From: Henriciella sp. AS95
GTDB lineage: Bacteria > Pseudomonadota > Alphaproteobacteria > Caulobacterales > Hyphomonadaceae
DNA length: 64,000 bases
Direction of reading: 5' to 3'
Assembly: GCF_038900055.1 (NCBI RefSeq)
Contig: NZ_JBBMQM010000001.1
Location: forward strand, 372,001-436,000
The notes below the pieces were generated by a model. It saw only the letters and a program-made list of their open reading frames with translations. It was not told the DNA's origin and ran no database searches. Numbering within the stretch: position 1 is the first letter of the stretch; the number at the start of each line of letters is the position of its first letter. Shown piece by piece: positions 1-64,000 of this stretch. A program made the translations under genes and the position numbers.

Positions 1-827
1 ACGAAAGTCGGTACGGCAGCCGTATCAAGTCCGACGGCGTTTACACCCGTCTCTCGTGCATATGCCGGAAGCATCGCTGCGGCGCCGCGCGGAAATCCGA
101 TGATCGGTACTTTCACACCTAGCTCATGCAGACGCGAAACGAGCTTTCGATTGGGAATGATCACAATCTGTTCGAACACATCATTGGGCAGCCCTTCGGC
201 CCATGATTCAAACATCATGAGGGCTTTGGCGCCTGCTTCCACCTGGGCCTGCATGTAAAGCGCTGTCGCCTCGACGATATCATCGAGCAGCAGATCGAGT
301 TCAGCAGGATACTGATGGGCCCAGATCCGGGCCGTTGATTTGTCCGTCCCGCCGCGTCCTTCGATGGCATACAGCGCAACGGTCCAAGGTGCACCGGCAA
401 AGCCGATAAGCGTTTTCGACGGATCGAGCTTTGAAGTCACTCGTGAAACCGTTTCATAGACCGGCGAAAGACGTTCGGCCGCTTTTACCGGCGGAACCGT
501 ATTCAGTCTCTGACCCGGCTCAACGGTTTCCACGATCGGTCCAACACCTTTCTCGAACCGAACACCCTGTCCGAGCGCGTCGAGGATGAGAAGGATATCT
601 GCAAACAGGATCGCCCCATCCATATCATATCGCTGGATCGGTTGGAGCGTGGCCTCTGTGGCAAGTGAAGGCGTGTAGCAGAAATCGAGAAAGTCTTTCG
701 CTCGTCCGCGAAGCTCAAGATATTCCGGAAGGTGGCGACCTGCCTGTCTCATCATCCAGATGGGAACAGGATCCTGCCGATTGCCATTGAGGACAGACAG
801 AAGTGGTTTTTGTGCCTCTTTGGCCAT
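1..827 (-). CDS. hemE: Uroporphyrinogen decarboxylase, 3' end cut by window edge
   Basis: Converts uroporphyrinogen III to coproporphyrinogen III in cytosolic heme synthesis. About 275 N-terminal residues of the usual roughly 340 are present; the C-terminus lies left of base 1. Visible hallmarks are PIWMMRQAGRHLPEY near residue 23, the family's substrate-binding RQAGR loop, followed by DGAILFADIL and GFAGAPWT. The ATG at 827 has an AAAAGGA ribosome site just upstream on the minus strand. It is transcribed away from the gene-free stretch on its right. HemE is the classical left neighbour of the Caulobacter and Rickettsia replication origins. Confidence 0.96.
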   Translation of the reverse strand, partial: MAKEAQKPLLSVLNGNRQDPVPIWMMRQAGRHLPEYLELRGRAKDFLDFCYTPSLATEATLQPIQRYDMDGAILFADILLILDALGQGVRFEKGVGPIVETVEPGQRLNTVPPVKAAERLSPVYETVSRVTSKLDPSKTLIGFAGAPWTVALYAIEGRGGTDKSTARIWAHQYPAELDLLLDDIVEATALYMQAQVEAGAKALMMFESWAEGLPNDVFEQIVIIPNRKLVSRLHELGVKVPIIGFPRGAAAMLPAYARETGVNAVGLDTAAVPTF

Positions 828-955
828 CTTGGTCCTTTTTGAATCATCCATTGAATGAGCTCTTATCATTACTAAGCGGCGGATATGGTGGACAAACCGT
901 CTCATGGCGAGTTGTCAGCAGCATTTCCACAGCCAATCCCCAGAACATCCCGATT

Positions 956-970
956 TTAACGTTTTGTTAG
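956..970. promoter_or_regulatory. Near-consensus CtrA box
   Basis: TTAACGTTTTGTTAG is TTAA-N7-TTAG, one base off the consensus, 31 bp before the perfect box (start to start). Caulobacter Cori also carries several CtrA sites of differing quality. Binding is inferred. Confidence 0.45.
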
Positions 971-986
971 GACTTTGGATTCGTGG

Positions 987-1001
987 TTAATTTTCTATTA
1001 A
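987..1001. promoter_or_regulatory. Perfect CtrA box in the putative origin
   Basis: TTAATTTTCTATTAA, followed by C, matches TTAA-N7-TTAAC exactly. In Caulobacter, phosphorylated CtrA binds such boxes in Cori and blocks replication initiation in swarmer cells. Here it sits in the AT-rich core of the hemE-ppsR gap. It could also control transcription of either flanking gene. Confidence 0.75.
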
Positions 1002-1181
1002 CCATACTGGCGCCGGCGCGGATTGGAACAGACGGGGATTCTGGCCTGCGGGAATCTTCCGGATGTGGATTTCTGGTGCATGGATGGGGACAAACTCTTC
1101 TGTCCACAATCTCTCCACAGGGGTTGTCCATTTCTGCGAGACGCTGCACTTTCCGCAGCAGTCTAGCGAGCCGGGGACAGA

Positions 1182-2012
1182 ATGCGTCCAAGCATCTACT
1201 TCAATGTGCATCTCGTATCCGATTCCACGGGCGAGACCTTGAACGCCGTCATGCGGGCAGCCGCTGCGCAGTTTGAGAATGTAATCCCTCTCGAGCATAA
1301 TTACTATCTGGTGCGGTCTGAACGCCAGCTGGAACGGGTGATGCGCGATATCGAAGCGGCACCTGGAATTGTGTGGTTCACGATTTCAGACGAGGTCCTC
1401 CGCATCAAGCTGGAGCAGTTTTGCCGGCAACACCAGATCCCGGTCCTGGCTGTGCTGGATGCCTCAATCCACCTGCTCAGCCGGCATCTTGGTATTTCGG
1501 CGACAGAACGGGTTGCCGGCCAACATGCCCTTAACGCCGAATATTTCGAGCGGATTGAGGCGATCAATTACGCGCTCGCCCATGATGATGGCCAGAATCT
1601 GCAAGGCTTGCCCAATGCTGATGTCATCCTGCTGGGCGTCAGCCGAACTTCGAAAACGCCAACCTGCGTCTACCTTGCCAATCGGGGCGTTAAGGCCGGG
1701 AACATTCCCCTGGTGCCGGGCGTGCCCGTGCCAGCAATTCTTGACGAGATCGACCCGGAAACCGGGCCGCTGGTGATCGGCCTGAAGATTGGCGTTGAGC
1801 GGCTGGTTCAGATCCGCAGCCAGCGCCTGATGGCACTGAATGAAAACTCAGAGACCGATTACACCGATGAAGAGGCTGTGCGATCGGAAGTCACCGACGC
1901 TAACCGATTGTTCCAACGCAAGAAATGGACGATGATTGATGTGTCGCGCCGGAGTGTTGAAGAAACGGCGGCGGCGATTCTAAACAAATTGAATGAGCGG
2001 CGCGGCCAGTGA
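1182..2012 (+). CDS. ppsR: Pyruvate,phosphate dikinase / PEP synthase regulatory protein (DUF299)
   Basis: Bifunctional ADP-dependent kinase and Pi-dependent pyrophosphorylase family that switches PPDK or PEP synthase on and off by threonine phosphorylation. The 276-aa length is normal. The N-terminal HLVSDSTGETL and the central P-loop-like GVSRTSKTP are family signatures. The ATG follows GGGGACAG. It is the first gene right of the putative origin and overlaps maf by 4 bp (GTGA), so the five following genes probably form one translationally coupled operon. Which dikinase it regulates cannot be told from this window. Confidence 0.93.
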   Translation: MRPSIYFNVHLVSDSTGETLNAVMRAAAAQFENVIPLEHNYYLVRSERQLERVMRDIEAAPGIVWFTISDEVLRIKLEQFCRQHQIPVLAVLDASIHLLSRHLGISATERVAGQHALNAEYFERIEAINYALAHDDGQNLQGLPNADVILLGVSRTSKTPTCVYLANRGVKAGNIPLVPGVPVPAILDEIDPETGPLVIGLKIGVERLVQIRSQRLMALNENSETDYTDEEAVRSEVTDANRLFQRKKWTMIDVSRRSVEETAAAILNKLNERRGQ

Positions 2013-2608
2013 GCAACCTCAATATTATTCTGGCGTCCGGTAGCGAAAGCCGGCGAAAATTGCTCGCGGGAGCAGGAATCGACGCGGTCTGCATCAAGCC
2101 GAACGTCGATGAAGATGTTGCAAAAGTATCATTCCGCGCGGAAAAGATGCGCGTCTCGGATCAGGCGATGCGCCTTGCAGAGATGAAAGCCGTGAAGGTT
2201 TCGCAGAAGCATGGCGGTCTCGTCATTGGCGGCGATCAGATGCTGAATCTTGACGGCGAAGCGATGGACAAGCCGGTCGATCTGGCCGACGCCGCCAATC
2301 ATCTGAGACAGTTTTCGGGAAAGGCGCACAAGCTTGAAACTGCAATAGTTATTGCAGAAGACGGGGTACCGGTCTGGCGTCACCTCGTCGCGCCAACGCT
2401 GACGGTCAGGCCCCTGACGGAAGACTTCATAGCCGCCTATCTGGAGGCAGCCGGACCCCAGATCCTGAACACTGTCGGTGCCTATATGCTTGAGGGTATT
2501 GGCGCCCAGCTCTTCTCCAGAATTGAGGGTGACTACTTTTCCATACTCGGTCTGCCGCTCCTGCCCCTGCTTGACTATTTGCGAGTGAGAGGCGTCATCA
2601 CGTCATGA
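2009..2608 (+). CDS. maf: Maf-family nucleotide pyrophosphatase
   Basis: Maf/Ham1-fold house-cleaning enzyme that hydrolyses non-canonical or excess nucleoside triphosphates. The N-terminal ILASGSESRRKLL is the Maf signature (S-x-S-x-R-R), and VIGGDQM carries the catalytic aspartate. 199 aa is typical. Translation starts at a GTG that overlaps the ppsR stop as GTGA; the end overlaps aroE as ATGA. Substrate (dTTP/UTP versus m7GTP type) is not assigned. Confidence 0.92.
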   Translation: MSNLNIILASGSESRRKLLAGAGIDAVCIKPNVDEDVAKVSFRAEKMRVSDQAMRLAEMKAVKVSQKHGGLVIGGDQMLNLDGEAMDKPVDLADAANHLRQFSGKAHKLETAIVIAEDGVPVWRHLVAPTLTVRPLTEDFIAAYLEAAGPQILNTVGAYMLEGIGAQLFSRIEGDYFSILGLPLLPLLDYLRVRGVITS

Positions 2609-3429
2609 TGCAAAAGCTCGCCGTTATTGGAGATCCCGTCGGACACTCCCTTTCGCCGCAAATCCACATGACGTGGATCGATGCGATGGGGCTGGACGCC
2701 TCCTATGAATCGAAACGCGTTCCGACCGGTGAAGCTGTCGAAGCGCTCGAGGATTTTGCACGCAAGGAATATGTCGGGCTGAACGTCACCCTGCCCCATA
2801 AACAGGCCGTTCTGAAAAGCGTCAGCGAAGCCTCGCCAGCTGTCCGCGCGATCGGCGCCGCGAATACGCTTCAGCGGATCGGCGCTTCCGACTGGGCGGC
2901 CTATAACACCGACGCGCCCGGCCTGATGGCCGCGCTCGAGCGCGTCGGCATGAAAAGTGTTGCCGGCAAGACTGTGCTTTTGCTCGGTGCTGGCGGGGCT
3001 GCACGTGCCGCCTTGTTTGCGCTCGATGATGCGGGCGCAGAGATCATCGTTCTCAACCGCACTGTCGAGAAGGCGGCAACGGTCATTTCCGAATGCTGCC
3101 AGCGCAGCCATCAATACGGCCCGCTGGAAGATCTCGCTTTGCATGCTGAGAAAGCCGATCTGGTCATTAATTCAGCAAGCATCGGTCATGGCGGCGATCA
3201 TTTCGTTCTGCCGGAAGGCGATGGGCGCCTGTTCTTCGAAATGAGCTATGGCGCTCCGGCCGCGTCGCAGCTCGCCCATGCCCGCGCAAAGGGCTGGGAT
3301 ATTGAAGACGGGCTGGGCATGCTGGTCTGCCAGGCAGCTGAAAGCTTTCGGATCTGGTTTGGCGGTGAGCTTCCCGACGTGGAAATCGCTCTTGAAGCCT
3401 GCCGCGAAACCCTCAAAATCACCGGATGA
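2605..3429 (+). CDS. aroE: Shikimate dehydrogenase
   Basis: NADPH-dependent reduction of 3-dehydroshikimate to shikimate in aromatic amino-acid synthesis. [13 protein letters not shown] near the N-terminus binds shikimate, NVTLPHK carries the catalytic lysine, and [13 protein letters not shown] is the Rossmann dinucleotide loop followed by NRT. 274 aa matches the family. Coupled by 4-bp ATGA overlaps with maf and coaE. The aroE-coaE-dnaQ order is conserved beside alphaproteobacterial origins. Confidence 0.96.
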
Positions 3430-4031
3430 TCATTCTCGGCCTGACAGGCTCAATCGGCATGGGGAAAAGCGCGACCGCGGCAATGTTCGCGGAAGAGGGC
3501 GTGCCCGTTTATGACGCCGACGCCGCTGTCCACGCAATCTATGCCAAGGGTGGCCTGGCGGTTGAGCCGCTTGGTGAACGCTTCCCGGGCGTCGTTGTCG
3601 ACGGCGCTGTCAGCCGCCAGCATCTGCGCGATATCGTACTGGAAGACCCAGACGCTCTCAAAGCGCTGGAAGCTATCGTTCACCCGCTGGTCGGAGAAAC
3701 GCAGTCCATTTTCAGACGGGAAGCGATACATTCCGGCGCGAGATTCGCTGTTCTGGATATCCCGCTCCTGTTCGAAACCGGCGGCAACACGCGTTGTGAC
3801 TACACCGCAGTGGTCACGGCCCCGGCAGAGATCCAGCGCGCCCGTGTCATGGCGCGCGAAGATATGTCCGAAGCCGATTTCGAAACGATCCTGGCCAAAC
3901 AGATGCCGGATGCTGACAAGCGGGCCCGTGCTGATTTTGTGATCTCCACAGCCTTTGGTTTCGACTTCACGCGAACCCATGTAAAAGCGATCACAGACCT
4001 GCTTTCGAATATGGAGTCTGACCAGGTATGA
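3426..4031 (+). CDS. coaE: Dephospho-CoA kinase
   Basis: Last step of coenzyme A synthesis: ATP-dependent phosphorylation of the ribose 3'-OH of dephospho-CoA. The P-loop GSIGMGKS lies at residues 7-14, the substrate DAD motif (VYDADAAVH) follows, and DIPLLFETG matches the conserved lid-side motif. 201 aa is standard. Overlaps both neighbours by ATGA. Confidence 0.95.
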
Positions 4032-4732
4032 CCGTCCAGATCCGCGAGATCGCATTCGACACCGAAACGACCGGCCTTAACTGGTCTGGCGATGACCGGG
4101 TCATCGAGGTTGGCGCTGTTGAGTTGATTAACCATGTCGCGACGGGCCGGACCTTCCACGAGCGCATCAACCCTGGCCGCAAAGTCTCTGAAAAAACCAT
4201 CGAAATTACCGGTATCACAGACGATATGCTGGTCGACAAGCCGCCGTTCGAACACCCCTCAATCGTTGACGCTTTGCTTGAATTTATCGGGGATTCGCCT
4301 GTCGTGGCTCATAATGCCGCCTTCGACCGCGGCTTCCTGAACGCAGAACTGCTCCGTTGCGGCAGACCGGAAATACCGCTGGAGCAATGGGTCGATACGC
4401 TCGACATCGCCAAGAAGCGATATCCGGGCGCGCCTGCTTCACTCGATGCGCTTTGCAAGCGGTTCAATATTGGGCTGGAGGCACGCACGCTCCACGGCGC
4501 CCTGCTCGACAGCCAGCTGCTCGCCGAAGTCTATCTTGAACTCAAAGGCGGCCGGGCCCGAAGCTTCGACTTTTCCGATGGGTCAGACCATGGCGATGGC
4601 GCAAGATTTCGCACCGCCCGCCAGCGACCAACGCCGCTCGGCTCTCTCGTGACACCGGAAGAAGCCGAGCAACATCGTCTTTTCATGGAAACGATTGGCG
4701 AGAGCGCAATCTGGTCGCGCTATCAGCCCTGA
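4028..4732 (+). CDS. dnaQ: DNA polymerase III epsilon subunit (proofreading exonuclease)
   Basis: 3'-5' exonuclease of the replicative polymerase core. DEDDh motifs are visible: Exo [11 protein letters not shown], Exo [12 protein letters not shown] and Exo III around [14 protein letters not shown], with the catalytic histidine. 234 aa is typical. Last gene of the ppsR-maf-aroE-coaE-dnaQ operon; its 3' end overlaps the convergent secB by 10 bp. Confidence 0.95.
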
Positions 4733-5271
4733 GGATCGGATGAGCCGTCTGTGGTCGGGGACTGCTGCGGTGCAGGCGCTGACGCCGGCGCACCGTTTTG
4801 CGATGCCGCTTGCTGGGCCGCACGCTGGCGTTGCTGGCGATAAAGCGCCGTAAAGTCTACAGGATCAATACGAAGGGCCGGGAAGCCGCCTTCCTGGGTC
4901 AGGTCGGCAACGATGCGGCGACCGAAGGGGAACAGCATGCGCGGCGCTTCGATCAGCAGCATGGCTTCGGTATCGGCCGGTGTTCCGCCCTGGATCTGGA
5001 AAAGCCCGGCGTATTGAAGCTCCACGAGGAACAAGGCGGTGTCCTGCGTTCCGGCGCGGGCGTTCAGTTTGAGAATGACTTCGTAGACGCCTTCCTCAGA
5101 TTTCTGGGGAATGGCCTGGACATCGATGCCGAGATCGACATTCGGTTGCTCATTGACTCGAGAGCCAGGATTCTCGAAGGACAAATCCTTGATATACTGG
5201 TTCAGGACACGCATTGACGGGCCAGTGGGTGTTTGCGGCTGCGCTGCGGTGTCTGCTGGCGTCTCTGTCAT
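4723..5271 (-). CDS. secB: Protein-export chaperone SecB
   Basis: Cytosolic tetrameric chaperone that keeps preproteins unfolded for SecA/SecYEG. The SecB core runs from RVLNQYIKDLSFENP to about LRIDPVDFTALYRQ. The 182-aa form has an acidic/proline-rich N-terminus and a Gln/Ala/Pro-rich C-terminal tail. I start at ATG 5271 because GAGAGGA lies directly upstream; an in-frame upstream ATG at 5313 lacks such a site. Convergent with dnaQ and divergent from timA. Confidence 0.95.
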   Translation of the reverse strand: MTETPADTAAQPQTPTGPSMRVLNQYIKDLSFENPGSRVNEQPNVDLGIDVQAIPQKSEEGVYEVILKLNARAGTQDTALFLVELQYAGLFQIQGGTPADTEAMLLIEAPRMLFPFGRRIVADLTQEGGFPALRIDPVDFTALYRQQRQRAAQQAASQNGAPASAPAPQQSPTTDGSSDPQG

Positions 5272-5322
5272 GGGTGGGAAATCCTCTCTAAAACTGGGGT
5301 TTGCGCCTATCATGCGACCCCA

Positions 5323-5334
5323 TGTTGCGCAACA
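5323..5334. promoter_or_regulatory. 12-bp perfect palindrome between secB and timA
   Basis: TGTTGCGCAACA is fully self-complementary and lies in the 129-bp divergent promoter region. It could be an operator for either gene; no known regulator consensus is assigned. Confidence 0.3.
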
Positions 5335-5400
5335 CTGGGTGGCACAGCAACAAACATGACTATATGTGTGTTAGTATAACACCTTCCGGTTGGAGACTTC

Positions 5401-6006
5401 ATGTCCTCTTCGCTTATTGAACTTGTCCTATTAGCAGCGATCGCGCTCTTTGTCGGGTGGCGGCTGTACACGACGCTGGGCAGTGATGCCGGCCCACCTG
5501 AAGGGCGCGCCCGCACACAGGCGCCGACCACACCGAAAACCGACGAGCGCCGCGCCGAAGAGGCGCGCGGCGGCCTGCGCCCCGCCTTTACCGGGCCGGC
5601 CGCTGCGGGACTGGAAGCCATCCACTCCGCGGACCCGAGCTTCAATCCGGCTGAATTCAAGCAGGGTGCAAGAAGCGCTTATGAAATGCTGGCAACAGCC
5701 TTTGCGCGCGGCGACCGTGAAACACTCAAGCCCTGGCTCGATACCGATGTCTGGGAAGCCTGGGATGCCGCGATTGCAGAGCGCGAAAAAACGGGCGTCG
5801 AAGCCCCTCAGCTCCTGCGCATCCGTCATTGTGAAATCGACGATGCCAGCCTTGATGGGACCATGGCGCGTGTCATCGTTCGCTTTGAAGCCGAGCTCGG
5901 CGACGGCGACATGACCCGGAAGTCTGAAGAATACTGGACCTTCATGCGTGATGTTCAGTCCGATGACCCGAACTGGCTTCTCGACGACGTCGACACGGCG
6001 ACCTGA
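5401..6006 (+). CDS. timA: Tim44/TimA-family inner-membrane-anchored protein
   Basis: 201 aa with an N-terminal membrane segment (about residues 5-22, LIELVLLAAIALFVGWRLY), a proline- and charge-rich linker, and a C-terminal Tim44-like domain (about 75-200; EFKQGARSAYEMLATAFARGD to DPNWLLDDV). Bacterial members resemble the mitochondrial import-motor anchor Tim44; their precise role is unsettled. The position beside secB and before mltA and smr is conserved in alphaproteobacteria. GTTGGAGAC precedes the ATG. Confidence 0.85.
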   Translation: MSSSLIELVLLAAIALFVGWRLYTTLGSDAGPPEGRARTQAPTTPKTDERRAEEARGGLRPAFTGPAAAGLEAIHSADPSFNPAEFKQGARSAYEMLATAFARGDRETLKPWLDTDVWEAWDAAIAEREKTGVEAPQLLRIRHCEIDDASLDGTMARVIVRFEAELGDGDMTRKSEEYWTFMRDVQSDDPNWLLDDVDTAT

Positions 6007-6086
6007 CACTCAAGGAAATCAGGTGACAGCCCTCGCCATTCCGGGCAGTTTTGTGCCAGCTGGTGAGGAAACTGCGGAGGGCTGCC

Positions 6087-6701
6087 ATGGCCAGAGATCT
6101 CGTTCTCTATACAAACCCGATGTCTCGCGGGCGCATCGTGCGCTGGATGCTTGAAGAGGTCGGCGAGCCTTACGATACGAAACTCATCAATTATGAGGGC
6201 GAGATAAAGTCAGCGGACTATCTCGCCATCAATCCGATGGGGAAAGTCCCTGCCATCGTACATAAGGGCCGCACGGTGACAGAATGCGCTGCGATCTGCG
6301 CCTACCTCGCCGATGTCTTTCCCAATGCCGGCCTGGCACCGCCGCCAGAAAGCCGCTCAGCCTATTACCGCTGGTTCTTCTTTGCCGCCGGCCCGCTCGA
6401 AGCGGCTGTGACCAACAAGTCTTTGGGGATCGTTCCAACTGAAGAACAGAGACGGACGGTCGGTTATGACCGGATGGAAACGGTTCTCGACGTATTGGAT
6501 GCGGCTGTTCAGGAAGCGCCATACCTGGCTGGAAACGATTTTAGCGCCGTCGACGTCTATGCCGGCTCCCAGATCGGCTGGGGCTTGCAATTCGGCACGA
6601 TCGAGAAGCGCAAATCCTTCGAAGATTACTGGGCGCGTATCAGCTCCCGTCCGGCCAAGCAGAAGGCAGACGAGATCGATAACGCGCTGCTGCAGGGCTG
6701 A
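6087..6701 (+). CDS. Glutathione S-transferase family protein
   Basis: 204 aa with an N-terminal thioredoxin-like GST domain (LVLYTNPMSRGRIVRWMLEE; NPMGKVPAI is the conserved cis-proline region; TVTECAAICAYLAD the glutathione gamma-Glu site) and an all-helical C-terminal domain (NDFSAVDVY). CGGAGGGC precedes ATG 6087; an upstream in-frame start at 6051 lacks this support. Substrate unknown. It sits between timA and mltA, which are usually closer neighbours, so it may be a local insertion. Confidence 0.88.
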   Translation: MARDLVLYTNPMSRGRIVRWMLEEVGEPYDTKLINYEGEIKSADYLAINPMGKVPAIVHKGRTVTECAAICAYLADVFPNAGLAPPPESRSAYYRWFFFAAGPLEAAVTNKSLGIVPTEEQRRTVGYDRMETVLDVLDAAVQEAPYLAGNDFSAVDVYAGSQIGWGLQFGTIEKRKSFEDYWARISSRPAKQKADEIDNALLQG

Positions 6702-6761
6702 ACATTGACGTCCGGCAGTTTTAATTTGCGGGGCTTCGAAAAGACCTGCAAATCTCATGGC

Positions 6762-7976
6762 ATGAAAACTCTTGGACTAGCTTTCACCCTGTTGGGGCTG
6801 GCGGCGTGCGCAAGTGCACCGGAGCCTGAACCGACACCCCCGCCTGTTGTAGAGACCCCTGCCCCGCGCCCTGTCTGGGTGCCGCCTGTTCCGGCTGAAT
6901 TTGCGGGCCTTCCTGGCTGGAACGAAGCGAACCTGCTTCCGGGTCTCGAGGCCATGCGCAAGAGCTGTGAGACGTTTTCGCGCCGGTCAGGAACAGAGTA
7001 TCTCTCCACCAATGCGCCATGGGCGGGCACAATAGATGACTGGTTGCCGGCTTGCGCGGCGCTCGATGTCGTCGCCGACAATGCCAGCGCAAAGGCTGTG
7101 GTGCAGGCGCTTTTCCAACCCGTCGAAATCCTGAGCCCGAGCGGCGAGTCTCGGTTTACCGGCTATTTCGAACCGGTTTATGAGGCGCGTTATGCGCCCA
7201 TTGCGCCCTATACAGAACCGGTTCCTGCCTTGCCCGCTGACCTGGTTTCGGAGGGCGGCAACAATGTTTATCAGACCCTGCCTGGCGGTGGACGCCGCCC
7301 CTACCCGGCCCGCGCTGAAATCACGGCCGGTGGTGTGACGCCGCTGGCCTATGCGCACCCTGCTGACGTGTTCTTCCTCCAGATTCAAGGCTCCGGTAAG
7401 CTGGTTTTTCCGGATGGCACGGTGAAGAAGGCTGTTTATGCGGCGCATAATGGCCAACCCTTTCGTTCAACAGCCAACTGGTTGATGGATCGCGGCTGGA
7501 TTTCTCGAGGCGAAGCGTCGATGCAGGGGATCCGGGCCTGGATGGACCGCGCGAGCCCATCCCAGGTGCGCGAAGCGATGAATGCAAATCCCCGCTTTGT
7601 CTTTTTTACGATTGATGCGTCGAGCGAGCCTACCTCTGGGCCCAAGGGCGCGCTGAACGTCCCGCTGACACCGCTTGGATCCATGGCGGTGGACCGATCC
7701 TTCCACCCGCTCGGCGTTCCGGTTTTCGTTCAGACGAGTGCTCCGGGGCTTGGGGGGAACTGGTCAGGATTGCTCAATGCGCAGGATACCGGCGGCGCCA
7801 TCAAAGGTGCTGTGCGCGGCGACATCTATTTCGGTACCGGTCTTGAAGCGGGTCAACGCGCGGGCACGACGAACGCACCGGGCAGGCTCTGGGTGCTGCT
7901 TCCGGGTCCGGTCGCTGCGCGGCTTGATGCACCGGGACCTGTTGCATCGCTTGGCGAGACAGCGAAGGCGCATTAG
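6762..7976 (+). CDS. mltA: Membrane-bound lytic murein transglycosylase A
   Basis: Cleaves peptidoglycan glycan strands with formation of 1,6-anhydro-MurNAc ends. The 404-aa product has a lipoprotein signal (lipobox LAAC near residue 15), a proline-rich linker, the MltA barrel domain (GYFEPVYEARY, ADVFFLQIQGSGKLVFPDG) and a C-terminal 3D domain where [20 protein letters not shown] contains the catalytic aspartates. ATG 6762 is chosen because it starts the signal peptide. Followed 9 bp later by smr. Confidence 0.93.
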   Translation: MKTLGLAFTLLGLAACASAPEPEPTPPPVVETPAPRPVWVPPVPAEFAGLPGWNEANLLPGLEAMRKSCETFSRRSGTEYLSTNAPWAGTIDDWLPACAALDVVADNASAKAVVQALFQPVEILSPSGESRFTGYFEPVYEARYAPIAPYTEPVPALPADLVSEGGNNVYQTLPGGGRRPYPARAEITAGGVTPLAYAHPADVFFLQIQGSGKLVFPDGTVKKAVYAAHNGQPFRSTANWLMDRGWISRGEASMQGIRAWMDRASPSQVREAMNANPRFVFFTIDASSEPTSGPKGALNVPLTPLGSMAVDRSFHPLGVPVFVQTSAPGLGGNWSGLLNAQDTGGAIKGAVRGDIYFGTGLEAGQRAGTTNAPGRLWVLLPGPVAARLDAPGPVASLGETAKAH

Positions 7977-7985
7977 ATCGGCGGG

Positions 7986-8516
7986 ATGACCGACCGGAAA
8001 CTCTCCAGCGACGAGGCAAAAGCCTGGGACCGCGTACGCCGCTCGGTTCGGCCGTTGAAATCCGGTCCGTCTCCCAAGATCAAGCGCGATGTCACAGACC
8101 ATCCTATCCTCAAACAGGTCAAGCCGGCAAAGCCTCCTGCCAAAGCTGGGACTCAGACGGGTTCTGGACGGGTTTCGAGAGCTGAACCGGCGATGTCCGG
8201 ACCGGCCGACCGGAGCAAGGAGAAGAAGGTCCGCAGAGGCAAGCTCGACATCTCTGCGAGCTTCGACCTTCATGGCCATACGCAGGATTCTGCCTGGTCA
8301 GCCCTGCCCGCCTTTCTTATCCGGGAGCAGGCGCGCGGTAGCCGATGCGTTATCGTCATTACAGGGAAGGGCAAAACCGGCGAGGGGATCCTGCGCCGGA
8401 ATTTTTTGCGCTGGATTGAGATGCCCGATGCGAGCTCGCTGGTCTCAGGCTATTCGCCGGCCCATCCAAAGCATGGTGGATCGGGCGCGTTTTACGTTTT
8501 CCTGAGGCGCCGCTAA
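7986..8516 (+). CDS. Smr-domain DNA/RNA-processing protein
   Basis: 176 aa: a charged N-terminal half and a C-terminal Smr domain (about residues 90-176) with the diagnostic FDLHGHTQD, ITGKGK and the HPKHGGSGAFYVFLRRR end. Smr domains occur in MutS2-type and ribosome-collision nucleases; the function of stand-alone proteins of this type is not firmly known. It follows mltA closely and its stop overlaps hisE's convergent stop by 4 bp. Confidence 0.9.
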   Translation: MTDRKLSSDEAKAWDRVRRSVRPLKSGPSPKIKRDVTDHPILKQVKPAKPPAKAGTQTGSGRVSRAEPAMSGPADRSKEKKVRRGKLDISASFDLHGHTQDSAWSALPAFLIREQARGSRCVIVITGKGKTGEGILRRNFLRWIEMPDASSLVSGYSPAHPKHGGSGAFYVFLRRR

Positions 8517-8869
8517 GCCTTGGTTTGTCTCGCCGCTTTTTCCGCGATACCGGACACGCCGCGCCGTTCGGCCAGGGCTTCGGCGACCATGTCGAGCGGT
8601 ACGCCCTTGGCCCGGAGGCCCACCAGGAGGTGAAAGAGTAGATCAGCCGTTTCGGCCGCGACATCCCGCCGTCCCTCGGCCGCGATCGCCAGCGCGACTT
8701 CGGCGCCTTCCTCTGCGATCTTTTTGGCGCATCGGATCTCGCCGGACTTCAACAGCCGGGCTGTATAGGATTTCTCAGGATTGCCATCGACACGCTCATC
8801 GACTGTCTGCGCGAGGATGGCGATCAGGGCGTTCAATTGATGCGCTGAGCCAAGTGCCTGTTTAGCCAT
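8513..8869 (-). CDS. hisE: Phosphoribosyl-ATP pyrophosphatase
   Basis: Second step of histidine synthesis, PR-ATP to PR-AMP. 118 aa, MazG-like all-helical fold; KKIAEEGAEVALAI and AAETADLLFHLLVG carry the metal-binding acidic residues. Separate from hisI, which is not in the window. Downstream-most gene of the hisHAFE run, 18 bp after hisF. Confidence 0.95.
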   Translation of the reverse strand: MAKQALGSAHQLNALIAILAQTVDERVDGNPEKSYTARLLKSGEIRCAKKIAEEGAEVALAIAAEGRRDVAAETADLLFHLLVGLRAKGVPLDMVAEALAERRGVSGIAEKAARQTKA

Positions 8870-8887
8870 GATTTTCTTTCAGTCTTG

Positions 8888-9649
8888 TCATTCAAAAGGT
8901 CTGACGGGGGCGCCCGCTTCTGCAAGCGCCTTACGTGCTTCAGATAAGCTTACTTCGCCAAAGTGAAAGATTGATGCAGCAAGTACGGCATTTGCGCCGC
9001 CTTCCAGGATGGCCGGGGCGAGGTCTGCTGCAGAGCCCGCGCCGCCGGAGGCGACAACTGGTACAGTGACCGCAGATGTGACGGCTTTTAGCAGGGGCAG
9101 ATCAAAACCGGACTTGGTGCCATCCTTGTCCATGGAGGTTAGCAGAATCTCGCCGGCGCCGCGCTTTTCGGCTTCTTTGGCGAACGCGACAGCATCAATT
9201 CCCGTCGGTTTGCGCCCGCCATGGGTGAAGATCTCCCATGAAGCACCGCTTTTTCGTGCGTCAATCGCCACCACGACGGCCTGGCTGCCAGCTTTTGCGG
9301 CGCACTCAGAGACAACCGCAGGATTTGCGACAGCGGCGGAATTGATCGCGACCTTGTCAGCCCCTGCTCGCAATAGCTGCACCAGATCACCGCTGGAGCG
9401 CACGCCCCCGCCTACTGTCAGGGGCATGAAACACTGCTCCGCCGTCCGCCGGACAACGTCCAGCATTGTCCCCCTGCCCTCATGGCTTGCCGTGATGTCG
9501 AGAAAGCAGAGCTCATCGGCGCCCTGTTCGTCATAGGCCTTGGCCAGCGCGACCGGATCGCCCGCATCGCGCAGATCGACAAAGTTCACGCCCTTGACCG
9601 TACGGCCGTCTTTGACATCGAGGCAGGGAATGATGCGGGTCTTCAGCAT
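8888..9649 (-). CDS. hisF: Imidazole glycerol phosphate synthase, cyclase subunit
   Basis: TIM-barrel partner of HisH: uses ammonia from HisH to turn PRFAR into IGP and AICAR. 253 aa. [10 protein letters not shown] at the start and VAIDARKSG carry the two catalytic aspartates; [10 protein letters not shown] is the phosphate-binding loop. Four bases separate it from hisA upstream. Confidence 0.97.
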
Positions 9650-9653
9650 TGTA

Positions 9654-10394
9654 TCAGGCCCTGGCTGCTTCGATGGCTGCAGATGGCTCTATGTCGCCAT
9701 CATAGAGCGCGCGCCCCAGGATCGTGCCTGAAATGGCGCGTTTTCCACCGGCATTCCTGAGCGCCGTGATGTCTGAAACGCTCGCAACCCCGCCGGACGC
9801 GATCACGGGAATCGAAACAGCTTCGGCCATCGCATTGGTAAACTCGACATTCACCCCAGTTTTCATGCCATCTCTTGAGATGTCGGTAACCACGAGGCCC
9901 GCAACGCCGCAGCCCTCGAAGATTTTCGCCAGATCTACGGCTTTCATGTCCGATGTTTCGGCCCAGCCCTCCACGGCGACATAGCCATCCTTGGCGTCGA
10001 TACCGACGACGATCTTGCCCGGCAAATCGCCGGCCGCAGCCTTGACGAAGTCAGGGTCGCGTAGCGCGGCGGTGCCGAGGATGACGCGAGAAAGGCCTGC
10101 GTCCAGCCAGGCATCGATCTGCGCGCGCGTTCTGATGCCGCCGCCGAGCTGCACAGGCACGTCCGTTGCGGCCAGAATAGCGCGAACCGCTTCGCCATTG
10201 GCGCTATCGCCGGCAAAGGCGCCGTCGAGATCGACCACGTGAAGCCGGTCAAAACCCATCGCCGCGAATTTCGCCGCCTGGTCGGCCGGATCAGGATTGA
10301 AAGCTGTCGCCTGATCCATCTCGCCGCGCAGAAGCCGGACGCATTGGCCAGCCTTGAGGTCGATCGCGGGATAGAGGTCGAACCGTTCAGTCAT
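9654..10394 (-). CDS. hisA: ProFAR isomerase
   Basis: 1-(5-phosphoribosyl)-5-[(5-phosphoribosylamino)methylideneamino]imidazole-4-carboxamide isomerase, a TIM barrel that feeds HisFH. 246 aa from ATG 10394, which overlaps the hisH stop as [19 protein letters not shown] holds the first catalytic Asp, VVTDISRDG the second, and PVIASGGV a phosphate loop. A slightly earlier in-frame start at 10406 would lie inside hisH. Confidence 0.96.
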
Positions 10395-11035
10395 ACCGGG
10401 TCCCATGTCATAAAATTGGCGAGAAGCCTGAGGCCCGTGCGCTGGCTTTTTTCCGGGTGGAATTGTGTGCCGAAGAGATTGTCGCGCGCGATGGCAGCGG
10501 TGATCTCTGTGCCGTAGTCAGTGGCGGCAGCGAGATGCCCGCGATCGGACAGCTTCATCGCATAAGAGTGTGTGAAATAGACGTGCGGATCTTCACCCAG
10601 ACCTGACAGCACCGGGTGATCCTGTAATATTTGCAGGCTATTCCAGCCCATATGAGGAATGGCAAGGCCTGGTGTTGTCCGGATCCGGTCAACCTCTCCG
10701 CCAATCCAGCCGAGACCAGGTGTGGCGCCGTCTTCCAGCCCGCGATCGGCAAGCAGCTGCATGCCGACGCAAATGCCGAGGAAGGGTACAGAACGGGCCA
10801 GAACCGCCTCTTCAAGCGCTTCCACCATCCCGTCCACGGCGCGCAGACCAGCGGCGCAATCGGCATAGTGGCCGACGCCTGGTAGGACCACGCGGTCTGC
10901 CCGCAAGACCGCTTCGGCATCCCCGGTCACGCTTATGTCTACGGGCGTTTCAGACAGGCCGGCGGCCGCGCGCAAGGCACGTTCGGCTGAGTGAAGATTG
11001 CCGGAGCCATAGTCTATCAGGGCAAGCGTGGTCAT
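10391..11035 (-). CDS. hisH: Imidazole glycerol phosphate synthase, glutaminase subunit
   Basis: Class I glutamine amidotransferase delivering ammonia to HisF. 214 aa. GICVGMQLL contains the nucleophilic cysteine, [10 protein letters not shown] the His-Glu pair, and DYGSGNLHS the N-terminal signature. First gene of hisH-hisA-hisF-hisE. Its usual upstream neighbour hisB is displaced by 2.2 kb of opposite-strand genes. Confidence 0.96.
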
Positions 11036-11142
11036 CTCAGCGCGCTCTTAGCGGGGCTGCGGCATCAGGGGAAGGGGCGAAGGCTTGATAAGGTGCGGGC
11101 TGTGTCGCAAGGTCGCCGCAACCAAACAAGGAGTGTCCCCAC

Positions 11143-12579
11143 ATGCGTCTTGCTATCGCTGCCGCGTCATTATCCCTTCTGACAGCCAGTTTCGCGCTTC
11201 CTGCTGCGGCCGATCCAGATACGGACAAGGCGGCGAGCTTCGTCAACCAGCGCCCTGAACTGACAGGAACGATCGCGTCGAAGCTCTGGGACTGGGCCGA
11301 AGTTGGCTACCAGGAGACCCAATCGACGAAGCTTCTGCAGGACACGTTGAGCGGGGAAGGCTTTGAGGTGAATGCAGGGGTCGCCGGCATTCCGACGGCA
11401 TTTGTCGCCGAATATGGCTCGGGTGAGCCGGTCATCGGCATTCTTGCCGAGTTCGACGCCCTGCCGGGGATCAACCAGAGCCAGGCCCCGACACGCGAGC
11501 AGGTGGACGGCAAACATGCAGGCCAGGCCTGTGGCCACAACCTTTTCGGCGCCGGTTCGGTTTCCGCCGCCATCGCGATCCGTCACTGGCTTGAGGACAC
11601 AGGTACAAAAGGGACGATCCGGGTCTATGGCACGCCGGCCGAAGAAGGCGGCAGCGGCAAGGTGTACATGACGCGGGCCGGCCTTTTCGATGATGTCGAT
11701 ATCGCGCTCCATTGGCACCCGGACGACGAGAATTCCGCGGCAGCAAATACGTCGCTGGCCAATCGCTCGGCAAAATTCCGCTTTCATGGCATCTCGGCGC
11801 ATGCGGCAGGCGCCCCGGAACGTGGCCGCTCGGCGCTGGACGGTGTCGAGGCGTTCAACATGATGGCCAACATGATGCATGAGCACATGCCGCAGGATGC
11901 CCGCATGCACTATGTCATCACCGCTGGCGGCAATGCGCCGAACGTGGTGCCGGATTTTGCCGAGGTTTTCTATTATGTCCGCCACCCTGAGGCAGATGGC
12001 GTGGACGAAATCTGGGCCCGGCTCGAAAAGGCTGCTGAAGGTGCTGCCATGGGAACCGGGACGACCGTTGATTGGGAAGTCATCCACGGCAACAATCCGC
12101 TTCTCGTCAATGAGACGCTGGCGCGAATGATGGACGGGAAACTGCGCGACCTGGGCGGTATCAGCTACACGGCCGAGGAGCAGACCTTTGCTGAAGAGAT
12201 TGCCACGAGCTTTGAGAACCCGTCGCTTGAGCTTGGCTCGCAGAAGGAGATCCAGCCCTTCGAGATTTCACTTGGTTATGGCTCGACAGATGTGGGCGAT
12301 GTTTCCTGGGCGGTGCCGACGGTCGGTCTGCGCACGGCGACATGGGTGCCGGGCACCTCGGCTCACAGCTGGCAAGCCGTTGCGGCGAGCGGCATGTCGA
12401 TCGGCCACAAGGGTGCAGATCTTGCTGCAAAGACGCTGACCGCAGCAGCAATCGAGCTCTATCAGAATGACGATCTGATCGAAGCCGCCTGGGAAGAGTT
12501 CGACGACAAGCGCGGGCCGAATTACGAGTACAAGTCTCTCCTCGGAGACCGTGACCCGCCGCTGGACTATCGCAGGTAG
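11143..12579 (+). CDS. Exported M20-family amidohydrolase (AbgB-like)
   Basis: 478 aa with a clear Sec signal peptide (cleavage after LPAAA, near residue 23). The body is an M20D metallo-amidohydrolase like aminobenzoyl-glutamate hydrolase subunit B: ILAEFDALPG, ACGHNLFGAG and YGTPAEEGGSGK hold the metal ligands and catalytic Glu, and FRFHGISAHAAGAPE opens the dimerisation domain. AAGGAG lies 8 bp before the ATG. AbgB itself is cytosolic, so export is unusual; substrate unknown. It points opposite to the his genes that flank it. Confidence 0.85.
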   Translation: MRLAIAAASLSLLTASFALPAAADPDTDKAASFVNQRPELTGTIASKLWDWAEVGYQETQSTKLLQDTLSGEGFEVNAGVAGIPTAFVAEYGSGEPVIGILAEFDALPGINQSQAPTREQVDGKHAGQACGHNLFGAGSVSAAIAIRHWLEDTGTKGTIRVYGTPAEEGGSGKVYMTRAGLFDDVDIALHWHPDDENSAAANTSLANRSAKFRFHGISAHAAGAPERGRSALDGVEAFNMMANMMHEHMPQDARMHYVITAGGNAPNVVPDFAEVFYYVRHPEADGVDEIWARLEKAAEGAAMGTGTTVDWEVIHGNNPLLVNETLARMMDGKLRDLGGISYTAEEQTFAEEIATSFENPSLELGSQKEIQPFEISLGYGSTDVGDVSWAVPTVGLRTATWVPGTSAHSWQAVAASGMSIGHKGADLAAKTLTAAAIELYQNDDLIEAAWEEFDDKRGPNYEYKSLLGDRDPPLDYRR

Positions 12580-12587
12580 TCCGGACA

Positions 12588-13220
12588 ATGTCTGTCAGGG
12601 ATGCCGGATTTGCACCTGTAGAAGCAGGCATGAAAGACGTGTACGAGCGGCAGGCCGGTTTTTGGCAAAGGCAGCGAAGGCGCGACCTTTATGAACAAAA
12701 CTGGCTGGATAAGTTTTTGGATGGCTTGCCTGTCGGCGGACGTTTGCTCGATCTCGGTTGCGGAATGGGCGAGCCCATCGGCGCGTATTTTCTGAGGGCC
12801 GGTTATGATCTTGTCGGGACGGACTATAGCGAGGCGATGATATCGCTGGCACGTGTCAACCAGCCTCGAGGTAACTGGCAAGTGCGCGACATGCGGCAGT
12901 CTTTCGCCGACGGTAACTTCGACGGGATATGCAGCTGGGACGCGTTTTTTCATCTAAGCATCGACGATCAGCGCAATCTTCTGCCACGCCTTTGCAGCCG
13001 GGTAAAAGCGGGCGGGGCAATACTCCTAACGGTTGGACCGTCTGAAGGCGAGGTTGGCGGTCACGTTGGCGGCGAACCTGTCTTCCATGCTAGCCTTTCG
13101 CCAGAAGAATACAGAGAGATCCTCGGAGCTGGCGGCTTTGCGAACATTGAATTTGTGCCTGAAGATCCGTCGACTGCCGGTCGAAGTGTTCTACTGGGTC
13201 GCAGTCGCAGGGTCGGCTGA
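12588..13220 (+). CDS. Class I SAM-dependent methyltransferase
   Basis: 210 aa with the Rossmann methyltransferase motifs LLDLGCGMGEPI (motif I, SAM-binding), VGTDYSEAMI (acidic loop) and DGICSWDAFFHLS. Acceptor unknown; small-molecule type methyltransferases look like this. Eight bases after the amidohydrolase, so probably co-transcribed. An alternative start at ATG 12630 (MKDVYERQ) has a better purine stretch upstream. Its stop abuts the convergent hisB stop. Confidence 0.82.
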   Translation: MSVRDAGFAPVEAGMKDVYERQAGFWQRQRRRDLYEQNWLDKFLDGLPVGGRLLDLGCGMGEPIGAYFLRAGYDLVGTDYSEAMISLARVNQPRGNWQVRDMRQSFADGNFDGICSWDAFFHLSIDDQRNLLPRLCSRVKAGGAILLTVGPSEGEVGGHVGGEPVFHASLSPEEYREILGAGGFANIEFVPEDPSTAGRSVLLGRSRRVG

Positions 13221-13817
13221 TCAGAGACTACCCTTGGTGCTCGCTGGCTTGCCTTGCAGGCGCTCGTCCGGCGACACCGCCATGCGCAGCGCACGGGCTG
13301 TGGCCTTGAAGCAGCTCTCGGCGATGTGGTGGTTGTTTTCGCCATAGAGGTTCTCGACGTGCAGGCACATGCCGCCATTGCCGGAAAGTGCGTGGAAGAA
13401 CTCCTTGAAGAGCTCGGTGTCGAAATCGCCGATCTTGTCGCGCCGGAACTCCACCTTCCAGATGAGATAAGGCCGCTTGCAGAGATCGATCGAGGCCCGG
13501 CTCAGCGTCTCATCCATTGGGATGTAGGCGTGCCCAAACCGCGTAATACCCGCAAAGTCACCCAGCGCCTTCATGATCGCCTGACCGATAACGATGCCCG
13601 TATCCTCGACCGTGTGGTGAAAGTCGATGTGCAGGTCGCCCTTCGCCTTCACCGTGAGGTCGATGAAGCTGTGACGCGACAGGGAATCCAGCATGTGATC
13701 GAAGAAGCCGACACCTGTGTCGATGTCCGACTTGCCGGTTCCGTCGAGGTCAACGGTTACTGTAATATCGGTCTCGCGGGTGGTGCGCGTGACTGTGGCT
13801 GTACGGTTTTTACTCAT
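13221..13817 (-). CDS. hisB: Imidazoleglycerol-phosphate dehydratase
   Basis: Mn-dependent dehydration of IGP to imidazole acetol phosphate. 198 aa, stand-alone form without the phosphatase domain of E. coli His[21 protein letters not shown] and GENNHHIAE carry the metal-binding histidines. In many alphaproteobacteria hisB precedes hisH directly; here it stands alone, separated by two plus-strand genes. Confidence 0.96.
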
Positions 13818-13980
13818 AATTCGGCCTGATACATCGTCTTATTCGAAAGAGATACAACAGATTCATTCACGGAATTCTAAAGAATTGCGGGCATTGTCAT
13901 CGTCGGGGCGCACTGGGCGTGCACGCAGACGAGTAGAATTTCTGGCCAATCGATCAAAATTCAACCGCCGTGTGGCGAAG

Positions 13981-15927
13981 ATGAAGTTTGAAGTCGCGTT
14001 GCCGCTTTGCGCAGCGCTGATAGCTTTTGTCGTGTCCGTCGGATTCGCTGGAATCTATGTCTACGCCGCCGATGAGCGGGGCGAAGAGCAGTCCGACATT
14101 ATCGCCGAGCGCCTCGTCCGCACCATCCGGCCAGACCTAGTGTCTGGAGACATTGATCAGGTACGCCAGACCGTCGAGCGGTTTGCCGCTGACCGCGTCG
14201 TCCTTCTCGACATGGACGGCAATCTGATTGCTGGAAATAATGACCCGGTCATCCTGAACAAGGGTGAAGTGTATCCGGTGACAAATGCTGGCGTGCCAAT
14301 CGCGCATCTGGTCTCGCTTCGCCTCAGTTCGGGCGCTCTTCCCATGCCGCTCGCTGCGCTCCTCGCGGCAATTCTGCTGGTGACAGCGATTGCCTTTGCG
14401 GTCACAAATTATTTCGCGAAGGTGACCGCCATCCAGGCGCTGTCGATCATTGAAACGGTGGAACGCGTTTCCCAGGGGCTATCATCGCGATCGTCCAAGA
14501 GCCTGATCTTTGAAGAGTTCCGAAACCTTCGCGCCGCGACGTTCAAGGCCATTCACAAGTTACGCGCTGAAAACACGCGGCTGACCAATGCAGCCTATAC
14601 CGATGAGCGAACCGGCCTTGGCAACTCGCTCAGCCTGACGCGGGAATTGACCGAAACGATCTCGAACTCCGCGTTCGAAGACCCGTCCGCCTATATCCTG
14701 ATAGACGCTGACGCGATTCAGCAGATTTCCGAAAGCGCAGATAGCGCCCTGGGGTCTGCATCCTACGTCTCGATGAGCCGCCGGGTGGCGGAGTTCGTTG
14801 CATCGCGCGAGCGCGCCCAAGCGCTGCCGCCGGGTAGCTGGAAAGTCTTCGCGCTCCAGTCTGACGAGTTCGCGATCCTGGTTGACGGTCTTGGCGCGCG
14901 GCCAGAAATCATGCGCCTGGTTCGCGAGCTGATCGATACGTTGAACGCACCATACGACCTTTCCGGCAAGAAATTCCGCGTCCCCGCATCGGTCGGCATC
15001 GTGATGATCCCTGAGGACGGCCAGTCGCCGGCCGATATCCGCAAGCGCGCAGAGTCGGCCCTTTTCCAGGCGCGGCGAAGCGACAACACGGCTTTTCAAT
15101 TCTATTCGCCCAAGTTTGACAGGCAGGACGCGGCACGAAAGCGCCTGGAGGCGGAAGTCCGCGCCGCGGTCGAGAACAAACGCTTCATTCCTGTTTTCCA
15201 GCCGAAGATCGATCTTCGCACAGGCCGCATTGTGGGCGCCGAGGCGCTTGCGCGCTGGAAGCTCGAAAGCGGGCGCATTGTGTCACCCAATGTGTTCATC
15301 CCAGTTGCTGAGGCCACGGGCCTGATCGCTGACATCGGCGCGCAGATCGCCCGCCAGTCATGCCGTGCAGCGGCACGGTGGCACAGGCTCGGTCACACGG
15401 GCGTTTCGGTCGCGATCAACGTTTCTCCCCTTCAATTCGAGACCGATGATCTCGGCTCCATGTTCATCAGTGCGATGAGCGAAGCAGGACTGCCGCCAAA
15501 GCTTTTGCAGCTGGAGATCACTGAGAGTGTGGCCGTTACGGACCCGGAGCGCCTGAAAGACGTCATCGGGCCGTTGAAATCGATGGGCGTGAAGCTTGCC
15601 ATCGACGACTTTGGTACGGGTCATTCCAATCTTGCCATGCTCGGACGCCTGCCATTCGACGTCTTCAAGATCGACCGCCAGTTCATTTCCGGCCTGTACA
15701 CGGACAAGCAGGCGCCGGCGATTGTCGAGATGATCCTCGGCATGGCGGAAACGCTCGGTATGGAAACGGTTGCGGAGGGCGTTGAGTCCGAAGCCCAGGA
15801 AGCCTTCCTGCGCCGCCGCGGCTGCGACCAGTATCAGGGCTTCTACTACAGCCCACCTGTGACGCTCGACAAGTTCATCCTGATGCTCGACGAAGACCGG
15901 GCCAAAAACACCGCCGCGGCCAGCTAA
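13981..15927 (+). CDS. Membrane c-di-GMP phosphodiesterase with degenerate GGDEF and intact EAL
   Basis: 648 aa. Two membrane helices (about residues 4-24 and 119-144) enclose a roughly 90-residue periplasmic sensor; a cytoplasmic GGDEF-like domain (about 200-370) and an EAL domain (about 390-635) follow. The GGDEF motif reads QSDEF at 293-297, so cyclase activity is unlikely. The EAL domain keeps E421-A-L, NVSPLQF, LEITES, the DDFGTG pair at 542-543, KIDRQF and AEGVES, as expected of an active phosphodiesterase. ATG 13981 gives the first helix directly; a GTG at 13972 is possible. It is divergent from hisB and followed by hslVU. Confidence 0.9.
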   Translation: MKFEVALPLCAALIAFVVSVGFAGIYVYAADERGEEQSDIIAERLVRTIRPDLVSGDIDQVRQTVERFAADRVVLLDMDGNLIAGNNDPVILNKGEVYPVTNAGVPIAHLVSLRLSSGALPMPLAALLAAILLVTAIAFAVTNYFAKVTAIQALSIIETVERVSQGLSSRSSKSLIFEEFRNLRAATFKAIHKLRAENTRLTNAAYTDERTGLGNSLSLTRELTETISNSAFEDPSAYILIDADAIQQISESADSALGSASYVSMSRRVAEFVASRERAQALPPGSWKVFALQSDEFAILVDGLGARPEIMRLVRELIDTLNAPYDLSGKKFRVPASVGIVMIPEDGQSPADIRKRAESALFQARRSDNTAFQFYSPKFDRQDAARKRLEAEVRAAVENKRFIPVFQPKIDLRTGRIVGAEALARWKLESGRIVSPNVFIPVAEATGLIADIGAQIARQSCRAAARWHRLGHTGVSVAINVSPLQFETDDLGSMFISAMSEAGLPPKLLQLEITESVAVTDPERLKDVIGPLKSMGVKLAIDDFGTGHSNLAMLGRLPFDVFKIDRQFISGLYTDKQAPAIVEMILGMAETLGMETVAEGVESEAQEAFLRRRGCDQYQGFYYSPPVTLDKFILMLDEDRAKNTAAAS

Positions 15928-15978
15928 GACACATTCTCCCTCTTGCGGACAGGCCACTGGTGCGCCACATCACCGGTC

Positions 15979-16545
15979 GTGACTGAACATAATCAAGAAA
16001 AATCACCGCTCTGGCATGGCACGACCATCCTCGCGGTTCGCACCGAGGACCACGTCGTTCTCATGAGTGATGGTCAGGTCTCGATGGGACAGACGGTCAT
16101 GAAAGGGAATGCGCGCAAGGTCCGCCGGCTTGGTAGCGGCGATATTCTCGCAGGCTTTGCCGGGGCGACGGCCGATGCTTTCACCCTGTTCGAGCGCCTT
16201 GAGCAGAAACTTGAACGTTTCCCCAATCAGCTTCAGCGCGCCGCTGTCGAACTCGCCAAGGACTGGCGCACCGAGAAATATCTGCAGAAGCTGGAAGCGC
16301 TGCTGATCGTCGCCGACAAGGACGTGACGCTCGTGATTACGGGCGCCGGCGATGTGCTTGAGCCGGAGCATCATGTTGTCGCTGTCGGGTCGGGCGGAAA
16401 TTATGCCCTGTCGGCTGCGCGGGCGCTTTATGAATACGAGAAGGATGCCGAAACGCTGGGCCGCCGCGCGATGGAGATCGCATCGGATATCTGCGTTTAC
16501 ACGAATAGCAACTTCTCGGTCGAAAAACTGGAACTGAAATCATAA
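15979..16545 (+). CDS. hslV: ATP-dependent protease subunit HslV
   Basis: Proteasome-like threonine peptidase of the HslUV (ClpYQ) protease. About 188 aa from GTG 15979. The [11 protein letters not shown] segment provides the mature N-terminal catalytic threonine after removal of a short propeptide; [10 protein letters not shown] and FAGATADAF are family motifs. An earlier in-frame TTG at 15943 is less likely. The stop shares one base with the hslU start (TAATG), so the two are translationally coupled. Confidence 0.95.
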
Positions 16546-17849
16546 TGACTGTTTTCACCCCCAAGGAAATCGTGTCCGAGCTGGACCGTCACATTGTTGG
16601 CCAGGGCGATGCCAAACGCGCTGTCGCCCTCGCGCTGCGTAACCGCTGGCGCCGCAAGCAGGCCCCCGAAGAGCTGCGCGACGAGATCACGCCGAAGAAC
16701 ATCCTGATGATCGGCCCGACGGGTGTCGGTAAGACCGAGGTTTCGCGCCGGCTCGCCAAGCTTGCCAATGCGCCATTCCTCAAGGTCGAGGCGACCAAGT
16801 TTACCGAAGTTGGCTATGTCGGGCGCGACGTTGAGCAGATCATTCGCGATCTTGTGGAATCGGCCGTCGGCATGGTCAGGGATCAGCGCCGCAAGACGGT
16901 AGAGGACCAGGCCCGTGAAGCCGCCGAAAAACGTCTCCTTGATTCTCTTGTTGGCGAAGACGCGCAGTCATCGACGCGCGAAGTGTTCCGCCGCAAGCTT
17001 CGCGATGGCGAGCTTGATGACAAGGATATCGATATTGAACTCGCTGACACCAGCAATCCAATGCCGATGATGGACATGCCCGGAGCCGGCGGGTCCATGG
17101 GCATGGTCAATCTTGGTGATCTGCTCGGAAAAGCGATGGGCGGGCGCACCAAGCGCGTGAAGACCACCGTCCGGGATGCCTACAAACCGCTTATCGCCGA
17201 AGAGGCAGACAAGCTGATCGACGAAGAAAGCGTGACGCGCGAAGCCGTTCGTATTGTCGAATCTGACGGTATCGTATTCCTGGATGAGATCGACAAGGTT
17301 GCCGGGTCCAGTGGCCGTAGCGGCGCGGATGTCAGCCGTGAAGGCGTCCAGCGCGACCTTCTCCCGCTCATTGAAGGGACAACTGTGTCGACAAAGCGTG
17401 GGCCAGTGCGCACAGACCACATCCTGTTTATTGCCTCAGGCGCGTTCCACGTTTCGAAACCGTCTGATCTGTTGCCGGAACTTCAGGGCCGCTTGCCAAT
17501 CCGGGTGGAGCTGAAAGCGCTGTCGCGGGACGATATGCGCCGAATCCTGGTTGAGCCAGAAGCCTCGCTCATCAAGCAGCATGAAGCGCTGATGCAGTCC
17601 GAAGGCGTCACGCTGGTCTTTGAGGACGCCGCTATAGATGCGCTTGCGGATATTGCCGTTCGCGTGAACGATTCCGTCGAGAATATCGGGGCGCGCCGCC
17701 TTCAGACTGTTCTGGAGCGTCTGCTTGATGAGATAAGTTTCACGGCACCTGACCGGTCCGGGGAAACCGTGACGATTTCGGCTGACTATGTCGAAGCGCA
17801 GCTGGCTGACCTTGCCGGTAATACCGACCTGTCGAAATTCATTCTTTAG
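16545..17849 (+). CDS. hslU: ATP-dependent protease ATPase subunit HslU
   Basis: AAA+ unfoldase hexamer that feeds HslV. 434 aa. Walker [10 protein letters not shown] near residue 58, Walker [10 protein letters not shown], sensor region [10 protein letters not shown]-type motif, and the typical substrate-recognition insertion domain with a Met/Gly-rich stretch near 165-190. The C-terminus ends in KFIL, the kind of tail that docks into HslV. Its 3' end overlaps the convergent HxlR gene by 11 bp. Confidence 0.97.
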
Positions 17850-18186
17850 TCGCGGTGGCTGTGCGCCGGACCGGCATGTGTTTCTTGCCCCAGTCACGGA
17901 ATGCAACAAGGGCGGGGCCGAACTCCTCGCCTTTTTCGGTCAGCACATATTCGTATCGCTTCGGGCGGTCCTGATAGGGGCGCCGCTCAAGCACGCCGGC
18001 GGTCACAAGACGTTTCAGCCTTGAAGAAAGGATGTGCCGCGTCGCGCCTGTCGTTTCGGCAAATTCCTCGAATTTCGACCGTCCCAAAAAGCAATCACGC
18101 AGGATGAGCAGCGTCCACCGATCCCCCACAAGTGTGAGGGTTCGAGCCACCGGGCACCAGTTTTCGTCAAGATCGGTCCATTTCAT
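17839..18186 (-). CDS. HxlR-family winged-helix regulator
   Basis: 115 aa. [21 protein letters not shown] is the diagnostic HxlR start with its redox-sensitive-type cysteine, followed by the recognition region [18 protein letters not shown] and YVLTEKG. HxlR proteins respond to electrophiles or aldehydes and often control a divergent oxidoreductase. Here the divergent gene is an SDR dehydrogenase, and two inverted repeats lie in the 50-bp gap. Confidence 0.93.
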
Positions 18187-18187
18187 G

Positions 18188-18230
18188 ATGACAAGTCATA
18201 ATATGATTTGCTAAAGTTCCAAAATGGAAC
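18188..18230. promoter_or_regulatory. Probable HxlR operators: two inverted repeats
   Basis: In the divergent HxlR/SDR gap, ATGAC-AA-GTCAT (18188-18199) and GTTCCA-AAA-TGGAAC (18216-18230) are both perfect inverted repeats. Each lies near one start codon. Control by the adjacent HxlR protein is inferred from position. Confidence 0.5.
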
Positions 18231-18236
18231 GTACAC

Positions 18237-18962
18237 ATGACTAAACAAGCGGCGATAATTATAGGGGCCGGTGACGCGACGGGCGGCGCAATTGCCCGAA
18301 GATTTGCCAGGGAAGGCTTCACATCGGTCTGCGTTCGGCGCACTGAGGAAGCGGCCGCGCCCCTCGTCGCCGAAATCAAAGCGTCTGGCCGACAAGCCCT
18401 CGCCGTTGGGTGTGATGCCCGCGACGAAGAGCAGATGATCGCCCTCTTTGACCGCATCGAGAAGGATGTTGGGCCAGTAGAGGTCGCTGTTTTCAACATC
18501 GGAGCAAATGTCCGCTTTCCGATCACGGAAACCACAGCGCGCGTTTACCGCAAGGTCTGGGAAATGGCGGCCTTTGCCGGCTTCCTGACAGGGCGGGAGG
18601 CGGCTCGCGTGATGAGCCCGCGCGAAGCAGGAACGATTATTTTCACCGGTGCCACCGCATCAATGCGCGGCGGCGCTGGGTTTTCCGCGTTCGCCAGCGC
18701 AAAATTTGCCCTTCGCGCGCTGGCCCAGTCGATGGCGCGGGAGCTGGGGCCGAAAGGCATCCATGTCGCCCACACCGTCATTGATGGGGCGATTGATACC
18801 GCCTTCATTCGCGATAATTTTCCAGATCGTTACAAGCTGAAGGATGAGGACGGTATCCTGAATCCGGACGCGATCGCGGATGCCTACTGGATGCTTCACA
18901 ACCAGGAACGCAGCGCCTGGACCCATGAGCTCGACCTGCGCCCATGGATGGAAAATTTCTGA
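18237..18962 (+). CDS. Short-chain dehydrogenase/reductase
   Basis: 241-aa SDR with the nucleotide-binding IIIGAGDATGGAIARRF and the NxG-like VFNIGANV. The usual catalytic YxxxK tyrosine region reads FSAFASAKFALRAL: the lysine is there but the tyrosine position is occupied by Phe/Ala, so it is probably an atypical member. Divergent from the HxlR regulator and 23 bp before the HCCA-isomerase-like gene, with which it probably forms an operon. Substrate unknown. Confidence 0.88.
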   Translation: MTKQAAIIIGAGDATGGAIARRFAREGFTSVCVRRTEEAAAPLVAEIKASGRQALAVGCDARDEEQMIALFDRIEKDVGPVEVAVFNIGANVRFPITETTARVYRKVWEMAAFAGFLTGREAARVMSPREAGTIIFTGATASMRGGAGFSAFASAKFALRALAQSMARELGPKGIHVAHTVIDGAIDTAFIRDNFPDRYKLKDEDGILNPDAIADAYWMLHNQERSAWTHELDLRPWMENF

Positions 18963-18985
18963 CCTGAAACAGATTGGAGCCGCAT

Positions 18986-19588
18986 ATGGCAAAGCCCCTC
19001 GAATTCTTTTTCGACTTCATCAGCCCCTTTTCATATGTGGCCTTTCATGCCTTGCCATCCGAGCTCGGCGATCTGGCCGCGCGCACGCAGTTCAAGCCGA
19101 TGTTCCTCGGGGCTGTCATGCAGACGACGGGTAACCGCCCCCCGGGCCTGGTCCCTGCCAAGGGAGCCTATATGTCAGTGGACCTTGGACGCTGTACCCG
19201 ACGCTACGGCATTCCGTTCAGGCTCAATCCCTACTTTCCGATGATGAATACCCGGCCCATGCTGCGGGCAGCGATTGGCCTCGCCGACACGCCGGACGAG
19301 CAGAAGCGATTTATCGAGACCGTGTTTCATCATGTCTGGGCGGCGCCGACACCGCTGAAAACGGATGATACAGATCAGGTTCGTGACATGTGTACAGACG
19401 CCGGATTTGACGCAGACCAGATCCTCGCCCTGGCGGAGTCAGACGAGACGAAAGCCGGCCTGAAAGCCAACACTGACGGCGCTATCGAGCGCGGCGCCTT
19501 TGGCGCACCGACCTTTTTCGTGGGGGAAGATATGTTCTTCGGTCACGATAGATTGGACTACGCCAAGGAGGCGCTGGAGCAGGCCTGA
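18986..19588 (+). CDS. 2-hydroxychromene-2-carboxylate isomerase family (DsbA/kappa-GST fold)
   Basis: 200 aa. EFFFDFISPFSYVA is the HCCA-isomerase/kappa-GST glutathione site with serine in place of the DsbA cysteine; GAFGAPTFFVGEDMFFGHDRLDY is the conserved C-terminal cis-proline region. Family members isomerise aromatic degradation intermediates or conjugate glutathione. ATG 18986 has GGAG upstream. With the SDR and HxlR it looks like a small detoxification module. Confidence 0.88.
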   Translation: MAKPLEFFFDFISPFSYVAFHALPSELGDLAARTQFKPMFLGAVMQTTGNRPPGLVPAKGAYMSVDLGRCTRRYGIPFRLNPYFPMMNTRPMLRAAIGLADTPDEQKRFIETVFHHVWAAPTPLKTDDTDQVRDMCTDAGFDADQILALAESDETKAGLKANTDGAIERGAFGAPTFFVGEDMFFGHDRLDYAKEALEQA

Positions 19589-19678
19589 AATTTAATATGA
19601 AAAAAATTGGAACGGTTTTGGCGCGGTCCGCATAGGACAGGTGAAGCATTAATTCTCCAGCTTCGATGACACCACTTT

Positions 19679-19709
19679 AACCGGCGCCTCCCGCGTCGGT
19701 TATTTTTTT
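19679..19709 (+). terminator. Rho-independent terminator after the isomerase gene
   Basis: Nine-base arms AACCGGCGC / GCGTCGGTT (one G-U pair) around a 5-base loop, followed by A and seven T. It overlaps the phyR stop codon on the other strand. Confidence 0.75.
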
Positions 19710-20449
19710 GCCAGCGAGCCCGATGCCTGCAGCATCAGCGCCTGGCTGATGACAGCTTTCACCATATCCGGCCGGAAGGGTTTGGCGATCAGAAAGGCGG
19801 GTTCACCCTGCACGCCTTTGAGCAGACGCTGGGGATATGCGGTAATGAAGATAACCGGAATCCCGAGCGCGGCCGTTATCTCAGCGGCGGCGTCCGCGCC
19901 GGATGAACCGTCAGCAAGCTGGACATCGGCGAGCAAAAGCGATGGGGGATTGGCAAGACACGCTTCGACCGCATCCTTATGGGTTATGGCCTGACCAATA
20001 ACGCGATGACCCATCTGAGTCGCAATCTGGGCGATATGGGCTGCGACAAGCGGCTCATCTTCCATCACGAAGACGTCCGTGGCGAGCGAGGATGTAAGCT
20101 CGTCTTCAGCCTCGGCAATATAATCCGATAGCGTATCTTCACCGACACCCATGATCGATGCAGCATCCGTTGGGGCAAACCCCTCCATCGCTGTCAGGAG
20201 CAGCGCCCGCCGCGCAACAGAGGAGAGCGCATGAGCGGTGTTGGTTTCGGAGCCGCCATCGACATCGGACACTTTGCCATCGAGCATGGCGAATAGTCGA
20301 ATGCGATCAATGGGTTCGTCATTGGCGGAAAACAGGTCGGATATGACGCCTTCGACCAGGCCGTCTCCATGCTCGCTGCTACCGGTTACGGCGCGTGCGT
20401 AACGGCGAAGGTAGGGCAGCTCTTGTTCAAGTTGCTCTGCAACACCCAT
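19700..20449 (-). CDS. phyR: PhyR general stress response regulator
   Basis: 249 aa: an N-terminal sigma-like domain resembling an ECF sigma factor (about 5-120; LPYLRRYARAVTGS, and LLLTAMEGFAPTDAASIMGV like region 4) fused to a C-terminal receiver (about 124-245) with the acidic pocket E130/D131, phospho-acceptor D175 (LLLAD) and K near 222. In alphaproteobacteria phosphorylated PhyR binds the anti-sigma factor NepR and frees EcfG. Usual neighbours nepR, ecfG and a HWE kinase are absent, so the gene is an orphan here. A perfect EcfG-type promoter lies elsewhere in the window (61431). Confidence 0.93.
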   Translation of the reverse strand: MGVAEQLEQELPYLRRYARAVTGSSEHGDGLVEGVISDLFSANDEPIDRIRLFAMLDGKVSDVDGGSETNTAHALSSVARRALLLTAMEGFAPTDAASIMGVGEDTLSDYIAEAEDELTSSLATDVFVMEDEPLVAAHIAQIATQMGHRVIGQAITHKDAVEACLANPPSLLLADVQLADGSSGADAAAEITAALGIPVIFITAYPQRLLKGVQGEPAFLIAKPFRPDMVKAVISQALMLQASGSLAKK

Positions 20450-20485
20450 TCATTTTCCAGCCTTCTGCAGGCGCGATTTTTTCTA

Positions 20486-20514
20486 TCGCACAATTCTTAT
20501 TGTCTTCGCACAAT
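20486..20514. promoter_or_regulatory. Direct repeats and inverted repeat upstream of phyR
   Basis: TCGCACAAT occurs at 20486-20494 and 20506-20514, 20 bp apart, on the same face of the helix. Between them ACAAT-TCTT-ATTGT (20490-20503) is a perfect inverted repeat. The site is 37-65 bp upstream of the phyR start. Regulator unknown; no EcfG consensus was seen here. Confidence 0.45.
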
Positions 20515-20536
20515 AACCTGCAGTTGGGATGGTAAA

Positions 20537-21535
20537 TTAATAGGTAATTCCAGCGGATTTCGCGAGGGTCTCGTAGGCGACATCCGGGCGGGGTCCGTAA
20601 TGAGAGATCACTTCGGCCGCTGCGAGATGGCCAAGTTTTGCGCAGAGCGCCAAGGGCAATTCACGCGACAGGCCTAACAGGAAGCCGGCAGCATACTGGT
20701 CGCCAGCGCCGGTGGTATCGACCACTTTATCGACTGGCTCGGCAGGAATGCTGATCGGCTCGCCGTCGCCGATGACAACGGAGCCTTTTTCTGACCGTGT
20801 GACGGCAGCGAGTGCCGTATCGGAACGCAGTTTGTCGACAGCAGTGTCAAAGTCATCGGTCTGATAAAGCGAGAGAAGCTCGTCTTCATTGGCAAACAGG
20901 ATATCGACGTGATTGCGGATCAGGTGAAGGAAACTCTCGCGGTGGCGCTCAACGCAGAAGCTGTCGGAAAGTGTAAGGGCGACGCGCCGTCCTGCAGCCT
21001 TTGCAATCTCGGAGGCGTGAATGAACGCTTCCTTGGCCGCTTCTTCGTCGAACAGGTAGCCTTCAAGGTACAAGATGGCACCGGCTTTCACGACGTCAGC
21101 CTGGACATCGTCAGGTCCGAACAGAACCGATGCGCCGAGATAGGTGTTCATGCTGCGGGCACCGTCCGGGGTCACAAAGATGATGGAGCGTGCCGTGGCG
21201 GGCCCGTCTTCGAGCGGCGGTGTGTCGAACGGAATTCCGCTTGCATTCATGTCCCGGCGGAAGACAGCGCCGAGGGGATCATCGAAAACCTTGCCGATAT
21301 AGGCGGCGGACCCGCCAAAGCTCGCGACGCCGACAATGGTATTCGCGCCCGAGCCACCTGAAAGCTGCTTGGCGTCCGGGGCGGCAGCGGTAAGCGCGTC
21401 GGCGCGGGCCTCGTCGATCAGCGTCATGCCATTCTTGCGGATATTGAAGCGATCAAGGAAGCTGTCCTCAACCGGTGCAATTATGTCGACAATCGCATTG
21501 CCCAGTCCGACGACGTCATAAAGAATTTCAGCCAC
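20537..21535 (-). CDS. PfkB-family carbohydrate kinase, adenosine kinase-like
   Basis: 332 aa. LSGGSGANTIVGVASFGG is the PfkB N-terminal signature and DTTGAGDQYAAGFL the C-terminal one with the catalytic base Asp. Overall similarity is to bacterial adenosine kinases (N-terminal VVGLGNAIVDI). Translation starts at GTG 21535 with AGAGG upstream; no ATG is better placed. Exact sugar or nucleoside substrate is not proven. Confidence 0.88.
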   Translation of the reverse strand: MAEILYDVVGLGNAIVDIIAPVEDSFLDRFNIRKNGMTLIDEARADALTAAAPDAKQLSGGSGANTIVGVASFGGSAAYIGKVFDDPLGAVFRRDMNASGIPFDTPPLEDGPATARSIIFVTPDGARSMNTYLGASVLFGPDDVQADVVKAGAILYLEGYLFDEEAAKEAFIHASEIAKAAGRRVALTLSDSFCVERHRESFLHLIRNHVDILFANEDELLSLYQTDDFDTAVDKLRSDTALAAVTRSEKGSVVIGDGEPISIPAEPVDKVVDTTGAGDQYAAGFLLGLSRELPLALCAKLGHLAAAEVISHYGPRPDVAYETLAKSAGITY

Positions 21536-21667
21536 ATCAACCTCTTCCAGTCAGCTCAGGGGGGATTTGCAGACCTCGCCGGTGGACGCAAGCACAGGTC
21601 GCAGGTTTGTCGCAGCGGTGCGCATCGACAATCTGTTTGCCCGGCCGCGCCCAGCAGTCCTCGAGGG

Positions 21668-22318
21668 CTAGACCTTTACGCCGCCTTTTTCCGCATCAGC
21701 GAGGAAAGCGGCGAGACCCTTGTCGGTGAGCGGGTGGTTGACGAGGCCCTTCAGCACGTTTGGCGGCACGGTTGCGACGTCGGCGCCGGCAAGGGCCGAC
21801 AGCTTCACATGGTTTGCGCTGCGGATAGATGCGGCGAGGATTTCGGTCTCGAACATGTAGTTGTCATAGATCGTCCGGATGTCCTCGATCAGCTCCATGC
21901 CGTCGACATTGATATCGTCCAGGCGCCCGATGAAAGGCGAGATATAGGCGGCGCCGGCTTTTGCGGCGAGCAGGGCCTGATTGGCAGAGAAGCAGAGCGT
22001 CACATTGACCGCTGTGCCCGCATCGGCGAGCGTGCGGCAGGCGCGCAAGCCATCCATGGTCAGCGGTAGCTTTACAGCGACGTTCGACGCGATCGCCTGA
22101 AGCTTCTTGCCTTCGCTGATCATGGTCTCGTAATCGGTTGCCACGACCTCGGCGCTGACATGGCCGTCCGTCAGGCCACAGATTTCCTCAATCACTTCAG
22201 CAAAGTTTCGGCCTGATTTTGCAATGAGAGACGGATTGGTCGTTACGCCGTCGATGAGACCTGTTGCGGCAAGGTCCTTGATCTCGGCAGTGTCTGCGGT
22301 GTCGACGAAGAATTTCAT
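21668..22318 (-). CDS. Transaldolase-like fructose-6-phosphate aldolase
   Basis: 216-aa small transaldolase (TalC/FSA subfamily). [35 protein letters not shown] (Schiff-base lysine) and the C-terminal [12 protein letters not shown] are typical. It may act as transaldolase or F6P aldolase; these cannot be told apart here. AAAGGAGA precedes the ATG. Transcribed after uxs/ugd with a 13-bp gap, so probably the same operon. Confidence 0.92.
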
Positions 22319-22331
22319 GTGCAGGTCTCCT

Positions 22332-23279
<948 letters not shown>

Positions 23280-23284
23280 GCGCG

Positions 23285-24589
23285 CTATGGCCGCCCGACG
23301 CTGATATATTTGAAGCCGCGCTTCGCCATGTCTTCCGGTGAGTAGATGTTGCGGAGATCAACCACGATGTCGGTGTTCAGTGCGTCCTTGACCCGGTCGA
23401 GATCAAGCGCGCGGAACTGGTCCCATTCAGTGATGATGACCATGGCATCGGCCCCGTCGATCGCGCCATAGGCATTCTCGGCATAGTCGAGACCAGTCAT
23501 CAGCTTCTGCGCTTCATGCATGCTTTCCGGGTCGTAGGCTCTCACCGCCGCGCCCGCTTCGATCAGCGCCGGAATGATGTCGAGCGATGGGGCATCGCGC
23601 ATGTCGTCCGTATTCGGCTTGAAAGCGAGGCCAAGGATGCCGATCGTCTTGCCTTTGACGTCGCCGCCCATCGCCTTGATGATCTTGTCCGCCATGGCTT
23701 TCTTGCGGGCGGCATTGACCTCAACCACCGTGTCGACGATGCGAACCGGCGTCTTGTAATCATTCGCCGTCTTGGTCAGGGCCAGCGTATCTTTCGGGAA
23801 GCAGGAGCCGCCATAACCGGGCCCGGCATTCAGGAATTTGCGTCCAATCCGGCCATCAAGACCAATACCGCGGGAGACTTCCTGAACATTCGCGCCAACC
23901 GCCTCGCAGAGGTCTGCCATTTCGTTGATGAAGGTGATCTTCACAGCGAGGAAAGCGTTGGCGGCGTATTTGATCAGCTCTGAGGTGCGCCGGCTGGTGA
24001 ACAGGATTGGAGTCTCATTGAGGAAGAGCGGGCGGTAAAGTTCCCGCATCACCTCACGGGCGCGCTCGTTTTCGGTGCCGACGACAACCCGGTCCGGAAT
24101 CTTGAAGTCCTTGATGGCGGCGCCTTCGCGCAGGAATTCCGGATTGGAAACCACAGCAAAGTCGGCATCCGACCTGGTTTTCTGGATGATGGCCTCGACT
24201 TCATCGCCCGTGCCAACAGGGACGGTCGACTTGGTGACGACAACAGTGAAGCCATCCATCAGCGATGCAATCTCTTCGGCAGCCGCATAGACGTATGACA
24301 GGTCTGCATGGCCGTCACCGCGCCGGCTTGGTGTCCCGACCGCGATGAAAACAGCATCCGCTTGCGCGATGGCGTCCTCGGCTTCGGTGGTGAAGTGAAG
24401 ACGTCCAGCGCTGACATTCTGAGCGACAAGATCATCAAGGCCCGGCTCGTATATCGGGATCTCGCCTTTCTTCAGGCGCTCAATCTTTGCCGCATCTTTG
24501 TCAACGCATGTGACGACATGGCCGAAATCGGCGAAACACGCCCCACTCACCAGGCCCACATAGCCTGTTCCAATCATCGCCACGTGCAT
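23285..24589 (-). CDS. ugd: UDP-glucose 6-dehydrogenase
   Basis: Oxidises UDP-glucose to UDP-glucuronate with two NAD+. 434 aa. [18 protein letters not shown] binds [19 protein letters not shown] contains the catalytic cysteine; [15 protein letters not shown] is the C-terminal UDP-binding signature. First gene of ugd-uxs-fsa; AGGACG precedes the ATG. It supplies precursors for surface polysaccharide. Confidence 0.95.
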
Positions 24590-24779
24590 GGAATTCGTCC
24601 TGTTTTAGTCAACGCCTTCGAAGTGCCCGGAGGGGTGCGATTTTTATGCTGAAAGGTCAAGAGCGGTGGGCAGGGCGAACAGGGTGAAATTTCATCGATT
24701 TGCCTAATCAGGGATTATTCCGTCCGGGCGCATAATTGATGCCTTATATGGCCGTAGCTGGGCCAGACAGGATAAAATC

Positions 24780-25289
24780 GTGTTCTGGACAACGTATCTT
24801 CCTATTCTTGTCGCGCAGGTGCTATTTGCCCTCGTCTATCTCGGCTGGCCGATTCTGAAAAAGGTCGGGACCTGGACGGGCCGTAAGCTGGCAAATGCGA
24901 TGCCTGCCGAGCGCGCCGGCGAAGAGCTGCGTTTCGAGTCCCGGGCCCGGGCCGGTATGGAGCGGGACTGGGGTCCGTATTCAGCGCGATTTGCAAGAGC
25001 GTTTTCGGACGCCTCGAGCAAGACGCGGTCATCTTCGCCGCCGCCCCCTCCTCCTCCGCCTCCGGTTCCACCGCCGCCAGACACACCGCGAAAGGCGCAC
25101 CTTCGGACGCTGGGGCTGTCCGGGCAGCCGGATGCGAAAGCGCTGCGTTCAACCTACCGGAAGCTTGCCAAGAAATTTCACCCTGACCAGTTTGCGTCGT
25201 CTGCACATTCCGACACGGCCCGTCGCAAAGCGAGCGCACGCATGAGCGCCATCAATGAAGCCTATGACTGGTTGGTGCAAAACACTTGA
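24780..25289 (+). CDS. Membrane-anchored protein with polyproline linker and C-terminal J domain
   Basis: 169 aa starting at GTG 24780 behind AGGA. One membrane helix (about residues 6-25), a charged region, a run of prolines broken once by valine (about 87-100), and a J domain from about 105 to 169 with the HPD motif at 134-136 (KKFHPDQF). The J domain would stimulate DnaK at the inner membrane. The layout resembles TerB/DjlA-type or other membrane J proteins but no closer family is recognised. Divergent from ugd. Confidence 0.82.
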   Translation: MFWTTYLPILVAQVLFALVYLGWPILKKVGTWTGRKLANAMPAERAGEELRFESRARAGMERDWGPYSARFARAFSDASSKTRSSSPPPPPPPPPVPPPPDTPRKAHLRTLGLSGQPDAKALRSTYRKLAKKFHPDQFASSAHSDTARRKASARMSAINEAYDWLVQNT

Positions 25290-25335
25290 GGGTTAGAAGC
25301 CAACGGTTGATGTAAAGGGTATTGGGAGCTGCCGG

Positions 25336-25689
25336 ATGACCCGATTTATCGCGATAGTGGTTGCGATCTTCGCTGTCTGGCTATTTGTCGGCGAAGGACA
25401 TGGCCAAGAATGCCTGCAAGCTGATGCCTCGACTGCGAAACAGATTGCCGAGATGCGCGCACAAGCGGGCGAATGTGCCATCCGATGCAAGGGGTGCGGG
25501 TGCAAGGGAGGGCCCGGGTATCGAAACCCTGCCACAGATCAGTGTGTTGGGTGGCGTGATCTCAATTCACAATGTGGGCCCCCGCCGCACAACAAGTGTC
25601 ACAGGGAATGCAGACCCACAATTGAAGCCTGCGAGGTCGAGCTTCAGAAGACGCTTCGCTCTAGCGGTCGATCACGGCCGGACAGCTAG
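25336..25689 (+). CDS. Small secreted cysteine-rich protein
   Basis: 117 aa with a signal peptide or anchor (residues 1-23, ending in EGHGQ). The mature part has ten cysteines, including CAIRCKGCGCKGG, arranged as several CxxC-like pairs, which suggests disulfides or metal binding in the periplasm. No family recognised. GGGAG lies about 10 bp before the ATG. It is convergent with the phosphomutase gene, overlapping by 4 bp. Confidence 0.6.
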   Translation: MTRFIAIVVAIFAVWLFVGEGHGQECLQADASTAKQIAEMRAQAGECAIRCKGCGCKGGPGYRNPATDQCVGWRDLNSQCGPPPHNKCHRECRPTIEACEVELQKTLRSSGRSRPDS

Positions 25690-27203
25690 ATTTCCTGATT
25701 GTAGTCCCCAACCTCAGGGTGTTTTCCGAGGCGAGGTTTTACTTCCTTGTGGAAGAGGTCTCGCATGTCATCCTCGGACTGAAGGCTTTCGACCACGACG
25801 ACCAGCTCCGGCTTGTTTGACGATGCCCGGACCAGCACCCAGGAGCCGTCGTCTAGCGTGACGCGCGCGCCGTTCACCGTATTTACGTCAACGACTTTGC
25901 GGCCGAGGATCTCGCCACCCGCCATGCCTTCATATTCAGCGACCATCTTGTCCACGATGCCGTATTTCAGCTCATCATCGCAGTGCGGCGACATGGTGAG
26001 AGACGTGTAAGCGACGCCCAGTTCCGACTTGAGGTCCGCCATTGTCTTGTCGGGATTGCGGTCCAGCATCTGCAGGATCGCGCCGGCGGCGACGATGCCA
26101 TCATCATAGCCAAGGCCGATGGGTGGGCGGAAGAAGAAGTGGCCCGATTTCTCGAAACCGGCGAGCGCGCCAAGGTCGGTTGTGCGCCTTTTGATGTAGG
26201 AATGGCCGGTCTTGTAATAATCGACGCTTGATCCATTCTCTTTTAGAACGGGGTCGGTCTTGTAAAGGCCTGTGGACTTCACATCGACAACGAAATTCGC
26301 GCCCGGATGCACTCTGGACAGGTCTCGGGCAAGCATCAGACCGATCTTGTCAGCAAAGATTTCCTCGCCCGTATTGTCGACAACGCCGCAGCGGTCGCCA
26401 TCGCCGTCGAAACCAAGCGCAACGTCTGCGCCGAGGTCCTTCACGGCCTTGGCCATGGCGTGCAGCATTTCGCTGTCTTCGGGGTTTGGATTGTATTTCG
26501 GAAATGTGTTGTCGAGATCGCAGTCCATCTCCACCACTTCAGCGCCCATGGCCCGCAGCGCGTCCGGGGCAAACGCGCCCGCCGTGCCGTTTCCGCAGGC
26601 CGCGATGACCTTGATCTTGCGCTTCAGCTGGACGCCCTCGGACACCGATTGAATGTACTTCTCGCGCATATCGTCGACGCGGTAGCTGCCGCCGCCCGCG
26701 CGGGGCTGGAAGTCGCCATTGAGCACAATCTCTTTCAAGCGGCCCATTTCCTCCGGACCGAAGGTGAGCGGTTTGTTCGCGCCCATTTTCACGCCGGTCC
26801 AGCCGTTTTCATTATGGCTCGCGGTGACCATGGCGCAGCAGTCGGCCTCAAGCTCGAACTGCGACCAGTAAACCATCGGAGAGAGTGCAAGGCCGACATC
26901 GAGCACCTCGCATCCGCCTGCGACGAGGCCGAGTTTCAGGGCATTCTTGATCGACAGCGAGATTGACCGGTAGTCATGGCCGGTGACGACCTTTGGCGTC
27001 ACGCCCAGCTCATGAAATAGCGTCGCCATGCCAAGACCGAGCGCCTCGACGCCGAGCAGATTTAGCTCGGGCGGTTTCTCGTGGCCGGGAACGCCGAACC
27101 ACCACCGGGCATCATATTCGCGAAATCCGGTCGGCTTCACCAGCGGCAGGGTTTCAAACTCAATTGAATTCGGGGCGATATCGGCGCGCGGCTTCGGCAT
27201 CAT
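25686..27203 (-). CDS. Phosphomannomutase/phosphoglucomutase
   Basis: 505-aa alpha-D-phosphohexomutase. The serine loop TASHNENGWTGVK carries the phosphoserine; GFDGDGDRCGVVD is the Mg-binding loop; GYDDGIVAAGAIL and the C-terminal VRASSNKPELVVVVE phosphate-binding loop complete the four domains. It interconverts mannose-6-P/mannose-1-P or glucose-6-P/glucose-1-P, feeding the nearby UDP-sugar enzymes. AGGAGA precedes the ATG. Confidence 0.93.
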   Translation of the reverse strand: MMPKPRADIAPNSIEFETLPLVKPTGFREYDARWWFGVPGHEKPPELNLLGVEALGLGMATLFHELGVTPKVVTGHDYRSISLSIKNALKLGLVAGGCEVLDVGLALSPMVYWSQFELEADCCAMVTASHNENGWTGVKMGANKPLTFGPEEMGRLKEIVLNGDFQPRAGGGSYRVDDMREKYIQSVSEGVQLKRKIKVIAACGNGTAGAFAPDALRAMGAEVVEMDCDLDNTFPKYNPNPEDSEMLHAMAKAVKDLGADVALGFDGDGDRCGVVDNTGEEIFADKIGLMLARDLSRVHPGANFVVDVKSTGLYKTDPVLKENGSSVDYYKTGHSYIKRRTTDLGALAGFEKSGHFFFRPPIGLGYDDGIVAAGAILQMLDRNPDKTMADLKSELGVAYTSLTMSPHCDDELKYGIVDKMVAEYEGMAGGEILGRKVVDVNTVNGARVTLDDGSWVLVRASSNKPELVVVVESLQSEDDMRDLFHKEVKPRLGKHPEVGDYNQEI

Positions 27204-27353
27204 AGGCCGGGTCTCCTGTGACTACATCATAGCACGATCTTACTGACGTTATTGTGAACGATAAGCAAGGCGTACGCGCTTGCCGGCATGTGCGTCTGGC
27301 CTAACTCCAGGTTGGGGCAGAGAGAACTAAATCGGAAATCGGGAGAAACTGTC

Positions 27354-28133
27354 ATGTACAACAGAAAAATTCTTGCACTCTTACTAGCGTTCGCTCCGAT
27401 AGGAGCCGCCGCACACGCTGATGGCTGGTATATCGGCGGCTCTGTCGGTGTGAACACTCAGTCGGACTCTGACAATTCCGGCCAGACCGGCGCTTTCACG
27501 ACAGGTAACCTTGGCGACGGCTCAACGCTCGACGTCGCCGATGGCACGCCATATGGCTGGAATACGGAGTTTGAATCGGGTGTGTCCTACGCGCTGGAGG
27601 CCGGTCTGCGATACGATAGCGGCTGGCGGTCTGGTATCGAGATCGCCCGCACGGGCGCTGACGTCGATACCCATTCGGGCGTAACGCTCGGTGGCGGTGA
27701 TATCGGTTCGCTTGACGCTGCTTCGATTGCCGGTTCGCCAACGGCCCTCGGTGTGTCCGTCGCGGATGTCGTCGCAGACGGGCAGGGCGAAATCACCAAT
27801 ACGGCGATCTTCGTCAATGCCTATTATGACTTCAATCGAGGCGGTACCATCGAGCCGTATCTCGGCGTTGGTATCGGTTATTCCGATGTCGACGTGACCT
27901 ACAAGCCGTCCAATATCGGCGTCATTGATGGGAGTGAAGGCAAGTTTGCTTATCAGGCCAGAGCCGGTGCCACATACGCTCTCAGTAATAATTGGGGCAT
28001 CTTTGGCGAGTACACTTACCGAGCCACCGAGGACGTCGAGTTTCAGAACCAGCTTTTCCCGGGAACGCTGGAGATAGAAAACCAGTCCCACATTTTTGCG
28101 ATTGGCGCACGCTACCGCTTCGACAGTCTCTAA
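27354..28133 (+). CDS. Outer-membrane beta-barrel protein (OmpA/porin-like)
   Basis: 259 aa. Signal peptide (residues 1-23, ending AAAHA) then alternating aromatic/polar strands: WYIGGSVGVNTQS, YALEAGLRYDSGW, IFVNAYYDFN, IEPYLGVGIGYSDV, FAYQARAGATYALS, WGIFGEYTYRAT, and the terminal FAIGARYRFDSL ending near an aromatic. This fits an 8-stranded OmpX/OmpW/OmpA-type barrel. ATG 27354 with GGGAG upstream is chosen over an earlier frame start. Function unknown. Confidence 0.87.
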   Translation: MYNRKILALLLAFAPIGAAAHADGWYIGGSVGVNTQSDSDNSGQTGAFTTGNLGDGSTLDVADGTPYGWNTEFESGVSYALEAGLRYDSGWRSGIEIARTGADVDTHSGVTLGGGDIGSLDAASIAGSPTALGVSVADVVADGQGEITNTAIFVNAYYDFNRGGTIEPYLGVGIGYSDVDVTYKPSNIGVIDGSEGKFAYQARAGATYALSNNWGIFGEYTYRATEDVEFQNQLFPGTLEIENQSHIFAIGARYRFDSL

Positions 28134-28846
28134 AGACGCAGCCTGAGAAAATTGGCCATCCACAGGCCGACTTGCGCATTATCAACCGGGTTGGCGAGGC
28201 TGTCACAGGCCTCGTCAACACGCTCATCAGTGAACGCCGTTCCACGCCGGACATTATAAAGTGCGCAGCTGAAACCGCTTGAAAATTCAGGGTGGCCCTG
28301 AAAGCTGATCGCGGGCACGGCGCCGTAATCAAGGGCGGCATAAGGGGTGAAGTCTGACGCGGCGACGATGTGCGCGCCGGGGGGTAGGGACTGCACCTGG
28401 TCCTGATGGCTGACACCGAGAGAGAATGTGTCGCCTGAATAGTTTTCCATCCAGTCCGGGCGCGCACAGATTTCGTAGGTGTGCCGGCCGATTCCCCACC
28501 CTTTATCGGACTTTTCGACACGTCCGCCGAGCGCCTTTGCGATCGCTTGATGGCCAAAGCAGACCCCGATCTGGGGCACACCCTTGGCTGCGGCGCGCTG
28601 GATGAAATTGAACAGTGGCTGCATCCACGGGTGATGCTCATAGACGCCCGCCGCAGAGCCGGTGACGAGGATCGCTTCGGTCGTGTCGAGATCGGGAAAG
28701 TCGCCGCCTGTCACGACAGATGCCGTTTCCGTTTCAAGCCCTGGCAGGTGCGGGGCCAGAAAGTCGTGAAACATGGAGGGATAATTCGGCCAGTCGCCGC
28801 GCAGTGTCTCGGGCGGCAGGCCGGTTTCGATAATGGTCAGTCTCAT
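28130..28846 (-). CDS. Class I glutamine amidotransferase-like protein
   Basis: 238 aa. GVCFGHQAIAKALGG has the nucleophile cysteine and SFQGHPEFS the catalytic His-x-Glu, so the triad is intact. Stand-alone GATases of this type resemble GMP-synthase-like domains with unknown substrate. The ATG at 28846 overlaps the upstream DUF885 stop (ATGA), so the two are coupled. Convergent with the barrel gene, overlapping by 4 bp. Confidence 0.87.
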   Translation of the reverse strand: MRLTIIETGLPPETLRGDWPNYPSMFHDFLAPHLPGLETETASVVTGGDFPDLDTTEAILVTGSAAGVYEHHPWMQPLFNFIQRAAAKGVPQIGVCFGHQAIAKALGGRVEKSDKGWGIGRHTYEICARPDWMENYSGDTFSLGVSHQDQVQSLPPGAHIVAASDFTPYAALDYGAVPAISFQGHPEFSSGFSCALYNVRRGTAFTDERVDEACDSLANPVDNAQVGLWMANFLRLRL

Positions 28847-30642
28847 GGGGTTTGCGTGTCGTCCGGTTCGCTGGCTGTGTCGAGTTCGCCCGCAATCCAT
28901 TGATCAATCTGCAGATCGAGCGCGTCGAGCGGCATGGAGCCCTGTCCCAGCAGTGCGTCGTGAAATGCGCGAATATCGAAATCGTCGCCGAGCGCATCCT
29001 TGGCCCGCTGACGAAGCTCGAGGATTTTCAGCTCCCCCACCTTGTAGGCGGTCGCCTGCCCGGGCCAGCCAATATAGCGGGTGACTTCTGTCTTGATGTT
29101 GAGCGGGGCGAGGGCGGAATTCTCGACAAAGCAGGCTTCGGCTTCTTCGCGTGACCAGTCATACCAATGCATTCCCGTGTCGGCGACGAGGCGGCAGGCG
29201 CGCCACATCTCATAGGACAACTGGCCAAACCGCTCATACGGCGTCTGGTAGATGCCAGCCTCGCCAGCGAGCTTCTCGGCGTACAGCCCCCAGCCTTCGC
29301 CAAAGGCGGTCGCGTAATATTGCTGGCGGTAGCGAGGCACGCCTTCCAGCTCCTGGGCCAGTGAAATCTGCAGATGGTGACCGGGCACGGCTTCATGGGC
29401 AGACAGCGCCGGCAGCTCATAGAGGGGGCGCTGGTCGAGCGCATAGGTATTGACGAGATAGGTGCCTGCCTTGCCTTCCTCCGGATCGCCGCCGGAATAA
29501 CGTCCTGTCGTATAGCCGGGCGCGATATCGTCCGGAACAGGCTCCACGCCGTAAGTGAGGCGTGGCAGTGTACCGAAATATTCAGGCAGGATCGCATCGA
29601 GCCGTTTGGAGATGCGAGACGCTTTCTCGAGCAGGTCTTCGGCGCTCGTTGCATAGAATTGCGGATCGGTGCGCAGGAATTTCAGAAACTCCTCGAAGGT
29701 GCCGGGATAGTCGAGCTCATCAAGGATGGCCTCCATCTCCGTGCGGATGCGGGCGACCTCCCGCTGGCCGAGTTCGTGAATTTCGCCGGGCGTATAGCCT
29801 GCCCCCGCCGTGTGATCGCGAATGGCGGCATCATAATATTCCTGGCCGCCGGGTAGCGAAACGATGCCTGGATTGGCCCGCGCATGCGGGGCGTATTCGG
29901 TTTCCATGAAGGTCAGCAGATCGGCATAGGCGTCGACAGCGTTTGCGACCGCCAACCGGCCTGTTTTCCTGATTGCGGCCTGGGTGTCCGGGTCAATTCG
30001 ATCCGGCAGCGTTTCGAACGGCGTCCAGAACGGGCTGTCTTCGGGGTCTTCGACGACCTGTTCGCGGATCTGGCTGATCGTCGTCGCAAGCGGGTCTCCG
30101 TGAGAGGTCCAGCCGGTGCGGATCCCTCGGCGCATATTGCTGACATGATCGTCGAAATAGCGCGGCAGATCGTTCAGACGCTTAATCCAGGCCTCCGCAT
30201 CTTCTTCTGTCCGTATGCGCAGCTGCATAACTTCAAAGTAAGGGCCAGCATGAAACCCCCAGTCGCCGGTGAAGGGAATCCGGGCCTCGTCGAACTGGTC
30301 CGCCATGATGAGCTGCTCCAGCAGGTGCGACAGAATCGCCCATTCGGGGGAAGATTGGTCTTCCATCGCCAACAGCTTGCCTTTGAGGATCCGGGCTTCG
30401 GCGGCAAGGCTCGCAATGTGCTCGGGAGAGACGTCTGGCCAACGCTCCTGTGCGCGCTGTTCGGCGCGGGCCTGAGCGCCCGGACTGGCGGACAGCACTA
30501 GCGCTTCATAGTCGGCGGCCACACCCTCCAGGGCTGTCTCATCCTGATCGACCGCCGGCATGGCGCTCTCATCTGGTGCCTGCGCGGCGGCATTTACCGC
30601 CAGTGTCAAACAGCCAATTGCGGCCCAAATCGCTTTATTCAT
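28843..30642 (-). CDS. Exported DUF885 family protein (putative metallopeptidase)
   Basis: 599 aa with a signal peptide (MNKAIWAAIGCLTLAVNAAAQ). DUF885 hallmarks are HEAVPGHHLQ, an HExxxxH-like zinc motif, and EGWGLYAE. Members are exported proteins often called M13-like or DUF885 peptidases; activity is mostly unproven. ATG 30642 has AGAGAGGCAG upstream and starts the signal peptide; an upstream start at 30702 would extend past it. Coupled to the GATase gene and divergent from sdhC. Confidence 0.88.
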   Translation of the reverse strand: MNKAIWAAIGCLTLAVNAAAQAPDESAMPAVDQDETALEGVAADYEALVLSASPGAQARAEQRAQERWPDVSPEHIASLAAEARILKGKLLAMEDQSSPEWAILSHLLEQLIMADQFDEARIPFTGDWGFHAGPYFEVMQLRIRTEEDAEAWIKRLNDLPRYFDDHVSNMRRGIRTGWTSHGDPLATTISQIREQVVEDPEDSPFWTPFETLPDRIDPDTQAAIRKTGRLAVANAVDAYADLLTFMETEYAPHARANPGIVSLPGGQEYYDAAIRDHTAGAGYTPGEIHELGQREVARIRTEMEAILDELDYPGTFEEFLKFLRTDPQFYATSAEDLLEKASRISKRLDAILPEYFGTLPRLTYGVEPVPDDIAPGYTTGRYSGGDPEEGKAGTYLVNTYALDQRPLYELPALSAHEAVPGHHLQISLAQELEGVPRYRQQYYATAFGEGWGLYAEKLAGEAGIYQTPYERFGQLSYEMWRACRLVADTGMHWYDWSREEAEACFVENSALAPLNIKTEVTRYIGWPGQATAYKVGELKILELRQRAKDALGDDFDIRAFHDALLGQGSMPLDALDLQIDQWIAGELDTASEPDDTQTP

Positions 30643-30667
30643 GACGGTCACTGCCTCTCTTGCTGCG

Positions 30668-30695
30668 TTGACACGCTCATTGACCAATCTAGAAC
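30668..30695 (+). promoter_or_regulatory. Candidate promoter of the sdh operon
   Basis: TTGACA at 30668-30673, 16-bp spacer, TAGAAC at 30690-30695; sdhC starts 36 bp later. The -35 is perfect for a housekeeping promoter, the -10 matches four of six bases. Confidence 0.4.
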
Positions 30696-30730
30696 GCGTC
30701 ATAGCAAGCAGAAGGTTCGGGAGCTAAAGA

Positions 30731-31132
30731 ATGTCAGGTTCAGAGTGGACTGATCCCCGCCCGATGTCACCACACCTGCAGGTGTGGAAGTGGCACTGGA
30801 CGATGGCCGCATCAATTTTTCATCGCGTTACAGGCGTCGGCAACTATATCGGCGCCTTTCTCGTCAGTGCCTGGGTGATCGCCATAGCGGCAGGCCCGGA
30901 CGCATACGGGACCGTTGAAGGCATCATGCTTCACCCGGTTGGGCAGATCCTGCTCTTCTTCTGGCTGGCGTCTGTCCTGTTTCATCTGGTCAATGGGATA
31001 CGCCACATGTTGTGGGATGGCCCGAAAGCCGGTTTCAGCCCGAAAGCGGCCAGCGGCTGGTCGGTCTTCAACTTCGCCATCTCAATCCTTGCCGCCGCGA
31101 CAATCTGGTCGCTCGCGACGAACCTGTTCTAG
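30731..31132 (+). CDS. sdhC: Succinate dehydrogenase cytochrome b556 subunit
   Basis: 133-aa membrane anchor of complex II. RPMSPHLQVWKWHWTM and SIFHRVTGV form the quinone-site signature; three helices follow, with HLVNGIRHMLWD carrying the axial heme histidine. First gene of sdhCDAB. Confidence 0.95.
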   Translation: MSGSEWTDPRPMSPHLQVWKWHWTMAASIFHRVTGVGNYIGAFLVSAWVIAIAAGPDAYGTVEGIMLHPVGQILLFFWLASVLFHLVNGIRHMLWDGPKAGFSPKAASGWSVFNFAISILAAATIWSLATNLF

Positions 31133-31141
31133 GAGGCGGAT

Positions 31142-31534
31142 ATGAGCACCAATTTTGAAACGCCAGCCGCCGCAGCCCGCGGTCTTGGGTCGGCCAAGTC
31201 TGGCACGGATCATTACATTCGCCAGCGCGTCTCAGCGATTGCGCTGGTCTTTCTCGTTCCGTGGTTTCTCTATGCGGTCATCGCCGCCAGCCGCTCTGGC
31301 TATGCGGGCGCGGTCGAATTCCTGTCGGCCCCGTGGAATGCGATCCTGATGATCCTCACCCTTGGCGCTGCGTTTTATCACATGCGTCTTGGTATGCAGA
31401 CCGTCATCGAAGACTATATCGCAAAGGCGGGCATGAAGCAGACCCTGCTCATTCTCAATACGTTCGTCACGCTCGGACTGTTTGCAGCAACGGCGCTTTC
31501 GGTTCTGAAAATCTGGATTTCGGCAGGCGCCTGA
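31142..31534 (+). CDS. sdhD: Succinate dehydrogenase membrane anchor subunit
   Basis: 130 aa, three membrane helices; HYIRQRVSAIALVFLVPWF is the conserved first helix region and FYHMRLGMQTVIEDYI contains the heme-side histidine and Tyr/Asp of the quinone pocket. Nine bases after sdhC with AGGAGG upstream. Confidence 0.94.
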   Translation: MSTNFETPAAAARGLGSAKSGTDHYIRQRVSAIALVFLVPWFLYAVIAASRSGYAGAVEFLSAPWNAILMILTLGAAFYHMRLGMQTVIEDYIAKAGMKQTLLILNTFVTLGLFAATALSVLKIWISAGA

Positions 31535-31561
31535 GGCGCCGCCTGGAAGGAAACGATATAA

Positions 31562-33352
31562 ATGTCTGACTACAAATTCGTTGATCACACTTATGATGTC
31601 GTGGTTGTCGGCGCGGGCGGATCAGGCTTGCGCGCGGCGCTTGGCGCAGCGCAGGCCGGGCTTCGCACCGCCTGTATCACCAAAGTGTTCCCGACGCGCT
31701 CCCACACGGTTGCAGCGCAGGGCGGGATCGCCGCGTCGCTCGGGAATATGGGCCCGGACAATTGGCGCTGGCACATGTACGACACGGTCAAAGGCTCCGA
31801 CTGGCTCGGTGACCAGGACGCCATCGAGTACCTGACCCGCGAGGCGCCGAAGGCCGTTTACGAACTTGAGCATTGGGGCATGCCCTTCTCGCGCAACGAA
31901 AACGGCAAGATCTATCAGCGCCCGTTCGGTGGTCACACGACCGAATTCGGCGAGGGCCCGCCCGTGCAGCGGACCTGCGCGGCGGCTGACCGGACCGGCC
32001 ACGCCATGCTGCACACGCTTTACGGCCAGTGCGTCAAGGAAGAAACAGAGTTCTTCATCGAGTACTTCGCGCTCGACCTCATCATGGATGAGGAAGGCGC
32101 CTGCCGCGGTGTCACCGCCTGGAAGCTCGACGATGGCACTCTGCATCGCTTCCGCGCGCAGAAGACGATCCTGGCGACCGGTGGTTATGGCCGCGCCTTC
32201 TTCTCCTGCACCTCGGCGCACACTTGTACCGGCGACGGCAATGCCATGGTGCTTCGTGCCGGCCTGCCGCTGCAGGACACTGAGTTCATCCAGTTCCACC
32301 CGACCGGCATTTATGGCGCGGGCTGCCTCATCACTGAGGGCGCGCGCGGTGAGGGCGGCTATCTCACGAACGCCGAAGGCGAGCGCTTCATGGAGCGTTA
32401 TGCCCCGAGCGCAAAGGACCTCGCCTCCCGCGACGTTGTCTCGCGCGCCATGACCGTCGAGATCCGCGAAGGCCGCGGCGTTGGCGAGGAGAAGGATCAT
32501 ATCCATCTCCACCTCGAGCACCTGCCACCGGAAACACTGGCTGAGCGTCTGCCGGGCATCTCGGAGACGGCGAAAGTCTTCTCTGGCGTGGATGTCACCA
32601 AGGAGCCGATCCCGGTTCTGCCGACGGTCCACTACAATATGGGCGGCATCCCGACGAATTATCACGGCGAGGTTCTGACCAAGAAGGGCGCAGACCCTGA
32701 CAGCGTCGTCCAGGGCCTTATGGCCGTTGGCGAAGCGGCTTGTGTGTCGGTTCACGGGGCCAACCGCCTCGGCTCCAACTCGCTGATCGACCTGGTTGTC
32801 TTCGGCCGGGCCGCTGGCCTGCGCTGCGGCGCGACGCTTGAGGCCGGCGCCAGCCAGCCAGAAGTCCGCGACAGCCAGACCGATGGCCACCTCGCCCGCT
32901 TCGACAAGATCCGCAACGCCTCGGGTGACCAGCCCGTCGCCAAGCTGCGCATGGACATGCAGAAGGCGATGCAGAACAATTGCGCGGTCTTCCGGACCGG
33001 CGAAGTGCTCGATGAAGGCGTCGAGAAGATCGCCGAAATCTATGGCCGTATCGGCGGCATGGACGTCAAGGATCGCGGCCTGATCTGGAACACAGACCTG
33101 ATCGAGGCGCTGGAGTTCGACAATCTGATCGGCCAGGCGGCTGTGACGGTGAACTCGGCCGCCAACCGCAAGGAAAGCCGCGGCGCACATGCCCGCGAGG
33201 ACTATTCCGACCGCGACGACAAGGAATGGATGAAGCACACGCTTGCCTGGGTCGATGACGCAGGAAAAGTGACCATCGATTACCGCCCGGTTCACGAATA
33301 CACGATGTCCAATGACATTGAGTATATCGAGCCGAAGGCGCGGGTTTACTAA
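31562..33352 (+). CDS. sdhA: Succinate dehydrogenase flavoprotein subunit
   Basis: 596 aa. Oxidises succinate to fumarate on covalently bound [20 protein letters not shown] binds [13 protein letters not shown] has the flavinylated histidine (H48); [21 protein letters not shown] is the active-site region with catalytic Arg; [14 protein letters not shown] and [10 protein letters not shown] are conserved. Sits between sdhD and sdhB. Confidence 0.98.
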
Positions 33353-33362
33353 GGGGTTTCTT

Positions 33363-34145
33363 ATGGTTCAGCTCACTCTCCCCAAAGGATCTGCCCCCAA
33401 GAAGGGCAAGGAATGGCCGAAGCCGGACGGCGCGAAGAATGCCAAGGCGTTCAAGATCTATCGCTACTCGCCTGAAGAGGGCGGCCATCCGCGTTGGGAC
33501 ACCTATTGGGTCGACATGGACAAGTGCGGTCCGATGGTTCTCGACGTGCTTATCTACATCAAGAACAATATCGACCCGACGCTGGCGTTCAGACGCTCCT
33601 GCCGGGAAGGTGTTTGCGGCTCCTGCTCGATGAACATTGGCGGCCACAACACCATCGCCTGCACCAAGGGCTGGGACGAAGTGGCTGGCAAGACGATCAC
33701 CATCGCGCCGCTGCCGCACCTGCCGGTGGTCAAGGACCTCATCCCGGACCTTACCAATTTCTACGCGCAGCACGCCTATGTGCAGCCCTTCCTCAAGACC
33801 GATACGCCGGAGCCTGAGAAGGAGTGGAAGCAGTCCGAGGAACAGCGCAACGAGCTCAATGGCCTCTATGAGTGCATCCTGTGTGCGTGTTGCTCGACCT
33901 CCTGCCCGTCCTATTGGTGGAATGGCGACAAGTATCTTGGGCCAGCCGCGCTGCTGCAGGCCTATCGCTGGCTGATCGACAGCCGCGACGAGTCGACCGG
34001 TGAGCGCCTCGATGACCTTGAAGATCCGTTCAAGCTCTATCGCTGCCACACCATCATGAACTGTGCGCAGGTTTGCCCGAAGGGGCTCAACCCGGCCAAA
34101 GCCATCGCCAAGATCAAGACGATGATGGTCGAGCGCGTCGCCTAA
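33363..34145 (+). CDS. sdhB: Succinate dehydrogenase iron-sulfur subunit
   Basis: 260 aa. The N-terminal ferredoxin domain holds the [2Fe-2S] cluster ([16 protein letters not shown]), the C-terminal domain the [4Fe-4S] ([12 protein letters not shown]) and [3Fe-4S] ([14 protein letters not shown]) clusters. ATG 33363 has GGGG 7 bp upstream; an upstream in-frame start at 33312 would overlap sdhA. Last gene of the operon. Confidence 0.97.
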
Positions 34146-34151
34146 GACACG

Positions 34152-34850
34152 TTAGACGCTCGCGCCGAAGAGGTGGCCGACGAGCGCTGTCGCGGCCATC
34201 GCTGCGGCGCCCCAGACAACAACCCGCAAAACTGGACGTGCCGCGCCGGACCCGCTCATCTGCGCGGAGAAAAGCCCGAGCAGGGCGAGGCTGACGAGCG
34301 ACGCGGCGATCACGGTGAACACCACCCAGCCGACTGGTGCCAGCAGCGCTGCGATCAGCGGCAGCAGTGCGCCAATTGCAAAGCTGAGCGCGGATGAGAC
34401 GGCCGCCTGTAGCGGCTGCGCCGTCACCACGGGCGAGATGCCAATCTCGTCGCGGGCATGGGCGTCGAGCGCGTCATGCTCCATCAGCTGCTCGGCGACC
34501 TTGAGGGCCGTGGCCGGTTCGACGCCGCGCGCTTCATAGATTTCAGCCAGTTCGCGCAATTCCTCCTCCGGCATCTTCTTCAGCGCCTCGGCTTCCTTGG
34601 CGAGATCGGCGCGTTCTGTGTCGGCCTGGGAGCTGACGGAGACATATTCCCCGGCGGCCATGGACATCGCGCCAGCGATCAGGGCCGCGACACCCACCAG
34701 CAGCAGCTCGGACCGACCTGCGGAGGCGGCCGCGACACCGGCAAGCAGGCTGGCCGTGGACAGGATGCCGTCATTCGAGCCGAGCACCGCCGCGCGCAAC
34801 CAGTTCGAGCGATGCATCAGATGGTGTTCTTCGTGGCCGTCATAGCTCAT
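34152..34850 (-). CDS. VIT/CCC1-family iron or manganese transporter
   Basis: 232-aa membrane protein. HHLMHRSNWLRAAVLGSNDGILSTASLLAGVAAA and MSMAAGEYVSVSSQADTERAD are VIT1 signatures; a cytosolic acidic helical segment (about 85-135; EALKKMPEEELRELAEIY) separates helices 1-2 from three C-terminal helices. Family members export or store Fe2+/Mn2+. Convergent with sdhB, 6 bp apart. GGGAGA precedes the ATG. Confidence 0.9.
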   Translation of the reverse strand: MSYDGHEEHHLMHRSNWLRAAVLGSNDGILSTASLLAGVAAASAGRSELLLVGVAALIAGAMSMAAGEYVSVSSQADTERADLAKEAEALKKMPEEELRELAEIYEARGVEPATALKVAEQLMEHDALDAHARDEIGISPVVTAQPLQAAVSSALSFAIGALLPLIAALLAPVGWVVFTVIAASLVSLALLGLFSAQMSGSGAARPVLRVVVWGAAAMAATALVGHLFGASV

Positions 34851-34974
34851 GCGGGGGTCTCCCTTGCTGTCCGGCCAGACTATACCCGGCCTGCGGCAAG
34901 AAAAGCACGGGCTTTTGTCGCGTGCGCCACTGTGTCAGCCAGCGCCAGCGTCCCCACCAGCGCAGCTGGCAGGG

Positions 34975-35664
34975 TCAGATGGCGATTTGCGGGCGCTGCG
35001 GCGGGGGAATGCGCCGGATCGCCATCATGAACAGGCTGAGCATGTCGGCGAGCCATGGCTCTGTATGGGCGGACTTGCCGCCGGGCGGCCAGCCGAGACG
35101 CCACGGGGTGACGCGGGCGGCGGAGTTTCGCGCAATCTTGCGCGGGGTGGACCGGGCAAGGCGAAGGGCGATGGCGTGCCGGTTGTCGATCGCCTGCTGC
35201 AGGGCCTCAAGACGGGCGATGAGCCGGCCGGGGTTACAGGTTGGGGCGGGCGGGCCAAAGCCACTTTGCGGAACGGGGGTGGTCTCGCCTTCGAGATAGT
35301 GGCGGACGAAACTGGGCATGAATTCATAGAGTGCGAAGGTTGGAGTCTCGGGCTGCGGCGCGGCTGCACCCGGCCCTTCTGGTTCGGCTCCGCTCACCAT
35401 GGCGGGCCTTATCGGCACATGCGGTCTTTGCGGTGGCAGCGGGGTGGAGTGCACCTTCTCGGCCAGAAGCGCGATCAGCCGGCGCACAAGCGCCTCGGCG
35501 GGGCGGATGAGGCGCAGCACCCTGGCATGGGCAAGACGCGAGATGCGGGTTGGGGCCACGCGTTCGGCGACACGAAGGATCGCCCAGGCCTGCGCGATCA
35601 GGCCGGCCAGAAGCGGCAGCGCTTTCTGCATCGCGATGGAGACGTGATAGTCGAGCCCGGACAT
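34975..35664 (-). CDS. Hypothetical protein, Arg/Pro-rich
   Basis: 229 aa, no recognised domain. The N-terminus (MQKALPLLAGLIAQAWAILRVAERV) is amphipathic to hydrophobic and could associate with membrane; the rest is rich in Arg, Pro and Ala, with FMPSFVRHYLEGE in the middle. No clear ribosome site precedes the ATG at 35664; an internal Met at residue 12 is possible. The frame is long and no better gene overlaps it, but evidence is only the open frame and its codon usage. Confidence 0.5.
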   Translation of the reverse strand: MSGLDYHVSIAMQKALPLLAGLIAQAWAILRVAERVAPTRISRLAHARVLRLIRPAEALVRRLIALLAEKVHSTPLPPQRPHVPIRPAMVSGAEPEGPGAAAPQPETPTFALYEFMPSFVRHYLEGETTPVPQSGFGPPAPTCNPGRLIARLEALQQAIDNRHAIALRLARSTPRKIARNSAARVTPWRLGWPPGGKSAHTEPWLADMLSLFMMAIRRIPPPQRPQIAI

Positions 35665-35760
35665 TCAGGGGAGCATAGTCGGGCGCATCCGGGGGCGGAT
35701 AAATCGGGGTGCGAGGACAGGCCGAAACCAGGCCGATTTCAGGTCAATTGCAGGTCATTG

Positions 35761-35777
35761 GCCGGGATGAGCGGGGT
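35761..35777. repeat. Repeat copy upstream of the GIY-YIG gene
   Basis: GCCGGGATGAGCGGGGT, identical to 36175-36191. It is half of the hairpin element found downstream, without the left arm. Confidence 0.7.
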
Positions 35778-35811
35778 TGGGAATAGCGAGGCCCTAAGGC
35801 TAAACAAGCGG

Positions 35812-36096
35812 GTGTCTTTCTACGTCTACATCATGACGAACAAGCCGGGCGGCGTGCTCTATACGGGGATGACGGACGACATCAATCGCCGCGCCTATGA
35901 GCACCGGGAGCATCTGATCAAGGGTTTCACCTCGAAATATAATTGCGAGATTCTGGTCTGGTACGAGCCCCATGAAACGCGAGAAGCGGCGTTTGAGCGC
36001 GAGCGCCGGATCAAGGAATGGAAGCGCGACTGGAAGATTCGCCTGATAGTGGAGATGAATCCCGATTGGCGTGACCTGGCAGATACACTTATTTGA
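35812..36096 (+). CDS. GIY-YIG nuclease-domain protein
   Basis: 94 aa, single GIY-YIG domain: FYVYIMTNKPGGVLYTGMTDDINRR supplies both motif strands (VYI and YTG) and the catalytic Arg; EREAAFERERRIKEWKR-type region follows (seen as AAFERERRIKEWKR) with the catalytic Glu. GTG 35812 gives the usual short N-terminus; an ATG at 35767 is in frame but lies in a repeat copy. 17-bp exact repeats lie at 35761 and 36175 on either side. Small GIY-YIG proteins like this are common in alphaproteobacteria; role unknown. Confidence 0.85.
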   Translation: MSFYVYIMTNKPGGVLYTGMTDDINRRAYEHREHLIKGFTSKYNCEILVWYEPHETREAAFERERRIKEWKRDWKIRLIVEMNPDWRDLADTLI

Positions 36097-36108
36097 AGAT
36101 GTCCGATC

Positions 36109-36182
36109 ACCCCGGCGAAGGCCGGGGTCTCGTGCGGCAGGGACTGACATGAATTGCCCGAGATCCCGGCCTTCGCCGGGAT
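36109..36182. repeat. 74-bp composite REP-like element, copy 1
   Basis: Hairpin ACCCCGGC-GAAG-GCCGGGGT (36109-36128), then CTC, 28 bp, GAG, then the inverted hairpin ATCCCGGC-CTTC-GCCGGGAT (36163-36182). It begins 12 bp after the GIY-YIG stop codon. Same architecture and length as 42544-42617. Confidence 0.85.
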
Positions 36183-36368
36183 GAGCGGGGTAAAATACAA
36201 CGTCATTGTGAGCGTCCTTCGACAGGCTCAGGATGAGGGTCGAACCATGAGGAAACCCGGCGCGCCCGCCTTCGTGGCCGATACCCGCCTGCGCGAGCAC
36301 AGGCTTCGCTCACCATGAAGCCTTTGGAGGTGTTCTGCATTTTCAGGTGCTTCACCGCGGCTTGCTTG

Positions 36369-36386
36369 CCCCGGCGAAGGCCGGGG
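36369..36386. repeat. Single REP-like hairpin
   Basis: CCCCGGC-GAAG-GCCGGGG, the same core as the first half of the 74-bp composite elements, here without the inverted partner. Confidence 0.75.
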
Positions 36387-36580
36387 ATCGCGGTGCCCAT
36401 CTCCCGCCCCCGGACTGAGCCTTTCCTTCAGGAGATGGACCCCGTGGTCGAGCCACGGGGAGGCGCCATTCATGGTGGGCGGCGCGTGTCCGATCCGTCT
36501 CAGGCCCTCAAGCCCAAGCGGCAGAGCCGTGCCTGCGGCAGCCTTGACCGCCTGAAACAGATCGTAAATGGCTGGCTGTG

Positions 36581-36608
36581 GCCGAATGGCGGGGTCCCGC
36601 CATTCGGC
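36581..36608. repeat. Perfect 13-bp-arm palindrome
   Basis: GCCGAATGGCGGG, GT, CCCGCCATTCGGC: 13 of 13 bases pair across a 2-base centre. No T-run follows, so it is not a standard terminator. It lies 21 bp before the CtrA box. Confidence 0.8.
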
Positions 36609-36628
36609 ATACTTCAAATTTGGCCTAG

Positions 36629-36644
36629 TTAAGCGAACCTTAAC
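36629..36644. promoter_or_regulatory. Perfect CtrA box upstream of the XRE gene
   Basis: TTAAGCGAACCTTAAC matches TTAA-N7-TTAAC exactly. It lies 67 bp before the XRE start at 36711. In Caulobacter such boxes overlap the -35 region of cell-cycle promoters. Control of the XRE/membrane pair is inferred. Confidence 0.65.
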
Positions 36645-36710
36645 CTTGATACCCTACCAATGCGGGGAGTTAGGTCCCAATGTAAAAAAAATATACACCT
36701 AGAATTTACC

Positions 36711-36938
36711 ATGACAGGCAACGAGCTTCGGGAAAAAAGGCAGTCTCTCGGTCTAACGCAAGAGATGATGGCGAATGAGTTGCGAGTCTCGAGACAGTCA
36801 GTTTCAAGTTGGGAAAAGCGAGCGGACGAGAATGTTGACCACATTGTTAGCTTGGCTATCGAAGCCCTTTGCAGAGTGCCCGAACTTCGCAGCATCGCCG
36901 CAGATGGCATAGACCTAACCAAGCGGAGCCCAGCATGA
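36711..36938 (+). CDS. XRE-family (Cro/C1) DNA-binding protein
   Basis: 75 aa, almost entirely one HTH_3 domain: LREKRQSLGLTQEMMANELRVSRQSVSSWEK, where RVSRQSVSSWE is the recognition helix. No ribosome site is obvious; an in-frame ATG at 36660 would add 17 residues that look unlike the family. The stop overlaps the next gene as ATGA. AT content is higher than in surrounding genes, which suggests horizontal origin. Targets unknown. Confidence 0.8.
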   Translation: MTGNELREKRQSLGLTQEMMANELRVSRQSVSSWEKRADENVDHIVSLAIEALCRVPELRSIAADGIDLTKRSPA

Positions 36939-37132
36939 CCCTGCGTGAATGGTTCGCTTGGATGCTTCTGGCGCTGCTCCTTATTGCCACTACCGCATCC
37001 TCAATTTTTGGCGCTGATCAGCAAATATCGCTGCGATTGTTCTTTGTAGGATACAGCGGAAGCATTCTCGGGTTGTGTGCGCTTCTCGTAACAGCGATCT
37101 GGTGGGCTTGCGTGCGGCGGCATTCTGATTGA
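36935..37132 (+). CDS. Small two-helix membrane protein
   Basis: 65 aa, not a known family. Two hydrophobic segments (about 6-24, WFAWMLLALLLIATTASSIF, and 37-58, FVGYSGSILGLCALLVTAIW) and a basic end VRRHSD. Coupled to the XRE gene by a 4-bp overlap. The pair could be a regulator plus membrane effector; a toxin role is only a guess. Confidence 0.6.
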   Translation: MTLREWFAWMLLALLLIATTASSIFGADQQISLRLFFVGYSGSILGLCALLVTAIWWACVRRHSD

Positions 37133-37188
37133 TCGGACGCTAAGCCTTTGAATTGAATCAAAAATAGAATCACCACAACCTCAGAGTC

Positions 37189-37203
37189 CTCGACAATGAA
37201 GAG
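37189..37203. repeat. 15-bp direct repeat, left copy
   Basis: CTCGACAATGAAGAG, identical to 37468-37482. The two copies bracket the DUF1508 gene and its terminator, 279 bp apart. Confidence 0.7.
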
Positions 37204-37213
37204 GAGATCGAGA

Positions 37214-37396
37214 ATGGAATCGTGCACTGATAGCAACGGCGACAAGTGGGAAATCTACAAGTCGTCTGATGGTTGGAGATGGCGTCGAACCGCGAGTAAC
37301 GGGCGGATCGTCGGCGCTTCCACGGAAGCATATGCAAATAAGTCGGACTGTATCGATAATGCCAAGCGAAACGGCATGAAGTGCACGCCTCGCTAA
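37214..37396 (+). CDS. Tiny YegP/DUF1508-like protein
   Basis: 60 aa. KWEIYKSSDGWRWRRTASNG followed by AYANKSDCIDNAKRNG matches the DUF1508 fold (Y-x-s-x-d-G-x-w-R-x-x-a-x-N-G). GAGGAG lies 7 bp before ATG 37214, which decides this start over 37196. Function of DUF1508 proteins is unknown. A strong terminator follows, so it is probably transcribed alone or with the XRE pair. Confidence 0.75.
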   Translation: MESCTDSNGDKWEIYKSSDGWRWRRTASNGRIVGASTEAYANKSDCIDNAKRNGMKCTPR

Positions 37397-37416
37397 TAGC
37401 ATTCGCGTCAAAGTCG

Positions 37417-37454
37417 GAGGCCCGGCGTGGTGCAACACGCCGGGCCTCTTTTTT
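37417..37454 (+). terminator. Strong Rho-independent terminator
   Basis: Perfect 13-bp stem GAGGCCCGGCGTG / CACGCCGGGCCTC around a 6-base loop, followed by six T. It ends the DUF1508 transcript. Confidence 0.92.
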
Positions 37455-37467
37455 CGAACACACAATT

Positions 37468-37482
37468 CTCGACAATGAAGAG
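37468..37482. repeat. 15-bp direct repeat, right copy
   Basis: CTCGACAATGAAGAG, identical to 37189-37203. Confidence 0.7.
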
Positions 37483-37510
37483 TGTGATTCGATACTTTGC
37501 TGAATAAGAC

Positions 37511-38503
37511 CTAAACTGTCACAACAACCTTCCCCTTGGCCTTGCGGTTCATCAGTTCGCTGATGGCGGCAGCGCCTTCGGATAGCGGGTAGGTGTTGGA
37601 GACGTGGGGTTTGATCTTGCCGGCCTCGTACATCTCGAACAATTCCTTGATGTTGGCCTCATTGGCTTCCGGGTCGCGGGCGACGGCGGCGCCCCAGAAG
37701 ACGCCGACAATGTTGCAGGATTTGAGCAGCGTCAGGTTGAGCGGCATTTTCGGGATGCCGGCCGGAAAACCGATGACGAGGAAGCGGCCATCCCAGTTCA
37801 TGGCTCTGAGGGCCGGTTCGGCATAGTCGCCGCCAACCCCGTCATAGATGACATCCACGCCGCCGCCGCCAAGCTCCTTGATCTTGTTGGAGAGGGTTTT
37901 CTGCTGGTCGCGGTCCAGCGGGCCTCGATCATAGACGAAGCCTTTGGCGGCGCCCTTTTCCATGGCGAGGTCGACTTTTTCCTGGGACGAAGCGGCGGCG
38001 ATGACTTCCATCCCCATCGCTTTGCCAAGCTCGACGGCGGCGAGGCCGACACCGCCAGCCGCGCCAAGGACGAGCAGGCTCTCGCCCGGCTTGCAGTTTC
38101 CGCGATCCTTCAGGGCATAGTAAGAGGTGCCATAGGTCATCAGCAGGGCGGCGGCCTCTTCATAGGACATGGATTCCGGGAAGGGGCGCACGCGGGCCTG
38201 GTCGACCACGGCTTCCTCGGCCATGCCGCCCCAGCCAATCGAGCCCACGACGCGGTCGCCGACCTTGTATTTGGTAACATCCTTGCCGACGGCCTTGATG
38301 GTGCCGGAAATCTCGCCGCCGGGGGAGAAGGGGCGCTCTGGCTTGAACTGGTACATGTCCTGGATCATCAGGACGTCGGGATAGTTCACGCCGACGGCTT
38401 TCACGTCGAGAACGACATCGGTGTCGCCCGGCTCAGGGGAGGGGACGTCTTCCAGAACCAGGGTTTCCGGGCCGCCAGGTGATTTTGAGAGCAGGGCTTT
38501 CAT
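37511..38503 (-). CDS. NADPH:quinone oxidoreductase-like MDR protein
   Basis: 330-aa zinc-independent medium-chain dehydrogenase. DVVLDVKAVGVNYPDVLMIQD and FSPGGEISGTIKAVG mark the GroES-like domain; LLVLGAAGGVGLAAVELGKAMG binds NADPH. Cysteine zinc ligands of alcohol dehydrogenases are absent. Probably reduces quinones or enones. Alone on the minus strand between the accessory region and the asparaginase. Confidence 0.9.
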   Translation of the reverse strand: MKALLSKSPGGPETLVLEDVPSPEPGDTDVVLDVKAVGVNYPDVLMIQDMYQFKPERPFSPGGEISGTIKAVGKDVTKYKVGDRVVGSIGWGGMAEEAVVDQARVRPFPESMSYEEAAALLMTYGTSYYALKDRGNCKPGESLLVLGAAGGVGLAAVELGKAMGMEVIAAASSQEKVDLAMEKGAAKGFVYDRGPLDRDQQKTLSNKIKELGGGGVDVIYDGVGGDYAEPALRAMNWDGRFLVIGFPAGIPKMPLNLTLLKSCNIVGVFWGAAVARDPEANEANIKELFEMYEAGKIKPHVSNTYPLSEGAAAISELMNRKAKGKVVVTV

Positions 38504-38623
38504 GCGCGTTTCCTCTTGCGTTTTATGCTGTGTAACGTGATTGACGGGCCGAACCTATCGGTGGCACCGGGCCGTGTGAAGCGCTATCGCGCTGTAAGGC
38601 CTTGATCTGTGGAGAATTGCCGC

Positions 38624-39496
38624 ATGGCGAAAAGCTGGGCTCTTGCAATGCATGGTGGGGCGGGGCCCCTGCGTCCGCGTGACCATGCGGCGTCCGAAAC
38701 GCATATGGCGGGCCTGCTGCGCGAGGGCGAAACCATGCTGGCGCGCGGCGAGGCGGCGCTGGATGTGGTGCAGAAGCTGACCATGGCGCTGGAAGAGTGC
38801 GGGCATCATATCGCCGGACGGGGGTCGTCTCCGAATGCGATCGGCCAGTGGGAGCTGGACGCCGCGATCATGGACGGGCGTACGCGCAACGCCGGGGCGG
38901 TGGCGTCGCTCCGGGGCTTCAAGAGCCCGGTGACGGCAGCGCGTCTGATCATGGACAAGACGCCCCACGTGCTGATCGTCGGCAAGGGCGCGGCGATGAT
39001 TGCGCGCAAACACAAGCTCGCGCGGGTGCATAGCCCGAAGCAGTATTACAAGCCGGCGGTGAAAATCCCGGTGAAGAAGGGCGAGCTGGCGCATGGCACG
39101 GTTGGTGTCATCGCGCTGGATGTCGAGGGGCGGCTCGCGGCGGCGACGTCTACGGGCGGGCTGCTCGGCAAGACGCCGGGGCGCGTTGGCGATACGCCGA
39201 TCATTGGCGCTGGCATCTGGGCTGATGAGCGGGTCGCTGTCTGCTGTACGGGGCAGGGCGAATATTTCCTGCGGACCAATGCGGCCGCTGATGTTTCCTC
39301 GCGTGTGCGCTATGGCAAGCAGGATCTGCGGTCGGCGGCGGCCGGGTCGCTGGAGGATCTCAACCTGCTGGGCGGGGATGGCGGGATGATCTGCATGGAT
39401 GTGCTCGGTCATGTCGAAATGCCGTTCAACGCAGAGACGATGAAGCGCGGCGTGGTGACGAGTGCGGGCCGGTTCGACGTGGCGACGATGCGATGA
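38624..39496 (+). CDS. Isoaspartyl peptidase / plant-type L-asparaginase
   Basis: 290-aa Ntn hydrolase. The autocatalytic site is HGTVGVIALD with nucleophile T159; WALAMHGGAG at the start and ATSTGGLLGKTPGRVGDTPIIGAG are family motifs. Cleavage would give alpha and beta chains. ATG 38624 has GGAG upstream. Overlaps the next gene by ATGA. Confidence 0.92.
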   Translation: MAKSWALAMHGGAGPLRPRDHAASETHMAGLLREGETMLARGEAALDVVQKLTMALEECGHHIAGRGSSPNAIGQWELDAAIMDGRTRNAGAVASLRGFKSPVTAARLIMDKTPHVLIVGKGAAMIARKHKLARVHSPKQYYKPAVKIPVKKGELAHGTVGVIALDVEGRLAAATSTGGLLGKTPGRVGDTPIIGAGIWADERVAVCCTGQGEYFLRTNAAADVSSRVRYGKQDLRSAAAGSLEDLNLLGGDGGMICMDVLGHVEMPFNAETMKRGVVTSAGRFDVATMR

Positions 39497-39813
39497 ACGA
39501 TCATGACCTCAAATTCTTCATCGCGGGCGTGATGATCGTCTTCGTCTTTGCGCTGGCGGTGCAGATGCGGTTGATGGCCGGCGTGGCGCTGAAGCGGGCG
39601 GCGAAGGCGAAGTTTGACGGGCTGGATGAGACGCAGGCGCGGCTCGCTGTGGCGGGCGCTGTAGATGGCGAGGCGGACGGTGAGGCGGCTGGATACCTGG
39701 CGGAGACGTTTCCCGGGGCGATCCGCCATATCCGGCTCGCGCGGAAGGGCACGATTGTCATGGCGGCGGCGCTGGTGGGCGTCATCGCAGCCTGGCGGTT
39801 TATGGGAGGCTGA
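39493..39813 (+). CDS. Small membrane protein of unknown function
   Basis: 106 aa with an N-terminal helix (about 8-30, FFIAGVMIVFVFALAVQMRLMAG) and a C-terminal one (about 88-104, IVMAAALVGVIAAWRF); the loop is charged. Coupled to the asparaginase by a 4-bp overlap and 5 bp before the methyltransferase gene. No family recognised. Confidence 0.65.
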   Translation: MNDHDLKFFIAGVMIVFVFALAVQMRLMAGVALKRAAKAKFDGLDETQARLAVAGAVDGEADGEAAGYLAETFPGAIRHIRLARKGTIVMAAALVGVIAAWRFMGG

Positions 39814-39818
39814 ACGGG

Positions 39819-40301
39819 ATGCGGGGTTATTTCGCGATTGGGGCGGAGGGAATTTCCAAGCCGATGAACCTTGGCGCGCTGATGCGCACGGCGAATGCGT
39901 TCGGGTCGAGCTTTGTTTTTTCGGTCGGCGCGGCAGACCGCGTGAAGCTCGCCTACAAGGCGGACACGTCGAAGACGTTCGAGAGCGTGCCGTATTATCA
40001 GTGGGACACGATTGACGAGATGGCGCTGCCCAAGGGCTGCCAGCTGGTCGGCATCGAACTGACCGATGATGCTGTGGAGCTGCCGGAGTTCAAACATCCC
40101 AAGGCGGCGGCCTATGTGCTGGGGCGGGAACGGGGCGACCTGTCGGCTGCCATGCTGGCCAAGTGCGACCATGTCGTGAAGATCCCGACCAAGTTCTGCA
40201 TCAATGTTAGCCTTGCCGGCGCGCTGGTGATGTATGACCGGGTGCTGTCCATGGGGACATTCCGGGACCGGCCCGTCATGCCGGGTGGGCCGAAGGGTTG
40301 A
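39819..40301 (+). CDS. SpoU/TrmH-family RNA methyltransferase
   Basis: 160-aa SPOUT protein. NLGALMRTANAFG is motif 1, AAYVLGRERGDLS motif 2, and IPTKFCINVSLAGALVMYDR motif 3, which forms the trefoil SAM site. Lacks the N-terminal substrate-binding domain of larger TrmH/RlmB proteins. Likely tRNA or rRNA 2'-O-methylation; target unknown. Confidence 0.9.
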   Translation: MRGYFAIGAEGISKPMNLGALMRTANAFGSSFVFSVGAADRVKLAYKADTSKTFESVPYYQWDTIDEMALPKGCQLVGIELTDDAVELPEFKHPKAAAYVLGRERGDLSAAMLAKCDHVVKIPTKFCINVSLAGALVMYDRVLSMGTFRDRPVMPGGPKG

Positions 40302-40403
40302 GGCTGTCGGGGTGTCTCTCGCCTGATTGAATTGTCGTGATCGCAATAGGATCTGGCTAAGGAAGCGATGCTAGGCTGGGCGCCACCGTGCGGAGGCTTT
40401 GCG

Positions 40404-40787
40404 ATGTTGAAGATCTGTTTGACCGTGCTTTGCGCCATGATGCTGGCGGCGTGCTCTGCTGAGACGGGAACGAAGGCGCAGGGGCAGCAGGCGTCTGATG
40501 AGCCGCCTTTCTACACGGTCTACAGGAATGGCACCGGGCCCCTCACCATGGAGGAGCTCCAGATCAACATCCCGGTAGAGCTTGATGCCATATACACAGA
40601 CAAGACTCGCGCCTGCTTCCTGGCGAAAGTCGAGGCGCTTGCTGCCGAGGCTGGCGACCCAGAGAGACTCGACCCGGCGGACGTGGCGTTCCTGCCGACC
40701 GATGGCACCTGGGAGCAGCTTTCGCGTTTTCACAGGCGCAACCTTCTGGCCCAGGCGATTGTCAGCCGCGCCGGCGGCCTCTGCTGA
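40404..40787 (+). CDS. Putative lipoprotein
   Basis: 127 aa. Lipobox LAAC near residue 13 after a short hydrophobic signal; then Gln/Ala linker and a small domain containing NIPVELDAIYTDKTRACFLAKVEALA. CGGAGG lies 8 bp before ATG 40404. No family recognised. It precedes folP by 70 bp. Confidence 0.72.
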   Translation: MLKICLTVLCAMMLAACSAETGTKAQGQQASDEPPFYTVYRNGTGPLTMEELQINIPVELDAIYTDKTRACFLAKVEALAAEAGDPERLDPADVAFLPTDGTWEQLSRFHRRNLLAQAIVSRAGGLC

Positions 40788-40857
40788 GACCAAACAGCAC
40801 TGGATTTTTTTGCGTCTGTCTGTTTATCCGGGCGGTAGCCAGAGGAGTCCGGTTTTG

Positions 40858-41694
40858 ATGACACCGCATGAAAGGCAGACGCAGCGAGACCAGCTGCTCG
40901 AAGCGGCCCGCAAGCGGGTGCTGATCATGGGCATCCTGAATGTGACACCGGACAGTTTTTCCGATGGCGGCACCCATCAGGGGCTTGAGGCCGCAATGGC
41001 GCATGCTGAACAGATGCAGGCGGAAGGCGCGGATATCATTGATGTGGGCGGGGAATCGACGCGGCCCGGCGCTGATCCTGTCAGCGAGGAAGACGAGCTC
41101 GCGCGGACCATTCCAGTGGTGCAGGCGATCTCGGGGCCAGGCAGGGCGCCTGTTTCGATCGATACCTACAAGGCGGGTGTGGCGCGCGCGGCATGCGAGG
41201 CAGGGGCGGTGATCGTCAATGATGTGACGGGCGCGTCCGATCCGGGCATAGTGGCCGCGGCGGCGGAGGCAGGCGCAGCCTATGTGCTGACCTATAATCG
41301 CGGCGCCATCGACCCGGAGCTGCATGCCGGGCAGGATATGATAGCATTTTTTGAGGCGGCGATCGCGCAATGCGAGGCTGATGGCCTGCCGCGTGAGCAT
41401 ATCATTCTCGATCCGGGCGTCGGCTTCGCAAAATCCTATGAGCAGAACTTCCAGGTCCTGGCGGCGACGGATGCGCTGGTTGCGATGGGCCAGCCAGTGC
41501 TGATCGGCGTGTCGCGCAAATCCTTTATCGGCCGGCTGACGGGGATCGAGGTTGCGGCAGACCGCGATGCCGGGTCTGTGTCCGCCGGACTGGACAGTTT
41601 GCGGCGCGGGGCGCACATGCTGCGGGTCCACAATGTCGCCGCGCACCGGCAGGCATTATCCATCTGGGAGGCCATCGAGCATGCAGCGGACTGA
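40858..41694 (+). CDS. folP: Dihydropteroate synthase
   Basis: Joins p-aminobenzoate to 6-hydroxymethyl-7,8-dihydropterin pyrophosphate; target of sulfonamides. 278 aa from ATG 40858 with AGAGGAG upstream. GILNVTPDSFSDGG and DVGGESTRPGA are the two DHPS signatures; DPGVGFAKSYEQN follows. First gene of folP-folB-folK; overlaps folB by 14 bp. Confidence 0.96.
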   Translation: MTPHERQTQRDQLLEAARKRVLIMGILNVTPDSFSDGGTHQGLEAAMAHAEQMQAEGADIIDVGGESTRPGADPVSEEDELARTIPVVQAISGPGRAPVSIDTYKAGVARAACEAGAVIVNDVTGASDPGIVAAAAEAGAAYVLTYNRGAIDPELHAGQDMIAFFEAAIAQCEADGLPREHIILDPGVGFAKSYEQNFQVLAATDALVAMGQPVLIGVSRKSFIGRLTGIEVAADRDAGSVSAGLDSLRRGAHMLRVHNVAAHRQALSIWEAIEHAAD

Positions 41695-42052
41695 GCGCGT
41701 CTTTGTCGAAAACCTCGCCATTCACGGCTTTCATGGGCTGATCCCGGCGGAAAAGACGCTCGGGCAGAAATTCTTTGCCGATATCGAGTGTCTGGTCGTG
41801 CGCAAGGAGGCACCCTCCGACACGATGACGGATGCGGTCGACTATGGGAAACTCTGTGATCTGGCGCATGAGATTTCAGCAAGCGGCCCGTTCAATCTCA
41901 TCGAGACGCTGGCCGAGCGGATCGGGCAAGGTGTGATGAGCGCGTTTCCGCTGGTCGCGTCCGTGCGGGTGCGGATCCGCAAGCCGAATGCGCCGATCCG
42001 CCATTTCATCGATCATGTCGGGGTCGAGATCGAGCTTGCCCGGAATGACTAG
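41681..42052 (+). CDS. folB: Dihydroneopterin aldolase
   Basis: 123 aa. Makes 6-hydroxymethyl-dihydropterin plus glycolaldehyde from dihydroneopterin. VENLAIHGFHGLIPAEKTLGQKFF is the N-terminal signature, TDAVDYGKLCDL and FNLIETLAERI carry the catalytic Glu, and RIRKPNAPI ends the fold. Start inside folP; overlaps folK by 8 bp. Confidence 0.94.
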   Translation: MQRTERVFVENLAIHGFHGLIPAEKTLGQKFFADIECLVVRKEAPSDTMTDAVDYGKLCDLAHEISASGPFNLIETLAERIGQGVMSAFPLVASVRVRIRKPNAPIRHFIDHVGVEIELARND

Positions 42053-42530
42053 GGTCGCCCTGGCGCTCGGGGCCAATCTTGGCGATGCGGCGGGCAATGT
42101 CTCGCTCGCTTTGCTGAAGCTGGACGATGCCGATGGGCTGACGCTGATCAAGAGTTCGCGGCTTTATCGGACACCGCCCTGGGGTGTTGAGGACCAGCCG
42201 GATTTCATCAATGCGTGTGCGCTTTTTGAAACTCAACTGTCGCCGGAAGCGCTTCTGGCGCTCTGCAAGGGGCTGGAAACGGAGATGGGCCGTGTGCCGG
42301 GTGAGCGCTGGGGGCCGCGGCTGATGGATATCGATCTGTTATGGATGGAAGGCGAAACGCGGGCGAGCGAAGGGCTGACCCTGCCGCATCCAAGGATGAC
42401 GGAGCGGGCCTTCGTGCTGGTGCCGCTGGGGGAGATTGCGCCGGATCTCGTGATCGACGGGACGTCGGTGGCCGGGCATGTTGGCGCGCTTTCGGATGAT
42501 GACCGGTGTTCTGCTGTGCCGCTGGTGTAG
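42045..42530 (+). CDS. folK: HPPK, 6-hydroxymethyldihydropterin pyrophosphokinase
   Basis: 161 aa. VALALGANLGDAAGNVSLAL at the N-terminus, RLYRTPPWGVEDQPDFINAC, and RWGPRLMDIDLLWM with LPHPRMTERAFVLVPL are HPPK signatures. Provides the FolP substrate. Last gene of the fol operon; a composite REP-like element follows 13 bp after the stop. Confidence 0.95.
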   Translation: MTRVALALGANLGDAAGNVSLALLKLDDADGLTLIKSSRLYRTPPWGVEDQPDFINACALFETQLSPEALLALCKGLETEMGRVPGERWGPRLMDIDLLWMEGETRASEGLTLPHPRMTERAFVLVPLGEIAPDLVIDGTSVAGHVGALSDDDRCSAVPLV

Positions 42531-42543
42531 CCCCACCCCGATC

Positions 42544-42617
42544 ATCCCGGCGTATGCCGGGATCTCAGGCAAATGCAGTCGGACACAGCTGCGCGAGACC
42601 CCGGCCTTCGCCGGGGT
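42544..42617. repeat. 74-bp composite REP-like element, copy 2
   Basis: Hairpin ATCCCGGC-GTAT-GCCGGGAT (42544-42563), CTC, 28 bp, GAG, hairpin ACCCCGGC-CTTC-GCCGGGGT (42598-42617). Same layout and length as 36109-36182 with a different middle. It lies between folK and the convergent 37-aa gene. Confidence 0.85.
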
Positions 42618-42646
42618 GACCGGTTCTAAGTTTTTGAGGAAGCGCC

Positions 42647-42760
42647 CTAGCCGTTATAGATCGAGCCGGCGGGGGCGAAGGCCATGATGAGGGTGATGGC
42701 GGCGATGACTCCGAGCACGACCAGGCTGGCGCTTTTGGCGATTAGGCTTCCGGTATTCAT
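42647..42760 (-). CDS. 37-aa single-pass membrane protein
   Basis: Reads MNTGSLIAKSASLVV... to ...APAGSIYNG: one hydrophobic helix (about residues 12-30, SLVVLGVIAAITLIMAFA) with short polar ends. AAGGATGAG lies about 8 bp upstream of the ATG. A GGAAC-N17-TGTT promoter-like sequence lies 82 bp further upstream. Translation is supported by the ribosome site and clean helix only; no family recognised. Confidence 0.6.
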   Translation of the reverse strand: MNTGSLIAKSASLVVLGVIAAITLIMAFAPAGSIYNG

Positions 42761-42841
42761 CTTTGTCTCATCCTTCTTCATCAGGCCCCCCTATGCGGCC
42801 CTTTCTGTATGCGGGCCATCTGGGGATCATCTGCTGCAAAT

Positions 42842-42867
42842 AACATGCTGGTCCCCGAATAGGTTCC
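42842..42867 (-). promoter_or_regulatory. EcfG-like promoter candidate for the 37-aa gene
   Basis: On the minus strand GGAAC (42867-42863), 17 bp, TGTT (42845-42842). The EcfG consensus is GGAAC-N16/17-CGTT, so one base differs. It points toward the 42760 start. Confidence 0.4.
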
Positions 42868-42927
42868 ATGCGGGGCCGGAATGGGGCCGTTTTCGGGCAG
42901 TTAACAAAGTCTAAATTTTAGAAGGAT

Positions 42928-43695
42928 TTAGTGGATTAGACCGGCGTCTTTTACGGCGCTCTGATAGGAGCGGGAGACCGGAACTTCGTCGCCGGACTTC
43001 AGTTTCAGGACGATTTTTCCGCTCTCGCGGGCACTGTCGGCAATCCCTTTCCGGGACACCCACCAGGAGCGGTGAACCCGCAGGCCATCGACGCTGGCAA
43101 GCTCCCGGTCGGCATCGGCCAGCCGCATCAGGATCAGCTCGCTGCCAAGGCTGGTATGGACGCGGCAATAATGATCCTCGGATGAGACCGCATAGAGCTC
43201 GGCGGTGCGGTATTTGACGGGCAGGCGCTCAAGGAAGGTCTCGATGGCCTCCCGGTCATCGGCCTGATGGACGAAATCCGGCCCCGCCATGTTGAATGCC
43301 TTGCCCAGGACAAAGCCGAGCAGCGTCATCGCAACCGAAATCACGAGAACGTAGAAGTAGAGAATCCAGACCGGTTGTGGGCCGACGCTGATATAGCCGA
43401 ACGACACGGCCTGCATCAGAAACATGAACATCGTCACGCCCAGGGCGGTCACGGCTGAAACAATGATGATCATCAGCCAGTCAGGGCTATCCGGGCGGAG
43501 CTTGTAGAGCGCCCAGACAGTGGTTTCGCCGATGACGCTGCCAACAAGGATCAGGAGCCACCAGAATACGAAAACCACCGGGAAAGGGGCGTCATCCGTG
43601 GCGCCATAGGGGCGCAGGAAAGCCAGAAACAGCGCAACGCCGGTCAGGATGAGAAATTCCCGGCCCCGTTTCTTCCAGTCAATCGCGATACGCAA
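42928..43695 (-). CDS. Membrane-bound LytTR transcriptional regulator
   Basis: 255 aa. Four membrane helices (about 14-30, 40-60, 73-98, 108-133) followed by a LytTR DNA-binding domain (about 155-253): YAVSSEDHYCRVHTSLGSELILMRLAD and DGLRVHRSWWVSRKGI are the LytTR core. The regulator could sense a membrane or lipid-soluble signal. It is divergent from the DUF2141/carotenoid-oxygenase operon, with repeats in the gap. Confidence 0.92.
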   Translation of the reverse strand: MRIAIDWKKRGREFLILTGVALFLAFLRPYGATDDAPFPVVFVFWWLLILVGSVIGETTVWALYKLRPDSPDWLMIIIVSAVTALGVTMFMFLMQAVSFGYISVGPQPVWILYFYVLVISVAMTLLGFVLGKAFNMAGPDFVHQADDREAIETFLERLPVKYRTAELYAVSSEDHYCRVHTSLGSELILMRLADADRELASVDGLRVHRSWWVSRKGIADSARESGKIVLKLKSGDEVPVSRSYQSAVKDAGLIH

Positions 43696-43707
43696 GCTGT
43701 AAGCCCC

Positions 43708-43751
43708 ATGTCATTCACGTTTCGCGAATGACATTGGCTGCATTTCGCGAA
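43708..43751. promoter_or_regulatory. Candidate LytTR operator
   Basis: ATGTCATTC-N9-GAATGACAT (43708-43734) is a perfect inverted repeat 13 bp from the LytTR start. Overlapping it, TTTCGCGAA occurs at 43720-43728 and 43743-43751, a direct repeat 23 bp apart; LytTR proteins typically bind direct repeats about two helical turns apart. Confidence 0.5.
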
Positions 43752-43857
43752 GGATACCAGTCGGTTCATGCAATCTGGCTCGAAGCGGCTCAGCGTCGCT
43801 GCAATCTTCATGGGGTCGGGCCGAACAGCCCGCTGACCACAAACCATGGAGATACAC

Positions 43858-44280
43858 ATGACCAAGACGTCCATCCTGATCGCCGCTTCCATCTGCGCCG
43901 CAGCGCTCGGCCCGGTTGCCCTTGCCGCACCCCTGACCGTGACGCTGACCGATATCGAGTCCCAGACGGGGGTGATCAGCATCGGTGTGTTTGATGAAGA
44001 GGGCTACAAGAGCGGCAAAGCCGTGACCGGCGCGAACGTCGCCGCTGATGGCGCGTCGGTCAGCGTGACGATCGAAGGGCTCGAGCCGGGGGAATACGGC
44101 CTGAAGCTCTACCATGATGTGAATGATGACGGCGAAATGAACACCAATCCGTTCGGCATGCCGATCGAGCCATTCGCTTTCTCCAACAATGCCAAGGGCC
44201 AGTTCGGGCCGGCAAAATGGGACGCGGCCCGTTTCGAGGTGTCCGAAGAGGGCGCCGAACAGACCATCGTCATCAACTAG
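43858..44280 (+). CDS. Secreted DUF2141 protein
   Basis: 140 aa. Signal peptide (ends ALAAP) followed by a DUF2141 beta-sandwich: ISIGVFDEEGYKSG, VTIEGLEPGEYGLKLYHDVNDDGEMNTNPFG and the terminal KWDAARFEVSEEG. Conserved DxNxDGxxDTNxxGxPxExF motif is present in the form DVNDDGEMNTNPFGMP. GGAG precedes ATG 43858. Commonly found next to carotenoid or lipid genes; function unknown. Confidence 0.9.
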   Translation: MTKTSILIAASICAAALGPVALAAPLTVTLTDIESQTGVISIGVFDEEGYKSGKAVTGANVAADGASVSVTIEGLEPGEYGLKLYHDVNDDGEMNTNPFGMPIEPFAFSNNAKGQFGPAKWDAARFEVSEEGAEQTIVIN

Positions 44281-44318
44281 CCGCTGAGCCAATTCGCGCC
44301 GTCAAAGGAGCTTCAAAC

Positions 44319-45794
44319 ATGACCCAACTTTCCCGACGCCATTTTCTGACTGTGGGGGCCGCTGGTACCGCTTTCGCCGGACTGGGCCTCTCGCCAGCCT
44401 TTGCAGATATGCCGGATATGCCCGGCTGGCATCTCGGCTATCACACAGCGCCTGCAGGCGGGTTTGACCCGGCGCCGATGCGGCTGGTCTATGGCCGTGC
44501 ACCGGCCGGCCTTGAGGGCACGCTTTATCGCAATGGTCCGGCGCAGTTTCTCTATGGCGAAGACGACTATGCCAGCCACTGGTTCGATGGGGACGGCATG
44601 GTCCAGCGCATCGAGATTTCCGACGGCCGCGCGGTTCATTCGGGACGCTTTGTCGACACGGTGAAACGACGGATCGAGCAGGCCGAAGGCCGCTTCATGG
44701 CGCCCGGTTTCGGCACGATGGGGGACCCGGACTATCCCGTGATGGGCCCCGACGATGTGAATGCCGCCAATACGTCTGTGATCGTGATCGATGGCGAGCT
44801 GCATGCCCTGTGGGAGGCTGGGTCGGCCATTGCGATGGACGCGAAGACGCTGGAAACAAAAGGGCCGAAGACATGGCGCGATGACCTCGCCGGGATGCCG
44901 TTCCTGGCTCACCCGAAGACCGAGCCTGATGGCACGGTGTGGAATCTTGCCATGAACGGGCCGAATGTCGGGGTTTACCAGATCGCCGCCAGCGGCGCGC
45001 TGACGTCTTTCGGCGTGCTCAATATCGGCAAGGCCGCCTACATCCATGACTGGGCGATGACCGAGCGCCATCTCATCATCATGGTCCAGCCCTGGATCAA
45101 TGAGGCGCTGCGCCCGCCGGTTGTCGAGGGATTTGAGTGGCGGCCCGAAGAGGGCTTCCAGTTCCTCATCGTCGACAAGGATGACTTTTCAAACCGGCGC
45201 TGGGTGCAGGGGCCTGCGCGCGCTTTCTATCATACCGGCGCGGCCTGGGCGGAAAGTGACGGCACGATCCGTCTTGATGCGGCGCTTTATCGTAACCCTG
45301 TTCTGGGGCCGGGCGGCGGCGTGGACGAAATCCGCGGCAAGATGCCGGCGCGCGAGGACCGCTTTGTCAGCGACCTGACCCAGATCGTCCTGCCCGTGAG
45401 CGGCGACGCCAAGCTGATGGAAACGGGTCTCGACGGTGAGTTCCCGCAAGTCGATCCGCGTCGCCACGGTCTGCCCCGGCGCCTGACGGCGCTTGTCGCG
45501 GGCCAGGCCGAGACCCATCCGGGCGCGACAGCCCTCTCGGTTCACGACTGGGATAGCGGGCGCACCGACACGTTCGATTTCGGCCCGTCACGCATGGTCG
45601 AGGAATTCCTGTTCGTGGCGAAACCCGGCTCGCAGGCCGAGGCAGATAGCTGGCTGGTGGGACCGGTTCTGAACCTGAAGACCGGCACAAGCGACATCTG
45701 CGTTTTCGATGCGGCTCACCTGTCCGACGGGCCGGTCTGCATCTGGCGCGGCGAGCGGGCCTGGCCGCTCGGTTTCCACGGCACCTGGGCTTGA
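44319..45794 (+). CDS. Carotenoid oxygenase (CCD/RPE65 family), Tat-exported
   Basis: 491 aa. Tat-type signal: SRRHFLTVGAAGTAFAGLG. The seven-bladed propeller supplies iron-binding histidines in FLAHPKTEPDG, YIHDWAMTERHLI, FYHTGAAW and the C-terminal FHGTW. Members cleave carotenoids or stilbenes at a double bond with O2. AAAGGAG precedes ATG 44319. Middle gene of DUF2141-CCD-DUF2306; export by Tat is uncommon for the family. Confidence 0.92.
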   Translation: MTQLSRRHFLTVGAAGTAFAGLGLSPAFADMPDMPGWHLGYHTAPAGGFDPAPMRLVYGRAPAGLEGTLYRNGPAQFLYGEDDYASHWFDGDGMVQRIEISDGRAVHSGRFVDTVKRRIEQAEGRFMAPGFGTMGDPDYPVMGPDDVNAANTSVIVIDGELHALWEAGSAIAMDAKTLETKGPKTWRDDLAGMPFLAHPKTEPDGTVWNLAMNGPNVGVYQIAASGALTSFGVLNIGKAAYIHDWAMTERHLIIMVQPWINEALRPPVVEGFEWRPEEGFQFLIVDKDDFSNRRWVQGPARAFYHTGAAWAESDGTIRLDAALYRNPVLGPGGGVDEIRGKMPAREDRFVSDLTQIVLPVSGDAKLMETGLDGEFPQVDPRRHGLPRRLTALVAGQAETHPGATALSVHDWDSGRTDTFDFGPSRMVEEFLFVAKPGSQAEADSWLVGPVLNLKTGTSDICVFDAAHLSDGPVCIWRGERAWPLGFHGTWA

Positions 45795-45808
45795 GAGGGG
45801 GCAAGACA

Positions 45809-46363
45809 ATGAGTTCTTCAGATTACACACCGGCGCCCGTGAAACTCGGTCGTCCGCGCCTATGGAAAATGCCAAAATATGGCTGGACGGTGGGCCTGTC
45901 GCTGCTGATCTATACGGTGCTGACGGCGATGATCCTGAGATCGGCGGGCGCGATGCCGCGCTTCCGGTTCGATCCGGCGCCCATCATAGAGTCCGGCATC
46001 GCGATACAGGTTCATGTGACCGCTGCGCTGGTAACGCTCGCCATTGGTGTCTTCCTCTTGGTGGCGCCGAAGGGCTTCCGGATGCATCGCACATTCGGAT
46101 GGGCCTGGGTGATGTCGATGGGCGTCACAGCTGCGTCCAGCTTCTTCATCATGACGATCTTCCAGAATTTTGTGAGCCCGATCCATGCGCTGTCGGCGTG
46201 GACACTGCTCGGCTTGCCATTCGGGATCGCGGCGGTGAAGCGCCGCGAGATCGCCAAGCATCGTAAGACCATGACGGACATGTTCGTAGGCGGGATGGTG
46301 GTGGCTGGAATGTTCTCGCTGCTGCCCGGGCGGATGCTCTGGGACGTTTTCTTTGCGATGTGA
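45809..46363 (+). CDS. DUF2306 membrane protein
   Basis: 184 aa with four membrane helices; PIIESGIAIQVHVTAALVTLAIG, FRMHRTFGWAWV and KHRKTMTDMFVGGMVVAG are DUF2306 features, with conserved histidines that may bind heme or metal. AGGGGG precedes ATG 45809. Fourteen bases after the carotenoid oxygenase. Function unknown. Confidence 0.88.
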   Translation: MSSSDYTPAPVKLGRPRLWKMPKYGWTVGLSLLIYTVLTAMILRSAGAMPRFRFDPAPIIESGIAIQVHVTAALVTLAIGVFLLVAPKGFRMHRTFGWAWVMSMGVTAASSFFIMTIFQNFVSPIHALSAWTLLGLPFGIAAVKRREIAKHRKTMTDMFVGGMVVAGMFSLLPGRMLWDVFFAM

Positions 46364-46390
46364 GTCAAATACACCTTTCGGACCTGCAAA

Positions 46391-46420
46391 ACGCCCGGCA
46401 TAAAGGTCGGGCGTATTCTT
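46391..46420 (+). terminator. Weak terminator-like hairpin after DUF2306
   Basis: ACGCCCG / CGGGCGT (7 bp) with a 10-base loop followed by ATTCTT. The T-tract is poor, so termination may be partial. Confidence 0.45.
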
Positions 46421-46440
46421 ATCAGGGCAGGAGGAATTTC

Positions 46441-47631
46441 ATGAAGGTTCAGGCATTGGTGGCGGTTGGGGCGCTTTCGCTCGCATCCTGTGCAACGCAG
46501 GACGGCGGGTCCGTTTTCCCCAACCTCTTCGAGCCCGCCCCGACCTCAGCGGTCGAAGCCCTGAACCGGTATTATGAGGATTTCCCTGAAAGCCAGCTTC
46601 CCAAAGCGCCGGAAGGCCTTCCGCTTCCGGCATCCGACGCCGTTATCAGCCGGGTTCTCGTCGCCTCCTGCAATGATGAAGAGCTGGAAAGCCCGACCCT
46701 TGCGCGCCTCGCCGAGGAAGACGCAGACCTCTTCCTGATGATTGGCGACAATGTCTATGGCGACCGCGACGGGCGCAACTATGCCATCAATGATGTCGAG
46801 CTGACCGAGCTGCGCGAGAGCTTCTCTGATCTCAAAGACCGTCCGGAATTTCAGGCGGTGCGCGCCAAATTCCCGATGATGGTCGCATGGGACGATCATG
46901 ACATGGGCCAGAATGATGGCGGCAAGGATTTTCCCTTCAAGGCACTGGCCGAGCGCGTCCACGAAACCTTCTGGGGGCTGACCGATGAAGATGTCGGCCA
47001 GTGGCCCGGTACCTATTATGCCCGCGCTTTCGGGCCTGAGGGCAAGCGCGTTCAAGTCATCGTGCTCGACACGCGGTTCTTCCGCTCGGAACTGACGCCG
47101 ACGGATGAGTATGGCGCGGTTGGCAAGGAACGTTACATGCCGCCGCCCGCCGGCGCGTATCAGGACATGCTCGGCTCTGCGCAGTGGACCTGGTTGCAGA
47201 ACCAGCTGCAGGCGCCAGCGGACATCCGGCTCGTCGTTTCCTCGATCCAGGTGATGCCGACGACGCATGGCTGGGAAGCCTGGTCGACCATGCCGGAAGA
47301 ACGCCAGCGCCTCTTCGACATGATTAAGAAAACCGGGGCAGACGGCGTGGTTTTCCTCTCCGGTGACCGCCATACCGGCTTTATCTATGAAGAGCGCGGC
47401 GTCCTGCCTTATGCCGCCAATGAACTGACGGCCTCGTCGCTCAATGTGTCCTTTGCGACCGAGACCTCAGAGCGCGATACCCGCCAGATCGGCGCAGGCT
47501 TCCCGCCGGAGAACTATGGCGCGGTTGAAATCGACTGGGATGCGAAGAAAATTTCACTTGTCCTGAAGGACACGAATGGCCAGACCGCACGGCGCAATGA
47601 TATTGCCTTTTCGGAAATTGGAGTCGATTAA
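46441..47631 (+). CDS. PhoD-like phosphatase, lipoprotein
   Basis: 396 aa. Lipobox LASC near residue 16. The PhoD metallophosphoesterase core is visible: MIGDNVYGDRDG, MVAWDDHDMGQNDGG, FLSGDRHTGFIYE, with EIDWD near the end. PhoD proteins are Fe/Ca phosphodi- or monoesterases, often phosphate- or wall-related. ATG 46441 has a textbook AGGAGG site. Confidence 0.91.
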   Translation: MKVQALVAVGALSLASCATQDGGSVFPNLFEPAPTSAVEALNRYYEDFPESQLPKAPEGLPLPASDAVISRVLVASCNDEELESPTLARLAEEDADLFLMIGDNVYGDRDGRNYAINDVELTELRESFSDLKDRPEFQAVRAKFPMMVAWDDHDMGQNDGGKDFPFKALAERVHETFWGLTDEDVGQWPGTYYARAFGPEGKRVQVIVLDTRFFRSELTPTDEYGAVGKERYMPPPAGAYQDMLGSAQWTWLQNQLQAPADIRLVVSSIQVMPTTHGWEAWSTMPEERQRLFDMIKKTGADGVVFLSGDRHTGFIYEERGVLPYAANELTASSLNVSFATETSERDTRQIGAGFPPENYGAVEIDWDAKKISLVLKDTNGQTARRNDIAFSEIGVD

Positions 47632-47680
47632 GCGGCTCTGAAACGAGGGGCGATTCTTAAACGAGGGATCGCCGGACGCT

Positions 47681-48919
47681 ATGGCCGATTATCGCAATGT
47701 CTGGGTACTGATTGCCGCTGTGGTTTTCCTGCAGCTGGGCGGCGGCGTGCTTGGCGTCGTTACCCCGCTGGGGCTCGAGACACTTGGCGCTTCGCCGGCC
47801 CTGATCGGTGCCGTCGCCGCAGGATATGCCGTCGGCTTCATGGCCGGCGCATGGACGTCCTCAAACGCCATCATCGCTTTCGGCAATATTCGCGTCTTCT
47901 CAGCGGCCGCGGCCGTTTGCGGGTCCAGCGTGCTTGCCATGCAGCTGGCGCTTGATCCCTGGGGCTGGTCGGTGATCCGCGTGGTGCAGGGCGCAGCGTT
48001 CGCCTGGATGTTCTCCAGCATTGAAAGCTGGCTGAGCTCAGCGGTTTCGCCCAGGAGCCGGGGCAGTGTCAGCGGTTTCTATCACCTGATGTCGAAAGTC
48101 GCGCTCGTGGTTGGCCCGTTCTTCGTGACAGGCCTCGCGCCGATTGATTTCAGGCCGTATCTGTGGTGCGCGATCTTCCTCACCCTGTCCTTGCTGCCGA
48201 TCTGCCTGACGCGGCGCGGAGAGCCGGCCCCGCCAAGCTCTGAATCGCTGCCGCTGACGAGGCTGTTCCAGCTTGCGCCGGCGGCGGTGATCTCGGTTTT
48301 CCTGGCCGGTGTGATCAATAGTGGGACGATGGCGCTGTTGCCGATCTATGCCGGGATCGCGCTGCCAAATGTCGGCGGCGGTGCAACGGGCGCAGCGGCG
48401 CTGGCTGCGGCCGCAGCCTGGACGGGTGGAATGATCACGCAATGGCCGGCCGGACGCATCTCGGACGTTGTCGACCGGCGGATCGTGATTGCGGTCATGG
48501 CGGCATTGGCAACCGTTGCGGCGCTTGTGCTCGGCCTGTTTCCGGGGCTGCCGGAGCTTTACATCATTATCGCGCTTGGCGTGTGGGGAGCCGGGTCGCT
48601 CTCCTTTTACGGGATCGGCGTCGCGCATGCGATTGACCGGGCCCATCATTCGCAGATTTCGCGCGTCATGTCCGGCCTGCTCTTTGTCTGGGCCGCCGGG
48701 TCTGTGATCGGGCCGCCCCTGTCGGGGTTTGCGTTCCGGCTGCCATTTACGCAGGGCGGACTGTTTTTGCTGGCTGCGGCCCTGTCCGCTGTCCTGATCG
48801 TTTCCATGCTGTGGCGCCGGGCTGCAAGGAAAGAACCGCCCAAGGAAGACCATGAGCCGTGGAATATTACCCTGCCGACCATGGGTTCCAGCGGTGAAAT
48901 TGACCCACGTGCGGAGTAG
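47681..48919 (+). CDS. MFS transporter, YcaD-like
   Basis: 412 aa, about 12 helices. The first helix [22 protein letters not shown] and the YPRSRGS-like loop [28 protein letters not shown] are typical of the YcaD branch of MFS drug/unknown-substrate transporters; a second half begins near [18 protein letters not shown]. Substrate unknown. The C-terminal tail is cytosolic and charged. Confidence 0.88.
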
Positions 48920-48952
48920 GGCGACCTAGGTACGCATTCCGGACCCACGCGG

Positions 48953-48980
48953 TTGCTTCAACAGATTGCAGTGTTATAAA
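48953..48980 (+). promoter_or_regulatory. Candidate promoter of the suc operon
   Basis: TTGCTT (48953-48958), 16-bp spacer, TATAAA (48975-48980); sucC starts 65 bp later. AT-rich relative to its surroundings. Confidence 0.4.
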
Positions 48981-49044
48981 GCGCCACAAGTTTCAATGGG
49001 GCGGGTCCGCCGCCTCATGCCGATATCAAAGAGGCCAAATCTCC

Positions 49045-50238
49045 ATGAACATTCACGAATATCAGGCCAAAGCCGTCCTGAAATCCTATGGTGCACCCGT
49101 TGCGGAAGGTGTGCCGGTGCTCTCGCTCGATGACGTCCAGAAGGCCGTCGATACGCTGCCGGGGCCGCTCTGGGTGGTCAAAAGCCAGATCCATGCCGGG
49201 GGTCGCGGCAAGGGCAAGTTCGTGGAAGCCGAAGCCGGTGAAAAGGGCGGCGTTCGCCTCGCCTTCAACAAGGAAGACGTCCACAAATTCGCAGAGCAGA
49301 TGCTCGGCAATCACCTCGTCACCGCGCAGACCGGCAAGGACGGCAAACAGGTCAACCGCCTCTACATCGAAGACGGCGCTGACATTGACCGCGAGCTTTA
49401 CCTCTCCATCCTGGTCGACCGCGCCTCCGGCAAGCCAGCCTTCGTTGTGTCCACCGAAGGCGGCATGGACATTGAGGCGGTCGCTGACGAGACGCCGGAC
49501 AAGATCCTCACCCTGCCAATCGACCCGATGGCTGGCGTGACCGACAAGGACAGCGAGAAACTGTGCGATGCGCTGAAGCTCGACGGCACGGCGCGCGAAG
49601 ACGGCATGAAACTCTTCCCGACGCTCTACAAGGCCTTCATCGAGAAGGACATGTCGATGCTCGAGATCAACCCGCTGATCGTCATGGAAGACGGCCATCT
49701 GCGCGTCCTTGATGCGAAGGTCAGCTTTGACGGCAACGCCCTGTTCCGCCACCCCGACATTGTCGAGCTTCGCGACAAGACCGAGGAAGACGAAAAAGAG
49801 ATCGAGGCGTCCGAATGGGACCTCGCCTATATCGCCCTCGACGGCACGATTGGCTGCATGGTCAACGGTGCAGGCCTCGCCATGGCGACGATGGACATCA
49901 TCAAGCTCTACGGCGAAGAGCCAGCGAACTTCTGTGACGTTGGCGGCGGCGCGAATGCCGAGAAAGTGGCGGCGGCCTTCAAGATCATCATGAAGGATCC
50001 GAACGTCAAAGGCATCCTGGTCAACATCTTCGGCGGCATCATGAAGTGTGACGTCATCGCCGAGGGCGTGATCGCGGCGGTGAAAGAGACCAATCTTTCT
50101 GTCCCGCTGGTCGTTCGCCTCGAAGGCACGAATGTCGAGAAGGGCAAGGAGATCATCAAGTCTTCCGGCCTCAACGTCATCCCGGCTGACGATCTCGACG
50201 ATGCGGCGAAGAAGATTACCGAAGCGGTCAAGGGCTAA
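49045..50238 (+). CDS. sucC: Succinyl-CoA synthetase beta subunit (ADP/GDP-forming)
   Basis: 397-aa ATP-grasp subunit. [16 protein letters not shown] is the N-terminal signature, [12 protein letters not shown] binds nucleotide, and [16 protein letters not shown] with [15 protein letters not shown] form the C-terminal CoA-facing half. AGAGG precedes the ATG. First gene of the suc operon; its partner sucD is displaced by one small gene. Confidence 0.97.
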
Positions 50239-50247
50239 GACGCCAAG

Positions 50248-50700
50248 ATGCGAGCTTATCTGTCCGCAATTTTCTGTGTCGGGATCTGCGCAAACGGGTT
50301 TGCGCAGAGCTCTGACGATGACGCATTGGCGCCAGTGTTCAGTTGCATTGAGCAATACGCGCCGGACGTTGAGCGGTCAGTCACCGACCTTTCGGACGCA
50401 GCCATTTTCTTGGCAGGAAGTGTTTGTTCGGTTGAAGGGGCCGCTTATCAAACTCAGCAGCAGCGCTTGGCATATGCGAAAATGCAGGAGCAGCAACGTC
50501 AGCGCTGCGGGTCGATGGACGCGACATCGGAAACCTATGAGTATGTTTGCGGAGAATTCGGCGAATATCCCGACAGCTTTCTCGATATCAGTGCCTCTTT
50601 TGGCTACTTGTCAGCACCGACTGAGGCGAGAGCGCATGCTGCCAAAATCCTTTTGAATTTAAGAATTGCTCGCCTTGAGGGTGAGCAGACCGGAGAATAG
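50248..50700 (+). CDS. Secreted protein of unknown function between sucC and sucD
   Basis: 150 aa. Signal peptide ending NGFAQ (about residue 20); mature part helical with four cysteines (FSCIEQ, SVCSVE, QRCGSM, YVCGEF), perhaps two disulfides. No family recognised. No good ribosome site precedes the ATG; GC content looks lower than in sucC and sucD. Its end supplies the GGAG ribosome site of sucD, 3 bp later, so it is embedded in the operon. Confidence 0.7.
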   Translation: MRAYLSAIFCVGICANGFAQSSDDDALAPVFSCIEQYAPDVERSVTDLSDAAIFLAGSVCSVEGAAYQTQQQRLAYAKMQEQQRQRCGSMDATSETYEYVCGEFGEYPDSFLDISASFGYLSAPTEARAHAAKILLNLRIARLEGEQTGE

Positions 50701-50703
50701 TGA

Positions 50704-51606
50704 ATGTCCATCCTTATCGACAAAAACACCAAAGTTATCGTCCAGGGCCTGACCGGGAATACCGGTTCGTTCCATACCAACCAGGCGCTGGAATATTACG
50801 GCACCAAGATGGTCGCCGGGACGCACCCGAAGAAGGCCGGTCAAAAGTGGACCGCCGACAATGGCACCGAGCTTCCGATCTACGCCAATGCGGGCGAAGC
50901 GAAGGAAGCCACCGGCGCCAACGCCTCGGTGATCTATGTGCCGCCAGCCGGCGCAGCAGCTGCCATCGAGGAAGCCATCGATGCGGGCATCGAGCTGATC
51001 ACCTGTATCACTGAAGGCGTTCCTGTTCTCGACATGGTGCGCGTGAAGGCCAAGCTTGAAAAATCGAGCTCCCGCCTGATCGGCCCGAACTGCCCGGGCG
51101 TCCTGACCCCGGAAGAGTGCAAGATCGGCATCATGCCGGGCAAGATCTTCCAGAAGGGCTCTGTCGGCGTGGTCTCGCGCTCCGGCACGCTGACCTATGA
51201 GGCTGTGTTCCAGACCTCGCAGGCTGGCCTTGGCCAGACGACAGCTGTCGGCATTGGCGGTGACCCGGTCAACGGCACCAACTTTATCGACGTGCTTGAG
51301 AAATTCCTCGGCGATGACGACACGAAATCGATCATCATGATCGGTGAAATTGGCGGCTCTGCCGAAGAAGAAGCGGCCCAGTTCCTGATCGACGAAGCCA
51401 AAAAAGGCCGCAAGAAACCAATGGTCGGTTTCATCGCTGGCCGCACCGCGCCGAAGGGCCGGACGATGGGCCATGCTGGTGCCATTGTTTCAGGCGGCAA
51501 GGGCGATGCTGAGTCCAAGATCGCAGCAATGGAAGAAGCTGGCATTCGTGTGAGCCCGAGCCCTGCGCGACTCGGCGATACCATGGTAGAGGTTCTTAAA
51601 GGTTAG
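50704..51606 (+). CDS. sucD: Succinyl-CoA synthetase alpha subunit
   Basis: 300 aa. [21 protein letters not shown] binds Co[23 protein letters not shown] and [17 protein letters not shown] contain the CoA loop and the phosphorylated histidine. Works with SucC in the TCA cycle. Confidence 0.97.
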
Positions 51607-51665
51607 TCGCGGACTATATGGTTCGGATGGCGGCCAGACGAGGCCCTTAAAAAGACCCCGACGGG

Positions 51666-51688
51666 CCGTCCAACAGGTTTTAGGACGG
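51666..51688 (+). promoter_or_regulatory. Hairpin just before the sucA ribosome site
   Basis: CCGTCC-N11-GGACGG can form a 6-bp stem whose 3' arm ends 8 bp before the sucA ATG, close to the AAGAAG site. It could modulate sucA translation; no U-tract follows. Confidence 0.3.
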
Positions 51689-51695
51689 TAAGAAG

Positions 51696-54600
51696 ATGGC
51701 AGATGACGGTTCCGCAGTGACGGGCAAACGCAGCGCGCAGAACAGCGCGATGCTGGACACTGCATTCCTTTATGGCGGCAGTGCCGTCTGGATCGAGAAG
51801 ATGCAGGCGGCCTTTGCGCGTGACCCGAACTCGGTGCCCGAAAGCTGGCGCGATTTCTTCCGCGAGCTTGGCGATGGCAGCGAGGATGCTGCCCGCAATG
51901 CCGATGGCGCAAGCTGGAAGCGTGAGAGCTGGCCGAAGCCTGCCGATGCCGACCAGGTCGCTGCCTTTGATGGCAATTGGGCCGCACTGGAAACCAAGCT
52001 GGCCGACAAGGTCAAAGGGTCCAAACCGGCGGCTAGCGCTGAAGATGTTGCCGGCGCCGTCAAGGATTCCATCCGCGCCATCATGATGATCCGCGCCTAC
52101 CGGGTTCGCGGGCATCTGGCGGCCCAGCTCGACCCGCTGGCCATGAACAATGATGCCGACCAGCCGGAACTCGATCCGAAAAGCTACGGGTTCACGGAAG
52201 CGGACATGGATCGCAAGATCTATATCGATGGCTATCTCGGCCTCGACTATGCGACCATGCCGCAGATTCTCGAAATCCTGCAGCGGACCTATTGTTCGAC
52301 GATTGGCGTCGAATTCCAGCATATCTCCGCGCCGGAAGAAAAATCCTGGCTGCAGGAGCGTATCGAAGGGCCGGACAAGGGCGTCGCGTTTACCCCTGAA
52401 GGCAAGAAGGCAATCCTCGCCAAGCTGATCGAGGCAGAGACGTTCGAGCGCTTCCTGCACCGGCGTTATCCCGGCACCAAGCGCTTCGGCCTTGATGGCG
52501 GCGAAGCGGCTGTGCCGGCGCTGGAGCAGATCATCAAGCGCGGCGGTGCGCTCGGCGTGAACGAGATCATTGTCGGCATGCCGCACCGTGGCCGTCTCAA
52601 CATGCTGGCCGCCGTGATGGGCAAGCCGTATGAGAAGATTTTCCACGAATTCCAGGGCGGCTCGACGCAAGGCGCTGAAGGGTTCGGCTCGGGCGATGTA
52701 AAATACCACCTCGGCGCGTCCTCTGACCGCGCCTTTGATGGCAATGAAGTCCACCTCACCATGAACGCCAACCCGTCTCACCTGGAAGCCGTTGACCCGG
52801 TCGTACTGGGCCGCGCGCGGGCCAAGCAGGCGATGGAAGCCGAGGAGACCGGCGTTCTCGACCGCTCGCACAAACTGCCGCTGCTGCTGCACGGTGATGC
52901 TGCCTTTGCCGGACAGGGCGTCGTGGCTGAATGTTTCGCGCTGTCAGGCCTGGCGGGGTATCGCACGGGCGGGACGATCCACTTCATCGTGAACAACCAG
53001 ATCGGTTTCACGACGAGCCCGATGTATTCGCGCTCCTCGCCTTACCCGTCCGATGTCGCCCTGATGGTGCAGGCGCCGATTTTCCACGTGAATGGCGATG
53101 ACCCGGAAGCGGTCACCTATGTGGCGAAAGTCGCGACGGAGTACCGCCAGAAATTCGGCAAGGACGTCGTCATCGACATGTTCTGCTATCGCCGGTTCGG
53201 CCACAATGAGGGTGACGAGCCAATGTTCACCCAGCCGGTCATGTACACCAATATCAAGGGTCATGAATCGACCCGCGAGATCTATGCGCGCCGTCTCGTT
53301 GAAGAAGGTCTGGTCTCGGCTGAAGAGGTTGAGCAGCAGGTCAAGGATTTCGAGGATTTCCTCGACAAGGCCTTCGACGAAGGCAAGGATTTCGAGGCGA
53401 CCAAGGCCGACTGGCTCGACGGCGAATGGGAAGGCCTCGGCCTGCCTGAAGACGATGAGCGCCGCGGCAAGACGGGTGTTTCGAAGAAAAAGCTGCAGGA
53501 ACTGGGCGATATCATCACCACCGTTCCCGATGGTGTGGACATCCACAAGACGCTGCGCCGAGTCATAGATGGGCGCCGTGAGGCGATCAATTCCGGCAAG
53601 GGGCTCGATTGGGCCACAGCGGAACACCTCGCCTATGCAACGCTGCTCGATGAGGGGTTTCCGGTGCGCCTGTCCGGCCAGGATTCAGGGCGCGGGACGT
53701 TCTCGCAGCGCCACAGCCACTTCGTCGACCAGAACACCGGTGAGCGCTACACGCCGCTGAACAATCTCGGCGACGGCCAGGCGCATTATGAAGTGATCGA
53801 CTCGCTGCTGTCTGAAGAAGCGGTGCTGGGCTATGAGTATGGCTACTCGCTGGCGGACCCGAACTGTCTGGTTCTATGGGAGGCGCAGTTTGGCGACTTC
53901 TCGAACGGCGCGCAGGTCTTCTTCGATCAGTTCATCTCGTCGGCAGAGCGTAAATGGCTGCGGATGAGCGGCTTGGTCTGCCTCCTGCCGCATGGCTATG
54001 AAGGCCAGGGGCCTGAGCACTCCTCGGCCCGCCTCGAGCGCTTCCTGCAGATGTGCGCTGAAGACAATATGCAGGTGTGTAACCTCACGACGCCGGCCAA
54101 CTATTTCCATGCGCTGCGCCGTCAGATCCACCGCGACTTCCGCAAGCCGCTGATCATCATGACGCCGAAATCGCTTCTGCGTCACAAGCTGGCGACCTCG
54201 GCGCTGGACGATCTCAACACGAAATCCTCTTTCCACCGCATCTTGTGGGACGATGCAGAGACGCCCGGCCGCGAAGGCAAGGTGAAGCTCGCCAAGGACA
54301 AGGATATTCGCCGCGTCGTCCTGTGCTCGGGCAAGGTCTATTACGACCTGTTCGAAGCGCGTGAGGAAAAGGGTGTCGACGATATCTATCTGCTGCGCGT
54401 CGAGCAGTTCTACCCTGTGCCGCGCAAGTCGCTCATGCAGGAGCTGAAACGCTTCAAGCAGGCCGAGATGGTCTGGTGCCAGGAAGAGCCGCGCAATATG
54501 GGCGGCTGGACCTTCATGCGCGATGAAATCGAATGGGCGGCCAACCAGGTCGGCTGCAAGACGCCGCGTCCGAAATATGCCGGACGCCCCCCCGCTGCCG

Positions 54601-54704
54601 CGACGGCGACCGGCCTGATGGCCCAACATAATAAGGAAAAAAATGCTCTCATCGGTGCTGCGCTGGGTGACCAGCCGGTTGAAGACAGCATTGTCTCCGC
54701 CTGA
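51696..54704 (+). CDS. sucA: 2-oxoglutarate dehydrogenase E1 component
   Basis: 1002 aa, thiamine-diphosphate enzyme that decarboxylates 2-oxoglutarate and hands succinyl to the E2 lipoyl. N-terminal [32 protein letters not shown] (substrate), [14 protein letters not shown] and [11 protein letters not shown] (ThDP/Mg site), [28 protein letters not shown]. Slightly longer than E. coli SucA. Follows sucD by 89 bp. Confidence 0.97.
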
Positions 54705-54738
54705 CCCTGACACGACCAAGATACGAAACGGACAAGTT

Positions 54739-56313
54739 ATGACTGATATTGTAGTCCCCCAGCTCGGCGAAAGCGTCTCAGAGGCGACGGTCGGCCAGTG
54801 GCTGAAAAAGGCCGGGGATTCGGTCTCCAAGGATGAAGTGCTCGTCGAGCTCGAAACCGACAAGGTTTCAGTCGAAGTTGCCGCGACGGCAGACGGCACA
54901 CTGTCTGAAATCGTCGCTAATGAAGGCGATACGGTCGAGATCGGCTCGGTCCTCGGACGGCTCGGCAGCGGCAGTGGCGCGGCGGAAAAGTCTGCGCCTG
55001 CCAAGGAAGACAAGTCGGCTGCAGCCGAGAAGAAGGACGCGCCCGCAGAGACAAAAGCGGCGCCCGCGAAGTCTTCTGGTGGCGGCGAGACCGTCGATGT
55101 GGCCGTGCCGGCCATGGGCGAGAGCGTCACTGAAGGCACGATCTCCGAATTCACCAAGAAAGTCGGCGACAGTGTCTCCAAGGATGAGACCATAGCAGAG
55201 ATCGAGACAGACAAGGTCGCGCTTGAAGTGCCGGCAACCGCAGATGGCACGATTGCCGAGCTGCTGGTGTCGCCGGGCGACACGGTCAATCCGGGCACAG
55301 TGATCGCGCGGATCAGCGCGGGCGCTGGCGGCGGCGGTACGGTCGCCAAGGAAGCGCGTGTCAGTGAAGGCGCCCCGACAACTCAGACGCCGGCAGAAAC
55401 AGGCGAGTCCGCCTCAGGCCAGGAAGACCGCCCGGTCTCTCCTTCGGTTCGCCGCGTGGCGAGCGAGGGCGGCGTGAACCCGGCTGATATTCCAGGCTCA
55501 GGCCGCGATGGCCGCGCCACCAAGGCCGATGCGATCGACTACGTAAATAATGCTGCCAAATCGGCCTCGTCTTCCAGCCAGCCGCAGCAATCGCGCGCCC
55601 CACGCGAGATCGGTCCGCGCGAAGAGCGGGTGAAGATGACGCGTCTGCGCCAGACCATCGCCCGCCGCCTCAAAGAGGCGCAGGACACCGCCGCCATGCT
55701 GACCACATTCAACGATGTGGACATGTCGGCCGTGATGGAGCTGCGCTCGAAGTATAAGGAAGGCTTTGCCGAGAAGCATGGCGTGAAGCTTGGCTTCATG
55801 GGCTTCTTTACCAAGGCGATTGTCTCGGCGCTGAAGGAAATCCCTGCGGTGAACGCTGAGATCGATGGCACTGATATCATCTACAAGAACTACTATGATA
55901 TCGGCATGGCCGTCGGCACCGAAAAAGGCCTTGTCGTGCCGGTGATCCGCGATTGTGACGAGCTGTCGCTGGCCGGTATCGAGCGTGAGCTTGGCAATCT
56001 TGCCAAGAAGGCGCGCGACGGCGATCTCTCCATTGCTGACATGCAGGGCGGCACGTTCACCGTCACCAATGGCGGCGTCTACGGCTCGCTGATGTCGACG
56101 CCGATCCTGAACCCGCCGCAATCGGGTGTGCTCGGCATGCACCGCATCGAGCAGCGCCCTGTCGCGATCAATGGCAAGGTCGAGATCCGCCCGATGATGT
56201 ATCTGGCGCTCTCCTATGACCACCGCATCGTGGACGGCAAGGAGGCTGTGACCTTCCTCGTCCGCGTGAAAGAAGCGCTGGAAGATCCGGAGCGTTTGCT
56301 TCTGGACGTGTAG
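54739..56313 (+). CDS. sucB: 2-oxoglutarate dehydrogenase E2 with two lipoyl domains
   Basis: 524-aa dihydrolipoyl succinyltransferase. Two tandem lipoyl domains (lipoylated lysines K42 and K159 in ETDK), an Ala/Glu/Lys linker between them, an E3-binding domain (about 232-268; [18 protein letters not shown]) and the catalytic domain from about 295 to the end with H495 in SYDHRIVDG. Most bacterial SucB proteins have a single lipoyl domain of about 400 aa, so the duplication is unusual. ATG 54739 is 34 bp after sucA. Confidence 0.95.
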
Positions 56314-56337
56314 TCGACCTGGACATGAAATCTGGAG

Positions 56338-56369
56338 ACGCCCGGTGAGACTTTACCGGGCGTTTTCTA
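56338..56369 (+). terminator. Rho-independent terminator of the suc operon
   Basis: ACGCCCGGT / ACCGGGCGT perfect 9-bp stem with an 8-base loop, followed by a T-rich TTTCTATTT. It lies 24 bp after sucB and touches the end of the convergent AraC gene. Confidence 0.85.
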
Positions 56370-57410
56370 TTTGGGCAGGCCCAGAGCTCTCGTTCTATAG
56401 GCGCTTGGCGTCTCGCCTGTGATCGTCTTGAATGCCCGGTTGAAGGTGGACAGCGTGGCGTATCCGGAATCTATGGATATCGTCAGGATTGGCAGCGACG
56501 CTTTTTCAGGATCGGCCAGCGCTTCCCGGGCTTCCGCGATCCGGTAGCTGTTGAGATAGGTTGAAAAGTTCCGGTAGCCGAGCGCGCTGTTGATCAGCTT
56601 GCGGGTCTGGTGTTCCGGCATGTTGAGCCTGTCTGCAACGCGTCCAAGGGACATGTCGTGCTCGCGGTAGGACTTTTCGGTCTCCATAAGGTGCTGCAGC
56701 CTTGCCGAGGCGCCCTGAAATGCCGGTGAGAGGGCCTTTTCGCTGATCGTCTCCGCCTTCTTTGGAGGCGTGAAGAGGCGTTGTGCGTCAAGGCGCGCCG
56801 CCCACAGCAGAATGGCAAGATTGATCGCAATCGTTGTCATGTCGAACGCGATGGCCTCAGCCCGAAGACCTAGCCCGAAAATCTCGATCACGCTGATGAC
56901 AAGATAGCTCGTAACAACCACGAGGACGAAGCCGACCCGGACCTTGCGGCGCGTATCGACAAGGTCATCGCGAAACCCTGAGACGGCGACCCAGATAATG
57001 TGGGCCATGATGACGAGTCCCGTCAGCAGCGCGACAGCGTTTATGGCATCGCGGGCTGGAAGGTCGAGCCCGACCACCGGGGCGGCAACGGCGAACATGA
57101 CAAGGCTGGTGAAGACGAGGACGGCCCATTCCAGCGGGCCCATGCGAAATTCGTCTTCCATCAAAGCGCGGCCGAGTAGCCAGTTGAGGCCGAGAACCGG
57201 AACATTGAGCAGATAAGCGAGGCTTTTGGCGCCGCCCTGAAGTGCCAAAGGTTCAGGCAACAGGCTGAGCGAATAGCCGATTGTGCCGATAAAGAGGAAA
57301 ATGGCGATCCGCGCAGCCATATGGTGCCACGCATCGCGTATGAGAAAAGCGACCACGAGAAGGGTGAGCGTGTTGCCCGCAAAGCTGAGCGCGATCTGTA
57401 GCCACAGCAT
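56367..57410 (-). CDS. Membrane-bound AraC-family regulator
   Basis: 347 aa: seven predicted membrane helices in the first about 215 residues, then an AraC HTH domain (about 235-345) with MSLGRVADRLNMPEHQTRKLINSALGYRNFSTYLNSYRI and ILTISIDSGYATLSTFNRAFKTITGETPSAYR. Signal probably reaches it in the membrane. Divergent from the serine-hydrolase/S41 pair, with AraC-like sites in between. Confidence 0.92.
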   Translation of the reverse strand: MLWLQIALSFAGNTLTLLVVAFLIRDAWHHMAARIAIFLFIGTIGYSLSLLPEPLALQGGAKSLAYLLNVPVLGLNWLLGRALMEDEFRMGPLEWAVLVFTSLVMFAVAAPVVGLDLPARDAINAVALLTGLVIMAHIIWVAVSGFRDDLVDTRRKVRVGFVLVVVTSYLVISVIEIFGLGLRAEAIAFDMTTIAINLAILLWAARLDAQRLFTPPKKAETISEKALSPAFQGASARLQHLMETEKSYREHDMSLGRVADRLNMPEHQTRKLINSALGYRNFSTYLNSYRIAEAREALADPEKASLPILTISIDSGYATLSTFNRAFKTITGETPSAYRTRALGLPK

Positions 57411-57492
57411 AAGAATCCTTCCGGCCGCATTCGGACGGCGGCAGTATCCATTTCGTCTCTTCCGCCAACAAGGGCATTTCCGAAGAATGCGA

Positions 57493-57529
57493 GCAATTTC
57501 GAAATTGCCCGGCTTTTATAGGAAATTGC
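57493..57529. promoter_or_regulatory. Candidate AraC-family operator
   Basis: GCAATTTCGAAATTGC (57493-57508) is a perfect 16-bp palindrome and GAAATTGC recurs at 57522-57529, exactly 21 bp after its first copy, the spacing expected of AraC direct repeats. It lies 76 bp before the hydrolase start. Confidence 0.55.
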
Positions 57530-57604
57530 GGAGAGGGATGACGGTGGATGCATCAGAGATAGGGCCAGGCCGAGCTTGTTCGGCACTATCAAGGAGTATG
57601 ACCT

Positions 57605-58651
57605 ATGAGCCTCACACGATTTCTGTCCACAAGCTTGCTCGCATCGGTGGCGCTTGCGGGGTGTATTGCGAACGCCGAGACGCAGACGCCAGGCGCTGTG
57701 ATCGATCCGCAGCTGGAGGGTGCACTTGCATCCTTCGATGTCCCCGGGATTGCGATGGCGACACTGGCCGATTGCGAGCCTGCCGCGATCAGTGTGGCGG
57801 GTGAGGCCAATATAGAGCGCGCCATTCCGGTTTCGTCCAGGACCGCGTTCGAGGCCGCTTCCCTGTCCAAGCCGGTCTTCGCCTGGCTGGTCGTGAAGCT
57901 TGCCGATGAGGGCAAGATCGATCTCGACCGCCGCCTTGCTGAAGATTTTGCCTATTCGCGCATTTCAGATGCGGACAAGTATGAGCAGCTGACGCCGCGG
58001 ATGATCCTTTCTCATCGCACGGGTCTGCCGAACTGGGTTGGCGATACTGACGATCCGGACCGCAGGGACATTGTGCCGTTCGAAAGTGATCCGGGCACGA
58101 CTTATAGCTATTCCGGTGAGGCGTATGAATTGCTGCGCGCCTATGTCGAGGCGCAGACAGGTCGCTCGCTCGAGCAACTGTTCCAGGCTTACCTCGGCCA
58201 AGTGATGCCGGATTCGACCTTTTCGGGACCTCTGTCTGATAAGGTCGAACCGTCTCTCGGATACAGGTCGATGAGCCAGCCGCAAAGCGGCCGCGCGCTC
58301 GATATTGGCGGGGGCGGCTCAGCCGGGGGGCTGGTGACGACCATCGATGATTATGCGGCCTTTGTCAGCCACGTCTGCAAGGGCAATGACCTGTCCAGTG
58401 AAGCGCTGACCGCGATGCTGGAGCCGCAGTCCCCGGTCCCGGCAGGCGACTTCCCGGCCCCGGCATCCTGGGCGCTCGGCTGGAACACGATGCAGCTCGG
58501 ACCGGAAAAGTTTGTCATGCATGACGGCAACAATGGTGAGTACCGTACAATGACGGCCTTCCTGCCGGAGACCGGCGAGGGCTATGTTTTCCTGACCAAC
58601 GGAACGAATGGCGGCGATCTCATTCTTTCGCTGATCGAGGCGATGCAATGA
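57605..58651 (+). CDS. Beta-lactamase-family serine hydrolase, lipoprotein
   Basis: 348 aa. Lipobox LAGC near residue 20. SxxK nucleophile motif is S86-L-S-K89, followed by the Tyr motif in TYSYSGEAY; a KTG-like element is not evident (HDGNNGEY instead), so it resembles class C-like esterases or penicillin-recognising enzymes rather than a resistance beta-lactamase. Overlaps the S41 gene by ATGA. Confidence 0.88.
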   Translation: MSLTRFLSTSLLASVALAGCIANAETQTPGAVIDPQLEGALASFDVPGIAMATLADCEPAAISVAGEANIERAIPVSSRTAFEAASLSKPVFAWLVVKLADEGKIDLDRRLAEDFAYSRISDADKYEQLTPRMILSHRTGLPNWVGDTDDPDRRDIVPFESDPGTTYSYSGEAYELLRAYVEAQTGRSLEQLFQAYLGQVMPDSTFSGPLSDKVEPSLGYRSMSQPQSGRALDIGGGGSAGGLVTTIDDYAAFVSHVCKGNDLSSEALTAMLEPQSPVPAGDFPAPASWALGWNTMQLGPEKFVMHDGNNGEYRTMTAFLPETGEGYVFLTNGTNGGDLILSLIEAMQ

Positions 58652-59748
58652 TCGGCCGGTTTATGAAGGCGGCGTTTGCGGCGGCGGCGTTGGCCGCAAG
58701 CGTGCCGGGCTTCGCTGACGAGGCGGCCCTGTCGCAGCCGGAATCAGATTTCGAGGCATTCTGGGCGCTCTATGACCAGAATTATGCTCTGTTCGAGATA
58801 AAGCACATCGACTGGGATGCGCTTTATCACATCTATCGTCCGCAGGTGACAGCGGACACGGGCCGCGACGAGCTGTTCAATATTTTCACCGCGATGACGC
58901 GGCTGCTCAATGATGTGCATGTAACGGTGGAAGACCAGACGTCCGGCCGCTTCAGCCGTTCAGGCGGGCGCAGTCTTGGAACTGGGCCCTTCGAAACGGG
59001 CGAGTTTTCGATCCGCCTGATCGAGTCCGATTATATCGAGGGCGAGCTGGAAAGCCGGGCCAACGGCGCGATGGCTTTTGGCTGGCTGCCAGAGGGGATC
59101 GGTTATCTCCGCATCGCGTCTTTTAAATACCCGGACACGAGTTCAGGCACGATGGACCAGCTGATGCAGCGCTTTGTGGATGCCCGTGGGATCATCATCG
59201 ATGTCCGGCAGAATGGCGGCGGGAGCGACCGGATCTCTGAAGACATTGTGAGCCGGTTTGCGCTTCATCCTCATGACTATATGCGCGTGTCAGAGCGGGT
59301 GCCGGATACCGATGATGGCGAGGGCTTCAATGCTGCTGTGACCTGGTCGGTGCCAGCCAAGGGCAGCGCATGGTCCGGCCGGCCGGTCGCGGTTCTTACC
59401 GACTCACGCACAATCAGCGCGGCGGAGAACTTCGTCATCGCGATGAAGACATTGCCACATGCGACGATCATCGGTGACACGACAGCAGGTGTCATGGCGG
59501 ATGCGCACAGGATGCCTGCGGGCGAGGGGTGGCGCTTCGGTGTGCCGGTAAATGTGATGCGGGACATACACGGCGTGAGCTGGGAGGGAATCGGAATCGT
59601 GCCGGACTACTGGATCAGGAACTCAGCCGCTGATCTGAACGATGGTGAGGACAGGGTTCTCAGTTTTGCGCTCGACTTCATGCAGGCTGCATCGAGCGTC
59701 GGCCCCAGAACGAGGGTCATCAGGCCGCCGAATCGCGAGGGCGGATAG
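58648..59748 (+). CDS. Secreted S41-family peptidase (TSPc)
   Basis: 366 aa with a signal peptide (ends VPGFAD). The tail-specific protease domain: IGYLRIASFKYP, GIIIDVRQNGGGSDRI, and nucleophile S257 in SRTISAAENFVIAMK, then GDTTAGVMAD and EGIGIVPD. No PDZ domain is evident, so it is a shorter tricorn/C-terminal-processing relative. Convergent with pyk, 3 bp apart. Confidence 0.88.
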   Translation: MIGRFMKAAFAAAALAASVPGFADEAALSQPESDFEAFWALYDQNYALFEIKHIDWDALYHIYRPQVTADTGRDELFNIFTAMTRLLNDVHVTVEDQTSGRFSRSGGRSLGTGPFETGEFSIRLIESDYIEGELESRANGAMAFGWLPEGIGYLRIASFKYPDTSSGTMDQLMQRFVDARGIIIDVRQNGGGSDRISEDIVSRFALHPHDYMRVSERVPDTDDGEGFNAAVTWSVPAKGSAWSGRPVAVLTDSRTISAAENFVIAMKTLPHATIIGDTTAGVMADAHRMPAGEGWRFGVPVNVMRDIHGVSWEGIGIVPDYWIRNSAADLNDGEDRVLSFALDFMQAASSVGPRTRVIRPPNREGG

Positions 59749-59751
59749 AGC

Positions 59752-61158
59752 TCAGCCTCGCCTGATCCCAAGCTCCCAGGCGGCGTCGTCATTGCCGTCG
59801 CCTTTCCAGGCGGCGTAGGCGACGGAGCCTTCCAGTTCGGCGGTCTTGAGCAGGGTAACCGGCCAGTCATCGGTGTCGATATCGGCCACGTGGATCGGGT
59901 GAACACCCCAGAGAAGTTGCGCCTTGCGCAGGCGCGACGTGTCTTCCGACCCGTAAAGGATCATGTAGCGGCCGCGATGCTTGGAGAATTGCGCGAGCCG
60001 CCGTGCTGAGCCGGTGCGCAGGGCCAGGGCCGTCGCTTTTTCGGCAAAGGCGAGCGACTGGGCCGAGCGGGCAATGACGTCCACGGTCAGCTCCTGGCTG
60101 CGGTCGCCCATGAACTGTTTCAGGGAGTCGCGATAATCCTCGGCATGCTCTGTGGCGCGGATGATGCGGCCCATAATGGCAACAGCCGTGGCGGGGTGGC
60201 GGCCAACAGCGGTCTCGGCTGACAGCATGACCGCATCGACGCCCTGATAGATCGCGGTGGCGACATCGCCGGTCTCTGCGCGCGTTGGCGCGGCATTATC
60301 GACCATGGATTCCAGCATCTGCGTCGCAACGATCACGGGGCGGCCAATGGCGCGGGCGGCGCGAACAATGCGGCGCTGGATGATCGGCACCTGCTCTGCC
60401 GGATACTCAACGCCAAGATCGCCGCGGGCAACCATGACACAGTCTGCCGCGGCGACGATGTTCTCAAGGTCGTCGATGGCGGCTGGCTTTTCCAGCTTGG
60501 CGATGAGCGGGGCGCGGTCCTTGATGATGGCCTTGACGGTTTCGATGTCGTCAACGGACTGGACGAAGCTGAGGGCGATGAGGTCCACGCCAAGCTCGAG
60601 GACGAAATCGAGGTCTTCGCGGTCTTTCTCTGTGAGGGCCTTGAGCGGCAGCGCCTTGCCTCGGACGGTGAAGCCCTTGCGGTCTGACAACTCAGCCGGA
60701 AAGTCCGATTTCACGCGCGGCGTCTCGCCTGCGGCCGTCACGGTGAGCGCAATCATGCCGTCATTGCAGAGCACGCTGTCGCCGACCTCGAGCGCGGCCA
60801 GGATTTCCGGGTGCGGGACGGGGATGGTGTCCGGCTTGTCGGTCTCTTCGGCGGCGACGAGATCATACTCTTTGTTGAAGCCGAGTTTGAGTTTGCCGCC
60901 CGGAAAGGCGCCGACGCGGACCTTTGGGCCTTGCAAGTCAGCCAGCACGGCGAGGGGGCGGCCGATCACCTCTTCAGCGGCGCGGATATTCTCGAAGGTC
61001 TGGCGATGATCGTCATGGCTGCCATGGCTGAAATTCAGGCGGAAGATGTCGGCGCCGGCCTCGGCGAGCAGGCGGATGTTCTTGGACGAGCGGCTGGTCG
61101 GGCCGAGCGTGGCGACGATCTTCGCATTGCGGCCACGAAGGCGGGGCAGGTGGGACAT
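59752..61158 (-). CDS. pyk: Pyruvate kinase
   Basis: 468 aa. Last step of glycolysis, PEP + ADP to pyruvate + ATP. KIVATLGPTSRSS, FRLNFSHGSHDDH, VMVARGDLGVEYP and VATQMLESMVDNAAPTRAE are PK signatures with the metal and substrate residues. The C-terminal domain is the usual length. ATG 61158 has GGAG upstream; an upstream frame start at 61263 would precede any ribosome site. Confidence 0.95.
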   Translation of the reverse strand: MSHLPRLRGRNAKIVATLGPTSRSSKNIRLLAEAGADIFRLNFSHGSHDDHRQTFENIRAAEEVIGRPLAVLADLQGPKVRVGAFPGGKLKLGFNKEYDLVAAEETDKPDTIPVPHPEILAALEVGDSVLCNDGMIALTVTAAGETPRVKSDFPAELSDRKGFTVRGKALPLKALTEKDREDLDFVLELGVDLIALSFVQSVDDIETVKAIIKDRAPLIAKLEKPAAIDDLENIVAAADCVMVARGDLGVEYPAEQVPIIQRRIVRAARAIGRPVIVATQMLESMVDNAAPTRAETGDVATAIYQGVDAVMLSAETAVGRHPATAVAIMGRIIRATEHAEDYRDSLKQFMGDRSQELTVDVIARSAQSLAFAEKATALALRTGSARRLAQFSKHRGRYMILYGSEDTSRLRKAQLLWGVHPIHVADIDTDDWPVTLLKTAELEGSVAYAAWKGDGNDDAAWELGIRRG

Positions 61159-61494
61159 GCAGGGCGCTCCGGGCTTTCGTCGGGTAAAGTGCAGTTGTGC
61201 CTTGGTTCTGCGTTCGAATAAAGAGGCAGCGCAATGCTGGCGAGCCTGACGCGAAATTTCCAATGTGTCTTTGCGGAGCTGGGTCCGGCGGTCTTCCTGT
61301 CAGGCTTGCCTGTGGGCCCGGATCGCTGGGCGTGTGGCAGGCGAGGTGAACCCGGCTCTTTAAACATTGAGGGAAATCAAGAGGTTACAGCTATAGATCG
61401 CGCGTCTTAAGGAGAATTAACCTCAATTGCGGAACGCCATCTGGGAGCTGCCCGTTAGTTGGGCATAGCAGAATGCTACAAAGGAGACCCAGAG
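61159..61494. other. 336-bp intergenic region with EcfG promoter
   Basis: Between divergent pyk and the acidic-repeat gene. Contains a T-rich patch near 61359-61363 and the EcfG promoter described separately. Otherwise nothing is evident; a TTAA-N6-TTAAC string at 61407 is one base short of a CtrA box. Confidence 0.6.
61431..61456 (+). promoter_or_regulatory. Perfect EcfG (general stress) promoter
   Basis: GGAAC at 61431-61435, 17 bp, CGTT at 61453-61456: exactly the alphaproteobacterial EcfG/SigT consensus. The acidic-repeat gene starts 38 bp later, a good distance. With phyR in the same window this is probably a PhyR/EcfG target. Confidence 0.78.
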
Positions 61495-62253
61495 ATGAAA
61501 CGCACACTTATGACCGCTACAGCTGCGATCGCCCTGATGGCCACACCGGCCGTCGCACAGATCGTTGACAATGATACCGGCGTCACCGCAGACACCGAAG
61601 TGACAACTACGGTTCCTGAAACCGCGCTTGAGACCGGCTCTGACGTGACGACGCAGGTTCGCACTGAAGCCGACACGATGAAGAAAGACGCCGAGGACTG
61701 GAAAGAAGACCAGACGGCTGATGTCGAAATCGAAACCGACGCTGAGACCGGTGTTGGCGGCGAATATTATGAAGACGAAGCCGATGCCGCAGCTGATGCT
61801 GATCTTGATGCTGACATCGAAGTCGAGACACGCTCCGAAACCTATGGCGACTATGTCGATGACGAAATGCCTGAAGGCGCTGACGTCGACGTTGAGACTG
61901 ATCTTGGCGCCGACGGTGAAGGCGGTGTCTATTATGAGAGCGAAGAAGACGCTTCAGCCGATGCTGACCTGAACACCGGTGCCGATGTCGAGACCGACGT
62001 TGAGACTGAAATCGAAACAGACGTCGAAACCGATGATGAAGCTGGTACGGGTGGCCCTTATGTCGAGAGTCGCAATGATGCGATCGAACAGCTCGCCAAT
62101 CTGAATGCCGCTTCTGACGCTGACATTCCTTCGGATGTCGAAGCGCTCGATACGAATGGCCTGAACGACTACGTTCTCAATTCCATTTCGACTGGTGAAA
62201 TGACCGTTGAAACGGAAACGGACGTTGAAGCTGATGCCAATGGCGAGTGGTAA
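61495..62253 (+). CDS. Secreted, strongly acidic repeat protein
   Basis: 252 aa. Signal peptide (cleavage after AVA, residue 21). Mature protein is dominated by Asp, Glu, Ala, Val, Thr; no lysine after residue 70. Repeat units begin GGEYYE (88-93), GGVYYE (143-148) and a weaker GGPYVE (186-191), each surrounded by ADAD/DVETD runs. Could bind Ca2+ or act as a periplasmic stress or surface protein; no family recognised. AAGGAG precedes ATG 61495. Confidence 0.8.
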   Translation: MKRTLMTATAAIALMATPAVAQIVDNDTGVTADTEVTTTVPETALETGSDVTTQVRTEADTMKKDAEDWKEDQTADVEIETDAETGVGGEYYEDEADAAADADLDADIEVETRSETYGDYVDDEMPEGADVDVETDLGADGEGGVYYESEEDASADADLNTGADVETDVETEIETDVETDDEAGTGGPYVESRNDAIEQLANLNAASDADIPSDVEALDTNGLNDYVLNSISTGEMTVETETDVEADANGEW

Positions 62254-62286
62254 CATCCCCCACTCGACAGAGTAGAGTATCCGAAC

Positions 62287-62319
62287 ACCCCGCGAGCCTC
62301 AGGCTGGCGGGGTTTTCTT
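62287..62319 (+). terminator. Rho-independent terminator after the acidic-repeat gene
   Basis: ACCCCGC-G-AGCCT-C-AGGCT-G-GCGGGGT forms a long hairpin with one G/G mismatch, followed by TTTTCTT. It overlaps the stop of the convergent HNH gene. Confidence 0.85.
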
Positions 62320-62881
62320 ATGCCTCAAGCTCGACGTCCCAATATAGGTAATCCATCCAGGTCTCGTGCAGATGGTGGGGTGGGAAGCGGCGCCCGATTT
62401 CCTGCAGCTGATAGTTGGAAGGCTGCAACGGCTTGCGGTTCGGGATCATCCCGGCATCAACCGGCATGCGCCCACCTTTCTTGAGGTTACAGGGCGAGCA
62501 GGCTGTGGCGATATTCGTCCAGCTCGTTCGTCCGCCTTTCGAGCGCGGGATCACATGGTCGAAGGTGAGCTCCTCGCCTGAGCCGCAATAGACACACTGG
62601 AAGCCGTCACGCAGGAAGACATTGAAGCGGGTAAATGCCGGTGAGCGATCCTGGCGAACGAACTCGCGCAGCGCGATGACCGATGGCAGGCGCATTTCGA
62701 AGCTGGGAGAGCGAACAACCTGGTCATATTCGGCAATGATATCGACGCGGTCGAGGAAGACGGCTTTGACGACATCCTGCCAGGGCCAGAGCGAGAGCGG
62801 GTAATAGGAAAGCGGTCGGTAATCCGCGTTCAATACGAGAGCTGGCCGACCCTGCGGGGGCTTTGTCAGGACTTCGGGCAT
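62318..62881 (-). CDS. HNH endonuclease family protein
   Basis: 187 aa. The HNH core is FQCVYCGSGEELTFDHVIPRSKGGRTSWTNIATACSPCNLKKGG, with two CxxC zinc pairs and the DH-N-H metal site. The N-terminal half (ALVLNADYRPLSYYPLSLWPWQDVV) is the conserved extension of this stand-alone HNH family widespread in bacteria. Cellular role unknown. Confidence 0.92.
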   Translation of the reverse strand: MPEVLTKPPQGRPALVLNADYRPLSYYPLSLWPWQDVVKAVFLDRVDIIAEYDQVVRSPSFEMRLPSVIALREFVRQDRSPAFTRFNVFLRDGFQCVYCGSGEELTFDHVIPRSKGGRTSWTNIATACSPCNLKKGGRMPVDAGMIPNRKPLQPSNYQLQEIGRRFPPHHLHETWMDYLYWDVELEA

Positions 62882-63010
62882 AAGCTGGGCCCTCCAATTA
62901 TCCTGCTAAATCTTTTGAGCGCTTCGTTAGTGAACACGCACCTCCATCGATTTCCTGGGCATCATTACTGATTCCTCATCACGAGTTTATGACAGTTTCG
63001 AAGATTAGCT

Positions 63011-63035
63011 AGACCCCAGCGCACTTTAGGGGTCT
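63011..63035. other. Hairpin in the HNH/lipoprotein gap
   Basis: AGACCCC / GGGGTCT perfect 7-bp stem with an 11-base loop, followed by TTGCTTTG and later T-rich stretches. It may be a weak terminator or part of an untranslated leader; 216-bp gap otherwise shows nothing. Confidence 0.35.
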
Positions 63036-63097
63036 TTGCTTTGTTTCCGTTTGTCTTTTTACTGGTTTCGGGTTTCCCCAAACGTCGAGTGTGTGGC

Positions 63098-63748
63098 ATG
63101 GATACCACCATGACCCGACCGCTCCTGCCTGCCCTGGCCATTCTCGCGCTGATCCTGCCCGTCGCTTGTCAGGGACGCGAAAAAACACTGTCCCCGGCGG
63201 TTGATGGTGTGGCCGTTGATGTGTCCACCGGCGCGCCTGTCGAGGATGTGACCGTCAGCGCCGGGCGCGGGGCCGAAACGGACGTCACGGACGAGGAAGG
63301 ACGCTTCAGCCTGGGCGCTGTGGTGGCGTCCGATACGTCCATCCCGCTACCGGCATCGGGCGTCTATCGCGATACCGCCGTCCTGGAAGCACAGGCCGAC
63401 GGCGCGCGCGCTTACGGCCCGGCAGATTTCATTTCAATCGGCAAACGGGCGCTCTCGCCGGTGACATTGTTCCTGATGGGCTGGGACGCGCCTTATGTGC
63501 GCGGCGATGTGCCGGAAAGCTGCGAGCTCAACGATGATGAGATCTATGCGCTTCAGGTGCTGGGGCTGGAGGACCGCGACGTGATGCGCGGTGTTTTTGC
63601 GCGCGAGCTGGAATACGCATTCGCCTACGAAACCTGGCTCGACCAGACGCTTGTGCGCCGCCTGCCCAAGCGTTGCGACGTGCAGACACCGCAGTTGAGG
63701 GTCTGGCTGGACGAGATCGACCGCCTGTTCGACGGTCTCGGCGATTGA
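63098..63748 (+). CDS. Lipoprotein with carboxypeptidase-regulatory-like domain
   Basis: 216 aa. Lipobox PVAC near residue 23 counted from ATG 63098; an ATG at 63110 is equally possible. The first domain (VDVSTGAPVEDVTVSAGRGAETD, TDEEGRFSLG) matches carboxypeptidase regulatory-like beta sandwiches; the C-terminal half is helical and acidic with four cysteines. Function unknown. Lies upstream of the envC-like gene. Confidence 0.72.
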   Translation: MDTTMTRPLLPALAILALILPVACQGREKTLSPAVDGVAVDVSTGAPVEDVTVSAGRGAETDVTDEEGRFSLGAVVASDTSIPLPASGVYRDTAVLEAQADGARAYGPADFISIGKRALSPVTLFLMGWDAPYVRGDVPESCELNDDEIYALQVLGLEDRDVMRGVFARELEYAFAYETWLDQTLVRRLPKRCDVQTPQLRVWLDEIDRLFDGLGD

Positions 63749-63822
63749 TTCTCCTGCCAAATCGGCAAATCGTGCACCTCGGTTAATCCTGTAGTCATGA
63801 CCCGTATGGCAGGGATGGGGGC

Positions 63823-64000
63823 ATGTTTCCAAAGCTGCGTCTCGCTTTTATTGCGCTTGCCGGATTGCTGATCGCAGCAACGCCGAGCGAGTTCACGCGA
63901 GAAGAGCTGAAAGCGCTGGAGGCTGAACGCGACGCGGCATTGCGCCAGCTCGAAGCGCTTGAGAAGGCCGAAAACAGCGCTGTGCGCGATGTCACCAATC
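63823..64000 (+). CDS. EnvC-like murein hydrolase activator, 5' part
   Basis: First 59 residues: a signal peptide (MFPKLRLAFIALAGLLIAATPSE) then a coiled coil (EELKALEAERDAALRQLEAL...), as at the start of EnvC/M23 septal peptidoglycan proteins. The catalytic or LytM domain lies beyond the window. The assignment rests on the N-terminal architecture only. A G-rich site precedes the ATG. Confidence 0.5.
   Translation, partial: MFPKLRLAFIALAGLLIAATPSEFTREELKALEAERDAALRQLEALEKAENSAVRDVTN

Follow-up and report, generated by a model that had tools for sequence, protein, structure and literature searches.

The hemE–ppsR intergenic gap as the probable chromosomal replication origin of Henriciella

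Introduction

In Hyphomonas neptunium, the replication origin has been mapped near hemE by marker frequency, with two parS sites and with parAB about 7 kb from hemE; the authors describe skew, dnaA position and DnaA boxes as giving no clear origin (PMC6650430). ChIP-seq in the same organism is reported to place bound CtrA next to ori (PMC7200025), and the Caulobacter G-box is reported to carry a T-to-G change (PMC4468827). Since the H. neptunium origin already lies near hemE, the Henriciella origin that we describe here belongs to a known kind. No description of a Henriciella origin was found in the open-licence literature, and the detail of the origin given below, together with two leads, a DnaA-box cluster within hisD and a variant origin box in genus g4, look newer.

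The DNA analysed, hereafter the window, is a 64,000-nucleotide stretch (C1:372001–436000) of the 3,785,351-bp main contig, C1, of a 3.87 Mb genome in six contigs. The host is a marine Henriciella, family Hyphomonadaceae, as shown by a PpsR that shares 98% identity with the Henriciella pelagia protein. We conclude that the 354-bp gap between hemE and ppsR (828..1181) is very probably a hemE–ppsR-type origin, bidirectional and the only one on the main chromosome.

Results

The gap and its conservation in the family

The window opens with the first 275 codons of hemE (1..827, minus strand), which continues past the window edge and was recognised from its translation and by tblastn to relatives. 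On the other side of the gap, ppsR (1182..2012, plus strand; NF003742, PF03618) encodes a COG1806-DUF299 protein (Kinase-PPPase). The hemE start at 827 and the ppsR start at 1182 make the limits of the gap exact. The order hemE / ppsR-maf-aroE-coaE-dnaQ, on which the first-pass annotation had remarked, is seen in the window, with secB and Tim44 following downstream. Mechanical open reading frames of 74–103 aa overlap the gap; two of them, checked in 27 genus loci (own included), are open in 4/27 and 1/27, and being so rarely open they do not look like genes, which agrees with the earlier description of a gene-free 354-bp gap. The claimed AT-rich core is likewise present: GC content is 0.50 in the gap versus 0.60 in the window (AT 50% versus 40%), and the most AT-rich 40-mers of the gap (72.5%) begin at 962 and 836.

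We found ppsR in 103 of 105 family genomes, and hemE adjoins it in 68/69 fetched loci besides our own, the remaining one being cut by the contig start. Fetched and named loci together gave 93 gaps, 71 of them distinct and 69 of these 344–411 bp long, the length tally leaving out L107, in which hemE was not detected, and L146, which the contig start truncates. Counts over 68 distinct gaps further leave out L051, L108 and L109 (gaps of 766 and 700 bp; unclassified proteobacterium), and the genus alignment comprises 27 of the 29 distinct genus gaps, own included, without L106 and L142 (g1). In this alignment, 63 of the 98 columns within the elements described below are at least 90% identical versus 31 of the 256 other columns, a count that is descriptive rather than a blind test because the element list was made after viewing the alignment.

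DnaA boxes and a predicted unwinding module

Taking TTATCCACA as the strict DnaA box and allowing up to 2 mismatches for a DnaA-like match, we found 8 matches in the gap, where shuffled gaps average 0.97 and 0/1000 reach 8. Four exact TCCACA cores are also present, a number that none of the 1000 shuffles attains. The strict TTATCCACA itself does not occur within 828–1181, as had been claimed. Two of the eight matches, at 982–990 and 998–1006, overlap the second CtrA box (see below), so six remain; the six boxes originally proposed thus hold as a number, with the qualification that one of them, at 1085–1093, is unconserved in the genus.

The six differ in how well they are kept, a conserved column being one with at least 90% identity over the 27 genus gaps. 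TTGTCCACC (887..895, minus strand), the box of the unwinding module predicted below, has 7/9 such columns, followed by ATTTCCACA (923..931, plus strand) with 5/9 and AAATCCACA (1064..1072, minus strand) with 4/9. At CTGTCCACA (1100..1108, plus strand) the aligned sequence is the strict TTATCCACA in 5/27 genus gaps, and its neighbour CTCTCCACA (1111..1119, plus strand) keeps the TCCACA core in 27/27. The match TTGTCCCCA (1085..1093, minus strand) has 1/9 conserved columns and a mean identity of 0.58, equal to that of the rest of the gap, and is probably a chance occurrence. Two further plus-strand words are conserved, TGGAACA at 1024..1030 (5/7 columns) and TTGTC(C/G)A at 1124..1132 (7/9 columns), the latter possibly a weak DnaA site or the ppsR -35.

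Within the 1.036 Mb of the chromosome that were sampled, the gap ranks highest in TCCACA cores (4; next place 3) and shares the top count of DnaA-like matches (8) with one place inside hisD. Nowhere else in this sample are at least 7 DnaA-like boxes accompanied by a CtrA box; a scanned interval at 805.7 kb has five DnaA-like boxes and one CtrA box.

On the hemE side of the gap, we re-coded the published rule for the basal origin unwinding system (BUS) as a DnaA box with at most 2 mismatches, a spacer of 0–16 bp and at least three NAN trios (PMC8287927). The rule gives one match, comprised of the box GGTGGACAA (the reverse of TTGTCCACC, two mismatches), a GC-rich 11-bp spacer (876..886, plus strand) and four DnaA-trios, TAT-CAT-TAC-TAA (864..875, plus strand), where strand opening is predicted to start. 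Ten of the 12 trio columns are at least 90% identical over the 27 gaps. Shuffles of the gap yield a box with at least four trios in 40/1000 cases and with at least three in 161/1000. Without the alignment, then, the case for the module is weak, and its support comes from relatives. A laxer scan (box up to four mismatches, spacer 10–13) recovers four trios at the hemE side in 46/68 distinct family gaps and 27/29 in the genus; the genus box has at most 2 mismatches in 24/29 gaps, and the spacer is 11 bp in all 27 genus gaps with a module match. The scan did not find the module in 22/68 family gaps, including 17/17 of genera g3, g5, g7, g8 and g10. The orientation of the trios rests on the layout of E. 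coli oriC and on the 3'-GAT-5' wording in PMC8287927; after the orientation check, a reading of the hemE-side tract as minus-strand trios (TAG-TAA-TGA-TAA) was dropped as lying on the wrong strand.

Candidate CtrA and CcrM sites

The first-pass annotation contained neither CtrA boxes nor DnaA-trios. Two CtrA boxes lie in the middle of the gap: TTAACGTTTTGTTAG (956..970), with one mismatch to TTAA-N7-TTAA, and TTAATTTTCTATTAA (987..1001), a perfect match followed directly by a C, as in the reported H. neptunium ChIP motif (PMC7200025). They are spaced 31 bp apart, both are overlapped by the most AT-rich 40 bp (962..1001; 72.5%), and they are retained with at most 1 mismatch in 27/27 and 25/27 genus gaps, respectively. 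Two boxes at this threshold are reached by 5/1000 shuffles, and of the 13 places in the genome that have the perfect word one is in the gap, the reversed control word being present at 22. Across the family, 64/68 distinct gaps hold at least one CtrA box (at most 1 mismatch) and 54/68 two or more, in agreement with the CtrA placement reported from H. neptunium ChIP-seq (PMC7200025). Genus g3 has 0.91 boxes per gap versus 0.7 in shuffles, which come so close because g3 gaps are AT-rich. In the g7 gaps (L125, L126, L137–L139), the CtrA box is found at position 57–59 and not mid-gap; these gaps also have no unwinding module by the rule, a sign that the origin layout has turned over within the family.

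Neither form of the IHF consensus (WATCARNNNNTTR or WATCAN5WTR) has a match in the gap; an IHF site is a criterion in PMC1914354 and is treated here as common rather than defining. Four GANTC (CcrM) sites are present, one at 841..845 and others beginning at 978, 1037 and 1052, a count reached by 88/1000 shuffles and therefore without significance when this gap is taken by itself, although gaps of the genus average 5.2 sites versus 1.7 in shuffles. A control set of 57 ORF-free gaps, from which the origin gap was left out because chance ORFs of at least 80 aa cover part of it, has 0.90 GANTC and 0.17 TCCACA per 354 bp.

Chromosome-scale signals

GC skew was sampled in 53 pieces covering 27% of the contig, with the arms split on the assumption that the origin is at the gap. 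To the right of the gap, from 372 kb to 2.22 Mb, 24/26 sampled pieces have positive skew, whereas 23/27 on the other arm are negative, and a second sign change falls between 2.2 and 2.4 Mb, where the antipode of the gap is at ~2.27 Mb. Exceptions occur at 0.70, 1.00, 3.60, 3.70, 0.10 and 0.33 Mb, of which the wrong-sign skew around 0.70, 3.60 and 3.70 Mb perhaps marks recent inversions or insertions. When skew is summed without breaks from 220 to 496 kb, it is lowest at C1 336.8 kb, which lies 36 kb to the left of the gap, though the valley there is flat (-2486 at 336.8 kb versus -2358 at 372 kb). The prediction that the minimum would fall near base 1000 of the window thus fails as a strict test, with the minimum 36 kb off, and fits as a broad one, the arms changing sign in this region.

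The exact parS palindrome GTTNCACGTGNAAC occurs at 3 places in the 3.87 Mb genome (C1 366552, 367082 and 371498), all 1.3–6.3 kb left of the gap, and the reversed-pattern control gives 0. On the same side, parB, parA, rsmG, mnmG, mnmE and rho are found at about 364.3–371.2 kb. The dnaA gene (C1:783913–785379) is ~411 kb from the gap, on the positive-skew arm; by coordinates, it is ~500 kb away in the g4 genomes G074 and G055.

A second DnaA-box cluster within hisD

The place that equals the gap in DnaA-like matches is a cluster that includes a strict TTATCCACA (C1:2600241–2600310; L062:241–310) inside hisD on the minus strand, ~1.56 Mb from the origin, or 82% of the way to the antipode. We found hisD in 29/29 genus genomes, and TCCACA cores at hisD positions 840 and 852, 12 bp apart, are present in 24/28 and 25/28 genus fragments, counted without L201 (partial) and L202 (paralogue). 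Within hisD 810–885, a stretch picked after the fact and compared over related genomes that inflate codon statistics, Ala/Ser codons end in T in 81/136 cases versus 301/1993 elsewhere in hisD, Val is GTG in 93/102 versus 303/865, and Leu is TTG in 32/62 versus 102/822. In g4 the core at 852 is found in 12/12 and that at 840 in 10/12, and the pair is also present in g6 (1/1) and absent in 9/9 from g3, g5, g7, g9 and g10; the phased cluster is thus kept in three genera (g1, g4 and g6), and codon choice within it favours the box. Our genome has five places with a pair of TCCACA no more than 25 bp apart, the origin and hisD among them, and the reversed control has 3.

Variant origin boxes in genus g4

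In the sister genus g4, which we infer to be Hyphomonas, the 16 distinct origin gaps (L050, L112–L121, L144, L145 and L147–L149; 5,676 bp) contain 66 copies of GANTCACA, 3 to 5 each, against 0.03 in shuffles and a background of 0.003 per 355 bp, the latter taken from 220 kb of five or six g4 genomes. This word is a DnaA-box-like sequence fused with the CcrM site GANTC. In the compared part of the family alignment, it stands at positions of the window's TCCACA boxes, as with GAGTCACAGG versus CTCTCCACAGG at 1111. In 6 genomes, of which three belong to g4, no same-strand pairs of GANTCACA lie 8–32 bp apart; the g4 boxes thus do not form close tandem repeats. The word is absent from the g4 hisD cluster in 12/12; as the hisD boxes keep TCCACA there, the change to GANTCACA is specific to the origin. 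We also considered a g4 DnaA with changed specificity, an explanation weakened by the same absence in 12/12. No description of GANTCACA at Hyphomonas origins was found in the available parts of the open-licence literature.

Discussion

The proposal of the first-pass annotation that this locus is the chromosomal origin is strengthened by every genome-level test that was run, as the broad skew switch, parS with parAB and the box cluster all point to the gap or its neighbourhood. It also agrees with hemE–ppsR adjacency across the family loci and with the reported marker-frequency peak near hemE in H. neptunium (PMC6650430). In the mechanism that we propose, DnaA would gather on weak TCCACA boxes, chiefly the right-hand pair at 1100–1119 and the box at 923, and the box at 887–895 would load DnaA over the 11-bp spacer onto the four trios at 864–875, where, on the hemE side, the strands would first part. 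Phosphorylated CtrA, bound to two boxes in the AT-rich middle whose 31-bp spacing is about three helical turns, may keep the origin from opening in cells of the non-replicating type, and ParB on the three nearby parS sites would move the copied origin to the pole. These candidate sites for opening, initiator binding and CtrA braking are defined at base level, which would allow each to be changed separately in Henriciella, a genus that can be cultured.

Several observations stand against the origin reading: the skew minimum is 36 kb off, the gap has no IHF consensus and no strict DnaA box, modules arise by chance in shuffles, the module was not found in 22/68 gaps, and dnaA lies ~411 kb away. 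If the gap were instead a divergent hemE/ppsR promoter under CtrA and DnaA, both of which are reported to act also as transcription factors in Caulobacter (PMC7200025, PMC4468827), the origin would lie nearby, for example near 337 kb, as the displaced skew minimum would allow, or at dnaA (784 kb). We regard this as extremely unlikely, given that the parS sites sit against the gap, that no sampled 354-bp stretch at 220–372 kb has 7 DnaA-like boxes, that dnaA is not only 411 kb distant but on the positive-skew arm, and that marker frequency in H. neptunium peaks near hemE (PMC6650430). A narrower alternative leaves the origin in place and reads the TTATCATTA(C/T)TAAG tract as the hemE promoter -10 on the minus strand, with opening in the AT-rich middle at 955–1001. 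The tract lies 37–50 bp ahead of the start of hemE, and, judged by eye, the minus strand has a fair promoter arrangement, with TTGTCC and TAATGA separated by 18 bp. The middle of the gap is equally AT-rich, and modules often arise in shuffles. In the second genus clade, however, the would-be -35 is TTTTCC and yet the box core TCCAC is kept, the spacer stays at 11 bp in 27/27 genus gaps with a match, and the four in-register middle adenines persist where their flanks vary (TAT-GAC-TAT-TAG, TAT-TAT-TAT-TAG), leaving this alternative unlikely, if with an appreciable chance of being right. The promoter and trio roles of the hemE-side tract could also coexist.

The annotation had also suggested that DnaA may act here on weak, G-box-like sites. 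The Caulobacter G-box has the sequence TGATCCACA, which is not among the 8 DnaA-like matches of the gap, and these matches deviate for the most part at other positions of the box. Strict boxes occur at 1100–1108 in relatives, as described above, and our DnaA retains the HTH motifs PRQ and DHTTV, with E. coli DnaA as the point of comparison. That all gap boxes are non-consensus, as is reported for Cori (PMC4468827), speaks for recognition of G-boxes, which we nonetheless consider very unlikely, and the suggestion is not supported.

Beyond the hemE–ppsR origin itself, the two leads bear on how DnaA may be controlled. In E. coli, datA and DARS are loci that titrate or reset DnaA. By analogy, the hisD cluster is possibly a datA/DARS-like locus, titrating or resetting DnaA; if so, it becomes testable whether alphaproteobacteria have such control loci. 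In g4, CcrM methylation of the GANTCACA boxes could have an effect at the origin alone, either licensing initiation or blocking it, and if so, one could test whether this methylation acts directly at an origin; caution is needed, as CcrM is reported to be dispensable for the control of initiation in Caulobacter crescentus (PMC3973325). We tentatively bring these together as a two-place DnaA system of Henriciella and Hyphomonas, with a hemE origin (module plus CtrA brake), a hisD control cluster and, in g4, origin-only licensing or block by CcrM, a working proposal that we think somewhat doubtful as a whole.

The likeness to the H. neptunium origin is close, as both lie near hemE within the same family, with parAB and parS nearby and a CtrA site at or next to ori, and in both dnaA is away from the origin, being off the marker-frequency peak there and ~411 kb distant here. 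They differ in that H. neptunium has two parS sites and Henriciella three, and in that the sequence-based evidence is clearer here; Hyphomonas, if it is g4, is also set apart by origin boxes of the GANTCACA kind. With C. crescentus Cori (PMC1914354, PMC4468827), Henriciella shares the hemE and COG1806 flanks, a gap of ~400 bp, weak DnaA sites, TTAA-N7-TTAA CtrA boxes and an AT-rich core. Cori differs in its G- and W-boxes, its IHF site and its CtrA sites, of which there are five (PMC1914354, PMC4468827); the Henriciella gap has two CtrA boxes, neither a G-box nor an IHF consensus was found in it, and three parS lie within 6.3 kb. Finally, the module predicted from sequence resembles the reported BUS of Bacillus subtilis and others, with a DnaA box, a spacer of 11 bp and four NAN trios oriented as expected (PMC8287927, PMC6669920), and differs from it in the two mismatches of its box and in having no adjacent dnaA.
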